DNA from: Reyranella sp.
GTDB lineage: Bacteria > Pseudomonadota > Alphaproteobacteria > Reyranellales > Reyranellaceae
NCBI GenBank assembly: GCA_029946105.1
Contig: JAQSDW010000117.1
Coordinates: forward strand, 1 to 36,145
DNA length: 36,145 nt
Direction of reading: 5' to 3'
This document shows, piece by piece, positions 1 to 36,145 of the stretch. Below the pieces are notes generated by a model. That model was not told where the DNA came from and did no database searches. It worked only from the letters and a program-made list of their open reading frames with translations. A program made the position numbers and the translations under genes. The first letter of the stretch is position 1. Every line of letters begins with the position of its first letter.

Positions 1-723
1 CCCCCAGAGCGACATGACGATCCAGGCGAAGGCGACCATCGTGGCAAGGAACAAGGCGATCCTTCCAAGCCGCTGCGACGCCTGTCCGGGGCCGAACGCG
101 AGCGCGATCAGCATCGCCGGCAGCGTTGGGAACATCAGACGCCACTCGAACAGCCAGGCGATGGTGAAAAGAATGGCCACCAGGCAGACGCGCGTTCGTG
201 TCGGTTGGACGAACCAGACGCAGGCCAGCGCCATCGATGCGAACAGCAGCGTGAACGAGGGCATGATGTCTTCGTTGCTGATCGCGAGATTGAGGAAGAA
301 GGCGCTGGCGAGATGAAAGAGGACCGCCAACCAGGCAACGACCCGGCTTTGCGTAATCTCGCGAACCAGGGCGTAGACAATGCAAAGGCACAGCGCGGCG
401 CTGAAGGCATTGACGATCGTCAGCTGGCGTCGCGGGTCACCTGCGAAGACACCGATCAGGTCGAGCAGGCGGCAGAATAAACCGACGAACGGAAAATATA
501 GATAATTCGACAGGTCGAGCGAAGCGGTCGCCGGAGTGGAGATCCAAGGCTTGGCCTGAACTGCCTTGAAAACGCCATTGCCGGTAATGCCTTCGGCATT
601 GTCCAGCCAGAAGATCAACGCGACGAGCCCTGCGAACCCGACAATGAAGATCAGCAGAAGGTCGATGCGGTACCCCTGTGACGAGACCTTTCCCGTTCGA
701 TCCGTTGAAAACGAGGGCGCCAT
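1..723 (-). CDS. Multi-pass membrane protein, N-terminal 241 residues (GT-C glycosyltransferase-like?)
   Basis: The minus-strand frame opens with ATG at 721-723 and runs without a stop off the left edge, so the C-terminus is missing. The product starts with a short basic cytosolic tail (RTGKVSSQGYR). A first strong hydrophobic helix follows (LLLIFIVGFAGLVALIFWL), then an extramembrane loop with an SNYLYFP segment, then at least five more hydrophobic stretches separated by short basic loops. An acidic NEDIMPSF motif sits between two helices. Alternating helices with acidic loop motifs resemble GT-C or ArnT-like lipid-linked sugar transferases, and the nearby nucleotide-sugar dehydrogenase and methyltransferase make a surface-glycan role plausible. 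That assignment is inference; only the membrane topology is read directly. Confidence 0.72.
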   Translation of the reverse strand, partial: MAPSFSTDRTGKVSSQGYRIDLLLIFIVGFAGLVALIFWLDNAEGITGNGVFKAVQAKPWISTPATASLDLSNYLYFPFVGLFCRLLDLIGVFAGDPRRQLTIVNAFSAALCLCIVYALVREITQSRVVAWLAVLFHLASAFFLNLAISNEDIMPSFTLLFASMALACVWFVQPTRTRVCLVAILFTIAWLFEWRLMFPTLPAMLIALAFGPGQASQRLGRIALFLATMVAFAWIVMSLWG

Positions 724-987
724 TGCAGTTGGTGGAATATTCACGGGTTACGACCTTGCGCTGGATATGCAGCTAACTTGAAAAGGTAGCCTATTGGCTC
801 GGGATACCTCTAGCAATCGAGACTCGACGAGATTGCAATGGGAACTGCGCGGTGATTCCATCGGCAGGCCCGCCACCGTATATTCGAAGCTTCGTGCTGG
901 CATCTGTTGTTCGCTCGCCGTGATAAGCATTGCGTGCCAAGATAGATTTGGGAATGCAATTTCAGTTTTCATCACCGAGAAAGATCC
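724..987. other. Less GC-rich divergent intergenic region before the H-NS gene
   Basis: These 264 bases separate the divergent membrane-protein and H-NS genes and are visibly richer in A and T than the flanking coding DNA. I see no convincing ORF. A nested symmetric element lies at 813-836: GCAATC at 813-818 pairs with GATTGC at 831-836, and TCGAGACTCGA at 817-827 is an inner odd palindrome. It could be a regulatory site or an RNA hairpin. No good sigma-70 promoter stands out. Confidence 0.45.
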
Positions 988-1320
988 ATGCCCCGAAAGA
1001 CCTCTCTTAAAGCCATCGAAGCCAAGATCAAGGAATTGGAAGCCATCGCCGAAGAGCTCAAGCGCGCGGAGAAGCCTGGTATCAAGGAACTCAAAGCGGT
1101 CGTCGCGAAGTTCCGGCTGACGCCGGCCGACATCAAGCTCGCGCTGAAGGGGCGTCCCGCCAAGCTCAATGGCAAGGGGCCTGCGAAGGGCAGCAAACTG
1201 AAGCCAAAGTACCGCAATCCTGCAAAGAAGAGTGAGACTTGGGCAGGCCGGGGATTGCGGCCCAAGTGGGTCGTCGAACTGATGAAACAGGGCAAAAAGC
1301 TGGATGACTTCGCCGTCTAG
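988..1320 (+). CDS. H-NS family nucleoid-associated protein (HvrA-type)
   Basis: This is a 110-residue, lysine-rich protein with the two-part H-NS layout. Residues 5-30 form a charged heptad-like helix suited to dimerisation (KAIEAKIKELEAIAEELKR). After a basic linker, residues 74-94 carry the conserved DNA-binding core: KYRNP, then TWAGRGLRPKW. The AGRG loop is the AT-hook-like element that H-NS proteins insert into the minor groove of AT-rich DNA. The length is typical of alphaproteobacterial HvrA-like members. The ATG at 988 follows a purine-rich GAGAAAG. Known roles of the family are nucleoid organisation and silencing of AT-rich or acquired genes. Here it lies alone on the plus strand between glycan-type genes, so silencing of that neighbourhood is a reasonable inference. 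Confidence 0.9.
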   Translation: MPRKTSLKAIEAKIKELEAIAEELKRAEKPGIKELKAVVAKFRLTPADIKLALKGRPAKLNGKGPAKGSKLKPKYRNPAKKSETWAGRGLRPKWVVELMKQGKKLDDFAV

Positions 1321-1365
1321 CCTCGGTGCATGTCGACGGGCGGCGCAGTGGCGGCGATCAGGAAG

Positions 1366-2106
1366 TCAGTCCGTCCGCGCCGCCACGATGATGAGCGAGC
1401 CGCCGAACGGCAGGTTGAGACCGGCGGCGATGACGACGCGCTCGATCGCGAGAGCGCTCGAGAATATAGCGTCGAGCCAGCGCGGATAGTCGCGCACGTC
1501 GCTTTCGGCGTTAGCCCGCTCGATCAGTCGATGGAGAAGCATCAGGGGAAACAGCAGCGTGTTCCAGTAGCTCGCGCGAAGGACACGAAACCCTTGCCTG
1601 GCAAGCAGGGTGCGAGCCTGGCCTCGCGTGAAACGTCGAGTGTTATGCACACGCTTGTCGTGCGCTGAGAACATCCATTGATAGGCCGGCAAATTGAAGA
1701 TTGCGACGCCGCCAGGCTGAAGACAGCGGTGGGCTTCTCCGAGGGCCCGCATCGGATCGACTTGATCATGGCAAAGCACGTCCAGTGACACGTAGGCGCT
1801 CAATGCGGCGTCACCGATCGGCATTTGGTTGACGGAGCCCGAGACGACTGGCCTGCCGGCCTTGCCTACGGTCAGCGCTGCCGCGACGGAGTCATAGTCC
1901 AGGCCGAGCGTCGACCGGCCGGCCACGGTCGTACCCAGTATGCGGAGCATGCCGCCCGTGCCGCAGCCGGCATCGAGCACTGGACCGGCAGCGGACGAGC
2001 CGGCGAGCGCTCGCACGACCTCGCTTGCGGCTAACGCACGCAGTCCACGGTACCACCACATGCGGTCCTCGACCGCATGCATGCGCTCGTATTCAGCCCG
2101 CTCCAT
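1366..2106 (-). CDS. Class I SAM-dependent methyltransferase
   Basis: The product is about 246 residues. It has the SAM-binding motif I VLDAGCGTGG near residues 43-52, an acidic strand-2 end (LGLDYD), motif IV-like SLDVLCHD, and the post-motif LQPGGVAIFNLP typical of Methyltransf_11/25 proteins. The substrate cannot be read from sequence. I start it at the ATG at 2106 because GGAGG stands 8 nt upstream. The same frame extends to a TTG at 2169 without a ribosome site, which would add 21 residues. It lies just downstream of the nucleotide-sugar dehydrogenase on the same strand, so methylation of a sugar, glycan or lipid intermediate is likely but unproven. Confidence 0.82.
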   Translation of the reverse strand: MERAEYERMHAVEDRMWWYRGLRALAASEVVRALAGSSAAGPVLDAGCGTGGMLRILGTTVAGRSTLGLDYDSVAAALTVGKAGRPVVSGSVNQMPIGDAALSAYVSLDVLCHDQVDPMRALGEAHRCLQPGGVAIFNLPAYQWMFSAHDKRVHNTRRFTRGQARTLLARQGFRVLRASYWNTLLFPLMLLHRLIERANAESDVRDYPRWLDAIFSSALAIERVVIAAGLNLPFGGSLIIVAARTD

Positions 2107-2169
2107 AGCGAGGGCCTCCGCAAAGTCTGTGCCGACGGTTGTTATGGTGTCTTCGTCACACTTTGCCAA

Positions 2170-2183
2170 CTGGTCGCGACCAG
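2170..2183. other. Perfect 14-bp palindrome between dehydrogenase and methyltransferase genes
   Basis: CTGGTCGCGACCAG reads the same on both strands with no spacer. It sits after the stop of the nucleotide-sugar dehydrogenase and upstream of the preferred methyltransferase start. It could be a dimeric regulator site or a small hairpin; it lacks the T-run of an intrinsic terminator. Confidence 0.35.
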
Positions 2184-2208
2184 CGAGGCAGGGCGTGGAG
2201 TTTGCCGC

Positions 2209-3546
2209 CTACCGCCCAGAGCCGAGATACAGCACGTCCGCCACCTCGGCGAACTTGTCGGTCGGCAAGGTCCGCCAAAGGTCGAGCACCGTGAGGCGAT
2301 TGCCGCCATTGCTGCGCTTGCACCAGGCCGGGTCGATTTCCTTGTACTGGGGCCAGCCGGTGGCGACGATCAGCAGATCGCATTCGCGCACCGCGCCTTC
2401 GATCGAGGAGGCGCCCACCACCTTGTCGCCCAACACTGCGATTGCGGCGTCCTGGGCCAGCGGATCGTGCACGACCACGACGTAGCCCGCGTCGGCGAGT
2501 TTGGCCGCCAGCTTGACGCTATGGCTTTCCTCGACCACCGGCGTCTGCGGCTTGTAGGAGAGGCCGAGGATGGCGATGCGGGTGCCGGCCTTGGCGAACT
2601 TGGCGACCAGGCCCGACAGCCGGTCGATCTGGTAGTTGTTGATCCGGTCGGTTGCCTCGGCCACGTCGGCGCGGGCGCCAATCTTACGGGCGAAGGCGGC
2701 GAAGGCCACGTTGTCGCGCGGGAAACAGGGGCCACCATAGCCCATCGCGCCCTTGAGGTACTTCGCCCCGATGCGGGTGTCGGCGCCCAGCGCCTTAGTA
2801 ACGGCATCGACGTCGGCGCCGGGAATGCGGTCGCAGATATCGGCCAGCATGTTGGCGTAGGAGATCTTGGTCGTGACGTAGGTATTTACCGAGATCTTGG
2901 TCAGCTCGGCGTTGACGAAATTCATGCGCTGCACGGGCGGCTTGTTCTCGCACATCTGCAGATAGATGGTCTGCAGCATGTCGCCGGCCTTGGAATCGCT
3001 CTCGCCGATCAGGATCGAATCTGGGAACAGCATGTCGCGCACGACGCTTCCCAATGCGATGAATTCCGGATTGTAGCAGAGGCCGAGGTCTGGCCCGACC
3101 TTGCGGCCCGAGGCCTTCTCAAGCGCTGCCTTGATCTCGGTGTCGGTCGTTCCGGGCATCACGGTGCTGGTGATGACCACCATGTGGTAGCCCTTCTTGG
3201 CCTTCAGCGCCTTGCCCAGCGTCTCCATGGCCTGCAGCACGAAGCGGTTCGAGAAGAAGCCGGTGCTGTCCGAAGGGGTTGGCACGATCACGAAGCTGGC
3301 ATCGCTCTTCTGGATCGCCTCGTTGGCGTCCATGGTGGCCGAGAGCCGGGCCTTGTTGGCGGCGATCAGCTCATTGAGCTGGGGCTCGACGATCGGCATC
3401 TTGCCGGCATTCATGGCGTCGACGAACGTCTTGTTCACATCGAGACCGATGACGCTGAAGCCGCGGCTGGCGAGTACCGCCGCAAGGGGGGCTCCGAGCT
3501 TACCGAGACCGACGACCGAAACGCGAGGCAAAGTAGCTGAGGTCAT
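2209..3546 (-). CDS. Nucleotide-sugar dehydrogenase (UDP-glucose/GDP-mannose dehydrogenase family)
   Basis: This is an NAD-dependent four-electron oxidase that would convert a nucleotide sugar to its uronic acid for polysaccharide synthesis. The N-terminal Rossmann motif is VVGLGKLG, followed by an acidic GLDVN. The central part has YNPEFIALGS and the helix with NAELTKISVNTYVTTKIS. The catalytic cysteine is in GGPCFPRD, near residue 275. The C-terminal UDP-binding domain has ILGLSYKPQTPVVEES and VVVHDPLA. About 445 residues is a normal length. The first ATG at 3552 touches its GGGA; the ATG at 3546 has GGGA six bases upstream and is preferred. Whether the substrate is UDP-glucose, UDP-ManNAc or another sugar is not clear. 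The methyltransferase follows downstream. Confidence 0.88.
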   Translation of the reverse strand: MTSATLPRVSVVGLGKLGAPLAAVLASRGFSVIGLDVNKTFVDAMNAGKMPIVEPQLNELIAANKARLSATMDANEAIQKSDASFVIVPTPSDSTGFFSNRFVLQAMETLGKALKAKKGYHMVVITSTVMPGTTDTEIKAALEKASGRKVGPDLGLCYNPEFIALGSVVRDMLFPDSILIGESDSKAGDMLQTIYLQMCENKPPVQRMNFVNAELTKISVNTYVTTKISYANMLADICDRIPGADVDAVTKALGADTRIGAKYLKGAMGYGGPCFPRDNVAFAAFARKIGARADVAEATDRINNYQIDRLSGLVAKFAKAGTRIAILGLSYKPQTPVVEESHSVKLAAKLADAGYVVVVHDPLAQDAAIAVLGDKVVGASSIEGAVRECDLLIVATGWPQYKEIDPAWCKRSNGGNRLTVLDLWRTLPTDKFAEVADVLYLGSGR

Positions 3547-3621
3547 TTCCATTCCCGTTTTGAGGGCCGGTACTGATACTGTCGGCGGCGACGGGACGCC
3601 ACCCCGAATTTGACGTCTATT

Positions 3622-3645
3622 GGGCGCAATTCGCTGCTTGCGCCC
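3622..3645. other. 8-bp inverted repeat in the pepA / sugar dehydrogenase divergent gap
   Basis: GGGCGCAA at 3622-3629 and TTGCGCCC at 3638-3645 form perfect arms around an 8-base loop. It lies about 50 bases before pepA and about 75 bases before the divergent dehydrogenase, so it could be an operator for either, or a 5' UTR hairpin of pepA. It has no T-run. Confidence 0.35.
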
Positions 3646-3692
3646 TAGCGCCGCAGGGGCGAAGAATCACCGCCAAATAACGAGGGAATCGA

Positions 3693-5186
3693 ATGAAAGT
3701 CGAGTTTTCAGCTTTTCCGAAGGCTTTTTCGGGCAATGTTGCGATGTTCGTGGCTGCCGACAAGCAGCTCCTGGCGACGGCGCAGGCCGCCGATGCGAAG
3801 GTCGGCGGCGCCCTCACACGGGCCCTCGGAGCCGGCCGTTTCACCGGTGCCAAGAACCAGACTCTGACCATCCTGGGGCAATCCGGCGATATTGCTCGCC
3901 TGATGCTGCTGGGCGTCGGCAAGGGGCGTGAACTCGATGCCCGCACCGCGGAAGCCTTGGGTGGCGTGGTCGCCGCGGCAGCAAACGCGGCAGGCCATAC
4001 GGCGGTCACCGTGGTCGTGGATCCGGTGAAGGGCAGCCGCCTGTCGCCGGGCCAGATCGCGGCTCATCTCGCGCTGGGCGCCCGTCTGCGCAACTACCGC
4101 TTCGACAAGTACAAGACCAAGGACAAGCCCGAGCAGAAGCTCTCCCTCGAACATCTCACCGTGGTCCTCGCCGGCCCGGCGGAAGCGCGCAAGGCCTATG
4201 GCCAGCTCGAGCCCACCGTCGACGCCGTCTTCTTTGCCCGGGATCTCGTGAGCGAGCCGGCAAATATGCTTTACCCCGTCGAGTTCGCCCGCCGCGCCAA
4301 GGAACTCACCAAGCTCGGTGTGAAGGTCGAGATTTTGGGCGAAGCGGAGATGAAGAAGCTCGGCATGGACGTCCTGCTGGCTGTCGGCCAGGGCAGCGAG
4401 CGCGAGTCGCAGCTCCTCGTCATGCGCTGGATGAACGGACCCAAGGACCAGAAGCCGGTCGCGCTGATCGGCAAGGGTGTCACCTTCGATACCGGCGGCA
4501 TTTCGCTGAAGCCGGCCGGCGGCATGGAGGACATGAAATGGGACATGGGTGGCGCCGGCGCCGTCACCGGCGCCATGCGCCTGATCGCCGGCCGCAAGGC
4601 CAAGGCGAACGTCGTCGCCGTCTGTGCCCTGGTCGAGAACATGCCCGACGGCAATGCCACTCGGCCGGGTGATGTCGTGAAGTCGATGTCGGGCCAGACC
4701 GTCGAGATCATCAACACCGATGCGGAGGGGCGGCTGATTCTGTGCGACGCCATGTGGTACGCGCAGGAGAAGTTCAAGCCGCAGGCCATGGTCGAGCTCT
4801 CGACGCTGACGGGTGCCATCATCGTCTCGCTCGGCCACGAGCGCGCCGGGCTGTTCTCGAACAACACGCAGCTCTCCACGCGGCTGCGCGTCGCGGGCTC
4901 GTCGATCGGCGAGAAGCTCTGGCGCATGCCGCTCGGTCCCAAGTACGACAAGCTGATCGACTCCGAGATCGCCGACATGAAGAATGTCAGCAACGGTCGG
5001 GACGGCGGCTCGATCACGGCGGCGCAGTTCCTGCAGCGTTTCGTGCAGGAGGGCGTGGCTTGGGCGCATCTCGACATCGCGGGAATGGCCTGGTCGAACA
5101 AGGGCGACGACACCACGCCCAAGGGCGCCACCGCCTATGGCGTGCGCCTGCTCGATCGGCTGATCGCCGACAACTACGAGCGCTGA
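3693..5186 (+). CDS. pepA: Leucyl aminopeptidase (M17, PepA)
   Basis: This 497-residue, two-domain protein is a cytosolic dimetal aminopeptidase that removes N-terminal residues during peptide turnover. The variable N-terminal domain covers roughly residues 1-165. The catalytic domain has the metal/substrate segment GKGVTFDTGG at about 260-269, KPAGGMEDMKWDMGGAGAV just after it, and the family signature NTDAEGRL at 341-348. All the usual metal ligands and the catalytic Lys and Arg appear in place. GAGGG precedes the ATG by a short spacer. holC starts 7 bases after the stop, so the two are probably cotranscribed. Some PepA proteins also bind DNA, but nothing here shows that. Confidence 0.95.
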   Translation: MKVEFSAFPKAFSGNVAMFVAADKQLLATAQAADAKVGGALTRALGAGRFTGAKNQTLTILGQSGDIARLMLLGVGKGRELDARTAEALGGVVAAAANAAGHTAVTVVVDPVKGSRLSPGQIAAHLALGARLRNYRFDKYKTKDKPEQKLSLEHLTVVLAGPAEARKAYGQLEPTVDAVFFARDLVSEPANMLYPVEFARRAKELTKLGVKVEILGEAEMKKLGMDVLLAVGQGSERESQLLVMRWMNGPKDQKPVALIGKGVTFDTGGISLKPAGGMEDMKWDMGGAGAVTGAMRLIAGRKAKANVVAVCALVENMPDGNATRPGDVVKSMSGQTVEIINTDAEGRLILCDAMWYAQEKFKPQAMVELSTLTGAIIVSLGHERAGLFSNNTQLSTRLRVAGSSIGEKLWRMPLGPKYDKLIDSEIADMKNVSNGRDGGSITAAQFLQRFVQEGVAWAHLDIAGMAWSNKGDDTTPKGATAYGVRLLDRLIADNYER

Positions 5187-5193
5187 TCGCGCC

Positions 5194-5661
5194 ATGGCGA
5201 CCCAGAAGGCGGCGACCGAGGTCAATTTCTACCACCTGACCCGATCGTCGCTCGAGGACACCTTGCCCCGCCTGCTCGCCAAGACCCTGCAGGCGGGCGA
5301 GCGGGCTGTCGTCCTGCTCGGCTCGGCCGAACGGGTCGATGCTCTCAACACCCATCTCTGGACTTACGATCCGAACGGCTTCCTGCCGCACGGGGCGGCC
5401 CGCGACGGCGATGCCGATCGCCAGCCGGTGTGGTTGACCCATGTCGACGAGAATCCCAATGGGGCGAACTATCTGTTCGTGGCCGACCATGCCCGGTCGG
5501 ACCGCGTGGCCAGATACAAACGCTGCTTCGAACTGTTCGATGGTCGCGATGACGCGGCGGTGGCCGACGCCCGCGAGCGCTGGAAGGCCTACAAGGCCGC
5601 CGGCCATGTCATGGCCTATTGGCAGCAGACGGACGGTGGTGGCTGGGAGAAGAAAGCCTAG
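5194..5661 (+). CDS. holC: DNA polymerase III chi subunit (HolC)
   Basis: This is a 155-residue protein of the HolC family. In the replisome, chi links the clamp loader (through psi where present) to single-stranded DNA-binding protein. The pattern matches the family: NFYHLTRSSLEDTLPRLLAKTL at the start, the core VVLLGSAERVDALNTHLWTY, then PNGFLPHG, PVWLTHVDENPNGANYLF and the C-terminal SSB-contact helix region with KRCFELFDG. It follows pepA by 7 bases, a common alphaproteobacterial arrangement. Its TAG stop lies inside a CTAG that also supplies the stop of the convergent FkbM gene. Confidence 0.92.
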   Translation: MATQKAATEVNFYHLTRSSLEDTLPRLLAKTLQAGERAVVLLGSAERVDALNTHLWTYDPNGFLPHGAARDGDADRQPVWLTHVDENPNGANYLFVADHARSDRVARYKRCFELFDGRDDAAVADARERWKAYKAAGHVMAYWQQTDGGGWEKKA

Positions 5662-6752
5662 CGCTGCAGGCGGGGCTTCCAGTAGCCATTCCAGGCAGAT
5701 TTCACCCGCTCGAGGAACGGGATGTCGCCCTCGGGTCGGTAGAAATCCGGCGAGTCGGCCTCGAACTTGGCCATGTAGTCGCGATAGCTGAGCGGCTGCT
5801 TCTTGCCCATCTGCGTCTGCGCCGCCAGCAGGTCGAGGCCGGCATCGATGTCGAACACCGTCGAAAGCCTGTTGCGCAGGCCGAGCAGCAGTTCGGCCGC
5901 GGCATCGGGGATTTCCCAGGCCGAGAACACGGCCGCGAGCTTGGCGAGCTTTTCGGCACTGAGCTGCTTGGCCCATTCGCGGCCCTTGGGCCCCAGGACG
6001 TCGCGGGCGTAATAGGCCTCGCCCTGGAACGGTCGTCCCGACAGCGTTTCCGCCGGTGTCGGCCAGACGTAGCGCGAGGGCAGGGCGCGCGTCGAGTAGG
6101 TGCGCACGTCGAGGCGGAACAGGTCGAAGCCCTGGCGGCGCATGAAGCGGTCGGTGTTGTGGAACGTATGCTCGTCAGTCGCGCCCGAGCCGATGAAATT
6201 GACCTCGAGCTGAACCGCCAGCAGGCCCAGCGACTCGAAGCGGGCGTCGAACGAGCGAAGGACCTCGTAATCGACGCCGTCGATGTCGATCTTGAGGTAG
6301 TCGAGGTCGTTCCAGCCACGCGCCGCGAGCAGGCCGGGCACGACGACCGGCTTTGCCGGGTCGGCGAGCCCCGTCATTTCCCAGGCGTTGTTGCGGAACT
6401 GCTCCTCGGCGGAAGCGCCCTTGAGGCGCGCCTCGCGGATCTCGCGCGTGCGCATGAAGCTCAGGCGATCGCGCATCTGCATGATCAGCGGTGCGGCCGG
6501 GCCGGCGGAAAGATCGACGATCTTGTCGGCCCGTCGGCCGACGAACGCGGCCAGATACTCGATATCGGGATTGAGCTCGCAGGCGGCCAAGCGCCGGCAT
6601 TCGGCCTCGCTCGCGTCGATGCCGAGCGCCCGGAACCGGGGCTCGAAGACGCGCCACTGCTGCTCGATGCCGCCGGAGCAGCCGACATCCAACAGGGTAA
6701 ACCGCTCCGTTCGCAGGCCTTGGGAGACATGCGCCGGAAACGACTCACGCAT
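5658..6752 (-). CDS. FkbM family methyltransferase
   Basis: The product is about 364 residues. SAM-binding motif I is LLDVGCSGG at residues 20-28, and the acidic loop is ALGIDASEAE. A FkbM-type central motif follows at about 151-160 (DYLKIDIDGVDYEVLRSFD). These proteins are O-methyltransferases acting on sugars, polyketides or lipids; the acceptor here is unknown. The C-terminal third (from about residue 240) is an extra helical region after the fold. The frame is open for another 109 codons upstream, but that part lies over the cyclase gene in another frame. I therefore start at the ATG at 6752, 8 bases after the cyclase stop, which implies one transcript. The stop overlaps the holC stop. 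Confidence 0.85.
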   Translation of the reverse strand: MRESFPAHVSQGLRTERFTLLDVGCSGGIEQQWRVFEPRFRALGIDASEAECRRLAACELNPDIEYLAAFVGRRADKIVDLSAGPAAPLIMQMRDRLSFMRTREIREARLKGASAEEQFRNNAWEMTGLADPAKPVVVPGLLAARGWNDLDYLKIDIDGVDYEVLRSFDARFESLGLLAVQLEVNFIGSGATDEHTFHNTDRFMRRQGFDLFRLDVRTYSTRALPSRYVWPTPAETLSGRPFQGEAYYARDVLGPKGREWAKQLSAEKLAKLAAVFSAWEIPDAAAELLLGLRNRLSTVFDIDAGLDLLAAQTQMGKKQPLSYRDYMAKFEADSPDFYRPEGDIPFLERVKSAWNGYWKPRLQR

Positions 6753-6760
6753 AGTGTCGA

Positions 6761-7798
6761 TCAGACAGTTGCCACTGGCGTCGCGGGCGATCCGACGGCG
6801 CCCGGCAGGCGCAGCGGCGGGGCGGTCAGGAGAAAGCGGGAGCGCTTCTTGGCGCGGAGCCATAGTGCCAGATCCTGCAACCACCAGATTTCCCCCAGGT
6901 TCAGACCAAGCTTGAAGAGACAGTGATTGTGGATCGGCAGCGACGGGTGCTCGGCGTCCTCCGGCCCCGGCCTCGCTGGCACCGCCTCGACGCCGTAGTT
7001 GTCGGCGATGAGGGCTGAGATCTGGCTGTCGGTGATCCATTGCAAGAGCCGTTTGTCTCGGCCGTCCAGGACGCAGCACATTGCGTGGGCGCGTTCCGGG
7101 TCGACCTTCTTGTTCATTTTCACGATTTCATCGGTGAAACCGGTATAGAGTAGCAGCATATCGCCTGCTTCAATTACCACCTTGTCGGCGTCGAGCACAT
7201 GGCGCAAATCGTCGTAATTCACATACTTGTGGCCGCGGCCGTAGTGCTTCTCCAGGTCGACCATCACGGCGCGGCCCTGGATGGCCTTGGCGGCCATGTT
7301 CTCGACCCCGAGCTTGTGGGCATAGCTGAGATGCCCGCAACCGTCGCGGCCGGCGTCGGGCAGGGGGCCGACCACGTCCGTGCCCGCCTTGAATCCGTTG
7401 TAATAGAGCGCTTCGGGCACGCCATCGCCGTCGGCATCGAACATCCCGCCGACATGGGCCAGCGTGTCCCACTGGGTCGAATATTGCAGCGTGAGGATGA
7501 CCCGGTCGTCGCTGGCCACGTCGACGAACAGCGGGTTGATGGTCTTGGTGTGAAAGTTGAAACGCCAGCCGTTCTCGTCGCCGGTCGGCGACAGCACCGG
7601 CGGCAGCCGGCGCGGATTGAGGACGTTGCCGCCGGGAAGGTCGAGGGGCAGGCTGAGGCAGAACGACAGGCCTTCCCTTACCTCGGCAATGCCCTCGAGC
7701 ACCTTCTTGGGGGTGATGAGGTTGAGCCGGCCCAGCTGGTCGTCGTCGCCCCAGTCTCCCCAGGTTGAGCCTTCCGGGCGCTGCTTCCAGCGTTTCAT
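6761..7798 (-). CDS. Cyclase family protein (kynurenine formamidase-like fold)
   Basis: This 345-residue protein belongs to the Cyclase (PF04199) superfamily of metal-dependent hydrolases, which includes bacterial kynurenine formamidase and isatin hydrolase. The usual metal motif THxDxxxH appears as TQWDTLAH at about 108-115, so the first histidine is Gln. Other matching parts are VVIEAGDMLLLYTG, ALIADNYGVEAVP and the C-terminal HNHCLFKLGLNLGE. A short acidic DADGDGVPEA insert at about 121-130 looks like a calcium-binding loop. The substrate cannot be assigned. The neighbouring FkbM gene lies 8 bases downstream. No tryptophan-degradation gene is nearby, so a kynurenine role is not supported. 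Confidence 0.85.
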   Translation of the reverse strand: MKRWKQRPEGSTWGDWGDDDQLGRLNLITPKKVLEGIAEVREGLSFCLSLPLDLPGGNVLNPRRLPPVLSPTGDENGWRFNFHTKTINPLFVDVASDDRVILTLQYSTQWDTLAHVGGMFDADGDGVPEALYYNGFKAGTDVVGPLPDAGRDGCGHLSYAHKLGVENMAAKAIQGRAVMVDLEKHYGRGHKYVNYDDLRHVLDADKVVIEAGDMLLLYTGFTDEIVKMNKKVDPERAHAMCCVLDGRDKRLLQWITDSQISALIADNYGVEAVPARPGPEDAEHPSLPIHNHCLFKLGLNLGEIWWLQDLALWLRAKKRSRFLLTAPPLRLPGAVGSPATPVATV

Positions 7799-7935
7799 GA
7801 CGTTTCTCCCCTTTTCGGGGGCGACACTAGCGCGCGCCGCAGTCTCGCGTCATCCCGCACGCATGCCTCCTGCGCTCAATTTCGCCGCCAGCCGCGCTGC
7901 GGTTCGTCTATCATGACCGGCCAATCGAGGGTTCC

Positions 7936-9156
7936 ATGTCCGCAGTCGCCGTCGCCCCCCTGGAGCGTGATGTCCGGGTCATCAGCCTAGTGGGCGTCGC
8001 CCACGGCGTCAGCCACTACTACCAGCTGGCTTTCGTCACGATGCTGCTCATCGTGCGTGAAAAGGCCGGTCTGTCGTTCACCGACGTCGGCGCTCTGGGA
8101 GCGATCTACTATGCAGTTTCCGGCATCTGCCAGACCGGCGCCGGCTTTGCGGTCGACCGGTTCGGCGCCCGGCCGATCCTGGCCGGCGGGCTGGCGCTCG
8201 CCGCCATCGGGCTCGCGCTTACCGCGCTGGCCGATTCGTTCCTGACCTTTGCCGCCATTTCAGTCGTCGGCGCGGTCGGCAATTGCGTCTTCCACCCCGC
8301 CGACTTCGCCCTCCTGAATTCCTCGGTGAATCAGCGCCGCCTGGGCCGGGCCTACAGCATCCATGGGCTGGGCGGCTCGCTGGGCTGGGCCGCCGCGCCG
8401 ATCATCTACTTCCTCGATGACGCCGTGGGCCGCACGGGCGCCGCCTTCATCGGTGCCGTGCCGGGCCTGATTCTGGCGGCGCTCGTTCTCGGGCATCGTC
8501 GGTACTTCGTCGATCACCGCGAGGAGGTTCGTGCGGCCGCGGCCGTGGAAGGGGCAAAGGCAGGCCTCGGCCTCTTCCTGCAGACCTCCATTCTGCTGTG
8601 CTTCGCCTATTTCGCCCTCATTGCCGTCAATACGGTCGGTATCCAGCAGATGGCGGTACCCGCCTGGACCGAAATGTTCGGCGTGACGGAGCGCTATGCG
8701 GCTCTCTGCCTGATCGTATTCATGGTCGGCTCGGCGGCTGGCATGCTCGCGGGGGGCTTCTTCGCAGACAATGTGAAACGCCACGATCTCGTGGCGTCGG
8801 GCGGTCTTCTTGCCGCCGCCGCTCTTACCGTTCCCATTGCCACTCTATCCGTGACGCCCACGTTGCTGCTGCCCCTGCTGGCACTGGCAGGGTTCGCCGG
8901 GGGAGCGACCAATCCTTCGCGCGATATGATCGTGCGCAATGCCACGCCACCCGGCGCTTCGGGCAAGGTGTTCGGCTTCGTCTATTCAGGTCTCGATGTC
9001 GGCTCGCTCATTGGGCCGCCGCTGTTCGGCTACCTGATGGACCTGCACCTACCGGCGGCGATCTTCTGGATCGCGGTCGTGCTCTACGTGATCAACGCCG
9101 GGATGGTCCTGACCATCCGTCAGGCGACCGCGCCGCGGGCAGTCGCCGCGGAGTAA
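7936..9156 (+). CDS. MFS transporter
   Basis: This is a 406-residue inner-membrane secondary transporter with about 12 predicted helices. MFS motif A is visible between helices 2 and 3 (GFAVDRFGARPIL, about 70-82). A related cytosolic loop in the second half reads GGFFADNVKRHDL. Glycine-rich helices (VGAVGNCVFHP, GLGGSLGWAAAP) are typical of the family. The substrate is unknown. GAGGG lies a few bases before the ATG. It diverges from the cyclase gene over a 137-base gap, so a shared promoter region and a transport role for that gene pair are possible but unproven. Its stop is 5 bases from the stop of the convergent ABC-F gene. Confidence 0.88.
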   Translation: MSAVAVAPLERDVRVISLVGVAHGVSHYYQLAFVTMLLIVREKAGLSFTDVGALGAIYYAVSGICQTGAGFAVDRFGARPILAGGLALAAIGLALTALADSFLTFAAISVVGAVGNCVFHPADFALLNSSVNQRRLGRAYSIHGLGGSLGWAAAPIIYFLDDAVGRTGAAFIGAVPGLILAALVLGHRRYFVDHREEVRAAAAVEGAKAGLGLFLQTSILLCFAYFALIAVNTVGIQQMAVPAWTEMFGVTERYAALCLIVFMVGSAAGMLAGGFFADNVKRHDLVASGGLLAAAALTVPIATLSVTPTLLLPLLALAGFAGGATNPSRDMIVRNATPPGASGKVFGFVYSGLDVGSLIGPPLFGYLMDLHLPAAIFWIAVVLYVINAGMVLTIRQATAPRAVAAE

Positions 9157-9161
9157 TCCGG

Positions 9162-11051
9162 CTAGGCGGCCTTTTCGATGGCTTCCTGCGCCGCCAGCCA
9201 GCGCTGCTCGGCATTGGCGACTTCGCGCTCGAGGCGTGCCTTCTCGCGCTGGAGATCGGTCACGACCGTGCCCGATCCTGAATAGATCGCCGGGTCGCCG
9301 AGCTTGGCGACAACGCCGTCGAGCTGGGCGGTGAGGCGCACCAGCATCTTCTCCGCGCTGTCGAGGGCCTTCTTGAGGGGCGCCTTCTGGGCGCGGTTGT
9401 CGGCCGAGGCCTTGCGCTGGTCCTTCTTGGAGGCAGCATCGACCGGATGATCGTCGCGTTTGGCATCGCGCTTGGCGGGCTTGCTGCCGCGCTCCTTCAG
9501 GAGCTTCGCCTGGTACTCGTCGATATCGCCGTCGAAAGCCTTCACCGTGCCGCCGGCGACCAGCCACAGCGTGTCGGCCACCATCTTCACCAGATGCGTA
9601 TCGTGGCTCACCAGCACGACCGCGCCCTCGAAATCGTTGATGGCGTCGACCAGCGAGGCGCGGGCATCCATGTCGAGATGGTTGGTCGGCTCGTCGAGCA
9701 GCAGCATGTGCGGCGCATTGCGCGTGGCCAGCGCCAGCAGCAGGCGGGTCTTCTCGCCCCCCGACAGCACGCCGACTTTCAGGTTGGCGCGATCGCGCGA
9801 GAAACCGAAGCGGCCGAGCTGGGCGCGGACCTTGGCTTCGCCGGCGCCCTGCAGGGCACGATTCATGTGATCGAACGGCGTCGCTTCGTAGTCGAGGCTC
9901 TCCTCCTGGTCCTGCGAGAAATAGCCGACGCGCAGCCGCGGCGTCTTCTTCAGCTTGCCTTCGCGTGGCTCCAGCCGCTGCGAGATCAGGCGAATGAAGG
10001 TCGATTTGCCGTTGCCGTTCTGGCCGAGCAGCGCGATGCGGTCTTCCATGTCGATACGCAGGTCGAGGCCGCGCAGCACCAGCGGACCTTCGGGATAGCC
10101 GACGGAAACTTCGTCGAGCGTTTCGATCGGCGAGGCGAGTATTTCGGGCGAGGGGAAGTTGAACGAGACCCGCTCCTCGATCGGCACGCTGGCGATCGGG
10201 CCGAGCTTCTCGATCATCTTCATGCGCGACTGCGCCTGGCGTGCCTTGCTGGCCTTGGCCTTGAAGCGGTCGACGAAGGCCTGCATGTGCTTGCGCTGGG
10301 CCGCGACCTTGGCCTGCTGGGCGGCGTCGTTGGCCAGCCGCTCGGCGCGGGTGCGTTCGAAGAAGTCGTAGTTGCCGGTGTAAGGCACCAGCTTCTCGTT
10401 ATCGATGTGCACGATGTGGTCGCACACGTCGTTCAGCAGGTCGCGGTCGTGGCTGACCATGAGAACGGTGTTGCGGAAGCGCTTGAGATGTTCGGTCAGC
10501 CACAGCATCGCCTCGAGGTCGAGATGGTTCGACGGTTCGTCGAGGATCAGGAGGTCGGGGTCGCTGAACAGCGTGCCGGCCAGCGCCACGCGCATGCGCC
10601 AGCCGCCGGAGAATTCGCCGCAGGGCCGGGACTGCTTGTCATTGTCGAAGCCCAGGCCGTTCAGGATCGAGGCGGCGCGCGACGGTGCCGAGGCTGCACC
10701 GATCTCGTCGAGCCGGGCATGGATCTCGGCCAGCCGCAGGCCATCGTTGCAGGCCTCGGTTTCGGCCATCAGGGCGGAGCGCTCGATATCGGCCGCCAGC
10801 ACTGCGTCCAGCACCGAGATGTCGCCGCCGGGCGGGTCCTGCGGCACTGAGCCCACCCGCGTGCGGCCCATCAGGTTGATGTTGCCGCTGTCGGCCTCCA
10901 TCTGGCCCTGGATCAGGCGCAGCAGCGTCGATTTGCCGGCGCCGTTGCGGCCGACCAGGCCGACTTTCCAGCTGTCGGAAAAGGCCGCCGAGGCGCGGTC
11001 GAAGAGCACGCGCTCGCCGTGGCGGAAGGAGAGTTCGGTGATGCTGAGCAT
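9162..11051 (-). CDS. ABC-F family ATPase (Uup/EttA-like)
   Basis: This 629-residue soluble protein has two ABC domains in tandem and no membrane segments, so it is a ribosome-associated ABC-F factor, not a transporter. The first domain has Walker [10 protein letters not shown] at 34-42, signature [12 protein letters not shown] and Walker [13 protein letters not shown]. The basic interdomain linker ([23 protein letters not shown]) is the P-site tRNA interaction motif region. The second domain has [21 protein letters not shown] and [13 protein letters not shown] lysine-rich, coiled-coil C-terminal extension (about 525-629) matches Uup/YheS rather than the shorter EttA. The start ATG at 11051 faces ndk. 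Confidence 0.92.
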
Positions 11052-11106
11052 GGGGCGGCGGCCTTTAGCATGCGGTACCGGGCCATTCCAAGCCGGATCG
11101 GCCGAC

Positions 11107-11135
11107 TTGCCGGGCCGAAACCTCGCGTCTATAAG
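11107..11135 (+). promoter_or_regulatory. Sigma-70-type promoter for ndk
   Basis: TTGCCG at 11107-11112 and TATAAG at 11130-11135 are separated by exactly 17 bases. They lie in the gap between divergent ABC-F and ndk genes, with the ndk start about 40 bases downstream. Spacing and sequence are both good for a housekeeping promoter. Confidence 0.65.
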
Positions 11136-11175
11136 GCGCGCCCATTCGCCGAGACTTTGTCTTCAAGAGGATTCC

Positions 11176-11598
11176 ATGGCCGTCGAGCGCACTTTTTCGA
11201 TCATCAAGCCGGACGCGACGCGCCGGAACCTGACCGGCAAGATCAATGCCCGCTTCGAGGAAAAGGGCCTGCGGGTCGTGGCCCAGAAGCGCATCTGGAT
11301 GAGCCGCCAGCAGGCCGAGCAGTTCTACGGCGTCCACAAGGCACGGCCGTTCTTCAACGACCTCTGCACCTTCATGACCTCCGGCCCGGTCGTGGTTCAG
11401 GTCCTGGAGGGCGAAAACGCCGTGGCCGCCAATCGCGAGATCATGGGCGCGACCAATCCGGCCAATGCCGCTGCCGGCACCATCCGCAAGGACTTTGCCG
11501 AATCGATCGAGGCGAACTCGGTGCACGGTTCGGACTCGCCCGAGAATGCGGCGATCGAGATGGCCTATTTCTTTGCCGGATCCGAAGTCGTCGGCTGA
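11176..11598 (+). CDS. ndk: Nucleoside diphosphate kinase
   Basis: This 140-residue enzyme transfers the gamma phosphate between nucleoside triphosphates and diphosphates through a phosphohistidine. The family signature NSVHGSDSP near residue 113-121 contains the catalytic histidine. The N-terminal [12 protein letters not shown] and the [17 protein letters not shown] segment are diagnostic. The length matches bacterial Ndk. An AGAGG sits 5 bases before the ATG, and a sigma-70-type promoter lies upstream. A strong hairpin terminator begins about 30 bases after the stop, so the gene is probably a monocistron. Confidence 0.97.
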
Positions 11599-11630
11599 GA
11601 TGGTTGGCAGGGACCAAAGCTGCGGGGACA

Positions 11631-11658
11631 AAAAAGCGGCCCATCCGGGCCGCTTTTT
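11631..11658. terminator. Bidirectional intrinsic terminator
   Basis: AAAAAGCGGCCC at 11631-11642, loop ATCC, and GGGCCGCTTTTT at 11647-11658 form a perfect 12-bp stem flanked by A and T runs. It works for both strands: it ends ndk transcripts from the left and the purM-purN-subunit IV-like transcript from the right. Confidence 0.92.
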
Positions 11659-11678
11659 CATTTGAGGAGCTATCGGCG

Positions 11679-11882
11679 TCAGCCCAGGACGGCAAAAGCC
11701 ACCAGCAGGCCCACCGTGCCGCCGATGCCCAGCAGCAGCGCGAAGATCGACAGATGGCCGACGAGGCCCAGCGCCATGGAGGCCAGAAGCAGCACGATCC
11801 AGAGGATGGTGAACAGCACCAGCTTGTTGAAAGACTTGTAGCTTTCCATGTGCGCGCGGTAGTCGTCCTGCACTTCGGCCAT
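11679..11882 (-). CDS. Small membrane protein, aa3-type cytochrome oxidase subunit IV-like
   Basis: This is a 67-residue protein: a short polar N-terminus (AEVQDDYRAHMESYKSFNKL) followed by two hydrophobic stretches at about 21-41 and 45-66. The YxSFNKL entry into the first helix resembles the small bacterial aa3-type cytochrome c oxidase subunit IV family (PF07835), whose members are accessory single-helix subunits; a second helix is also seen in longer relatives. A GAGGAT precedes the ATG. It lies 41 bases after purN on the same strand and directly before the shared terminator, so it probably ends the purMN transcript. No other oxidase subunit is in the window, so the functional link is by family resemblance only. 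Confidence 0.65.
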   Translation of the reverse strand: MAEVQDDYRAHMESYKSFNKLVLFTILWIVLLLASMALGLVGHLSIFALLLGIGGTVGLLVAFAVLG

Positions 11883-11923
11883 GTCGGATCCTCATTGAGA
11901 TTTCGCGGAAAACTTATAGCGAA

Positions 11924-12574
11924 CTAGGGTTCGGGGGAAAAGAGGAGGGTAGCGTCAGGAGCTATACCCCGGACCGTGACCCGGCCATCGCCAATCGCGA
12001 TGCGGTCTTCGGCGAACCAGCGCACGACCAGCGGATAGAGGCGATGCTCCTGGCGCAGGATGCGGGCCGACAGTGTTTCCTCGGTGTCGCCGGCCAGGAC
12101 CGGCACGGCGGCCTGGGCGATGATCGGCCCCGAGTCGAGGGCGGGTGTGACGAAATGCACCGTACAGCCGCTCAGCCGCACGCCGGCGTCCAGTGCTTGG
12201 CGCTGCACGTGCAGTCCGGGAAATGCCGGCAGCAGCGAGGGGTGAATGTTGATTTGCCGCCCTGCCCAATGCTCCGGAAACCACGCACTCTGGATTCGCA
12301 GGAAGCCCGCGAGCGCCACCAGTCCGACGCCATGCTTTTCGAGGGCGGTGGAAACGTCGCGGTCGAACGCCTCGCGGTCGGGGTAGCGGCGATGAGAGAT
12401 CACCGCGGTCGGTATGCCCACCTTGCGGGCCACCTCGAGGCCGCCCGCATCTTCCCGATTGCTGACGACGCAGGCGATCTCGGCAGGATAGTCGGCCGAC
12501 TGGGCGGCCCGGATCAGCGCCGCCATGTTGCTGCCGCGGCCCGAGATCAGGATTCCGACCTTCAGCTTCGCCAT
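11924..12574 (-). CDS. purN: Phosphoribosylglycinamide formyltransferase (PurN)
   Basis: This 216-residue folate-dependent enzyme formylates GAR in step three of purine synthesis. The N-terminal [16 protein letters not shown] binds the phosphoribosyl part. The catalytic triad region is complete: Asn and His in [13 protein letters not shown], and Asp in the [15 protein letters not shown] stretch. I start at the ATG at 12574, which lies inside the last codons of purM (13-base overlap), so translation is probably coupled. The frame stays open farther upstream only as a shadow of purM. Confidence 0.96.
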
Positions 12575-13668
12575 AGGCTGTCGGCGTGCTCGACGACACA
12601 ATCGGCCTCGTCGCCGGGCGCCCGCTCCACGACGCCGATCTCGTGCACGATCTCGCCCGTTTCGGTGAGTGCCTGGGCGACCCGTGCGGCGTCGTCCCTG
12701 GCCACCACGGCGATCATGCCGAGGCCGCAATTGAAGGTCCGCAGCATGTCGTCGGTCGGCACCTGGCCGACGTCGCGCAGCCATTTGAAGACCGGCGGCG
12801 CCGACCATTGCCTGGCATCCAGGCGCGCTCTTGTTCCCGCCGGCAGGCAGCGCGGGACATTCCCGGGCAGGCCACCGCCGGTGATGTGGGCCAGCCCCTT
12901 GATGGCGCGGGTCGCCCGCACGACACCGAGGACCTGTTTGACATAGATGCGCGTCGGTTCGAGCAGGATCGGGCCCAGGGCTCCCGCGGCGAAGGGCGCG
13001 GCGGCGTCGTAGGCGAGACCGCTGCGCTTGACCACGCTGCGGATGAGCGAATAGCCGTTCGAATGGGCGCCGCTCGAGGCAATGCCCAGCACCGTATCGC
13101 CGATGGCGATATCGGGCCGTGGCAGCAGATCGTCGCGCTCTGCGGCGCCGACGGTGAAGCCTGCCAGGTCATAGTCGCCGTCGGCATACATGCCGGGCAT
13201 TTCCGCCGTCTCGCCGCCGATCAGGGCGCAACCGGCGCGCCGGCAACCCTCGGCGATCCCGGCCACGATCCGTCGCCCGACATCGACGTCGAGCCGGCCG
13301 CTCGCATAGTAGTCGAGAAAAAACAGGGCCTCCGCACCCTGGACCACGATGTCGTTGACGCACATCGCCACCAGGTCGATGCCCACGGTATCCGGGATGC
13401 CGGCCTCGATGGCCACCTTGAGCTTGGTGCCGACGCCATCGGTGCCGGACACCAGGATGGGATCGCGAAATCCCGCCGCCTTGAGGTCGAACAGGCCGCC
13501 AAAGCCGCCCAGGGCGCCCATGACGCCCGGCCGATCGGTGGCGCGGGCCAGCGGCTTGATGTGCTCGACCAACGCGTCGCCGGCATCGATGTCGACGCCG
13601 GCATCCTTGTAGGTCAGGGGCGGCCGGTTGTGGCCCCCCTTGCTGTCGTTTGGTGCGTCGGGCTTCAA
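12562..13668 (-). CDS. purM: Phosphoribosylformylglycinamidine cyclo-ligase (PurM)
   Basis: AIR synthetase uses ATP to close the imidazole ring of FGAM in step five of purine synthesis. The 368-residue product has the N-terminal [14 protein letters not shown], the nucleotide-contact [40 protein letters not shown] and the C-terminal [13 protein letters not shown]. All are diagnostic. No ATG fits; the best start is TTG at 13668, with only a weak GAG upstream, and the real start could be slightly further up at another rare codon. It overlaps purN by 13 bases. A divergent gap of 75 bases separates it from the DUF2066 gene. Confidence 0.95.
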
Positions 13669-13680
13669 GCCATGCTCATT

Positions 13681-13705
13681 CGTGCTAGACAGGGGGCGTG
13701 CTAGA
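13681..13705. repeat. 9-bp direct repeat in the purM / DUF2066 promoter gap
   Basis: CGTGCTAGA occurs at 13681-13689 and again at 13697-13705, a 16-base period. The pair lies directly upstream of purM in a short divergent gap, so a regulator site or promoter part is possible. No regulator is identified. Confidence 0.35.
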
Positions 13706-13743
13706 TAGTTGGCGCGAACATAGCCAAAAACCGGACCCCCGCA

Positions 13744-14823
13744 ATGCCGATAGGCCGATGGTTTTCCACGATCGCCGCGATTCTGCTGGCGACCCTCGCC
13801 GTTGGCGGCGAGGCTTGTGCACAGGTCGCGACCGGTAATTCCTATGCGATCACGGGCATCGACGTCGACGTGAATGCGGCCGACGCCGTCAAGGCCCGGG
13901 AGCAGGGCATCCAGGAAGCCAAGCGCCGCGCCTCGCGCATGCTGGTGGACCGCCTTGTCGCCGCCGAGGATCGCAGCCGCGTGCCGCAGCTCGACGCCGC
14001 CCGGCTCGACAACATGGTCCGTGGTGTCGAATTCGTCCGCGAGCGATCGGCACCCAACCGCTATATCGCGACGCTGAACGTCGTTTTCGCCGCCGACCAG
14101 GCGAAGGCCTGGCTGGCCGAGAGCGGCGTGAAGGTGGTCGAGACCGTGGCTCGGCCGGCCCTAGTCATCCCGTTGTGGAAGGGCAAGGCCGGCGTCGATG
14201 CATTGGACGACCGCAACGCCTGGCGTGAAGTCTGGCGGAGCCTCGACACGGCGGGCAGCGCGGTGCCGGTGACGATGGTGCGCGGCGATCCGACCGACCA
14301 GAGCGCGGTGTCGGCCGAAGAGGCCTTTGTCGGCGACGTCACCGCCCTGTCGCGGCTGAATGAACGCTATCGCGCGCCCACCATCATCGTGGCCGTCGTC
14401 CAGGGCGACAAGGAGAGCGGCGCGCTCACTGTCGGCGGCGTTCGCTACGATATGCGGACAGGGGCGCGCAGCGAGATCGCCCCGGTTCCGGTCGAGGGCG
14501 CGGCCCAGCTTGGCGAGGCCGCCAAGAAGATGCACGCGCGGCTCGACGAGGATTGGCGCAGCATCGCCGTCGTCCGCCGCGACTCGCAGGATGCGCTCGA
14601 TGTCGTGGTTCCGCTTCGTGCATTGGGCGACTGGGTGCAGGTGCGCCAGCGGCTGGGCGCCGTGCCCGCGGTCAAGAGCGTCGCCGTGCGGTCGCTGGAG
14701 TCCGACCGGGCCGAGTTGCATCTCGAGTACTACGGCACCGCCGATGAGCTGCAGCGCACGTTGGCGCAGGCTGGCCTGAAGCTGGACAAGGACGCCGATC
14801 GGTGGCGGCTGCAGCCGCAGTGA
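13744..14823 (+). CDS. Exported DUF2066 domain protein
   Basis: This 359-residue protein begins with a clear Sec signal (basic RW, hydrophobic ILLATLAVG, then AQ near residue 27), so it should act in the periplasm. The mature part has the DUF2066 pattern [19 protein letters not shown] followed by [15 protein letters not shown], and [20 protein letters not shown]. The function of the family is unknown. It is the first gene of a rightward run with an AI-2E-type permease and hdaA, an order seen in other alphaproteobacteria. Its stop overlaps the next start (TGATG). Confidence 0.85.
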
Positions 14824-15929
14824 TGGTGAGGGCCGAAACAGGGGAGATGACGCCGCCGGGCAACGCCAACCGCTGGCGCTTCTGGTTGGGCGCTGCCGCC
14901 GTCTTCCTGCTTCTGCTCTGGCTCCTCAACGACATCCTGTTGCCGTTCGTGGTCGGCATCGTCGTCGCCTATTTTCTCGATCCGGTCGTCCATCGCCTGC
15001 AGAAGCTCGGGCTTTCGCGCGCGATGGCCACGGCTGCGGTGACGATCGTGGCCGTCCTGCTGACCGTCGCCGTCGCCATGGCGATCCTGCCCCCGCTGTT
15101 CGGCCAGGTGCAGGCGCTGATCGTGAAGGCCCCCGAGTACATCGTGAAGGCGTCCATGAGGCTCCAGCCGCTGGTCGAACCCGTGCTGCAAAAACTCGGC
15201 ATGCCGCATCTCAGCCTCCAGGATCTGCAGACCAAGGCCGCCCAATGGGCCGGCGAGGCGTTCAACGTGGCGGGCAGCGTCGCCGGTCAGGTGGCGCAAC
15301 GTGGCGTCGCGATCATCAATCTCCTCGGTCTGCTGTTCATCACCCCGGTGGTGACCTTCTACATGCTGCGCGACTGGGAAAAGGTCCTGGCTGCGATCGA
15401 CGGCGCGCTGCCGCTCGACCATGCCGATACCATCCGCAAGCTCGCGCGTGAATCGAATGCCGCCATCGCGGGCTATCTGCGGGGCCAGGCACTGGTCTGC
15501 CTCTGCCTCGGCTCGATCTATGCGATCGGCCTGTCGCTCGTCGGTCTGCAGTTCGGCCTCGCCATCGGCCTGATCGCGGGCGCCATTTCGTTCATTCCCT
15601 TCGTCGGCACCTTCGTCGGCGCGGTGATGGCGATCGGCATGGCGCTGGCGCAGTTTCCGCCCGCGTGGATCGGCGTGGCCAAGGTCGCCGCCGTGTTTCT
15701 TTTCGGACAGACCATGGAAGGCAACGTGCTGTCGCCCAAGCTGGTCGGCGACAGGGTCGGGCTGCATCCGGTGTGGATCATGTTCGCCCTGCTGGCCGGC
15801 GGCTCGCTGTTCGGGTTCGTGGGCGTACTGATCGCGGTGCCGACCGCGGCCGTGATTGGCGTGGTCGTGCGGCATTTGATCGGCCGCTATCGTGAAAGTG
15901 CGATCTACCGTGGCAGCACATCCGGCTGA
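14823..15929 (+). CDS. AI-2E family transporter (PerM/YhhT-like permease)
   Basis: This 368-residue integral membrane protein has the AI-2E transporter fold. Helices at the N-terminus (LLLLWLLNDILLPFVVGIV) precede YFLDPVVHRLQKLG, a hallmark of the family. A long soluble loop follows (about 110-190), and the C-terminal helix bundle has GLSLVGLQFGLAIGLIAGA and FIPFVGTFVGAV, plus QTMEGNVLSPKLVGDRVGLHP. Family members act in varied export or efflux roles, and most are not autoinducer-2 exporters. The ATG at 14823 shares its A with the previous stop. The next ATG at 14847 touches a GGGGAG and is less likely. Confidence 0.9.
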   Translation: MVRAETGEMTPPGNANRWRFWLGAAAVFLLLLWLLNDILLPFVVGIVVAYFLDPVVHRLQKLGLSRAMATAAVTIVAVLLTVAVAMAILPPLFGQVQALIVKAPEYIVKASMRLQPLVEPVLQKLGMPHLSLQDLQTKAAQWAGEAFNVAGSVAGQVAQRGVAIINLLGLLFITPVVTFYMLRDWEKVLAAIDGALPLDHADTIRKLARESNAAIAGYLRGQALVCLCLGSIYAIGLSLVGLQFGLAIGLIAGAISFIPFVGTFVGAVMAIGMALAQFPPAWIGVAKVAAVFLFGQTMEGNVLSPKLVGDRVGLHPVWIMFALLAGGSLFGFVGVLIAVPTAAVIGVVVRHLIGRYRESAIYRGSTSG

Positions 15930-15936
15930 CCGGCCG

Positions 15937-16641
15937 ATGCCCAATCAGCTCACCCTCGACCTCGCGCTGCCGCCGCCGACCTACGCCCGCGAGGACTTCG
16001 TCGTCGCCGGCGGCAATCGCGAGGCCCTGGCCTGGATCGACCGTTGGCCCGACTGGCCGGCACCGGCCCTCGCACTGAGCGGGCCTTCGGGCTGCGGCAA
16101 GACCCATCTCGCCCGCATCTGGGCGGCGCGTGCCGGCGCGGCCGTCGTCGACGGCAGGGACCTTGAGGGCAAGAGCGTCGCCGATCTTTCCGACATGGTG
16201 GCGGCATCGCCGACGATCGCTGTCGAGGGCGCCGATCACGCGCCGGAACGCGCCCTGTTCCATCTTTATAATCTGCTGCGCGAGCGCGGCGGCCACCTGC
16301 TGCTCACGTCCGCATTGCCGCCGGCTCACTGGTCGATCGCCTTGCCCGACCTGGCGTCGCGCCTGCGGGCGGCGCCTGCCGTGGCGGTGACGCCGCCCGA
16401 TGACGAATTGCTGGGATCGATCATTCTGAAGCAGCTCGGCGACAGGCAATTGCACGTTGGCGCCGGGGTCGTGCAGTATCTGGTGTCGCACATGGAGAGG
16501 TCGGCGGAGTCCGCACGGCGCGTCGTGGCGGCGCTCGATCGCCGCGGGCTGGTCGAGCAGAGGGAAATCGATCGTAAGCTGGCCACCGACGTGCTGGCAG
16601 AATTGTCCCGACTGTCCGCGGGACCTCAGGAGGAACGATGA
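15937..16641 (+). CDS. hdaA: DnaA-like regulatory inactivator HdaA
   Basis: Hda/HdaA binds the DNA sliding clamp and stimulates ATP hydrolysis by DnaA, which prevents re-initiation of replication. The product is about 234 residues. The clamp-binding peptide is visible at the N-terminus as QLTLDL (residues 4-9). A single AAA+ domain follows: Walker A GPSGCGKTHLA at 49-59, a Walker B strand ending in Glu (TIAVEGAD), and an Arg-containing PDLASRLRAA sensor/arginine-finger helix near 137-146. It lacks the DnaA DNA-binding domain. A GTG at 15910 is an alternative start overlapping the permease gene. The last bases overlap the DUF2147 start (ATGA). Confidence 0.9.
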   Translation: MPNQLTLDLALPPPTYAREDFVVAGGNREALAWIDRWPDWPAPALALSGPSGCGKTHLARIWAARAGAAVVDGRDLEGKSVADLSDMVAASPTIAVEGADHAPERALFHLYNLLRERGGHLLLTSALPPAHWSIALPDLASRLRAAPAVAVTPPDDELLGSIILKQLGDRQLHVGAGVVQYLVSHMERSAESARRVVAALDRRGLVEQREIDRKLATDVLAELSRLSAGPQEER

Positions 16642-17099
16642 GAAGACTGTTTCTGACGGCCGTGTTCGCGGCACTGTCTTTGCCGGTGTCGGCTCAGGCC
16701 CCGTCGCCAATGGGCACCTGGTTGACCGCGTCGGGCAAGGCGCAGGTCCGGATCGATGCCTGCGCCGATCCTGCCAGCGGCGCGCTTTGCGGTTTCATCG
16801 CTGGCCTGATCCAACCCAAGGGACCCGATGGCGTCGTGGTCGCACCCGAGGTGGCGACCGACTTCCGCAACGAGAACCCGGCACTGCGCAGCCGCAAGGT
16901 TCTGGGCATGCCGCTGATCTGGGGGTTCAAGAAGACGTCGGATCCCAACGTCTTCGAAGGTGGCCAGATCTACAACGGCGAGAACGGCAAGATCTACTCG
17001 GCCAATATCGCCCTGCAGCCGGACGGCACGCTTCGCTTGCGCGGCTACGTCGGCTCGCCGATGTTCGGCGAGACGCAGATCTGGACACGCGTGAAATAG
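16638..17099 (+). CDS. Exported DUF2147 domain protein
   Basis: This is a 153-residue secreted protein. The signal peptide is MRRLFLTAVFAALSLPVSA, with cleavage near AQA. The mature part matches DUF2147: an N-terminal GTWLTASGKAQVRI strand, the cysteine pair DACADPASGALCGFIAG, then LGMPLIWGFKK, GGQIYNGENGKIYSANIAL and a C-terminal LRGYVGSPMFGETQIWTR. This is a small periplasmic beta-rich family of unknown function. It overlaps hdaA by 4 bases (ATGA) and is followed 11 bases later by the SDR gene, so translation is coupled. Confidence 0.88.
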   Translation: MRRLFLTAVFAALSLPVSAQAPSPMGTWLTASGKAQVRIDACADPASGALCGFIAGLIQPKGPDGVVVAPEVATDFRNENPALRSRKVLGMPLIWGFKKTSDPNVFEGGQIYNGENGKIYSANIALQPDGTLRLRGYVGSPMFGETQIWTRVK

Positions 17100-17110
17100 G
17101 GAGCGGAAAA

Positions 17111-17890
17111 ATGGATATGGGAATCAAGGGCCGCAAGGCGATCGTCTGCGCGGCGAGCAAGGGACTTGGCAAGGGCTGCGCGATGGCGCTGGCGGGCGAG
17201 GGCGTCGATCTGGTGATCAACGCGCGCACCAAGTCTGAGCTCGATGCGACGGCGGAGGAGATCAGGAAGACGTACGGCGTGAAGGTCACGGCGGTCGCCG
17301 TCGACGTCACCACCGAGGACGGCCGCAAGCAGGTGCTGGCCGCCTGTCCCGATCCCGACATCATCGTCAACAATGCGGGCGGTCCGCCGCCGGGCAACTT
17401 CCGGGACTGGAATCGCGAGGACTGGATCAAGGCGCTCGACGCCAACATGCTGACGCCGATCGAGTTCATCAAGGCGAGCGTCGACGGCATGATGAAGCGC
17501 GGCTTCGGGCGCATCGTGAACATCACCTCGAGTTCGGTGAAGGCACCGATCGACATCCTGGGCCTCAGCAACGGCGCGCGCTCGGGCTTGACCGGTTTCG
17601 TCGCGGGCGTCGCGCGCACGACGATCCGTCACGGCGTGACGATCAACGGCCTGCTGCCGGGTCCGTTCGACACTGATCGCCTGCGCGGCACGACCAAGGC
17701 GCGCGCGGTCAAGGCCGGCCGCAGCTTCGAGGAAGAGTACGCTGCCGCCGCCAAGGCCCATCCCGCCGGCCGCTTCGGCACGGCCGAGGAATTCGGCATG
17801 ATGTGCGCGTTCCTGTGCAGCGTGCACGCGGGCTACATGACCGGCCAGAATGTCCTGATGGATGGCGGGCAGTATCCGGGCACGTACTAG
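17111..17890 (+). CDS. SDR family oxidoreductase with non-canonical active site
   Basis: This is a 259-residue Rossmann protein. The cofactor loop is CAASKGLGKG, where most SDRs have TGxxxGxG. The adenine region DVT and the NNAG motif (IIVNNAGGPPPG) are present. The catalytic Ser is in ITSSSVKAP, but the YxxxK pair is replaced: the segment is GLSNGARSGL, with Ser and Arg where Tyr and Lys usually lie. A divergent subgroup of BKR-like SDRs (cd05344) has these changes, so this may still be an active enzyme with different chemistry. The substrate is unknown. The ATG at 17111 follows GGAGCGGAAAA. Confidence 0.85.
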   Translation: MDMGIKGRKAIVCAASKGLGKGCAMALAGEGVDLVINARTKSELDATAEEIRKTYGVKVTAVAVDVTTEDGRKQVLAACPDPDIIVNNAGGPPPGNFRDWNREDWIKALDANMLTPIEFIKASVDGMMKRGFGRIVNITSSSVKAPIDILGLSNGARSGLTGFVAGVARTTIRHGVTINGLLPGPFDTDRLRGTTKARAVKAGRSFEEEYAAAAKAHPAGRFGTAEEFGMMCAFLCSVHAGYMTGQNVLMDGGQYPGTY

Positions 17891-17896
17891 CGCCTA

Positions 17897-17926
17897 TTGA
17901 CAGTACGTTACTATCCTCTTTATCCT
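17897..17926 (+). promoter_or_regulatory. Sigma-70-type promoter with a small symmetric site
   Basis: TTGACA at 17897-17902 and TATCCT at 17921-17926 are 18 bases apart. In the spacer, AGTACGTTACT (17902-17912) is symmetric (AGTA-CGT-TACT), as expected of an operator. It lies just after the SDR stop and before a strong ribosome site, so it should start a short transcript over the 35-codon ORF. Confidence 0.5.
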
Positions 17927-17959
17927 CTCGACCAGAATCGACGCGAGAGGAGGAGGAGG

Positions 17960-18067
17960 ATGTTTGTCTGGAGGATGCCCAAGGAGTGGCGGACCAAGGG
18001 CGGCGGCAGCGTCGTAAAAAACGCGATCCGGTGTCCCATGGGCCCGCTATCGGTGCAGTCGAAATAA
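17960..18067 (+). CDS. Possible 35-residue protein of unknown function
   Basis: The ATG at 17960 is preceded by GAGGAGGAGG, a very strong ribosome site with AGGAGG six bases before the start. A sigma-70-type promoter lies 34 bases further up. The frame ends with TAA at 18065. The product is basic, with Trp at residues 4 and 10 (MFVWRMPKEWR), a glycine run and one Cys near residue 25. I do not recognise it. It lies between the SDR stop and the convergent sixA-like gene, so it is not a leader of a downstream gene on this strand. It could be a small protein or peptide. No homology can be claimed, and a non-coding RNA with a chance frame is the alternative. Confidence 0.4.
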   Translation: MFVWRMPKEWRTKGGGSVVKNAIRCPMGPLSVQSK

Positions 18068-18150
18068 CCATTGAGATGAAAGCGTTGAGCCGTGCATCGC
18101 TGTTGATGTCCCGACGTGAACGCGTGTCCCATACCCGGCCAACCTTTGCG

Positions 18151-18684
18151 TCACCGCTTCGTCAGGTCGCGCGGCCGGATGAAGGCCTGGAGCTCGCCGG
18201 TGCCGACCGCGAGGTCGCGCCAAGCATCGGCCGGGGCGCGAAGCACGGCCAAGGTGCCGGTCGGGTATTTGTCCTGCAAGGCGGCCAGCAGTGCCGGCGG
18301 CCCACGTCCTGCCAGCAGCTCGGCCAGCCGCCAGATGCCATCGTTGTGACCCACCAGCAGGACCGTCTTGACGTCGTCGGTTAGTGCCTGCAGGCGCTCC
18401 AGCAAGCTCTCCTCGGAGGCGAGGTAAAGCGTTTCCTCCAGCATGATCGGCGGGGCGGGCATGCCCAGTCGCTTGACCATGGGCGCCAGGGTCTGGCGGG
18501 CCCTCATGGCGGTGGAGCACAGGATGAGCTCGGGGCGGGGGCCGTGATGCGCCAGGTGGTCGCCCACGGCCTTGGCGGAGCGTTCACCGCGGCGATTAAG
18601 GGGACGGTCGTGATCGCTCAGCGCCAGGTCGCTCCAGGCCGATTTTGCATGTCGCAAGAAGAGAATGTTCTTCATGGATGTCAT
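18151..18684 (-). CDS. Histidine phosphatase (SixA-like)
   Basis: This is a 177-residue protein of the histidine phosphatase superfamily. The phosphohistidine-forming motif is RHAKSAW at 11-17, with the second catalytic His in VGHNDG at 111-116. RPLNRRGERSA and LCSTAMRARQT supply the phosphate pocket arginines. It has SixA-like length and no extra domain, which favours a phosphohistidine or small phosphoester substrate. In E. coli SixA acts on the nitrogen PTS, but the substrate here is not known. It diverges from ppk, with a Pho-box-like site between, so a link to phosphate metabolism is possible. Confidence 0.85.
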   Translation of the reverse strand: MTSMKNILFLRHAKSAWSDLALSDHDRPLNRRGERSAKAVGDHLAHHGPRPELILCSTAMRARQTLAPMVKRLGMPAPPIMLEETLYLASEESLLERLQALTDDVKTVLLVGHNDGIWRLAELLAGRGPPALLAALQDKYPTGTLAVLRAPADAWRDLAVGTGELQAFIRPRDLTKR

Positions 18685-18719
18685 CCGATAAAATGCTTCT
18701 AGAACAACAGCTTATTGAA

Positions 18720-18737
18720 ATGCCATGACACTGTCAT
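18720..18737 (+). promoter_or_regulatory. Pho-box-like PhoB site before ppk
   Basis: ATGCCAT at 18720-18726, four spacer bases and CTGTCAT at 18731-18737 form the 7-4-7 direct-repeat layout of a Pho box. The second half is a perfect CTGTCAT and the first matches it at 5 of 7 positions. A TACCGT 10 bases further on could be the -10 element. The same DNA also holds a 15-bp odd palindrome (18724-18738, CATGACA-C-TGTCATG). ppk is a known Pho regulon member in several bacteria. Confidence 0.5.
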
Positions 18738-18792
18738 GATGAGGGGGTACCGTTTCCGTGAACAATTACCGGGAGATGCTCCGCAGGGGGCA

Positions 18793-20961
18793 ATGATGGA
18801 CGCCCTCGACACCACGATCGACCCGACAGCGGCCGTCGAGATCGGCCCCGAGAGCCCGCAGCGCTTCATCAACCGGGAACTGTCGTGGCTCGCCTTCAAC
18901 ATGCGGGTCCTCGAGGAAGCCAGCAACACGCGTCATCCGCTCCTCGAGCGGGTGCGGTTCCTGTCGATTTCGGCCGCCAACCTCGACGAATTCTACATGG
19001 TCCGCGTCGCCGGCCTCGTCGACATGCTGCAGATGCGTTCGACCCTGCTGAGCGACGACGGCATGACGCCGGCCGACCAGCTCATCTCGATCCGCGACCG
19101 GGCGTCCCGCCTGATGGCCCATCAGCAGGACGTCTGGGCGTCGTTGCAGGACGAGCTGCGCGATGCCGGCATCGCCGTGCTCGGCTCGGATGAGTTGTCC
19201 GAGAGCGAGCGCACCTGGCTCGACCAGTATTTCATCGACCAGGTCTTCCCGATCCTGACGCCGCTCGCCATCGATCCGGCGCATCCGTTCCCCTTCATCA
19301 TCAACGGCGGCTTCTCCGCCATCCTGAAGCTGCAGCGCCGGGAGGACCGGCGCCCGCTGATGGCCCTGCTGCCGTTGCCGCCGCAGGTCGACCGCTTCGT
19401 GCGGCTGCCGGGCACCGCGGTCCGCTTCCTGCCGCTCGAGGATCTGGTCGATATCTACCTGCCGCGCCTGTTCCCGGGCTACGAGGTGATCGAGCGCGCC
19501 TTCTTCCGTGTGATCCGCGACAGCGACGTCGAGATCAACGAGGAGGCCGAGGATCTCGTGCTGCTCTACGAGAGCGCGCTCAAGCGCCGCCGCCGCGGCG
19601 ACCTGATCTCGATTTCCGTCAACAGCGCCATGCCGGCCGAGCTGCGCGACTTCCTGTTCGATCAGCTCGAGATCCCGGACCAGACTCCGACCGTGCATGT
19701 CTTCCACCTCGATCGCATGCTCAACATCGGCGACGTCAAGGCGGTGATCGTCGACGATCTGCCCGACCTCAAGTTCGCGCCCTACAACGCCCGTTTCCCC
19801 GAGCGTATCCGCGATTTCGGCGGCGACTGCTTCGCCGCCATCCGCGCCAAGGACATCATCGTCCATCATCCCTACGAGAGCTTCGACGTGGTGGTGCAGT
19901 TCCTGCGCCAGGCGGCGCGCGATCCCGCGGTGGTGGCGATCAAGCAGACGCTCTACCGCACCAGCCACGACTCGCCGATCGTCAAGGAGCTGATCTCGGC
20001 GGCCGAGGCGGGCAAGACCGTGACGGCGCTGGTCGAGCTCAAGGCGCGCTTCGACGAGGAAGCCAACATCCGCTGGGCCCGCGACCTCGAACGCGCCGGC
20101 GTCCAGGTGGTCTACGGCTTCATCGACCTCAAGACCCACGCCAAGGTCTCGATGGTGGTGCGCCGCGAGGCACAGTCGATCCGCACCTACGTCCATTTCG
20201 GCACCGGCAACTACCATCCGATCACCGCGCGCATCTATACCGACCTGTCGTTCTTCACCTGCGATCCGGCGATGTGCCGCGATGCCGCGCGCCTGTTCAA
20301 CTACATGACCGGCTACGCCCGGCCCGAGCAGATGGAGAAGATCGCCTTCGCGCCGGTGACGCTGCGGCCCAAGCTCTATGGCCTGATCGACGCCGAGATC
20401 GCCAATGCCCGCGCCGGCAAGCCGGCCGGCATGTGGATCAAGCTGAATTCCCTGGTCGACGCGGGGCTTATCGACCGTCTGTACGCAGCCTCCCGGGCCG
20501 GCGTTCAGATCGATCTTGTGGTGCGTGGGATCTGTTGCCTGCGGCCGGGTGTGAAGGGGCTGAGCGACAACATCCGCGTCCGCAGCATGATCGGCCGTTT
20601 TCTGGAACATGCCCGCATCATCTGCTTCGGCAACGGCAAGGCGCTGCCGTCGCCCAAGGCCAAGGTCTTCCTTTCTTCGGCCGATTGGATGCCGCGCAAC
20701 CTCGATCGCCGCGTCGAGCTTCTCTGTCCTGTCGAAAATCCGACAGTCCACGAACAGGTGCTCGACCAGATCATGGTCGCCAACCTCAAGGACGACGGTC
20801 AGAGCTGGATCATGACGTCGGACGGTTCCTACGTTCGCCCCCATCCGGGCAAGGAGCCGTTCATCGCGCATCACTATTTCATGACCAATCCTTCGCTCTC
20901 TGGCCGGGGAAGCGCGCTGAAGCTGAGCGGCGCCGTTCCGCGCCTGGTCCTCAAGTCCTGA
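18793..20961 (+). CDS. ppk: Polyphosphate kinase 1
   Basis: PPK1 reversibly makes long-chain inorganic polyphosphate from ATP. The 722-residue product has the N-domain with [19 protein letters not shown], the head domain, and two phospholipase-D-like C domains. The autophosphorylated His is in DLKTHAKVS (about residue 449) and the second catalytic His is in LEHARII (about 606); their spacing of 157 equals that of E. coli PPK1. KQTLYRTS and [10 protein letters not shown] are also diagnostic. The frame begins at 18715, but ATG 18793 or 18796 is preferred because AGGGGG lies just upstream and the Pho-box-like site would otherwise be coding. ppx follows about 105 bases downstream. Confidence 0.95.
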
Positions 20962-21066
20962 TCGGGCCACTGGCGTCCCAGGCGGCGTCTCGGGCGCCGT
21001 CCGCGTCGCCGCGTCGCGCCCGTACCGCCGCTGCAATCCCTGCGGGTTTGCGGTAGAGGGGCGCGC

Positions 21067-22572
21067 ATGGACGGTGAACCGACTGCGGGCGCGCTCAATC
21101 CGCCGAATTCCGCCAACAAGGGCCGCGTCGGCATCATCGACGTGGGCTCGAATTCAATTCGTCTCGTCGTCTACGAGCGGGCGAGCCGCGCTCCGTTGCC
21201 GGTGTTCAACGAAAAGGTGCTGTGCGGTCTGGCGCGCGGGCTCGATGCCACCGGGAGGCTCAACCCGGCGGGAGTCGAAATGGCACTGGCCAACATCGAC
21301 CGCTTCGCGACGCTGGCGCACAACATGAAGGTGACGTCGCTCGACCTGCTGGCCACCGCCGCCGTTCGCGATGCCGCAGACGGTGCCGATTTCATGCGCG
21401 AGATCTCGCAGCGGGCCAGCATCCAGGCCCATATCGTGAGCGGCCGCGACGAGGCGCGCTATTCGGGTTTCGGCGTGATCTGCGGCATGCCGGACGCCAA
21501 CGGCGTAATGGGCGATCTGGGCGGCGGCAGCCTCGAACTCGTGGCACTGGCCGACGGTGGCGTGGGAGAATCGAGCACGCTGCCGATCGGGCCGTTACGC
21601 CTGATGTCCTCGGGCAAGGGCGATCCCAAGCGGACCGTGATCGACGCGATCGAGAGCGTGCGCTGGCTGCGCGAGGAAACCGGCAAGACCTTCTATGCTG
21701 TGGGTGGCGCGTGGCGCTCCTTCGCGCGCCTGCATATGGAGCAGGCGGGCTACCCGCTTCATATCATTCATCACTACGAGATCGCGGCCGAAGAGGCCCG
21801 TGCCGTTGCCCGTCTGATCGCCGTGCAGAGCGCCAAGTCGCTGGAGAAGATGCCGGGCGTGTCGCGCCGCCGCGTCGACACGCTGCCGCTGGCCTGCCTC
21901 GCGCTCGATCGCCTGCTGGTCGCGCTGAAGCCCAAGACGGTGGTCTTCTCCGCATTCGGCCTGCGCGAGGGTTTCTATCATGTGCGGCTGAGCGAGGCGG
22001 AGCGGGCGCGCCATCCGCTGATCGCCTTCGCCGAGGAGCAGGGCGCCGGCTGGCGGCGTTTCGACCTGTCGCCGACCGAGATATTCGACTGGCTCACGCC
22101 GGCCTTCGGCGACGAGAGCGCCGCCGACCGCATCCTGCGCACTGCTGCCTGCCACCTGAGCGACATCTCGTGGAACGACCATCCCGACTATCGCGCCGAG
22201 CAAGCCTATGTCCGGGTGCTGCATCTTCCGGCGCCGGGCATGAGCCATCGCGATCGCGCCGTTCTCGCGATGGCGCTTACCTATCGCTACAAGAGCGAAC
22301 CCAAGTCGGCGACGATCGATACCGCGCTCAGGCTTTCCGACAACAAGGGCAAGACCTTCGCGCGTCGGCTGGGGGCCTGCCTCAGGCTCGCCTACAATCT
22401 TTCTGGTGGCGCTCCCGGGCTGCTGCCGCAGATTGCGCTGCGGCGCACCGATCGCGAACTCCGGTTGATCGTTCCGGCGGGGCTGAAGGGTGCGTTGGGC
22501 GACGTCACCGCCCGGCGGCTGCAAACGGCCGCCGAAGTGTTCGATCTCAAGCCGGTGATTGTCTCGGCCTGA
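21067..22572 (+). CDS. ppx: Exopolyphosphatase / GppA family phosphatase
   Basis: The product is a 501-residue protein of the Ppx/GppA family, which hydrolyses polyphosphate from the end or removes the 5' phosphate of pppGpp. The phosphate-1 loop is IIDVGSNSIRLVVYE and the phosphate-2 loop is MGDLGGGSLELVAL, as in the ASKHA fold. ATAAVRDA (about residue 98) carries the conserved catalytic region, and VSGRDEARYSGFGV follows. The C-terminal HD-like helical part has DNHPDYRAEQ and ALTYRYK. It lies 105 bases after ppk on the same strand, so synthesis and turnover of polyphosphate are encoded together. It ends 8 bases from the convergent rnd gene. Confidence 0.92.
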   Translation: MDGEPTAGALNPPNSANKGRVGIIDVGSNSIRLVVYERASRAPLPVFNEKVLCGLARGLDATGRLNPAGVEMALANIDRFATLAHNMKVTSLDLLATAAVRDAADGADFMREISQRASIQAHIVSGRDEARYSGFGVICGMPDANGVMGDLGGGSLELVALADGGVGESSTLPIGPLRLMSSGKGDPKRTVIDAIESVRWLREETGKTFYAVGGAWRSFARLHMEQAGYPLHIIHHYEIAAEEARAVARLIAVQSAKSLEKMPGVSRRRVDTLPLACLALDRLLVALKPKTVVFSAFGLREGFYHVRLSEAERARHPLIAFAEEQGAGWRRFDLSPTEIFDWLTPAFGDESAADRILRTAACHLSDISWNDHPDYRAEQAYVRVLHLPAPGMSHRDRAVLAMALTYRYKSEPKSATIDTALRLSDNKGKTFARRLGACLRLAYNLSGGAPGLLPQIALRRTDRELRLIVPAGLKGALGDVTARRLQTAAEVFDLKPVIVSA

Positions 22573-22580
22573 GGCGCTGC

Positions 22581-23738
22581 CTAATCGGTGGGCGTCACGG
22601 GAATAAGGCGGGCCTGATCGCCCGCCAGGGCAAGTGATACGCGGCCTTCGATCAGGGCCACCGCATCATTGCCGAACACTTCACGCCGCCAGCCCCTGAG
22701 CACGTGCAGGTCGCGTTTCCCGGCTGCGAGGCGATCGAGCTCATCCGCGCTGGCGACCAGGCGCCCGGCGACACCGGCCTGCTCGGCCTTCATCCGAAGC
22801 AGGGTACGCAGCAGGTCAACGACGGCGCCCGGAGCGCGAAGCTGCTCGGTGGGCTTGTCGCGCGCCGGCAAGTCCGACTCGGGCAGGCTGCGGGCCCGCT
22901 CGATGGCCTCCATGAGCTCACGGCCCTGCCAGCCCTCGGCGAAGCCTCGGCCGAGCCCGCGCGTCATGCCCAGCTCCTCGATTGTCTTGGGAGCGTGGCT
23001 GGCGATCTCCAGAAGCTGCTCGTCGCGGAGCAGGCGCTGGCGCGGAATGTCGATGCGCTGTGCGGTCCGTTCGCGCCACGCCGCCGCCTCTTTCAGGATC
23101 GCCAGCAGGCGAGGCGAGGAGCCACGCGGCTTCAGCCGGCGCCAGGCCTGTTCGGGGTCGGCCCGGTAGGTGGCGGGATCGTTGAGGACCGCCATCTCTT
23201 CGGTGATCCAGGGCAGGCGGCCCGTCCGCTCGAGCTGGTGTTTCAGCTTTTCGTAGACCACGCGGAGATGCGTGACATCCGACAGCGCGTAGGTGATCTG
23301 GCGCTCGCTGAGCGGCCGGCGGCTCCAATCGGTGAAGCGGCTGGATTTGTCGATCTTCGCCTTGGCGAGCTTGGTGGCGAGCGACTCGTAGGACGCGGCC
23401 TCGCCGTGGCCGCACACCATGGCCGCGACCTGGGTGTCGAACAGGGGCTGCGGCACCTGCGTCATGCGCAGGTAGAAGATCTCGAGGTCCTGCCGGGCGG
23501 CGTGAAAGACTTTCAGTACCCGGGGGTTGGCCATCAGCTCGTCGAGCGGGGCCAGGTCGATGCCCTCGGCCAGGGCGTCGATCGCGGCGGCATCCTCGGG
23601 CCCAGCCACCTGGGCCAAGCAGAGCTTGGGCCAGTAGGTGCGTTCACGCATGAATTCGGTGTCGACGGCGATGAATTCGGCCTCGGCCAGAGGCTTGCAG
23701 AACGCGGCGAGTTCGTCGGTCGTGGTGATGAGCTTCAT
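22581..23738 (-). CDS. rnd: Ribonuclease D
   Basis: RNase D trims the 3' ends of tRNA and other stable RNA precursors. The 385-residue product has an N-terminal DEDD exonuclease domain: motif I AVDTEFMRE, motif II VFHAARQDLEI, and motif III with YALSDVTHL. A C-terminal HRDC domain follows; a second, weaker HRDC-like region ends the chain, as in E. coli RNase D. The ATG at 23738 (MKLITTTDEL) is preferred; the frame extends 20 codons further up without need. It diverges from aspS across a 139-base gap. Confidence 0.92.
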   Translation of the reverse strand: MKLITTTDELAAFCKPLAEAEFIAVDTEFMRERTYWPKLCLAQVAGPEDAAAIDALAEGIDLAPLDELMANPRVLKVFHAARQDLEIFYLRMTQVPQPLFDTQVAAMVCGHGEAASYESLATKLAKAKIDKSSRFTDWSRRPLSERQITYALSDVTHLRVVYEKLKHQLERTGRLPWITEEMAVLNDPATYRADPEQAWRRLKPRGSSPRLLAILKEAAAWRERTAQRIDIPRQRLLRDEQLLEIASHAPKTIEELGMTRGLGRGFAEGWQGRELMEAIERARSLPESDLPARDKPTEQLRAPGAVVDLLRTLLRMKAEQAGVAGRLVASADELDRLAAGKRDLHVLRGWRREVFGNDAVALIEGRVSLALAGDQARLIPVTPTD

Positions 23739-23877
23739 TAGAGGCGATCTATAGCGGGCGCAGCCGCCACGGGCAAAGCCAACCCAGCACCGGGGCAAGG
23801 CGGGGGAGGCCCGTTCCCTTGACTTGCTCGGTCAATCCGTGCCTTTTGCCGGGCCTATAAAACCCGGAAAATATGTA

Positions 23878-25683
23878 ATGTCTTCTGTCTACCGAACCCA
23901 TACGTGCGGCGCACTCAGGCCGCAGAATGTCGGCCAGGAAGCCCGTTTGTCGGGCTGGGTCCAGCGCAAGCGCGACCACGGCAATCTGCTCTTCATCGAC
24001 CTGCGCGATCATTATGGCGTGACCCAGGTGGTGGTCGACGCGGGCAGCCCGGTTTTCAAGACCGCCGAGACGGTGCGCACCGAAAGCGTGATCACCGTGA
24101 CTGGCAAGGTGGTGGCGCGCGACGCCGCCACGGTCAATCCGCGCCTGGCCACCGGGCAGATCGAGCTCGACGCTGCGGACATGGTCGTGCAGTCGATGGC
24201 CGAGCCGCTGCCGATTCCGGTTCACATCGAGAACGACACGACACCGGAGGAGCTCAGGCTCAAGTACCGCTTCCTCGACCTGCGCAAGGACAAGCTGCAC
24301 AAGAACATCGTGCTGCGCAGCCAGGTCATCTCCAGCCTGCGCCGGCGCATGATCGAGCAGGACTTCATCGAGTTCCAGACGCCGATCCTGACTGCCGACA
24401 GTCCCGAGGGTGCACGCTCCTACGTCGTGCCGAGCAGGCTCCATCCGGGCAAGTTCTATGCGCTGCCGCAGGCGCCGCAGATGTTCAAGCAGCTGCTGAT
24501 GGTGTCGGGCTTCGATCGCTACTTCCAGATCGCGCCCTGCTTCCGCGACGAGGACGCCCGCGCCGATCGCGCGCCGGGCGAGTTCTACCAGCTCGACTTC
24601 GAGATGAGCTTCGTGACGCAGGAAGACGTCTTCGCCGCGATCGAGCCCGTGCTGGGCGGTGTCTTCGAGGAGTTTGCCGGTTTCGGCCGCGAGACTCCGC
24701 GCAAGGTGACGTCGCTTCCGTTCCCGCGCATTCCCTACGCCGAGGCCCTGCTGACCTACGGCACCGACAAGCCCGACCTGCGCAATCCGTTGCGCATCGT
24801 CGATGTCGGTGAGGTCTTCACCGGCTCCGATTTCAAGGTCTTCGCCAGCATCGTGGCCGCGGGCGGCGTGGTCCGGGCGCTGCGCGCGCCCAAGGCCGGC
24901 AGCCAGCCGCGCAGCTTCTTCGACAAGCTGAACAGCTGGGCGCAGAGCGAGGGCAAGCCGGGGCTCGGCTACATCGTCCTCGAAGCCGGCGCCGCGAAGG
25001 GCCCCATCGCCAAGTTCGTGACCGGCGACCGCCTGGCCAAGCTGAAGGCGGTTACGGGTGCTGAGGACGGCGATGCCGTGTTCTTCGTCGCCGACAAGCC
25101 GGAACTGGCCTGGAAGTTCGCCGGACAGGCGAGGACCAAGGTCGGGCAGGAGCTGGGCCTGATCGCGGAGGACGAGTTCCGGCTGTGCTGGATCGTCGAC
25201 TTCCCGATGTTCGAGTACGACGAGAAGGCCAAGAAGATCGATTTCAGCCACAACCCGTTCTCGATGCCGCAGGGCGGGCTGGAAGCTCTCGAAACGCAGG
25301 ACCCGCTCACGATCAACGCCTGGCAGTACGACATCGTGTGCAACGGCATCGAGCTCTGTTCGGGCGCGATCCGGAACCACAAGCCCGAGATCATGTACAA
25401 GGCGTTCGGAATCGCCGGTTACAGCAAGGAAGAGGTCGAGGCACGTTTCGGCGGCATGCTTAACGCCTTCAAATTCGGCGCACCGCCACACGGTGGGGCG
25501 GCACCGGGTGTCGATCGCATCGTCATGTTGCTGGCCGATGAGCCCAACATCCGCGAGGTCATCTGCTTCCCCATGAATCAGCAGGCCGTCGACCTGATGA
25601 TGGACGCGCCGGCCGAGCTGCCGCCGGAGAAGCTGCGCGAGCTCCACATTGGCTTGCGACTACCGCCACCCCGGAAGGACTAG
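23878..25683 (+). CDS. aspS: Aspartyl-tRNA synthetase
   Basis: This is a 601-residue bacterial-type class II synthetase. The N-terminal OB fold has [20 protein letters not shown]. The catalytic core has [36 protein letters not shown], motif 2 [16 protein letters not shown], and motif 3 [14 protein letters not shown]. The insertion (GAD) domain typical of bacterial AspRS lies between motifs 2 and 3 (about residues 290-420). Many alphaproteobacteria have a non-discriminating form that also charges tRNA-Asn; I cannot tell which this is. The ATG at 23878 is chosen because the conserved N-terminus ([10 protein letters not shown]) starts there, with only a weak GGAAAA before it. Confidence 0.97.
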
Positions 25684-25692
25684 GGGTGGTGG
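25663..25692. terminator. Hairpin across the aspS stop codon
   Basis: CCGCCACCCC at 25663-25672 pairs with GGGGTGGTGG at 25683-25692 over a 10-base loop, with one G-U pair. The stem covers the aspS stop. There is no T-run, so it is a weak terminator candidate or mRNA stabilising structure. Confidence 0.35.
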
Positions 25693-25704
25693 CTGAAGTG
25701 GAAA

Positions 25705-25733
25705 TTGACCGGAGATAAGGAACTACTTATTAT
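25705..25733 (+). promoter_or_regulatory. Sigma-70-type promoter for the small envelope protein gene
   Basis: TTGACC at 25705-25710 and TATTAT at 25728-25733 are 17 bases apart in an AT-rich gap, with the next ATG at 25767. This is close to consensus and the best promoter in the window by eye. Confidence 0.7.
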
Positions 25734-25766
25734 TCAAAGAGTTATAGTCTTTTTCTAAAGAAGATT

Positions 25767-26312
25767 ATGAGCTCTTTCCGGCTCCCCACTCTGTTTCTGC
25801 CACTGGTTGCGGGCTTGGCCCTTTTGACCGGAGCCTGTGGTGCGCCGCTCGCCGTCACGGCAGGCGGCTACGCCGCCGACGGCACGCTCATGGCCACCGG
25901 CAACAAGACCTCGAGCGACCACCTGGCATCGATGATGTCCAAGAAGGATTGCTCCTTCGTGCGTGTCTTCCGGAGCACCGATGTCTGCAGGGAACGCGAA
26001 GCGGGCACGGATCCCTATGCCGTCGATTATAACGAGCCCCAGCGATCGGTGAGCGAGGATGGCGTGAAGTACGGGCCCCCGCTGCGCTCTGCAGCGGACG
26101 TGCCCGCCACAAGCTGGGATGCTGCGGCCTACAAGGCCGCCCCGGCCCCGGCCCCGCCGTCGCCCGCGCCAACCGAGCCCGTCATGGCCGTTACCGATTC
26201 GACTCCAGCACCAGCCTCCGCGGCGCCCGCCGCCGTGCCCAAGGCCAAGAAGGGCAAGGCTGTGCGCGCAGCTAAGAAGCCTTCACGAGGTCAGGCGGCG
26301 CCTGCTTCCTGA
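25767..26312 (+). CDS. Exported or lipid-anchored protein of unknown function
   Basis: This 181-residue protein starts with a signal-like segment (LFLPLVAGLALLTGAC). The Cys at 24 could be lipidated, but Thr at the -3 position is poor for a lipobox. The mature part has a GGYAADGTLMATGNKTSSDH region, then CSFVRVFRSTDVCRE, with two cysteines 14 residues apart that could form a disulfide. Residues 120-160 are rich in Ala and Pro. The tail is rich in Lys and Arg (KAKKGKAVRAAKK), suited to binding cell wall or outer-membrane phosphates. I do not recognise a characterised family. A strong AT-rich promoter precedes it. The last 41 bases overlap the 3' end of the convergent dehydrogenase gene. Confidence 0.75.
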   Translation: MSSFRLPTLFLPLVAGLALLTGACGAPLAVTAGGYAADGTLMATGNKTSSDHLASMMSKKDCSFVRVFRSTDVCREREAGTDPYAVDYNEPQRSVSEDGVKYGPPLRSAADVPATSWDAAAYKAAPAPAPPSPAPTEPVMAVTDSTPAPASAAPAAVPKAKKGKAVRAAKKPSRGQAAPAS

Positions 26313-27249
26313 GCAGGAAGGCCTCGAGATTGTCGAGCGCCTTGAAGCCCATGGCATTACGGGTTTCCACGGTCGCCGAGCCCATGTGCGGCAACAGGAA
26401 CGCATTCTCCAGATCGTAGTAACCCTCGTGGATCTTGGGCTCGCCATCGAACACGTCTAAGCCCGCCGAGGCGATCCGGCCGCTTTTCAGCGCCTGGATC
26501 AGCGCATCGTCGTCGACGACACCGCCGCGCGCGGTGTTCACGACCACCGCGCCCTTGGGCAGCTTGGCGAGGCGCTCGGCATTCACCCATTTGCGCGTCG
26601 CCGGAGTCATCGGCGCATTGATCGACAGGAAGTCGCTGTACGGCAGCATGTCGTCGGGGTTGGCGTGGAAGATGGCGCCTTTTTCGAGATCGGCTGGCAG
26701 GCGGCTGCGGTTGCTGTAGTGGATCTGCATGCGAAACGCGCGAGCCCGCTCGGCGACCGCCTGGCCGATGCGGCCCATCCCGAGGATGCCCAGTCTCTTG
26801 CCGGTGACATGCACACCGGTCAGCTGGTTGGGGTTCCAGCCGACCCAGTTGCGAGTCCGCAGCATGGTCGTGCCCTCGTGGGCGCGTCGGGCTGCCCCCA
26901 ACAGGCAGAGCAGCGTGATGTCCGCCGTGGCGTCGGTCAGGACATCCGGCGTGTTACTGACGGCAATGTTGCGCTTGGCCGCGGCGGCGACGTCGACATG
27001 TTCGTAGCCGACCGAGAAAGTGGAGATGATTTGGACGGAGGTGGGCAGGGCAGCGATCGTCTCGGCGGTGAGGGCATCGCCCGCTGCGCACATGATGCCG
27101 TCGCAGCCGGCCGACGCCGCGACCAGACCGGGTCCATCATAAAGCCGGTCCTCGGGATTGAGAACGGCATCGAAACTGGCCGTCAGCCGGGTTTCCACGT
27201 CGGGCGGGAAATGGCGGGTCGCCAAAACCTTGGGTTTGCGATTGGTCAT
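26272..27249 (-). CDS. D-isomer 2-hydroxyacid dehydrogenase (glyoxylate reductase-like)
   Basis: This is a 325-residue NAD(P)-dependent enzyme of the glyoxylate/hydroxypyruvate reductase group. The Rossmann motif is GILGMGRIGQAVAERA. Catalytic residues are in place: Arg in VVNTARGGVVDDDAL, Glu in GLDVFDGEP and His in LLPHMGSAT. After the second strand, HYSNRSRLP suggests NADP preference (Arg residues after the acidic position are used). The ATG at 27249 follows GGGAGGA; the frame also reaches 27309, unnecessarily. Glyoxylate or hydroxypyruvate is the likely substrate class but is not proven. The 3' end overlaps the convergent small envelope protein gene. Confidence 0.9.
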   Translation of the reverse strand: MTNRKPKVLATRHFPPDVETRLTASFDAVLNPEDRLYDGPGLVAASAGCDGIMCAAGDALTAETIAALPTSVQIISTFSVGYEHVDVAAAAKRNIAVSNTPDVLTDATADITLLCLLGAARRAHEGTTMLRTRNWVGWNPNQLTGVHVTGKRLGILGMGRIGQAVAERARAFRMQIHYSNRSRLPADLEKGAIFHANPDDMLPYSDFLSINAPMTPATRKWVNAERLAKLPKGAVVVNTARGGVVDDDALIQALKSGRIASAGLDVFDGEPKIHEGYYDLENAFLLPHMGSATVETRNAMGFKALDNLEAFLLRKQAPPDLVKAS

Positions 27250-27320
27250 GGTCGCTATCCTCCCTGTGCAGCCCTGCCGCAGGCGATCATTCTGGTATTC
27301 TGCGTCCATGGATATTACGC

Positions 27321-28223
27321 TTGGCCGCCCGGCTACAAGGCCTAGCCCTCAGCCATTGTCCGTTGACCACGTATAGTTTTAGCTGTCCTCGCGTCCAAAC
27401 AGCGGCCTTCGGTGCCGCCGTCGTCGCCATGCTGTTGGCGGTCCTGTGGATAAGCGTCGCCGATGCGCAGCAGCAGCCTGAGTCGATTCTGGTGCCGCAT
27501 CGGGCCACCTACGACATGAAACTGTCCGTGGCCCGTCCCAACAGCGGGATCGTCGAGGTCAGTGGGCGCATGGTCATCGAGAACGTCGATTCATGCGACG
27601 CCTGGGAGGTCAAGCAGCGCATCAAGCTCAAGTTCCTGCGCAACGACAGTGAGGAATTCAGCACCGATTCGAGCTTCACCAGCTACGAGACCAAGGACGG
27701 GCTGGGTCTGCGCTTCAGTGTCCGCAACATCCAGGACAACGAGGTCGAGGAAGAACTGCGGGGTCACGCCGACCTCGTGGCGACGGGCGGCAAGGGGCGG
27801 GCCACTTTCACCCTGCCCGAGGCACGCAGCTTCGAGCTTCCGGCCGGAACCTTGTTCCCGACCACCCATCTCGCGCTGATCATCCAGCATGCCCGCAATG
27901 GCGATCAGTCGGCCTCCTACGGTGTGTTCGATGGGGCACGGCTCGACGGGGCATTCCAGGTCAATGCCGTCATCGGCCGCGCGCCCCGCGCCACCGGGGC
28001 ACCGGCTGTCCGCGGCGATGTCGCGCTCCTGCGCAACCAGCCTGCCTGGGGCGTTCGGCTCGCCTTCTTCGCCACCGGCGACCAGGGCACCAACCCCGAG
28101 TATGAGCTGGCGCTCGATCTGCTGGGCAACGGCGTCGCCCGGTCGATGCTGCTCGACTATGGTGACTTCGCCATCGACGCCCGTCTGGTTCAACTTCAAG
28201 CGCTGCCGAGGCCGAAATGCTGA
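27321..28223 (+). CDS. EipB-like periplasmic envelope protein (DUF1849), first copy
   Basis: The protein has about 300 residues in the longest frame. A signal/anchor segment (FGAAVVAMLLAVLWISVADA, about 30-49) is followed by the mature start VPHRATYDMKL, the typical opening of DUF1849. The rest is beta-rich, with PAGTLFPTTHLALIIQHA and VNAVIGRAP. EipB of Brucella is a periplasmic spiral beta-barrel needed for envelope integrity, with one disulfide linking an early Cys to the C-terminal Cys. Here Cys92 (VDSCDAWEV) and the last residue Cys300 fit that pair. The start is uncertain: TTG 27321 has no ribosome site, and ATG 27429 would clip the signal. The next gene overlaps it by 7 bases. Confidence 0.85.
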   Translation: MAARLQGLALSHCPLTTYSFSCPRVQTAAFGAAVVAMLLAVLWISVADAQQQPESILVPHRATYDMKLSVARPNSGIVEVSGRMVIENVDSCDAWEVKQRIKLKFLRNDSEEFSTDSSFTSYETKDGLGLRFSVRNIQDNEVEEELRGHADLVATGGKGRATFTLPEARSFELPAGTLFPTTHLALIIQHARNGDQSASYGVFDGARLDGAFQVNAVIGRAPRATGAPAVRGDVALLRNQPAWGVRLAFFATGDQGTNPEYELALDLLGNGVARSMLLDYGDFAIDARLVQLQALPRPKC

Positions 28224-29035
28224 ATTATCACCACGCCACGCCAGCGGCTCTCGCCGCAGCATTCAGTATTGCTTTCGCAGGCCCCACGTTGGCGCAGGAC
28301 TTCGCCGCGCACCGGGCCGTCTATTCGGTCGTGACCCTGGAAAAGGGCAAGCCGAGCGGCGATGCGCCCGGCACCTACGCCTATGAACTTAAGCTGACGT
28401 GCGACGGCGGCTACGTCATCAACCAGCGCCTGAAGCTGGAGATGGCTGGCGCGCGGGGATCGGTCGTGAGCGAACAGCAATCTCAGATGACGGAGAGCCG
28501 TGACGGCAAGAAGCTTGTCTTCGAGCATCGCACGACCGCCAACGGCAAGCAGACGGGCATGGTGAAAGGCGAGGCCTTGATCGGCGACGACGGCAGCGGG
28601 CAGGCGCGATTCACCGACCCCGAAGGGCAGACCGTGGCCCTGCCGGGCGGCACGCTGTTTCCGGTGGCCATCGCGCGCGCCACGATCCGCCAGGCCAAGG
28701 CGGGCGAGAACGGCTTCGATACCCTGTTTTTCTTCGGTGAAAAGGTGAAGCCGCCGCAATCCGTGAACATCCTGATCGGCAAGGTGCCGAAGCGCCTTGC
28801 CGACGTGAATATCCCGGAGGGCGCCGAGGCTTTGGCCGAGGGGCGCGCGCGGATCTACTACCGCGCCGGCTTCTTCGATGCCGGGACCAAGGGACAGGGC
28901 GAGCCCGCGTTCGAGATGAGCAGCCTCACGCTCGACAACGGCATCGAACTGTTCGGCACCCACGAGGAGGGTGAAGGCGGCATCGAATACCGCATCACCA
29001 GGCTGGAAGCGCTGCTCAAGCCGAGCTGCAACTAG
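28217..29035 (+). CDS. EipB-like periplasmic envelope protein (DUF1849), second copy
   Basis: This is a 272-residue paralogue of the gene upstream. The signal peptide has LAAAFSIAFAGPTLA, with cleavage near AQ at 27. The mature protein opens AAHRAVYSVVTLEKGK and keeps the DUF1849 pattern YAYELKLTCDGGYVINQRLKLEM, LPGGTLFPVAIARATI and NILIGKVPKRL. The early Cys62 (LTCDGG) and penultimate Cys271 (KPSCN) again match the single conserved disulfide. Its ATG lies in the last codons of the first copy (ATGCTGA), so translation is coupled. The sequence is clearly different from copy one outside the motifs, so the duplication is old. Confidence 0.88.
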   Translation: MLNYHHATPAALAAAFSIAFAGPTLAQDFAAHRAVYSVVTLEKGKPSGDAPGTYAYELKLTCDGGYVINQRLKLEMAGARGSVVSEQQSQMTESRDGKKLVFEHRTTANGKQTGMVKGEALIGDDGSGQARFTDPEGQTVALPGGTLFPVAIARATIRQAKAGENGFDTLFFFGEKVKPPQSVNILIGKVPKRLADVNIPEGAEALAEGRARIYYRAGFFDAGTKGQGEPAFEMSSLTLDNGIELFGTHEEGEGGIEYRITRLEALLKPSCN

Positions 29036-29124
29036 GTCAAAGCCCATAAAGTCGGGCCCGGCGCGTCTGCTTCCGGCGCAGCATTCGTTTCGGCGGCCGC
29101 GGTGACCGGCGGCGTATCGTGCGT

Positions 29125-29802
29125 CTAGTTGTCGAAACCGACGAATACCGTAGCTTCGTCGACAGACTTTCGTTCGGAAACGACCGCATTTGCAGGAAAG
29201 CTTTCATCCGGCCAGCCCAGCGCAATACTTTTCATGATGACCTGGTCGTCAGCTATTCCGGCGTGTTCACGCACCACAGGTGATTGCATGATGCCCTGGC
29301 TGTTGATCACGGCGCCCAGCCCGCGAGACCACGCAGCATTGACCAGGGCAGTCGCCACAGCGCCACAATCGAAGGGCGTATCGTCGCTGCCGTCCAGCAC
29401 GCGGTCATAGGTCACTATCACGCAGACAGGCGCGTCGAACTGACGGAAGCCGCGCAGTACCCAGTCCTGGCGCATCACTTTGTCATCGCGCGCAATCCCC
29501 ATGGCGGAGAATAATTGCTTGGCGACGCCTACCTGCCTGTCGCGGTGTGGACCGGCAAAGGCCTGACCCGTGCGGAACTCGCGCGACTGCGGGATGCCTG
29601 CCACCATCCGATCCGTGTTGCCGGCCCGGATCCGATCCAGCGGTTCGCCGGTGACGACGTAGAAGTTCCAGGGCTGGGTGTTCATTGACGACGGAGCGCG
29701 CATCGCCAGGCCGATGATTTCCTCGATCAGCGCCTTGGGTACCGGATCGGGCTTGTAACCGCGGATGCTCCGGCGGCCGAGGACAACGTCATCGAACTGC
29801 AT
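29125..29802 (-). CDS. Nitroreductase family protein
   Basis: This is a 225-residue FMN-dependent oxidoreductase. The N-terminal VLGRRSIRGYKPDPVPKALI binds FMN phosphate through the Arg pair. APSSMNTQPWNFYVVTG is a family hallmark. The C-terminal part has WSRGLGAVINSQGIM and SIALGWPDESFP. The natural substrate is unknown; NAD(P)H-dependent reduction of nitroaromatics or quinones is the family chemistry. The ATG at 29802 is chosen from conservation of the N-terminus, with only a weak ribosome site; upstream frame extensions lie over a 10-base phased repeat. The TetR gene ends 136 bases upstream on the same strand. Confidence 0.88.
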   Translation of the reverse strand: MQFDDVVLGRRSIRGYKPDPVPKALIEEIIGLAMRAPSSMNTQPWNFYVVTGEPLDRIRAGNTDRMVAGIPQSREFRTGQAFAGPHRDRQVGVAKQLFSAMGIARDDKVMRQDWVLRGFRQFDAPVCVIVTYDRVLDGSDDTPFDCGAVATALVNAAWSRGLGAVINSQGIMQSPVVREHAGIADDQVIMKSIALGWPDESFPANAVVSERKSVDEATVFVGFDN

Positions 29803-29827
29803 TTGTCTGGAATTCCCCGGATCAGCT

Positions 29828-29853
29828 TGAATTGGCATGAATTGGCTTGAATT
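29828..29853. repeat. Three TGAATT repeats with exact 10-base period
   Basis: TGAATT occurs at 29828, 29838 and 29848, and the first two copies continue as TGAATTGGCA and TGAATTGGCT. The period equals one helical turn, so all copies face the same side. It lies 26 bases upstream of the nitroreductase start, where a regulator site would be expected. Confidence 0.5.
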
Positions 29854-29938
29854 TTCGCGGCTTCGCGACCTTCGCGCAAGATAGACGCAAAAGCCCTCCC
29901 GATGACCGCTCCGGGGCAATGTCTGACGACCTCCTTAC

Positions 29939-30484
29939 CTAGCCGCTCTTGCGCGTGGCGGCCAGGCGGACGAGTTCGTCCAGGATCCGCTGCCATTCCG
30001 CCGGGTCGGGCCTGGTCGTCGACAGGCCGTGACCTAGGTAGGCCCAATAGAGAATCCGCGCCCGGGCCGAGGCCTGGTTGGCAGCGAGACCTGTCTCGAC
30101 CAGCAGTCCCCGGATGTATTTCAGGCGCCAGGTATCGACCGCCTCGACCATGGCCTTTGCCCTGGCGTCTGCCGTCGCCCAACTCCGCATCGCTCTTTCG
30201 AGACGGACATCGGCCCGAAAGGCGCGTTCGACCAGGGCGGCGAGGCGGCTTTCTGGCGTGCCCTCGACTTCCCTGACGACATTGTCGTAGGCGACCTCGC
30301 GCCAGTGTTGCAGGACGGCGGCATGGAACGCGCCGACATTGGCGAAATGCCAGTAGAAACTGCCGCGCGAGACACCGAGCACCTTGGAGAGCGTATCGGC
30401 CTTGAGCGCCGTGAAGCCCGATTTGGCCAGGGCCTTCAGGCCGGCGTTCACCCAATCGCCGGAAGTCAGACGATCGTCGGCCAT
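29939..30484 (-). CDS. TetR/AcrR family transcriptional regulator
   Basis: This is a 181-residue repressor-type protein. The helix-turn-helix at about 30-49 reads ADTLSKVLGVSRGSFYWHF, the classic TetR form. The C-terminal ligand-binding helices include WATADARAKAM and ARILYWAYLGHGLS, with no recognisable ligand family. The ATG at 30484 has a close GAGAAA; the frame extends much further up over the promoter region, so this start is preferred. It diverges from a small four-helix membrane protein with repeated ATACA-N4-TGTAT palindromes between them, which makes self-regulation and control of that gene likely. Confidence 0.9.
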   Translation of the reverse strand: MADDRLTSGDWVNAGLKALAKSGFTALKADTLSKVLGVSRGSFYWHFANVGAFHAAVLQHWREVAYDNVVREVEGTPESRLAALVERAFRADVRLERAMRSWATADARAKAMVEAVDTWRLKYIRGLLVETGLAANQASARARILYWAYLGHGLSTTRPDPAEWQRILDELVRLAATRKSG

Positions 30485-30490
30485 TTTCTC

Positions 30491-30519
30491 ATACCGTAGT
30501 GTTCCATACAGTAGTGTAT
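30491..30519. promoter_or_regulatory. TetR operator pair near the regulator start
   Basis: O2 at 30506-30519 is ATACA-GTAG-TGTAT, perfect 5-bp arms. O1 at 30491-30504 (ATACC-GTAG-TGTTC) shares ATAC, GTAG and TGT with it but has imperfect symmetry. They are offset by 15 bases and lie 7-35 bases before the TetR start, so they can block its transcription. Confidence 0.65.
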
Positions 30520-30547
30520 TGACGGGGAGGGCGCGCCACGCTACAGA
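30519..30547 (+). promoter_or_regulatory. Promoter for the four-helix membrane protein
   Basis: TTGACG at 30519-30524 and TACAGA at 30542-30547 are 17 bases apart. The -35 touches operator O2 and the -10 lies directly before operator O3. The -10 is weak, so this is a moderate call. Confidence 0.45.
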
Positions 30548-30548
30548 A

Positions 30549-30566
30549 CCATACAGATATGTATGG
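30549..30566. promoter_or_regulatory. TetR operator O3 over the membrane-protein transcription start
   Basis: CCATACA-GATA-TGTATGG is an 18-bp perfect inverted repeat with 7-bp arms; its core arms ATACA and TGTAT equal those of O2. Its last two bases overlap the GGAGGT ribosome site of the downstream gene, so bound protein would block transcription initiation or elongation. Confidence 0.7.
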
Positions 30567-30575
30567 AGGTGGACA

Positions 30576-30926
30576 ATGCGGGATCTCGCAATCCAGGCGG
30601 CCGGCGGCCTCGCCATTCTCGCCGCTGTCGTCCACGGCGTTCTCGGCGAAACCAAGGTTTTCGCGCGGGCCCGGATCGAGCCGGCCACGACCCGGCTGCT
30701 GATCCGTCTGGTCTGGCAATGCGGCACCGCGGCTTGGATCGGCTTCGGCGTCCTGTTGATCGCGGTGCCGTCGATGGCCTCCGAGCCGGCCCGCCTCTGG
30801 ATCGTCGGGACGGCCGTTGTCGTCTATGGCTTGGCCGCCGTCGGCAATGCCTGGGCGATGCGTGGGCGGCACTTCGGCTGGATGGTTTTGGCGGCGGTGA
30901 GTATGCTTGCCCTCGTTGGCGCCTAG
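30576..30926 (+). CDS. Small four-helix membrane protein of unknown function
   Basis: This is a 116-residue protein with four hydrophobic helices at about 6-26, 45-65, 72-92 and 98-115, and a basic loop after the first (KVFARARIEP). The GGAGGT ribosome site precedes the ATG at 30576 by 5 bases. No charged motif identifies a transporter such as SMR. It is paired head-to-head with a TetR gene and its transcription start is covered by a TetR-type palindrome, so it is probably induced by the regulator's ligand. A role in tolerance of a small compound is possible. It ends 10 bases from the convergent ROK kinase gene. Confidence 0.82.
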   Translation: MRDLAIQAAGGLAILAAVVHGVLGETKVFARARIEPATTRLLIRLVWQCGTAAWIGFGVLLIAVPSMASEPARLWIVGTAVVVYGLAAVGNAWAMRGRHFGWMVLAAVSMLALVGA

Positions 30927-30936
30927 GTGCCGGTGC

Positions 30937-31842
30937 CTAGGCTTCGGGCCACAGCCAGGCAGCTCCGCGCACACCGCTCGAATCGCCGTACTTCGGGGGT
31001 AGCAGGAGGGTGACGATGCTGTCGGACTCGGAGAATACCTCGCGCTTCCACAGCTCGGGGACGCGGCTGTAGAGCTGGATCATGCGTGACAAGCCGCCGC
31101 CCAGCACGATGGCGTTGGGGTCGAGGATGTTGATGACGACGCTGAGTGCGCGCGCGAGGCGATCGCAATAGAGCTCCATCTGGTCGGCTGCTTCGATGTC
31201 GCCGGCCAGCGCCGCCTCGGCGATGTCGGTGGCGCGCAGGTCGCGGCCGGTGCGCTCGGCAAACTGGCGCTGCAGCGCCGGGCCGCTCAGCCAGGTCTCT
31301 ATGCAGCCCATGCGACCGCAATAGCAGCGCACGCCGGGCCGCTCGTCGTCGCGCGGCTGGGGCAGGGCGTTGTGTCCCCATTCGCCGGCGATCGCCTGGG
31401 CGCCGGTGATCGGCTTGCCGTCGATCGCAATGCCGCCGCCCACGCCGGTGCCCAGGATCACACCGAACACGATCTTGCATCCTGCCGCGGCGCCGTCGGT
31501 GGCCTCGGAGACGGCAAAGCAGTTGGCGTCGTTGGCCATCCGCACCTCGCGGCCGAGCGCGCGTTCGACATCACGGTGCAATGGCCGTCCGTTGAGGCGC
31601 GTCGAATTGGCGTTCTTGATCAGGCTAGTCGCCGGTGAGATCGCCCCGGGAGTGGCCAGCCCGACGGAACATTCCGCGCCGACCTGCCGCTCCAGTTCGC
31701 GCACGACCTCGACGATCGACTTGATGGCGTCCTCGTACGAGCCCGGCGGCGTGGGAACGCGCAGGCGCCCCCGTTCCGTGCCGTCCCTGTCGAGCACCAG
31801 GCCTTCGATCTTGGTGCCGCCGAGGTCGATTCCGATCCGCAT
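30937..31842 (-). CDS. ROK family sugar kinase (fructokinase-like)
   Basis: This is a 301-residue cytosolic kinase. The phosphate motif is IGIDLGGTKIEG at 3-14. The catalytic Asp is in NDANCF (104-109), and the adenine loop is GTGVGGGI (131-138). GEWGHNAL (153-160) and the zinc-binding CYCGRMGCIE (173-182) are the ROK signature; the CxCGxxGCxE form occurs in fructokinase/Mak and glucokinase members. No DNA-binding domain precedes it, so it is a kinase and not a repressor. The exact hexose is not determined. It follows the Ntn hydrolase gene by 5 bases on the same strand. Confidence 0.9.
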   Translation of the reverse strand: MRIGIDLGGTKIEGLVLDRDGTERGRLRVPTPPGSYEDAIKSIVEVVRELERQVGAECSVGLATPGAISPATSLIKNANSTRLNGRPLHRDVERALGREVRMANDANCFAVSEATDGAAAGCKIVFGVILGTGVGGGIAIDGKPITGAQAIAGEWGHNALPQPRDDERPGVRCYCGRMGCIETWLSGPALQRQFAERTGRDLRATDIAEAALAGDIEAADQMELYCDRLARALSVVINILDPNAIVLGGGLSRMIQLYSRVPELWKREVFSESDSIVTLLLPPKYGDSSGVRGAAWLWPEA

Positions 31843-31847
31843 GACGC

Positions 31848-32948
31848 CTATTGGGTTGGTGCTGGCAGGAACTTGAACGGCTCGGACGACTTGAAGTTGC
31901 CCGCGACCTCGCCGGAGAACACTTCCCCGTTCTGGATCGTAAGCTTCCTGACCGGTGCCCCGGGCTTGAGGTCGAGATTGGCGAGCGAGACCCAGAATGT
32001 ATTCGGCCGTGTCGCCGAGTCGAAGAAGTAGACGAGGTTCTTCTGGTCGGCGACAGTGCGCCAGATCGTCGATGAAATGTTCGGCTGATCCGGCGTGGTG
32101 ATGCCGAGTGGCACGCTCACGGCGCGCTGCACGCCCATCACGCTGGCGACCGCCTGATTGGCGAAGGATTGCTGTGGCACGCTCTTGATGTAGTTCTTGT
32201 CGATCTGTGTGGGGATCGCGCCCAGCAGGAACGAGGCGCGCGCAAAGCGGTCGGCCGCCCGGTTGGTGCCGGGCAGGAAGGTCAGGCCGCCGATGCCCTT
32301 CCAGTATTCGTTGAGAGCGAGCTGCTCGCTGTAGATCGGCGAATTCGTCATCACGGTGTACTGCTTGCCGTGATGGATCTGCAGCTTACCGCCGACATAT
32401 TCGAAGATCGCCGAGTCGCCCGACGAGTCCGAGATCGCCAGATGCAGCGCAGCCGGCGTGCCGTTCGGCAGCGCCGGGGCGAGCATGGAGAACGGCTCCT
32501 TTCGCAGTGCATCGACGGCGGCGGCGACGGTCGCGAAATTGTCGAGGACGTACTGCGGCCAGGTCGAGATCGAGAGCAGTGGCCGGCTTGCGTCGGGCTT
32601 TCCGTAATCGGACTCCGCGAGATAAAGCAGGTTCGCGACGAGGCCCTTCTCGTTCATCCCGTCGGTGCTGCCGACCTCATAGCCCGAGACGACCACGCTC
32701 CCGTACCTGGCCGTCCAATGCAGCGACCTCGGACCAGCGGCGCCGTCGCGCTTCATGCCGGCCGGGAACACCCAGAGGTTCGACGCCATGTCCTCCTTCC
32801 AGTCCATGTTGCGGCCGGTGATGACGGTGTTGTCGGCTCCGACAAAGAGCGTGCGTGTGCAGGCGATGGCGGTGCCGACGACCGCGGGCGTCGCCAGCAG
32901 GACGGCGGAAAGTGCCAGGGCCACGGAAGTCGAATGATGTCGGGTCAT
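31848..32948 (-). CDS. Exported Ntn-type linear amide hydrolase (choloylglycine hydrolase family)
   Basis: This is a 366-residue enzyme of the penicillin V acylase / bile salt hydrolase family, which cleaves non-peptide C-N amide bonds. A Sec signal (residues 1-29, ending GTAIA) would be cut directly before Cys30, exposing the N-terminal nucleophile. Arg46 and Asp49 (GRNMDW) are 16 and 19 residues after the Cys, as in bile salt hydrolase (Cys2, Arg18, Asp21). MTNSPIY at 200-206 supplies the oxyanion Asn, and DGMNEKGL the second Asn. It should act in the periplasm. N-acyl amides such as acyl-homoserine lactones are possible substrates but none is shown. It is cotranscribed with the ROK kinase gene. 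Confidence 0.88.
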   Translation of the reverse strand: MTRHHSTSVALALSAVLLATPAVVGTAIACTRTLFVGADNTVITGRNMDWKEDMASNLWVFPAGMKRDGAAGPRSLHWTARYGSVVVSGYEVGSTDGMNEKGLVANLLYLAESDYGKPDASRPLLSISTWPQYVLDNFATVAAAVDALRKEPFSMLAPALPNGTPAALHLAISDSSGDSAIFEYVGGKLQIHHGKQYTVMTNSPIYSEQLALNEYWKGIGGLTFLPGTNRAADRFARASFLLGAIPTQIDKNYIKSVPQQSFANQAVASVMGVQRAVSVPLGITTPDQPNISSTIWRTVADQKNLVYFFDSATRPNTFWVSLANLDLKPGAPVRKLTIQNGEVFSGEVAGNFKSSEPFKFLPAPTQ

Positions 32949-33057
32949 GGTCCTGCCTGTTCCGATGGTCGGGCGGCCATTCTAGATGGCAAGGGACGAA
33001 CGGCAACCGAGCGCCTATCCTTTTGAGTGGCGGACAGCCTTGGGGGAAAGCGGCGCG

Positions 33058-34296
33058 ATGGCGAGAAGCGGGGCAGGTGGACCGTGGCGAAAGCGCCCGT
33101 CGACCATTCTCTGGATGCTGTCGCTCGGCCAGCTCGTCTCGTGGGGCCTCGTCTACTACACCTTTCCGCTGTTCATCGGGCCGATGGCGCAGGAACTCGG
33201 CTGGTCGCGCAGCGCCATGTTCGGTGCACTGTCCGCCGGCCTGCTGGTCGCCGGCCTCTGCTCGATTCCCGTCGGCGCCTGGATCGACCGCGGCCACGGC
33301 CGCAAGCTGATGACCGGTGGTTCGCTGCTGGCCGCCGTCCTGCTTTTCGTCTGGTCCCGCACCGACTCGCTGCCGGTCTTCTATGCCCTATGGATCGGCC
33401 TCGGCGTCTGCCAGGCGGTGATCCTCTACGAACCCGCTTTCGCGGTGATCACCCGCGTCTATGGACCGCGCTACAAGCAGGCGATCCTGACGATGACCTT
33501 CCTCGGTGGCCTCGCCAGCACCTTCGGCATCCCCTTTACCCAGCTGCTGATCGAACGGATCGACTGGCGCCCGTCGCTGGAAGTCCTGGCCGCGATCATC
33601 CTCGGCGTCGCGCTGATGCATTGGCTGTTCGTGCCGGGGCCGAAGGACGAGGCCATTCCCATTGCCGCACCCAAGCCGCATGTCGAGGGCGTCCGGAAGA
33701 AGAGCCCGCTCGCCGCCGCCGTGCGCGTGCCCGCCTTCTGGGGCCTCGTCGTGGCCTTCGCCGGCTATGGCCTGGCGTTCTCGGCCATGAGCTTCCACCT
33801 GATCCCGCTGCTCGACGATCGCGGCGTACCGATCGCCACGGTGATGGCCATCATCGCGCTGATCGGTCCGATGCAGGTCGTCGGCCGGGTGCTGCTGATG
33901 GCGGGCCAGCGCCACATCACGACCATACAGCTGGGCGCGCTGATCTACTTCGCCTTCCCGATCTCGATGACGATGCTGGCGTTGGGCATCAGCGACGTCT
34001 ATGGCCTGATCCTGTTCGCCATGATCTACGGCGTCGCCAACGGACTGGTGACCATTCTGCGCGGCATGTCGGTGCCGGAGTTCATCGGCCCCGAAGGCTA
34101 CGGCGTGGTCTCGGGCGCGCTCACCATGCCGACCAACGTCATGCGTGCCGTCGGCCCTCTGGCCGCCTCGCTCGCCTGGGGCGCGTTCGGCGGCTACACG
34201 CCGGTGCTGTGGGGCCTGGCCGCCATCATGCTGGTCGCCGCGCTGGGCTTTGCCGCGGCGGCGTGGCTGTCGAAGCGCCGGATTGGCCCGACGTAA
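33058..34296 (+). CDS. MFS transporter
   Basis: This is an inner-membrane transporter of about 412 residues with around 12 helices. MFS motif A appears between helices 2 and 3 (GAWIDRGHGRKLMTGG, about 73-88). The LGWSRSAMFGALSAGLLVAG helix and the C-half FIGPEGYGVVSGALTMPTN are of the kind found in monocarboxylate/oxalate-type MFS proteins; substrate is not determined. The central loop is basic. The ATG at 33058 is preferred; the frame starts at 32986 without a ribosome site. It diverges from the Ntn hydrolase gene and ends 5 bases from the convergent LLM gene. Confidence 0.87.
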   Translation: MARSGAGGPWRKRPSTILWMLSLGQLVSWGLVYYTFPLFIGPMAQELGWSRSAMFGALSAGLLVAGLCSIPVGAWIDRGHGRKLMTGGSLLAAVLLFVWSRTDSLPVFYALWIGLGVCQAVILYEPAFAVITRVYGPRYKQAILTMTFLGGLASTFGIPFTQLLIERIDWRPSLEVLAAIILGVALMHWLFVPGPKDEAIPIAAPKPHVEGVRKKSPLAAAVRVPAFWGLVVAFAGYGLAFSAMSFHLIPLLDDRGVPIATVMAIIALIGPMQVVGRVLLMAGQRHITTIQLGALIYFAFPISMTMLALGISDVYGLILFAMIYGVANGLVTILRGMSVPEFIGPEGYGVVSGALTMPTNVMRAVGPLAASLAWGAFGGYTPVLWGLAAIMLVAALGFAAAAWLSKRRIGPT

Positions 34297-34301
34297 GAGG
34301 G

Positions 34302-35408
34302 CTATTCCGCCGCGAGCTTCACCGACTTGGGCTTGAGGTGCTGCACCTTGGGCATCACTTCCTTCGACAGCAGCTCGAGCGAGTGGCGCCAGGCCTTGGG
34401 GTTCTCGACATAGTCGAAGCCGAAGACTAAGAGCTGCCCGAAGCCACCGACCTCGTGATAGATCTTTTCGATCTTCTCGATGACGGTTTTGGGCGAGCCC
34501 ACGATCCAGTTGTGCTGGGCGCAGTATTCCGGCGTCACGTCTGAGTCGGCCGCGTTCGCGTCGACCTTGAGGTATTCGAGGAAGCCGAACTGGGCGAGCA
34601 GCGGCAGGAAGTACTCCCGCATCATGCGGCCCATGCTGCTGCCGACGGATAGCCGCATCGCCTCCTCGTCGGTGTCGGCGACGAAGACCTCGCGCACCAT
34701 GCGCCACTGGCCGCGGTCGGGCGTGCGGCCGGATTTCGCCGCGCCGATCTCGACCGATTCCCAATGGCTGCTGACATAGGCCGGATTGAGGTTGAGGCTC
34801 ATCGGGATATAACCCTTTTCGCCGGCGAGCTTCAGCGTGTCGGAGCCCTTGGAGAGGCCAGCGACGCCGATCGGCGGGTGCGGGGCCTGCAGTGGCTTGA
34901 TGTGCGGCTTCAGGAACCCGAACATCGTGTCGGGCTTGGTGACGTGCCAGAACTTGCCTTTGTAGTCGAACGGCTCGGACGAGCTCCACAGCTTCAGGAT
35001 GATGTCGAGCGCCTCGCGGGTCATGTCGCGGTTGACGCCCGACATGCCGTCGACGTTGAACATCGCCCAGTCGCTCGGCAGGCCCGAGGCGGCGATGCCG
35101 AAATTGAGGCGCCCGCCCGAGATGTGATCGAGCATGGCGACGCGGTTCGCGAGCTCGGCCGGGTGATGATAAGGCAGCAGGAAGCCGCCGGGGCCGAGGC
35201 GGATGTTCTTGGTCTGCATCAGCGCCTGTGCCACCAGGAGGTCGGGCGAGGGATGCGGTTCCCAGGGCGCTGTGTGGTGCTCGCCGATCCAGGCTTCGGT
35301 GAAGCCCAGTTCGTCGAGCCAGCGGATCACCTGAAGGTCCCATTCGTGACCGTCCTTGAGCGCGCGCTCGGGCGGATGAGACGGCATCGTGAAATATCCG
35401 AACTGCAT
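34302..35408 (-). CDS. LLM class flavin-dependent oxidoreductase (luciferase-like)
   Basis: This is a 368-residue monooxygenase-type protein with the bacterial luciferase TIM-barrel pattern. The opening MQFGYFTMPSHPP is followed by DELGFTEAWIGEHHT, the TKNIRLGPGGFLLPYHHPAELANRVAMLDHISGGRLNFGI run, and the C-terminal GSPKTVIEKI and FGFDYVE. It should use FMN reduced by a partner; no reductase gene is visible here. The substrate is unknown. The ATG at 35408 has GAGGAGG six or so bases upstream; the frame extends 19 codons further but without need. The DUF2867 gene is 86 bases upstream on the same strand. Confidence 0.92.
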   Translation of the reverse strand: MQFGYFTMPSHPPERALKDGHEWDLQVIRWLDELGFTEAWIGEHHTAPWEPHPSPDLLVAQALMQTKNIRLGPGGFLLPYHHPAELANRVAMLDHISGGRLNFGIAASGLPSDWAMFNVDGMSGVNRDMTREALDIILKLWSSSEPFDYKGKFWHVTKPDTMFGFLKPHIKPLQAPHPPIGVAGLSKGSDTLKLAGEKGYIPMSLNLNPAYVSSHWESVEIGAAKSGRTPDRGQWRMVREVFVADTDEEAMRLSVGSSMGRMMREYFLPLLAQFGFLEYLKVDANAADSDVTPEYCAQHNWIVGSPKTVIEKIEKIYHEVGGFGQLLVFGFDYVENPKAWRHSLELLSKEVMPKVQHLKPKSVKLAAE

Positions 35409-35494
35409 CGTTTCCTCCTCGGTTGTCGTTTTGGAAAGTCGACTACCAACGAGCGGATTGCGCAAGACGCCGAAAATGCATGGCTGCCGGCGCG

Positions 35495-36013
35495 TCAGAC
35501 CCGTCCGGCGCGGACCGCGTTCGACAGGAGCGTCCTGACCCCGATCCGATGAAAGGGCAGGATGACGAACAGATAGGCTTTGCCGAGGATATTGTGCGGG
35601 GTCACCGAGGTGGACAGCACGACCCGGCTCGCGCCGTGTTCGCGCAGCTTCTGGACCGACACGCGGAAGTCAAGATGCCTGTCGTTGCCGCCGGTGACGA
35701 TCTCCGTGTCGCTCTGGCCGAACAGGGTGAAGCGGGCGATCTTCTCGCCGATCGCGTAGGTGGACTTGATCTCGATATTGTCGAGATCGGCTGCGCGGGT
35801 CGTCTTGAGGCCGAACGGGGCGACGAGCCAGCCGCGCAGGATCAGAAGCCATCTGGCCCAGCGCGGATGATGGGCGAAAAGCGCGAGATAGATCTCCGGC
35901 ATGGCGAGATCGTCGCGCCGCAATGGCGCTTCGTAGGAGTCCCAGTAGTAGGACCCGCCGAGGTCGGGCAGAAAGCGGCTGGCAGGCGGTGTGTTGCGGC
36001 GCGCGACCGTCAT
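35495..36013 (-). CDS. DUF2867 domain protein
   Basis: This 172-residue protein matches the DUF2867 pattern in length and layout. After a polar N-terminus, SYYWDSYEAPL and PEIYLALFAHHPRWARWLL lead to a hydrophobic segment. Then come the beta-strands ARFTLFGQSDTEIVTGGNDRHLDFRVSVQKL and VVLSTSVTPHNILGKAYLFVILPFHRIGV. The function is unknown; the fold is thought to be START/SRPBCC-like, with a ligand cavity. No signal peptide is seen. It lies upstream of the LLM oxidoreductase gene on the same strand, 86 bases apart. Confidence 0.82.
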   Translation of the reverse strand: MTVARRNTPPASRFLPDLGGSYYWDSYEAPLRRDDLAMPEIYLALFAHHPRWARWLLILRGWLVAPFGLKTTRAADLDNIEIKSTYAIGEKIARFTLFGQSDTEIVTGGNDRHLDFRVSVQKLREHGASRVVLSTSVTPHNILGKAYLFVILPFHRIGVRTLLSNAVRAGRV

Positions 36014-36074
36014 GCCGGGACTCGACTACCATCCGCCCGACGGCACAAGGGAGCCGGCCGCACGGTGCCCGACC

Positions 36075-36145
36075 CTAGAGCGGGATGATTTGAGGTCCGT
36101 TCGTCATCCAGACGCGCCGCTGCGATCGGGCGTTCATGGGAGCGC
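36075..36145 (-). other. Palindrome-like element, possible 3' end of a gene beyond the edge
   Basis: GGATGA at 36083-36088 and TCATCC at 36104-36109 are the arms of an imperfect hairpin beside CTAGAGC. I recall similar GAGCGGGATGA-type repeats scattered in Rhizobiales-like genomes, but cannot check it. On the minus strand the frame is open from the edge to a TAG at 36075-36077 (ending PQIIPL), so it may also be the tail of a CDS or a spurious end formed by the repeat. Confidence 0.35.

What the first reader, a model, noticed from the sequence alone, without database searches (positions are those of the whole stretch)
27321..29035. Tandem, translationally coupled EipB (DUF1849) paralogues
Two different DUF1849 proteins are encoded back to back with a 7-base overlap (ATGCTGA). 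Both keep the single early-plus-terminal cysteine pair known from Brucella EipB, and both have signal peptides, yet they differ strongly elsewhere. EipB is normally discussed as one protein, so the pair may form a heteromeric or two-step envelope system.
Basis: partly seen in the sequence, partly recalled or inferred. Interest (0 to 1): 0.62.

Follow-up and report, generated by a model that had tools for sequence, protein, structure and literature searches.

The report
Family-wide coupled EipB gene pair
One family of bacteria (Reyranella and relatives) carries two different versions of a cell-envelope protein side by side, and the start signal of the second gene is written inside the conserved tail of the first, so the two proteins are probably made, and perhaps work, together.

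Summary
Window 27363 (or 27321)-28223 and 28217-29035 encode two EipB/DUF1849 proteins (PF08904, 225 and 128 bits), 29% identical, overlapping by ATGCTGA. The window is, by its relatives, Reyranella. The pair is not peculiar to this genome: 67 of 68 EipB1-bearing genomes of the order have EipB2 beside it, whereas 215 of 226 matching genomes elsewhere in the class have one match. New here: the second gene's Shine-Dalgarno-like site and start lie inside EipB1's conserved LPRP[KR]C* tail. In 61 of 61 distinct pairs the codon before the last cysteine ends in A, and the tail arginine is AGG in 56 of 59; both are rare choices otherwise. A sister-family genome lacks EipB2 at the same locus. EipB1 is the positional orthologue. 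EipB2 is a faster, still purified paralogue that keeps fold and Cys pair but lost a conserved H/D/W/DY set. Both models match Brucella EipB and, more weakly, LolA. Best reading: a tandem duplication turned into a co-translated pair acting in one envelope process. Heteromer or hand-off is untested. A third, distant copy lies elsewhere in the genome.

The parts
27363..28223 (+). EipB1: canonical EipB (DUF1849/PF08904) with Sec-type signal peptide (by eye); alternative start 27321
   Evidence: PF08904 225 bits; groups with EipB of other Alphaproteobacteria in the tree; aspS/2-hydroxyacid dehydrogenase/ROK synteny; model matches 6ntr Z 30.2
27468..28220 (+). mature EipB1 as modelled (251 aa); cleavage site judged by eye
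   Evidence: mean pLDDT 95.0, pTM 0.90
27594..27596 (+). first conserved cysteine codon of EipB1
28208..28211 (+). GAGG, Shine-Dalgarno-like site for EipB2, 5 nt before its ATG, inside the Pro-Arg codons of EipB1's LPRPKC tail
   Evidence: GAGG within 12 nt before the ATG in 56 of 61 distinct pairs; the tail Arg is AGG in 56 of 59 pairs that have Arg there, against 97 of 2323 (4.2%) other Arg codons of the same genes
28215..28217 (+). AAA codon whose last A supplies the first base of EipB2's ATG
   Evidence: this codon ends in A in 61 of 61 pairs (CGA 28, AAA 27, AGA 5, CAA 1), against 6 of 68 in other EipB rows and 4 of 59 in EipB2's own tail
28217..28223 (+). 7-base overlap ATGCTGA: start of EipB2, last codon (Cys) and stop of EipB1
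28218..28220 (+). terminal conserved cysteine codon of EipB1
28217..29035 (+). EipB2: divergent EipB paralogue with Sec-type signal peptide (by eye)
   Evidence: PF08904 128 bits; own group, SH-aLRT 100; model matches 6ntr Z 27.4
28295..29032 (+). mature EipB2 as modelled (246 aa); cleavage site judged by eye
   Evidence: mean pLDDT 94.0, pTM 0.90
28400..28402 (+). first conserved cysteine codon of EipB2
29027..29029 (+). near-terminal conserved cysteine codon of EipB2
26272..27309 (-). divergent 2-hydroxyacid dehydrogenase, recurrent neighbour of EipB in the class
   Evidence: NCBIfam matches below their equivalog cut-offs
30937..31842 (-). ROK-family sugar kinase, recurrent convergent neighbour; next to EipB, 4 nt between the stop codons, in the genome that lacks EipB2

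Best explanation
A tandem duplication of the ordinary alphaproteobacterial eipB gene in the stem of the Reyranella family produced EipB2, which was locked to EipB1 by overlapping genes. Ribosomes finishing EipB1 re-initiate at, or are recruited to, the GAGG...ATG inside EipB1's last codons, so the two are made from one message in a set ratio (inferred from sequence). Both are exported by Sec and fold as EipB-type, LolA-like curved beta-barrels closed by the same cysteine pair (predicted). EipB1 keeps the conserved EipB residues and the ancestral job. EipB2 has lost a conserved His/Asp/Trp/Asp-Tyr set and has diverged to a complementary role in the same envelope process, most likely as a partner or acceptor for EipB1 (inferred).
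For: Pairing: 67 of 68 EipB1-bearing genomes of the order have EipB2 next to it, in G038 cut by the contig end; the exception is the sister-family genome G001. Coupling constraint: codon ending in A 61 of 61, tail Arg AGG 56 of 59, GAGG 56 of 61; controls 6 of 68 and 4 of 59; background AAA 8.8% of Lys, CGA plus AGA 4% and AGG 4.2% of Arg codons. Site without EipB2 in G001: EipB stop 4 nt from the ROK stop, tail Arg CGG, so no GAGG. Ancestry: EipB1+EipB2 as one clade is not rejected and has a higher log-likelihood than the free tree (p-AU 0.63; without G001's copy p-AU 0.78). Function kept: median dN/dS (NG86) 0.15 for EipB1, 0.32 for EipB2. Fold: 6ntr Z 30.2 and 27.4; LolA 1iwl Z 9.2 and 9.6. 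Residues mostly replaced in EipB2 and kept in 62 of 62 EipB1 rows: H134, D155, W194, D230, Y231 of the mature EipB1 model. EipB1-EipB2 distances stay correlated (0.77, 0.75, 0.72) with HADH, ROK or aspS held constant, EipB1-neighbour distances less so (0.05, 0.11, 0.33).
Against: No physical or genetic evidence of joint action. Neighbouring genes are often coupled without touching. The partial correlation rests on 26, 26 and 19 genomes, non-independent pairs and untrimmed neighbour frames, and EipB2 also keeps 0.42, 0.38 and 0.30 with the neighbours once EipB1 is held constant. EipB2's stem is long (1.68 changes per column), so its origin from EipB1 is compatible rather than shown, and the free tree left it unplaced. 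G001, without EipB2, also has AAA before the cysteine, so an ATG string in the tail may predate EipB2. Eight of 76 genomes of the order show no clear EipB1 or EipB2: five have a third-type copy, G055 has three matches, two of them fragments, and G034 (95% complete) and G061 (99%) have no DUF1849 match, so the pair is not universal.
Confidence: 0.45

Rival explanations
1. Coupled but independent: EipB2 is a neofunctionalised carrier or chaperone for a different client. Coupling only sets dosage and the two proteins never meet.
For: EipB2 mostly lost conserved EipB residues and evolves about twice as fast (dN ratio 2.03), as expected for a new client; a third, still more divergent copy (EipB3) sits at another locus.
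Against: Two codon constraints keep it tied to EipB1; among the matches listed no genome has EipB2 without EipB1.
Confidence: 0.38
2. Dosage or backup: two copies give more EipB activity.
For: Same predicted fold and same cysteine pair.
Against: Only 26-29% identity between neighbours, separate groups in the tree, and replacement of conserved residues in one group only: two copies kept for the same job need not differ so sharply.
Confidence: 0.1
3. EipB2 came by transfer or is older than the family, and did not arise from EipB1 by local duplication (this concerns origin, and is compatible with the functional readings).
For: In the free tree EipB2 is an unplaced long-branch group; other tandem pairs exist elsewhere in the class (G175, G273).
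Against: EipB1+EipB2 held together gives a better log-likelihood; no EipB2 at the G001 locus.
Confidence: 0.15
4. Decaying duplicate or chance frame: EipB2 is not a functional gene.
For: Faster evolution than EipB1.
Against: Present beside EipB1 in 67 of 68 genomes, dN/dS 0.32, conserved start and ribosome-binding site.
Confidence: 0.02

Closest known systems
EipB (DUF1849, PF08904) of Brucella abortus, PDB 6NTR
   Same: Sequence family, fold (6ntr Z 30.2 and 27.4), cysteine pair positions within the family alignment, signal peptide by eye.
   Different: Described as one protein (review PMC10787603, passages read). Here the gene is doubled and overlapping, and EipB2 has replaced several residues conserved in EipB. 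The review describes the eipB locus as anchored on bamA in Rhizobiales; here the neighbours are aspS, a 2-hydroxyacid dehydrogenase and a ROK kinase, at least one of which also flanks EipB in 49 of 58 class loci examined.
LolA/LolB lipoprotein carrier pair
   Same: LolA is the most frequent named family among the fold matches below EipB (1iwl Z 9.2 and 9.6), though an axonemal chain (9fqr) and DUF1089 (2h1t) score higher. A two-protein periplasmic relay is the analogy. The genome has one LolA match and no LolB match.
   Different: No Pfam LolA/LolB match; EipB is larger and carries a cysteine pair; EipB2 is not a lipoprotein by inspection, whereas E. coli LolB is (recalled); no lipoprotein client is known.
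RseB/MucB periplasmic stress sensors
   Same: Broadly similar fold (Z 6-8).
   Different: None of the six window neighbours scanned with NCBIfam is an anti-sigma factor (one of the six had no match at all); Z in this range may mean only a common arrangement.

Membership tests
EipB / DUF1849 (PF08904) | match to the family profile above its cut-off | tested here: met
   225.4 and 127.8 bits against a cut-off of 25
EipB / DUF1849 (PF08904) | EipB fold (6NTR) | tested here: met
   EipB1 Z 30.2, rmsd 1.9, 238 aligned; EipB2 Z 27.4, rmsd 2.6, 234 aligned, on predicted models
EipB / DUF1849 (PF08904) | cysteine pair at fixed positions | tested here: met
   residues present; the disulfide bond itself was not tested
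EipB / DUF1849 (PF08904) | signal peptide, periplasmic | tested here: inconclusive
   Sec-type leaders by eye; no signal-peptide program available
EipB / DUF1849 (PF08904) | orthologous locus | tested here: met
   EipB1 shares at least one of aspS, 2-hydroxyacid dehydrogenase and ROK kinase with 49 of 58 class loci; for EipB2 only by adjacency
EipB / DUF1849 (PF08904) | role in envelope integrity | not testable with these tools
   needs mutants
LolA/LolB (PF03548/PF03550) | match to the LolA or LolB profile | tested here: not met
   only PF08904 is reported for both proteins at E up to 0.1
LolA/LolB (PF03548/PF03550) | LolA-like beta fold | tested here: inconclusive
   1iwl Z 9.2 (136 aligned, rmsd 3.6) and 9.6 (137 aligned, rmsd 3.5): a shared arrangement, no proof of kinship
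LolA/LolB (PF03548/PF03550) | carries lipoproteins between membranes | not testable with these tools
   biochemistry needed

The most novel reading that the evidence does not exclude
EipB1 and EipB2 form an obligate two-carrier relay in the periplasm, the working equivalent of LolA and LolB (or of a similar lipid or outer-membrane-protein hand-off) in bacteria that lack LolB, with their ratio fixed by a start signal written into EipB1's conserved tail.
Probability: 0.1. Interest if true: 0.75.

Novelty: new variant of a known kind. Interest (0 to 1): 0.42.

Why it matters
[quoted passage not shown] A family that split the job between two co-encoded proteins gives a natural separation of functions and points to residues (H134, D155, W194, D230, Y231 of mature EipB1) that distinguish the two. 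The tail that serves two genes at once is also a clean, countable case of a conserved protein motif constrained by the next gene's translation start.

Tried and rejected
Chance frame or pseudogene for EipB2: rejected. EipB2 not DUF1849: rejected. EipB2 as a lipoprotein (LolB-like anchor): a loose lipobox pattern fits 2 of 61 leaders, but in both the cysteine lies in the hydrophobic stretch upstream of an AxA-Q site, so I do not accept it. A sigma-70 promoter or terminator between the genes: none found by the consensus scan, which covers few promoter types. Literature: 'EipB/DUF1849' (69 papers, 20 listed, many unrelated), 'Reyranella + DUF1849' (none), 'EipB + paralog + tandem' (none); the primary EipB paper is not held, so what I say of it comes from passages of the review PMC10787603. 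NCBIfam gave no family for the three EipB proteins.

Limits of the counts. The 61 pairs are what remains of 84 two-hit loci after six loci without the ATG at -7 (G175 and G273, three loci each, both outside the order) and identical EipB2 copies were removed; no locus of the order failed the ATG. Two of the 61 EipB2 are cut by a contig end. The AGG background (6.4%) included the tail codons themselves; without them it is 4.2%. The dN/dS set is 53 of 61 pairs and 1329 of 1378 comparisons. One search used 62 EipB1, 61 EipB2, 14 EipB3 and 71 other rows; the tree used 27, 26, 14 and 71. The 71 'other' rows include one foreign-looking copy from a genome of the order (G056); 68 of the 71 entered the tail control, and many of these have a residue other than Lys or Arg before the cysteine, so that control is loose. 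The synteny count used 58 of 60 class loci, two being too short. The match list was capped; I re-searched G038, G055, G028, G032 and G048, which raised the pairing from 66 to 67 of 68. The output was cut.

Other tandem pairs outside the order (G175, G273; spaced pairs in G161, G441) do not show the ATG at -7 where examined (G175, G273); G175's second gene starts 8 nt after the first stop. They look like separate events but were not tested by AU.

Full report
WHAT IS THERE. Two genes lie head to tail on the + strand. The first ends ...CTG CCG AGG CCG AAA TGC TGA (28223); the second begins ATG at 28217, giving the overlap ATGCTGA. Both are DUF1849/EipB by Pfam (225.4 and 127.8 bits, cut-off 25), both find Brucella EipB 6ntr by sequence (E 2.1e-27 and 7.5e-10), and they are 29% identical to each other.

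WHERE. The window is contig C117 of a 5.6 Mb genome. The closest named loci, up to 90% identical to EipB2, belong to Reyranella or to MAGs, most of them titled as Alphaproteobacteria, with R. massiliensis, R. soli and R. aquatilis among them; that the window is Reyranella is inferred from this. The genome has a third DUF1849 gene on contig C218 (98 bits).

HOW COMMON. Within the order, 74 of 76 genomes have a DUF1849 match and 66 of 76 have three or more matches. Reading that capped table, 68 genomes have an EipB1-type match and 66 of these have EipB2 directly beside it; a second search found the cut EipB2 beside EipB1 in G038 (C39:5-385), making 67 of 68. The exception is G001, the only member of another family. 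Eight of 76 show no clear EipB1 or EipB2: G002, G021, G044, G056 and G074 have a third-type copy, G055 has three matches, two of them fragments, G034 and G061 have none. In the class-wide draw 231 of 385 genomes match; leaving out the five of the window's family, 226 match, 215 with one match and 11 with two or more, some of these being fragments of one gene. Adjacent pairs outside the order were seen in G175 and G273, and pairs 1-2 kb apart in G161 and G441. So a tandem pair is the rule in this family and rare elsewhere.

THE START SIGNAL INSIDE THE TAIL. In all 61 distinct pairs of the order the second gene has an ATG at -7 relative to the end of the first; the only two-hit loci without it are those of two genomes outside the order. 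This requires the codon before EipB1's last cysteine to end in A. It does in 61 of 61 (CGA 28, AAA 27, AGA 5, CAA 1), although AAA is 8.8% of Lys codons and CGA plus AGA are 4% of Arg codons elsewhere in the same genes. The residue itself changes between Arg, Lys and Gln while the A stays. The Arg of LPRP is AGG in 56 of 59 against 4.2% of other Arg codons, and with the codon before it makes GAGG, five bases before the ATG in the window; GAGG lies within 12 nt of the ATG in 56 of 61. Controls: in other EipB rows that codon ends in A in 6 of 68, and in EipB2's own tail in 4 of 59. A similar tail occurs in EipB elsewhere; its Arg, where present, is CGC 9, CGG 4, AGG 3. So the protein motif is older and the codon choice was bent to serve the next gene. 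Against too neat a story: G001, which has no EipB2, also uses AAA before the cysteine, so an ATG string was available there, but with CGG instead of AGG and no long frame behind it. The 61 sequences are related, so these counts are not independent events.

ORIGIN. EipB1, EipB2 and EipB3 each form one group (SH-aLRT 94, 100, 100); EipB1 groups with ordinary EipB, EipB2 has a long stem and EipB3 a longer one. Holding EipB1 and EipB2 together gives a better log-likelihood than the free search found (+9.7, p-AU 0.63), and leaving out G001's copy still more (+24.6, p-AU 0.78); neither test proves the clade. In G001 the EipB stop (2589 of L181) and the ROK stop (2584) face each other with 4 nt between: the site as it looks without EipB2. 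Neighbours aspS, 2-hydroxyacid dehydrogenase and ROK recur: at least one of the three lies near EipB in 49 of 58 class loci, which makes EipB1 the positional orthologue. A tandem duplication after the split from G001's lineage explains all this most simply; loss in G001 is not excluded.

WHAT CHANGED. Both copies are under purifying selection: median dN/dS (NG86) 0.15 and 0.32, dN of EipB2 about 2.03 times that of EipB1 over 1329 comparisons. The cysteine pair is kept by all three groups. Of residues kept in about 80-90% of other EipB rows, EipB1 keeps (62 of 62 each) and EipB2 has mostly replaced the His of FPT-H, the Asp of FDG, a Trp, and the Asp-Tyr of DYGDF (mature EipB1 model positions 134, 155, 194, 230, 231); the Asp of DYGDF becomes Glu in 56 of 61, a mild change. 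EipB3 keeps the Asp of FDG and the Trp but has lost the His and mostly the Tyr. Models of mature EipB2 and EipB1 are confident (pLDDT 94.0 and 95.0, pTM 0.90 both), match 6ntr (Z 27.4 and 30.2), and then, at much lower Z, a mixed list in which LolA is the most frequent named family (1iwl Z 9.6 and 9.2). Above LolA stand an axonemal chain of 9fqr (Z 12.3 and 12.7) and DUF1089 2h1t (Z 10.1 and 10.7), so the LolA likeness is of arrangement, not proof of kinship or function.

HOW IT MIGHT WORK. Shown: gene order, overlap, family-wide conservation, codon constraint, family membership. Predicted: fold. Inferred: co-translation in a set ratio, export by Sec, action in one envelope process. Only suggested: contact or hand-off between the two. 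Distances of EipB1 and EipB2 stay correlated with HADH, ROK or aspS held constant (0.77, 0.75, 0.72; 26, 26 and 19 genomes), while EipB1 with those neighbours falls to 0.05, 0.11 and 0.33 when EipB2 is held constant; EipB2 with them, EipB1 held constant, keeps 0.42, 0.38 and 0.30. Pairwise distances are not independent, so this is a hint only. The genome has one LolA match and no LolB match, as the review says of Alphaproteobacteria, which leaves room for a LolB-like role but does not assign it.

NOVELTY. The members are known; the arrangement, its fixation in the family and the tail that serves two genes were not found in the library searched. I file it as a new variant of a known kind.

Noticed in passing
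L175 5815-6810 (-), G000:C218: Third, very divergent EipB copy (EipB3) beside reading frames that look like a photolyase, an amine-oxidase-type flavoprotein and a cyclopropane-fatty-acid synthase (named by eye), and divergent to a frame with a weak, below-cut-off LdtF/DpaA (YafK) match. Cys pair in 14 of 14 EipB3 rows.
   Followed up: partly
window 27290-27480: The DNA upstream of EipB1, shared with the divergent 2-hydroxyacid dehydrogenase, is strongly conserved across Reyranella (blocks around TGGATATTACGCT, GGCTACAAGGCCTAGCC and GTTGACCACGTATAGTTTTCGC), perhaps more than coding need explains; possible regulatory or leader element.
   Followed up: partly
L182 (G175) and L183 (G273): Tandem EipB pairs in two other families of the class, without the ATGCTGA overlap; in G175 an AGGAGG straddles the first stop and the second ATG follows 8 nt after that stop. 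Probably separate duplications.
   Followed up: partly
L004 (G056): A MAG of the Reyranella genus without a clear EipB1/EipB2 pair but with a foreign-looking EipB (301.7 bits) closest to that of a distant class member (L108); transfer or contamination.
   Followed up: no
G034, G061: Two genomes of the genus, 95% and 99% complete, have no DUF1849 match at all; real loss or assembly gap.
   Followed up: no
window 25767-26312: Small reading frame after aspS, found again in relatives (47-86% identity) and in G001, with no NCBIfam match.
   Followed up: no
window 31848-32948: Choloylglycine-hydrolase-like (Ntn hydrolase) protein, below all NCBIfam cut-offs.
   Followed up: no
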